From the NCBI GenBank assembly GCA_002170875.2, contig NHHT02000013.1:30428-36770 (forward strand): a stretch of DNA of 6,343 bases, read 5' to 3'. Source of the DNA: Pelagibacteraceae bacterium TMED170. Its GTDB lineage: Bacteria; Pseudomonadota; Alphaproteobacteria; Pelagibacterales; Pelagibacteraceae. The notes below the pieces were generated by a model. It saw nothing but the letters and a program-made list of their open reading frames with translations, was not told the DNA's origin and did not search any database. Shown piece by piece: positions 1 to 6,343 of this stretch. Position 1 is the stretch's first letter. Each line of letters starts with the position of its first letter. The position numbers and the translations under genes are program-made.

Positions 1-366
1 ATGAAAATTCAATAATTTTTTTAAATTTACATTGGATATACCGTCTCCATAAGTCATCATAAAAGTCTCATTTTTTTTAAAATATTTTTTTAGCCTTTTA
101 AGCCTTCCTCCTGTCATAGTATTTTTTCCTGTTTCAACTAAGTTGATTTTCCATTTACTAAAATTATTTTTCTTAAAAAATTTTTTAATTTCATTTCCTT
201 TGTAACCAAGTGCAATATAAAACTCTTTGAAACCGTAACGAGAATAAAGCTCCATTATATGTATTAAAATAGGTTTACCTGATATCTTAATAAGTGGTTT
301 TGGAATAGTTTTAGTATACTCTCCTATCCTAGTTCCAAAACCTCCAGCTAAAATAACTACTTTCAT
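1..366 (-). CDS. rfbF: RfbF-like glucose-1-phosphate cytidylyltransferase, N-terminal part (3' end beyond the window)
   Basis: The frame opens with ATG at 364-366 and stays open for 122 codons to the window edge, so the C-terminal half is missing. The translation begins MKVVILAGGFGTRIGE, the nucleotide-binding loop of sugar-phosphate nucleotidyltransferases. It continues with IPKP (residues 21-24), the RfbF-typical MTGGRLKR (84-91) and TYGDGISNVN (105-114), whose Asp is the expected metal ligand. RfbF makes CDP-glucose from CTP and glucose-1-phosphate for deoxysugar synthesis. Compared with enteric RfbF as I recall it, this copy lacks a stretch of roughly 20-30 residues between the IKKFF region (60-64) and WKINLVETG (72-80), so it is a compact variant and the exact sugar is less certain. 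The start lies 7 bp after the LicD-family stop, so it is the last visible gene of the PEP-mutase operon. Only a weak purine-rich RBS is present. Confidence 0.8.
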   Translation of the reverse strand, partial: MKVVILAGGFGTRIGEYTKTIPKPLIKISGKPILIHIMELYSRYGFKEFYIALGYKGNEIKKFFKKNNFSKWKINLVETGKNTMTGGRLKRLKKYFKKNETFMMTYGDGISNVNLKKLLNFH

Positions 367-373
367 TTTTTAA

Positions 374-1078
374 TTAATCTTCTTTCATAATAGTAGAGGG
401 ACTATCTTTGATCCAGTTATATTTTTTTTGTGCAATAGTCCAGTTTTCACCGTAAATATATTTTAAATATTCTTTAAATTTTTTTGGAATTGTTACTGTC
501 ATATCTTGAAATGTGATTTCGGTTAACTCTTCGACATGTTCTGCTGGATGAGAATAACCCGCGGATTGATAAAATAGATTTTTACTTATTAAAAATAATT
601 TTAATTTTAATAAGAATGGTTGAAATATAATAAATAATTTTATTAATCTTTTAAATTTACCATCATATATATTTGCTACTGATATAGCCTCTATTATTTT
701 ACAGAATACATTTTTAGGAATTTTCCAATCTATAAAAGCTATTTTTTTATTAAATTTAGATATGATTTCATAAAAATTAAAATCGACTTCTCTGCCTCCT
801 TTTTTCACAAAAGTTAATTGATCGTTTTCATTCATAAACTTTTTTTTTATATTAAAGTTATTTGAGAGCATAATTTTGATTATTTTTTCTTTAATAAAAT
901 TATCTTGCCATATTGCTATATCAATATCATGATCCCATGGTATTAGATCTTTGTCACGAATAATTCCAAGTAATGTTCCTTGGCACAACCAGTACTTAAT
1001 ATTATTTTTTTTTAAAATATTAATCGTTTCGTGGAAATTTTTATCTATCTTTTCTTTGCTACTATTCTCAGTATACAT
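374..1078 (-). CDS. LicD-family (fukutin-like) phosphotransferase
   Basis: A 234-residue protein with the LicD/fukutin nucleotidyltransferase-fold signature. GTLLG (residues 34-38) is followed by R41 and PWDHDID (47-53), in which D49, D51 and D53 form the metal-binding acidic cluster. REVDF (96-100) supplies a further Asp, D99, expected to complete the site. The C-terminal YGENW (209-213) matches the family's usual ending. LicD proteins transfer phosphocholine from CDP-choline onto glycans. Next to a PEP-mutase/cytidylyltransferase gene, transfer of a CMP-activated phosphonate to a sugar is a reasonable inference, not shown by the sequence. The first ATG is used because the catalytic motif begins by residue 34 and the next Met is residue 70. 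The start lies inside the end of the methyltransferase gene (34-bp overlap), which suggests translational coupling. No signal peptide or clear membrane span is seen, although residues 146-166 are hydrophobic and Lys-rich. Confidence 0.85.
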   Translation of the reverse strand: MYTENSSKEKIDKNFHETINILKKNNIKYWLCQGTLLGIIRDKDLIPWDHDIDIAIWQDNFIKEKIIKIMLSNNFNIKKKFMNENDQLTFVKKGGREVDFNFYEIISKFNKKIAFIDWKIPKNVFCKIIEAISVANIYDGKFKRLIKLFIIFQPFLLKLKLFLISKNLFYQSAGYSHPAEHVEELTEITFQDMTVTIPKKFKEYLKYIYGENWTIAQKKYNWIKDSPSTIMKED

Positions 1079-1671
1079 GGATTTTCTTTCTTAAATTTAG
1101 CAAAATTATACGATTGCTTAAAATATATTATCTTGAAATTTTTTCTCAATTTATTTTTTAAAACTTGTGGGTCGATAAATCTTCTGTAATGAGAAGAAAT
1201 AAACTCATGTTTTCCAACTTTTTTGCCTACTCCATAATATTCGTCTTTTAAAGTTCTACACTCTATGAATAAAAAATTTATATTACTTTGTTTTTTAATA
1301 GAGGATATTAAACGGTTTTCATCAAGGTAATTAATCGCATGTAAAGTAAATCTTGAATAAATTGAAAATTTTTCATTAATTTTACTTTTAAAAAAGATTC
1401 TACAAAAATTATCTTGCAAAAACTTATTCTTATATCGAATAAAATTTTTTTTATTTCTTTTTATTGCCTCTTTAGATTTATCTATTCCAAAACAATGGAT
1501 TTTATTCTTATTAAAATAAATAGAATCTCTTCCATTGCCGCATCCAATATCGTAAAGAGTGCCTTTATAATTTTTTAAAATTTTTCTACAAAAAATAGCA
1601 AATTTACTGGGTTCAAGGGTTAATTTTTTCTTTTTATAAAAGTTATCCCAATATTTTAGTTTTTTTTTCAT
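1045..1671 (-). CDS. Class I SAM-dependent methyltransferase
   Basis: A 208-residue protein with a Rossmann-type SAM-binding site. Motif I is YDIGCGNGRDS (residues 40-50), and an acidic residue at the end of the second strand, D64 in FGIDKS, would hold the ribose hydroxyls. A later SRFTLHAI (106-113) corresponds to the post-motif region. A conserved-looking HEFISSHYRRF (155-165) follows; I associate it with surface-polysaccharide methyltransferases, and it may shape the acceptor site. The acceptor cannot be read from sequence. A phosphonate oxygen or a sugar hydroxyl/amine are the options suggested by the neighbours. The gene starts 11 bp after the PEP-mutase fusion stops, and an AAGGA only 2 nt before the ATG is one of the few Shine-Dalgarno-like sequences here. 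The coding strand has nine consecutive A directly after the ATG codon. Its 3' end overlaps the LicD-family gene by 34 bp. Confidence 0.85.
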   Translation of the reverse strand: MKKKLKYWDNFYKKKKLTLEPSKFAIFCRKILKNYKGTLYDIGCGNGRDSIYFNKNKIHCFGIDKSKEAIKRNKKNFIRYKNKFLQDNFCRIFFKSKINEKFSIYSRFTLHAINYLDENRLISSIKKQSNINFLFIECRTLKDEYYGVGKKVGKHEFISSHYRRFIDPQVLKNKLRKNFKIIYFKQSYNFAKFKKENPCILRIVAKKR

Positions 1672-1682
1672 TATCCTTAAAT

Positions 1683-2996
1683 TTAATTTACACCAGGTAT
1701 TAAATTTAGAATTTCATTTATACTCAACAATCTCTTATCTGCCTCTTTTGATCTATTATTTTTCAAAATATCAAGTGCTACATTTCTCATTGCAGGATAA
1801 GCCGCTCTTAACATATGATTTGCATAAATAACTATATTAAATCCATTTTTTAAAAGCTCTTTTTCAGTAACATGATTGTAACTAGACGGAACACTTATTA
1901 AGGGTATATTTTTATAGCTTTTTCGAAATAATTTTGAAAACTGAAAAATTTCTTTGGTGTCTTTTGATTTACTATGTATCATAATTCCGTCTGCTCCAGC
2001 TTCAACATATGAGTGCGCTCTATCGATAGCATCTTTAAGCCCCTTACCTAAAATAAAACTTTCAATTCTAGCTATAATCATAAATTCATGACTGCTTTGA
2101 GCTTTTTTTCCTATGGATATTTTTTTTGCAAAACTTTTTTTATCTTCTTGTTTTTGATCTTTAGTATTTTTAAAAAGCGAATTCTTTTTTAAACCAGTTT
2201 TATCTTCTATTATAATTGCTGAAATACCTAATCTTTCTGCAGATTTTATCTTCATTTCAAAATGTTCGATTTTCCCTCCGGTATCTCCGTCGAAAATCAA
2301 AGGCTTAGTGGTTACATCAAAAATTTGATTTACACCCTGAAGTCTTTGAGAAATATCAACTGATTCATTGTCTGGCTTTCCCATCATAGTTGAGTCAGTC
2401 AAAGAGCTTGACCAAAATCCATCAAACCCTATTTTTTTTCCATTCTTTTGCATATAAATATTTTCCCCTATCAAAGCAGATATTGGATTGTGAGCCTCGA
2501 GAAATCTTGAAATATTTTTAGCATCAAGTAATTTTCTTAGTGTTGCTCTTCTAATGTCTGGTGTAATTGTAATTGAATTTTGATGATCTATTAAAGCTGC
2601 AGACGAAATACCTTTTGTATAAGGTAATTCTATGAGTTTTCCGCCATAGCTTTTCAAGGCTTTTATTGAATTTTTTCTTATAATACTCATATGACCTTTT
2701 TTCCAGTCATCTCCGTGTACCATAAAATCTGGTTTTATTTTTTTGATGTTGTGCGAATAATCCCATTGCTTTTGTGCAACTACTTTTTTAACTCCTTTAA
2801 AATTTATTAAAATCTTTTTTCTTTGTTCAAAGCTTAACAGGGGTAAACGCTTGTACTCAGCAATCGCATTATCCGTAATTAATCCAATTATTATATCTCC
2901 GTAAGTTCTTGCCGACTCGATAAGTTTTATATGGCCATGATGTATAGTTCCTGCGGTTAGAGCAATATATACGATTTTATTTTTTTTTGTTTTCAT
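1683..2996 (-). CDS. pepM: Bifunctional cytidylyltransferase / phosphoenolpyruvate mutase (phosphonate biosynthesis)
   Basis: A 437-residue two-domain fusion. The N-terminal domain (about 1-140) is a HIGH-type cytidylyltransferase: TAGTIHHGH (14-22) contains the HxGH motif, VHGDDWKKG (93-101) matches the family, and GISSAAL (129-135) resembles the usual GISST ending. The C-terminal domain (about 150-437) is a PEP mutase of the isocitrate lyase superfamily. GFDGFWSSSL (190-199) is the substrate loop and FDGDTGG (235-241) the Mg site. EDKTGLKKNS (264-273) is an intact EDKx5NS signature that separates true mutases from lyases. R310 and H341 fit known active-site positions. PEP mutase converts PEP to phosphonopyruvate, the entry to almost all C-P compounds; the fused domain probably attaches CMP to a phosphonate made later. 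Length is normal for such fusions. It heads a co-directional set with the methyltransferase, LicD-family and RfbF-like genes. A perfect palindrome ends 4 bp before the ATG, and there is no clear RBS. Confidence 0.93.
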   Translation of the reverse strand: MKTKKNKIVYIALTAGTIHHGHIKLIESARTYGDIIIGLITDNAIAEYKRLPLLSFEQRKKILINFKGVKKVVAQKQWDYSHNIKKIKPDFMVHGDDWKKGHMSIIRKNSIKALKSYGGKLIELPYTKGISSAALIDHQNSITITPDIRRATLRKLLDAKNISRFLEAHNPISALIGENIYMQKNGKKIGFDGFWSSSLTDSTMMGKPDNESVDISQRLQGVNQIFDVTTKPLIFDGDTGGKIEHFEMKIKSAERLGISAIIIEDKTGLKKNSLFKNTKDQKQEDKKSFAKKISIGKKAQSSHEFMIIARIESFILGKGLKDAIDRAHSYVEAGADGIMIHSKSKDTKEIFQFSKLFRKSYKNIPLISVPSSYNHVTEKELLKNGFNIVIYANHMLRAAYPAMRNVALDILKNNRSKEADKRLLSINEILNLIPGVN

Positions 2997-3000
2997 AAAT

Positions 3001-3017
3001 TGTTCAATTTTTGAACA
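3001..3017. promoter_or_regulatory. Candidate operator: perfect inverted repeat upstream of the PEP-mutase gene
   Basis: TGTTCAA (3001-3007), spacer TTT, TTGAACA (3011-3017): perfect 7-bp arms. The identical arms and identical spacer length recur in front of pseB at 5900-5916. The site lies 4 bp upstream of the PEP-mutase ATG and abuts the candidate -10 box, so a bound protein would cover the transcription start and act most simply as a repressor. The binding protein is unknown and none is encoded in the window. A small mRNA hairpin over the initiation region is an alternative reading. Confidence 0.65.
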
Positions 3018-3044
3018 TAATATTGAGAATTATCCATTAGTAAA
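3017..3044 (-). promoter_or_regulatory. Candidate sigma70-type promoter for the PEP-mutase operon
   Basis: Read on the minus strand, TTTACT (3039-3044) is followed after 16 bp by TATTAT (3017-3022), which match the -35 and -10 consensus at 4/6 and 5/6. The predicted start falls near 3010, at the centre of the inverted repeat, leaving a leader of about 14 nt. A/T-rich DNA yields such hexamers by chance. The support is the 72-bp gap in an otherwise tight gene series and the same arrangement at pseB. Confidence 0.45.
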
Positions 3045-3068
3045 GCTTTAATTTCAAAGCATAAATAT

Positions 3069-4865
3069 TTATATTTCATCTTCTAAAAAATTTGTCCATT
3101 CATTTATGCCATTATTACTTATTTTACAGAAATTATCTTTCAACTCATTTATAGTATTTAAAACATTTGGAGAATTCCACCAACTTAGAGGATTTGACCA
3201 TACTTCGTTAATATGTTCTGCTGCTTCTTTTGCATCCTTAAAACAAATTTTATTTTTAAATAATTTTATTTGAAGTTGTTTAGTTTCTTCAGTTTGATCA
3301 AGAAATGGATTATTTTTTGGATCATTTATCAGTACTGTTGGACCAGTTAATATTCCCTCTAAAAAGGCAGTTTGTGGATATGAACATACAATTATTTTAG
3401 ATTTTGAAATATATTTATAAAGCGCAGGACTTTCATTAATATATTTATCTTTGATTTCTTTTTTTAAATCTCTTTGTTCTGAAATCAATGACTCTTTTGT
3501 TGGAAGATACTTTAATTTTTGAAAAATATCTTTTTTTAAAATTGATTTAAATAAAATTATATTTTCTATATTATTTGATGTGCTAAAATTCACTCCTGTC
3601 CCAGCCTTATGGGGATACAAATGATTGGGTTCTTCAACATAACTTAAATAAATAGGATTTTTTCTATTAAAGTTGTAATTTATAAACTTAGAGGCCGGTA
3701 ATTGCACATCGTTATTATTTCTGGGTTTTGTCCAAGTGAACTTCTTATCAACAAATTTATTCTCATATTGTAAGCACGGAGAAAATTTTTGATGGTTGGC
3801 ACCTCCATGATTGCTTACATAAAATTTAGCCTGGTTTTCTATAACATTAGATGCGACCCAATATTTAAATTTTTCATTATGATAGTGATTGTAAGAGGAG
3901 ACAATTAATTTTGGCCTAATTTTAATATTTTTTACACTGTTATTAAGCATATTATAGCCCTCTAGAAAACACTTAGGTATATCAAATTTTATAACTGTGT
4001 CTAAAAATTTAGGAAACATATCCAAATCATCGTAGCTTGCAGCTTCATCGAATTGTAAGGATTCTCTGCTCTTAAAATCATAATTGATATTTTCAAAATG
4101 ATAATTTTCAAAATGATAATTAAATAGCGATCTAAAATGCTGTGGAAATTGACCAAGTTTTAAATTAATTTTATAAAAATTTTTTTTAGTAAAAATTTTA
4201 TCCTCTATAAAAATAAGATTTTTTTTTGCCATTATTAAATTGAAATTATCTAGAAGAGTATAAAAATTAAATTTAATTTTTTGAGAAATAGATAGGTTTA
4301 TTTTTTTTTCTTCTTTAAATTTAAAGTCTTTTTTTAAAAAGTTAATATTTTTACCATTGTTCTTTAAAAATTTTAAAATTTTTTTAAATACTGTATAATT
4401 AAATTCGTTGTTGTCTCTTATTAAATTTAGATAATCAATTGTATAGGAAGGGGATGACTCTTTGTCGTCATTTAATAAACAAAAATCCAAATTTTTATTA
4501 AAATTCAAAGCTTCATTAACTACTTTCCATCTATATAACTGAGAAGGAATATAATAATAAAGCCATGACAATGTTAATATATTCCAATATCTTTCAGGAA
4601 AGTTCTTTTTATGATAAACATTTAAAAAAATACTTAACTTTTTTGCATATATATCTAAAAGTTTTTGCATATAAATATAATCTTTTTCCAGTAAATCGAT
4701 ATTCTTCCAGGGGTTAGATATTAAATATAAATCTTTATTCTTTAAAAAATTTTTTGTTTCTTCTCTTGATGAAAAACACCACTTGCCAGCATAAATTTTT
4801 TTTTTATTTATTTCAAAATTAGCGTCTAAGATTGTGGCTATAAATTGTGAACTGTTACTGTACAT
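3069..4865 (-). CDS. LIC12162-family putative transferase of a surface-glycan locus
   Basis: A 598-residue protein, probably cytoplasmic, with no signal peptide or obvious membrane span. I recognise it by family resemblance to the LIC12162 family (named from Leptospira). Visible matches are GKWC (27-30), RYWNILTLSWL (92-102), HGGANH (353-358), VCSYPQTAFLE (493-503) and SWWNSP (561-566). The C-terminal half (about 320-580) looks like a GT-B-type nucleotide-sugar-binding fold; the middle (about 130-310) is Lys/Asn/Phe-rich and poorly conserved. Members sit in polysaccharide clusters, often beside nonulosonic acid genes, and are called transferases without a settled substrate. Lying 41 bp downstream of pseB, transfer of pseudaminic acid or a related sugar is a reasonable inference only. 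The gene carries a 15-bp in-frame tandem duplication (4091-4120) and a 10-A tract at codons 20-24. A 12-bp palindrome TTTAATATTAAA ends 1 bp before the ATG; no RBS is clear. Confidence 0.7.
   Translation of the reverse strand: MYSNSSQFIATILDANFEINKKKIYAGKWCFSSREETKNFLKNKDLYLISNPWKNIDLLEKDYIYMQKLLDIYAKKLSIFLNVYHKKNFPERYWNILTLSWLYYYIPSQLYRWKVVNEALNFNKNLDFCLLNDDKESSPSYTIDYLNLIRDNNEFNYTVFKKILKFLKNNGKNINFLKKDFKFKEEKKINLSISQKIKFNFYTLLDNFNLIMAKKNLIFIEDKIFTKKNFYKINLKLGQFPQHFRSLFNYHFENYHFENINYDFKSRESLQFDEAASYDDLDMFPKFLDTVIKFDIPKCFLEGYNMLNNSVKNIKIRPKLIVSSYNHYHNEKFKYWVASNVIENQAKFYVSNHGGANHQKFSPCLQYENKFVDKKFTWTKPRNNNDVQLPASKFINYNFNRKNPIYLSYVEEPNHLYPHKAGTGVNFSTSNNIENIILFKSILKKDIFQKLKYLPTKESLISEQRDLKKEIKDKYINESPALYKYISKSKIIVCSYPQTAFLEGILTGPTVLINDPKNNPFLDQTEETKQLQIKLFKNKICFKDAKEAAEHINEVWSNPLSWWNSPNVLNTINELKDNFCKISNNGINEWTNFLEDEI
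4091..4120. repeat. Perfect 15-bp tandem duplication within the LIC12162-family gene
   Basis: Two exact adjacent copies of TTTCAAAATGATAAT (4091-4105 and 4106-4120), with identity extending to about 4089-4121. In the protein this gives a duplicated five-residue block in NYHFENYHFENI (residues 249-260). The unit is a multiple of three, so the frame is kept. It lies in the weakly conserved middle of the protein and probably arose by replication slippage. Confidence 0.9.
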
Positions 4866-4906
4866 TTTTAATATTAAATAATGAGGAAAGTATTTTAATT
4901 ATTTAC

Positions 4907-5890
4907 TTATACTTTTGTCATTTTAATTAATTGTTTTACACTTAAAAAATCAGGATTATCTTTAGAGTTATAGCTAAAATTTACTTTGACTTTTTTGCAA
5001 CTTTTAAATCTTTTTTTTAAATTTGAAACTCTTGATGAGTTACTGTCTGCTAAGATAATATAATATGATCCTACATCATAAGTGTTATAACTATCCGCAG
5101 ATGTAACCATCTCTTCATGAATTTTTTCACCTTTTCTAATTCCTACAATTTTATATTTATTTTTGAGTTTCATGGCTTTGATTAAATCAAGAATATGATA
5201 TGAGGGAATTTTTGGAACAACTAAATCTCCTCCAGATAAATTTTTAATTGACCAATCTACAACTTTTACACCTTCTTCTAAAGTAATGCTAAATCTAGTC
5301 ATTTCATCACTAGTTAAACCGAACACTCCTTTCGTTTTAAATTTTGAAAGAATAGGAAGAACTGAACCTCTGGATCCTAAAACATTCCCATATCTTACAA
5401 TTGAAAATGAACAGTCCTTACCGGAATAATTGTTTGCTGCAATAAAAAGTTTATCACTACAAAGCTTTGTCGCGCCATAAAGATTTATTGGCGCACAGGC
5501 TTTATCTGTTGAAAGAGCTATAACTTTTTTAACTTTATTATTTAAACACGCTTCAATCAAATTTTGAGCTCCTACAACATTTGTTTTGATAAACTCAATA
5601 GGGTTATATTCGGCAACTGGGACCTGCTTTAATGCTGCTGCATGAATAACAATATCAATCTTATTTAATGCTCTAGAAATTCTATCAAGATCTCGCACAT
5701 CACCTATAAAATATCTAATAGATGGATATTCATCTTTACTAAAAGTACGAGCCATTTCTGACTGTTTAAGTTCATCTCGACTAAATATAACGAGTCTTTT
5801 TATTTTTTTATATTTTTTTAATATAAATTTAGTAAAAGCCTTGCCAAAACTACCTGTTCCACCAGTTATTAAAATTGATTTTCCATTCAT
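4907..5890 (-). CDS. pseB: UDP-N-acetylglucosamine 4,6-dehydratase (inverting), pseudaminic acid pathway
   Basis: A 327-residue NAD(P)-dependent extended short-chain dehydrogenase/epimerase-type enzyme, the usual length for PseB. TGGTGSFG (9-16) is the nucleotide-binding glycine loop, FSRDELKQSEM (36-46) is characteristic of the PseB/FlaA1 group, and GDVRD (63-67) follows. The active site is in STDKACAPINLYGATK (127-142). D129, K130 and Y138 have the same spacing as D132, K133 and Y141 of Helicobacter PseB, as I recall it, with the YxxxK lysine at K142. RKGEKIHEEM (252-261) is also typical. It dehydrates and epimerises UDP-GlcNAc to the 4-keto-6-deoxy-AltNAc precursor of pseudaminic acid. pseI lies divergently across a 112-bp gap, which supports this over other dehydratases. 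The ATG is the first residue before the Rossmann fold and no Shine-Dalgarno is visible. A perfect palindrome shared with the PEP-mutase gene lies 8-9 bp upstream. Confidence 0.93.
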   Translation of the reverse strand: MNGKSILITGGTGSFGKAFTKFILKKYKKIKRLVIFSRDELKQSEMARTFSKDEYPSIRYFIGDVRDLDRISRALNKIDIVIHAAALKQVPVAEYNPIEFIKTNVVGAQNLIEACLNNKVKKVIALSTDKACAPINLYGATKLCSDKLFIAANNYSGKDCSFSIVRYGNVLGSRGSVLPILSKFKTKGVFGLTSDEMTRFSITLEEGVKVVDWSIKNLSGGDLVVPKIPSYHILDLIKAMKLKNKYKIVGIRKGEKIHEEMVTSADSYNTYDVGSYYIILADSNSSRVSNLKKRFKSCKKVKVNFSYNSKDNPDFLSVKQLIKMTKV

Positions 5891-5898
5891 AAATGTTT

Positions 5899-5917
5899 AT
5901 GTTCAATATTTGAACAT
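5899..5917. promoter_or_regulatory. Candidate operator: perfect inverted repeat upstream of pseB
   Basis: ATGTTCAATATTTGAACAT is a palindrome with 8-bp arms around a 3-bp centre. Its 7-bp core arms (5900-5906 and 5910-5916) are identical to those before the PEP-mutase gene. It abuts the proposed pseB -10 box and covers the predicted start. A second perfect palindrome, ATGTATACAT (5916-5925), overlaps its edge and contains the -10 hexamer. Repressor binding is the simplest interpretation; the protein is unknown. Confidence 0.65.
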
Positions 5918-5946
5918 GTATACATGAGTTTGATATGATTTGTAAA
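5917..5946 (-). promoter_or_regulatory. Candidate sigma70-type promoter for pseB
   Basis: On the minus strand, TTTACA (5941-5946) is followed after 18 bp by TATACA (5917-5922), matching consensus at 5/6 and 4/6. The predicted start near 5910 lies within the inverted repeat, leaving a leader of about 20 nt. The -35 region TTTACAAAT resembles TTTACTAAT at the PEP-mutase promoter, and both promoters hold the palindrome at nearly the same offset. Confidence 0.45.
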
Positions 5947-5959
5947 GAATTTTGTTATT

Positions 5960-5990
5960 TTGTTAATTTTTTCAACATTTATAGTATAAA
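5960..5990 (+). promoter_or_regulatory. Weak candidate promoter for pseI with a degenerate copy of the operator
   Basis: TTGTTA (5960-5965) and TATAAA (5985-5990) are separated by 19 bp and end 12 bp before the pseI ATG. Between them lies TGTTAATTTTTTCAACA (5961-5977), which has the same 17-bp length as the perfect operators and keeps TGTT and AACA at its ends. It matches 11 of the 14 arm positions. The DNA here is extremely A/T-rich, so both calls are tentative. Confidence 0.25.
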
Positions 5991-6002
5991 TTAAATAGAT
6001 AT

Positions 6003-6343
6003 ATGAATTTCAGAAATAAAAAGTTATTTTTTAAACATATTAAAAGGCCTTTAATAATTGCAGAAATCTCAGGGAACCATAATGGTAAAAAAAGCTCACT
6101 ATTAAATCATATAAAATGTGCTGTAAAAGCTGGAGCTGACATGATTAAGATACAAACATATGAACCAAAAGACATCACTTTAAAAAGTAAAAATAAAAGT
6201 TTTAAAATTAATAGTGGGATTTGGAAAGGAAAGTATTTGTGGGATCTTTATAAGAAGGCACACACTCCCTACCAGTGGCACAAGGATGCATTTAAATTAG
6301 CAAAAAAATTAAATACTACTCTATTTAGTACACCATTTAGTCA
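6003..6343 (+). CDS. pseI: Pseudaminic acid synthase, N-terminal part (cut by window end)
   Basis: ATG at 6003 opens a frame of 113 codons that runs off the window; an in-frame TAG at 5982-5984 and no earlier ATG fix this start. Sialic acid synthase (NeuB) family motifs are clear: AEISGNHNG (residues 20-28), KIQTY (49-53), LYKKAHTPYQWH (82-93) and STPFS (109-113). The ISGNHNG form and the LYxxAHTPxxWH block favour PseI over NeuB. PseI condenses 6-deoxy-AltdiNAc with PEP to give pseudaminic acid. Full family members are about 350 residues, so roughly two thirds is missing, including most catalytic residues and the C-terminal antifreeze-like domain. It diverges from pseB, the first enzyme of the same pathway. 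The other pathway genes (pseC, pseF, pseG, pseH) are not in the window and may follow on this strand. No Shine-Dalgarno is evident. Confidence 0.9.
   Translation, partial: MNFRNKKLFFKHIKRPLIIAEISGNHNGKKSSLLNHIKCAVKAGADMIKIQTYEPKDITLKSKNKSFKINSGIWKGKYLWDLYKKAHTPYQWHKDAFKLAKKLNTTLFSTPFS

What the first reader, a model, noticed from the sequence alone, without database searches (positions are those of the whole stretch)
3001..3017. Same perfect palindrome in front of the phosphonate operon and in front of pseB
TGTTCAA-N3-TTGAACA occurs at 3001-3017 and 5900-5916 with identical arms and identical spacer length, each just upstream of a start codon and touching a plausible -10 box. These are the only perfect copies I found by eye. 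The G/C-bearing arms are unlikely to recur twice by chance in DNA this A/T-rich. It suggests one regulator controls both pseudaminic acid synthesis and phosphonate decoration, a link I do not know to be described. It differs from the alphaproteobacterial LexA box, a GTTC direct repeat, because the half-sites here are inverted.
Basis: partly seen in the sequence, partly recalled or inferred. Interest (0 to 1): 0.75.

Follow-up and report, generated by a model that had tools for sequence, protein, structure and literature searches.

The report
Shared control switch for surface-sugar genes
The repeated 17-letter palindrome is most likely the docking site of a small, uncharacterised regulator found in the same gene island of SAR11 bacteria, where it seems to switch a changing set of surface-sugar and phosphonate genes together.

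Summary
TGTTCAA-N3-TTGAACA occurs twice, perfectly; 0 of 300 shuffles hold a comparable repeated palindrome. The window is SAR11-like. In 247 Pelagibacteraceae genomes the exact site occurs 125 times in 80 genomes, the reversed control pattern in none. 76 of those 80 have a match to TIGR04176, the "MarR family EPS-associated regulator", against 49 of the other 167 (p=8e-25). A site lies upstream of the regulator's own gene in 34 of 35 loci read, in 25 twice, fused into its promoter. Outside SAR11 the core GTTCA-N5-TGAAC precedes 14 of 17 unfused TIGR04176 genes. So the palindrome is very probably this regulator's operator. The site overlaps the -10 box, which favours repression (inferred). Binding, sign, signal and the regulator's presence in this window's own genome are untested. 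My paper searches found no described operator for TIGR04176. Verdict: real; new member of a known kind.

The parts
3001..3017 (.). Operator-like palindrome TGTTCAA-N3-TTGAACA upstream of the PEP-mutase (phosphonate) operon
   Evidence: homologous promoter layout
3017..3045 (-). Candidate promoter: CTTTAC/TTTACT (3045-3039), 16-base spacer, TATTAT (3022-3017) whose last T is the palindrome's first T
   Evidence: consensus match only, start site not mapped
5900..5916 (.). Second identical-arm palindrome, in the pseB/pseI divergent gap
5917..5947 (-). Candidate pseB promoter: CTTTAC/TTTACA (5947-5941), 18-base spacer, TATACA (5922-5917)
   Evidence: weak -10, not listed by the scan
5910..5939 (+). 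Candidate pseI promoter TTGAAC-18-TATGAT whose -35 lies inside the palindrome
   Evidence: 9 of 12 matches, TG before -10; inference only
4907..5890 (-). pseB, UDP-GlcNAc 4,6-dehydratase (TIGR03589, 465 bits, cut-off 407.75)
3069..4865 (-). LIC12162-family transferase (TIGR04331, 252.2 bits, cut-off 225)
1683..2996 (-). Cytidylyltransferase-like/PEP-mutase fusion (TIGR02320, 396.3 bits, cut-off 319.55)
1045..1671 (-). SAM-dependent methyltransferase-like gene
374..1078 (-). LicD-family gene
1..366 (-). Sugar-1-phosphate nucleotidyltransferase, cut by the window edge
6003..6341 (+). pseI-like start (TIGR03586 best, partial because cut by the window edge)

Best explanation
[quoted passage not shown] Shown by sequence: the site is built into the promoter of the regulator's own gene, co-occurs with that gene across genomes, and in SAR11 also heads other transcription units of the surface-polysaccharide island, here pseB and the PEP-mutase phosphonate operon. 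Inferred: because the palindrome begins at the last base of the -10 box and would cover about -7 to +10, bound protein blocks RNA polymerase, giving negative autoregulation and joint repression of the island's promoters until a signal (perhaps an envelope or sugar-precursor metabolite) releases it.
For: Exact site in 80 of 247 Pelagibacteraceae genomes (125 sites), reversed pattern in 0 of 247; 76 of the 80 have a TIGR04176 match against 49 of 167 others, p=8e-25. Site with at most 2 mismatches upstream of the regulator in 34 of 35 loci, reversed pattern 0 of 35, shuffle mean 0.08; two sites in 25 of 35. GTTCA-N5-TGAAC upstream of 14 of 17 unfused genes outside SAR11, shuffle mean 0.004. 41 of 41 exact and 7 of 7 one-mismatch sites away from the regulator's own start are intergenic. 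28 of 28 same-contig sites within 35 kb of the regulator, 10.4 expected if even. -10 hexamer ends exactly at the palindrome's first T more often than at any other offset. Substitutions leave the GTTCA core and are uncompensated in 44 of 45 changed pairs. Recognition-helix segment FSLGKLNYC invariant in 36 homologues; MarR fold.
Against: No binding or expression data. The window holds no TIGR04176 gene and no genome is held for it. 4 of the 80 site-bearing genomes have no detected regulator gene, and 49 of 125 with a match have no exact site. 3 of 17 outside-SAR11 genes and 2 of 6 named plasmid loci lack the motif; the fused and plasmid forms use a 4-base spacer instead of 5. In 14 outside-SAR11 genomes total copies of YGTTCA-N5-TGAACR (17) are not far above the reversed control (10), so only position argues there. 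At one mismatch the reversed control does occur (4 sites in 10 genomes). The sign of regulation rests on position alone.
Confidence: 0.86

Rival explanations
1. Same TIGR04176 operator, but the bound protein activates: the site in the -35/-10 spacer of the regulator promoter or the site at the -10 reshapes the promoter, so that the island is switched on by the bound form.
For: Many regulator promoters carry one site in the -35/-10 spacer; the -35 hexamers (TTTACT/TTTACA) are not the TTGACA consensus.
Against: Most sites outside the regulator promoter are single and overlap the -10 and start region, a position that usually blocks polymerase (general knowledge).
Confidence: 0.2
2. The palindrome is the site of another regulator that merely travels with the same island.
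For: Both lie in one hypervariable type of island; co-inheritance alone gives some association. 4 of 80 site-bearing genomes lack a detected TIGR04176 gene.
Against: The site is at the regulator's own promoter in 34 of 35 SAR11 loci and its core recurs before 14 of 17 unfused TIGR04176 genes in other lineages; autoregulation is the simplest reading.
Confidence: 0.07
3. It is an RNA hairpin: a terminator or leader element.
For: The 7-base arms can pair in RNA (-5.5 and -6.2 kcal/mol for 41 nt, z -1.77 and -1.11).
Against: Not a terminator-like site in the scan, no Rfam match, 44 of 45 changed pairs uncompensated, and sites often end so close to the ATG that the hairpin would straddle the start of transcription.
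Confidence: 0.02
4. A variant of the LexA box or another stress operator.
For: GTTC-N7-GAAC shares its half-site and gap with the recalled alphaproteobacterial GTTC-N7-GTTC.
Against: Inverted, not direct; none of the 30 Pfam-scanned first genes (of 49) is an SOS gene; sites cluster in one island.
Confidence: 0.01

Closest known systems
[quoted passage not shown]
   Same: The gene next to the palindrome in SAR11 relatives passes the family cut-off (129.2 and 127.0 bits against 88); family members on named Roseobacter-group plasmids stand beside polysaccharide genes
   Different: I found no published operator or regulon for the family; in SAR11 it appears to serve many promoters, whereas in 10 of 14 other genomes the strict motif has a single copy, at its own gene
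MarR-family repressors with solved structures (e.g. 3bpv, HcaR 4rgx, FabT 6jbx)
   Same: Winged-helix fold, best structural matches; palindromic operators near their own promoters are typical of the family (recalled)
   Different: About 105 residues, shorter than the usual 130-150; long C-terminal helix and no known ligand; target pathway is surface polysaccharide
Alphaproteobacterial LexA box GTTC-N7-GTTC (recalled)
   Same: GTTC half-site and a 7-base gap
   Different: Inverted rather than direct repeat; no SOS genes among the 30 scanned first genes

Membership tests
TIGR04176 operator/regulon | Site stands at the regulator's own promoter | tested here: met
   34 of 35 SAR11 loci; 14 of 17 unfused loci elsewhere
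TIGR04176 operator/regulon | Site co-occurs with the regulator gene across genomes | tested here: met
   76 of 80 against 49 of 167, p=8e-25
TIGR04176 operator/regulon | Regulator gene present in the window's own genome | not testable with these tools
   no genome held; not inside the 6,343 bases
TIGR04176 operator/regulon | Regulator protein binds the site | not testable with these tools
   needs gel shift or footprint
TIGR04176 operator/regulon | Repression rather than activation | tested here: inconclusive
   position relative to -10 only
LexA box (alphaproteobacterial) | GTTC-N7-GTTC direct repeat | tested here: not met
   half-sites inverted
LexA box (alphaproteobacterial) | SOS genes downstream | tested here: not met
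   none among 30 of 49 first genes scanned
Intrinsic terminator | G+C-rich stem followed by a T run | tested here: not met
   neither palindrome is listed by the scan
Structured RNA element | Compensatory changes in the stem | tested here: not met
   1 of 45 changed pairs compensated; no Rfam match in the window

The most novel reading that the evidence does not exclude
The promoter-operator module (CTTTAC, -10, palindrome) works as a plug: surface-sugar cassettes that recombine into the SAR11 polysaccharide island arrive with it, or acquire it, and so fall under one local regulator, letting a cell change or hide its whole surface, phosphonate decoration and perhaps phage receptors included, with one switch. 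The regulator would have grown from a self-controlling ancestor with a single genome-wide site into an island-wide controller.
Probability: 0.4. Interest if true: 0.78.

Novelty: new member of a known kind. Interest (0 to 1): 0.62.

Why it matters
SAR11 is described as having few transcriptional regulators (PMC13198564, passages). A regulon tied to its surface-polysaccharide island, with the regulator family matched in 125 of 247 Pelagibacteraceae genomes (120 over the cut-off), would make surface variation in the ocean's commonest bacteria a regulated as well as a genetic matter. It also offers a candidate controller of SAR11 phosphonate synthesis, a trait that PMC8931226 (passages) finds in 18% of SAR11 cells and estimates could account for 75% of the sunlit ocean's phosphonate budget, while noting that production is not yet confirmed in SAR11. 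A short exact operator and a 105-residue protein make the idea directly testable and propose a binding site for a family that, in the papers I could search, is known only by name.

Tried and rejected
LexA box: inverted half-sites, no SOS targets among the 30 scanned genes. Terminator or leader RNA: not in the terminator scan, no Rfam family, uncompensated changes. Chance: rejected by shuffles and by the reversed-pattern control. A regulon specific to pseudaminic acid plus phosphonate: rejected, because the 49 first genes near sites fall into 34 similarity clusters. Phage carriage: no match in 50,697 phage records and none confirmed in one viral-contig scan with a single query protein. A paper search on the palindrome's letters held 495 loose matches; I saw the 20 listed titles and abstract starts, none describing this operator. 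(sulfurylase/HTH fusions; MarR and capsule repressors) were seen as listings only.

Limits of my counts. The 35 regulator loci are the 30 best-scoring matches plus five (a sixth, L087, dropped as a duplicate genome), not a random draw; the one miss reads N upstream, and in L091 the only site has 2 mismatches and lies 112 bases away. The 17 unfused outside-SAR11 loci exclude one (L166) at a contig edge; that they lie outside SAR11 is my reading of their 40-70% G+C, as kinship is not told. The 14 genomes were chosen because their regulator loci already had the motif, so only the scarcity of further copies is new there. The PEP-mutase check used 30 of 31 matches (one with a short upstream at a contig edge); the pseB check 30 of 64, two of them, both without regulator, having no readable upstream (one at a contig edge, mis-anchored by my script; one reading N). 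The clustering count used 28 sites on the 13 contigs whose lengths I had. Pfam was run on 30 of 49 first genes. The site list was cut, so only listed sites were placed. Five of the 125 TIGR04176 matches are below the family cut-off, and the family also gives sub-cut-off matches in 7 of 14 control genomes.

Full report
What is in the window. The stretch is 26% G+C and its PseB is 71-72% identical to that of three Pelagibacteraceae genomes, so it is SAR11-like. On the - strand run pseB (TIGR03589), a LIC12162-family transferase, a cytidylyltransferase/PEP-mutase fusion (TIGR02320), a methyltransferase, a LicD-family gene and a cut nucleotidyltransferase; a pseI-like gene starts on the + strand. 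The palindrome TGTTCAA-N3-TTGAACA is perfect at 3001-3017 and 5900-5916. None of 300 dinucleotide shuffles held a repeated 7-arm palindrome with two or more G/C per arm.

What the nearest relatives show. Of the ten SAR11-like loci I picked from the 67 of the PseB scan, four hold exact palindromes (L001, L002, L003, L005). [quoted passage not shown] in L005 the same family (127.0 bits) starts 13 bases after a copy. In L001-L003 that gene heads a same-strand run: regulator, two genes that look to me like an aminotransferase and an ABC transporter (not scanned), pseB, then a LIC12162-like gene; in L002 and L003 the run goes on to a phosphonopyruvate decarboxylase and a PhnW-like gene (scanned in L003 only), then another palindrome 2 bases before the PEP-mutase fusion. 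The L001 genome has the same palindrome-PEP-mutase pair on another contig.

Co-occurrence. In the ten genomes behind those loci, six have the regulator and the same six have exact sites; two of the other four have a single 1-mismatch site and two have none; the reversed pattern at one mismatch occurs in three of the ten genomes, four sites. In a draw of 247 Pelagibacteraceae genomes, 125 have a TIGR04176 match (120 over the cut-off) and 80 have 125 exact palindromes in all, while the same pattern read backwards occurs in none. 76 of the 80 have the regulator, against 49 of the remaining 167 (Fisher p=8e-25; related genomes are not independent). PEP-mutase fusions (23 of 29 genomes) and PseB (46 of 64) are also commoner where the regulator is present (p=0.0013 and 8e-5).

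The regulator's own promoter. In 35 SAR11 regulator loci a site with at most 2 mismatches lies upstream in 34 (22 exact); the other reads N there. The reversed pattern is found in 0 of 35, and shuffles average 0.08 loci. 25 of 35 carry two sites. The common layout is CTTTAC, first palindrome, TATA-like -10, second palindrome, ATG: the first site fills the -35/-10 spacer, the second starts at the -10's last base.

Beyond SAR11. In 398 genomes of the phylum 26 pass the family cut-off. Of 17 unfused genes from G+C-richer genomes, 14 have GTTCA-N5-TGAAC within 250 bases upstream, the only copy in each fetched locus; shuffle mean 0.004. In those 14 genomes YGTTCA-N5-TGAACR occurs 17 times in all (reversed control 10); 13 copies are at the regulator gene and in 10 genomes that is the only copy; G369 is missed because its site begins with A. 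Four of six named plasmid loci that I opened, of 22 plasmid records with a match (Sulfitobacter indolifex, Limimaricola, Roseivivax, Loktanella), have a 4-base-spacer form, GTTCA-N4-TGAAC, 85-97 bases before the annotated gene; Marivivens and Aliarcobacter do not. The fused proteins below have the 4-base form too.

The wider SAR11 targets. I fetched 38 stretches around listed sites away from the regulator's start. All 41 exact and 7 one-mismatch sites in them lie outside ORFs of 80 or more codons; 39 of the 41 exact sites lie within about 103 bases of an ORF start. Over 80 distinct exact sites from all loci with a full upstream the median distance to the ATG is 10 bases. On 13 contigs shared with the regulator, 28 of 28 non-adjacent sites lie within 35 kb of it, 25 within 20 kb; 10.4 would be expected within 35 kb if spread evenly. 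Forty-nine genes lie within 110 bases of these sites, in 34 similarity clusters. Thirty were scanned: sugar-nucleotide epimerases/dehydratases, ABC transporter, AMP-binding, HMGL-like, carbamoyltransferase, sulfotransferases, radical SAM, DegT aminotransferase, asparagine-synthase-like, HisF-like, 2-hydroxyacid dehydrogenase, PhyH-like, aldo/keto reductase, glycosyltransferase and others; seven had no Pfam match. That these are surface-polysaccharide genes is my reading of the families.

Exact sites sit directly before the PEP-mutase fusion in G003, G001, G208 and G149, with a 1-mismatch site in G023 shared with a divergent regulator gene; and before pseB in G132 and G199. All are in genomes with the regulator: 5 of 24 and 2 of 18 loci, against 0 of 6 and 0 of 12 (10 readable) without it. 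Conservation at any one target is patchy; what is conserved is the tie between site, regulator and island.

Mechanism. Good -10 matches (5 of 6 or better) end exactly at the palindrome's first T in 10 of 32 regulator and 13 of 42 other sites, no other offset exceeding 3 and 4; CTTTAC or CTTGAC begins at -26 to -31 in 22 of 32 and at -27 to -31 in 13 of 42. The window copies fit, with CTTTAC at -28 and -31, though pseB's -10 is weak. The palindrome would span about -7 to +10, a repressor position (inferred). Variants change at positions 1 and 7 in 43 of 45 cases and lose complementarity in 44 of 45, as expected for protein half-sites. The protein model (mean pLDDT 82.6, other models down to 52.0) is a winged helix with a long C-terminal helix; FSLGKLNYC, at its third helix, is invariant in 36 SAR11-like homologues; MarR-family chains lead the fold matches. 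Dimerisation, ligand and sign of control are inferred or unknown.

Prior art. Searches on the family's name and accession listed two papers and one; the one seen in passage (PMC10599003) only reports a member as up-regulated in salt stress. MarR with pseudaminic acid and palindromes gave none; SAR11 hypervariable-region terms gave two papers seen as a listing. PMC8931226 contains none of the words regulat-, MarR, promoter or palindrom-. These searches cover open PubMed Central papers only.

Noticed in passing
L167-L177 (unnamed G+C-rich genomes): TIGR04176-like winged helix at the N terminus of proteins with open frames of 690-705 residues; the five scanned (L168, L170-L173) continue as PUA_2, ATP sulfurylase and APS kinase, so a regulator domain is fused to the sulfate-activating enzyme. 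All 11 have GTTCA-N4-TGAAC upstream. It may hint at sulfate activation as a signal.
   Followed up: partly
L084-L119, 150 bases before the regulator gene: Two-palindrome promoter with about 22-24 bases between the sites in most loci, the upstream copy often TGTTCAA-N3-ATGAACG; suggests cooperative binding on one DNA face.
   Followed up: partly
L292, L295, L296 (Sulfitobacter, Loktanella, Marivivens plasmids): An annotated NusG/RfaH-type antiterminator gene lies near the TIGR04176 gene, in L295 and L296 directly divergent from it, at the edge of polysaccharide genes.
   Followed up: no
window 5900-5939: The second palindrome also overlaps the -35 of a candidate pseI promoter on the + strand, so one site could serve both divergent pse genes.
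   Followed up: no
G111, G141, G236, G242: Exact sites in genomes with no detected TIGR04176 gene; G141's site (L138) shows the full two-site promoter, so an incomplete assembly is likely but was not checked.
   Followed up: no
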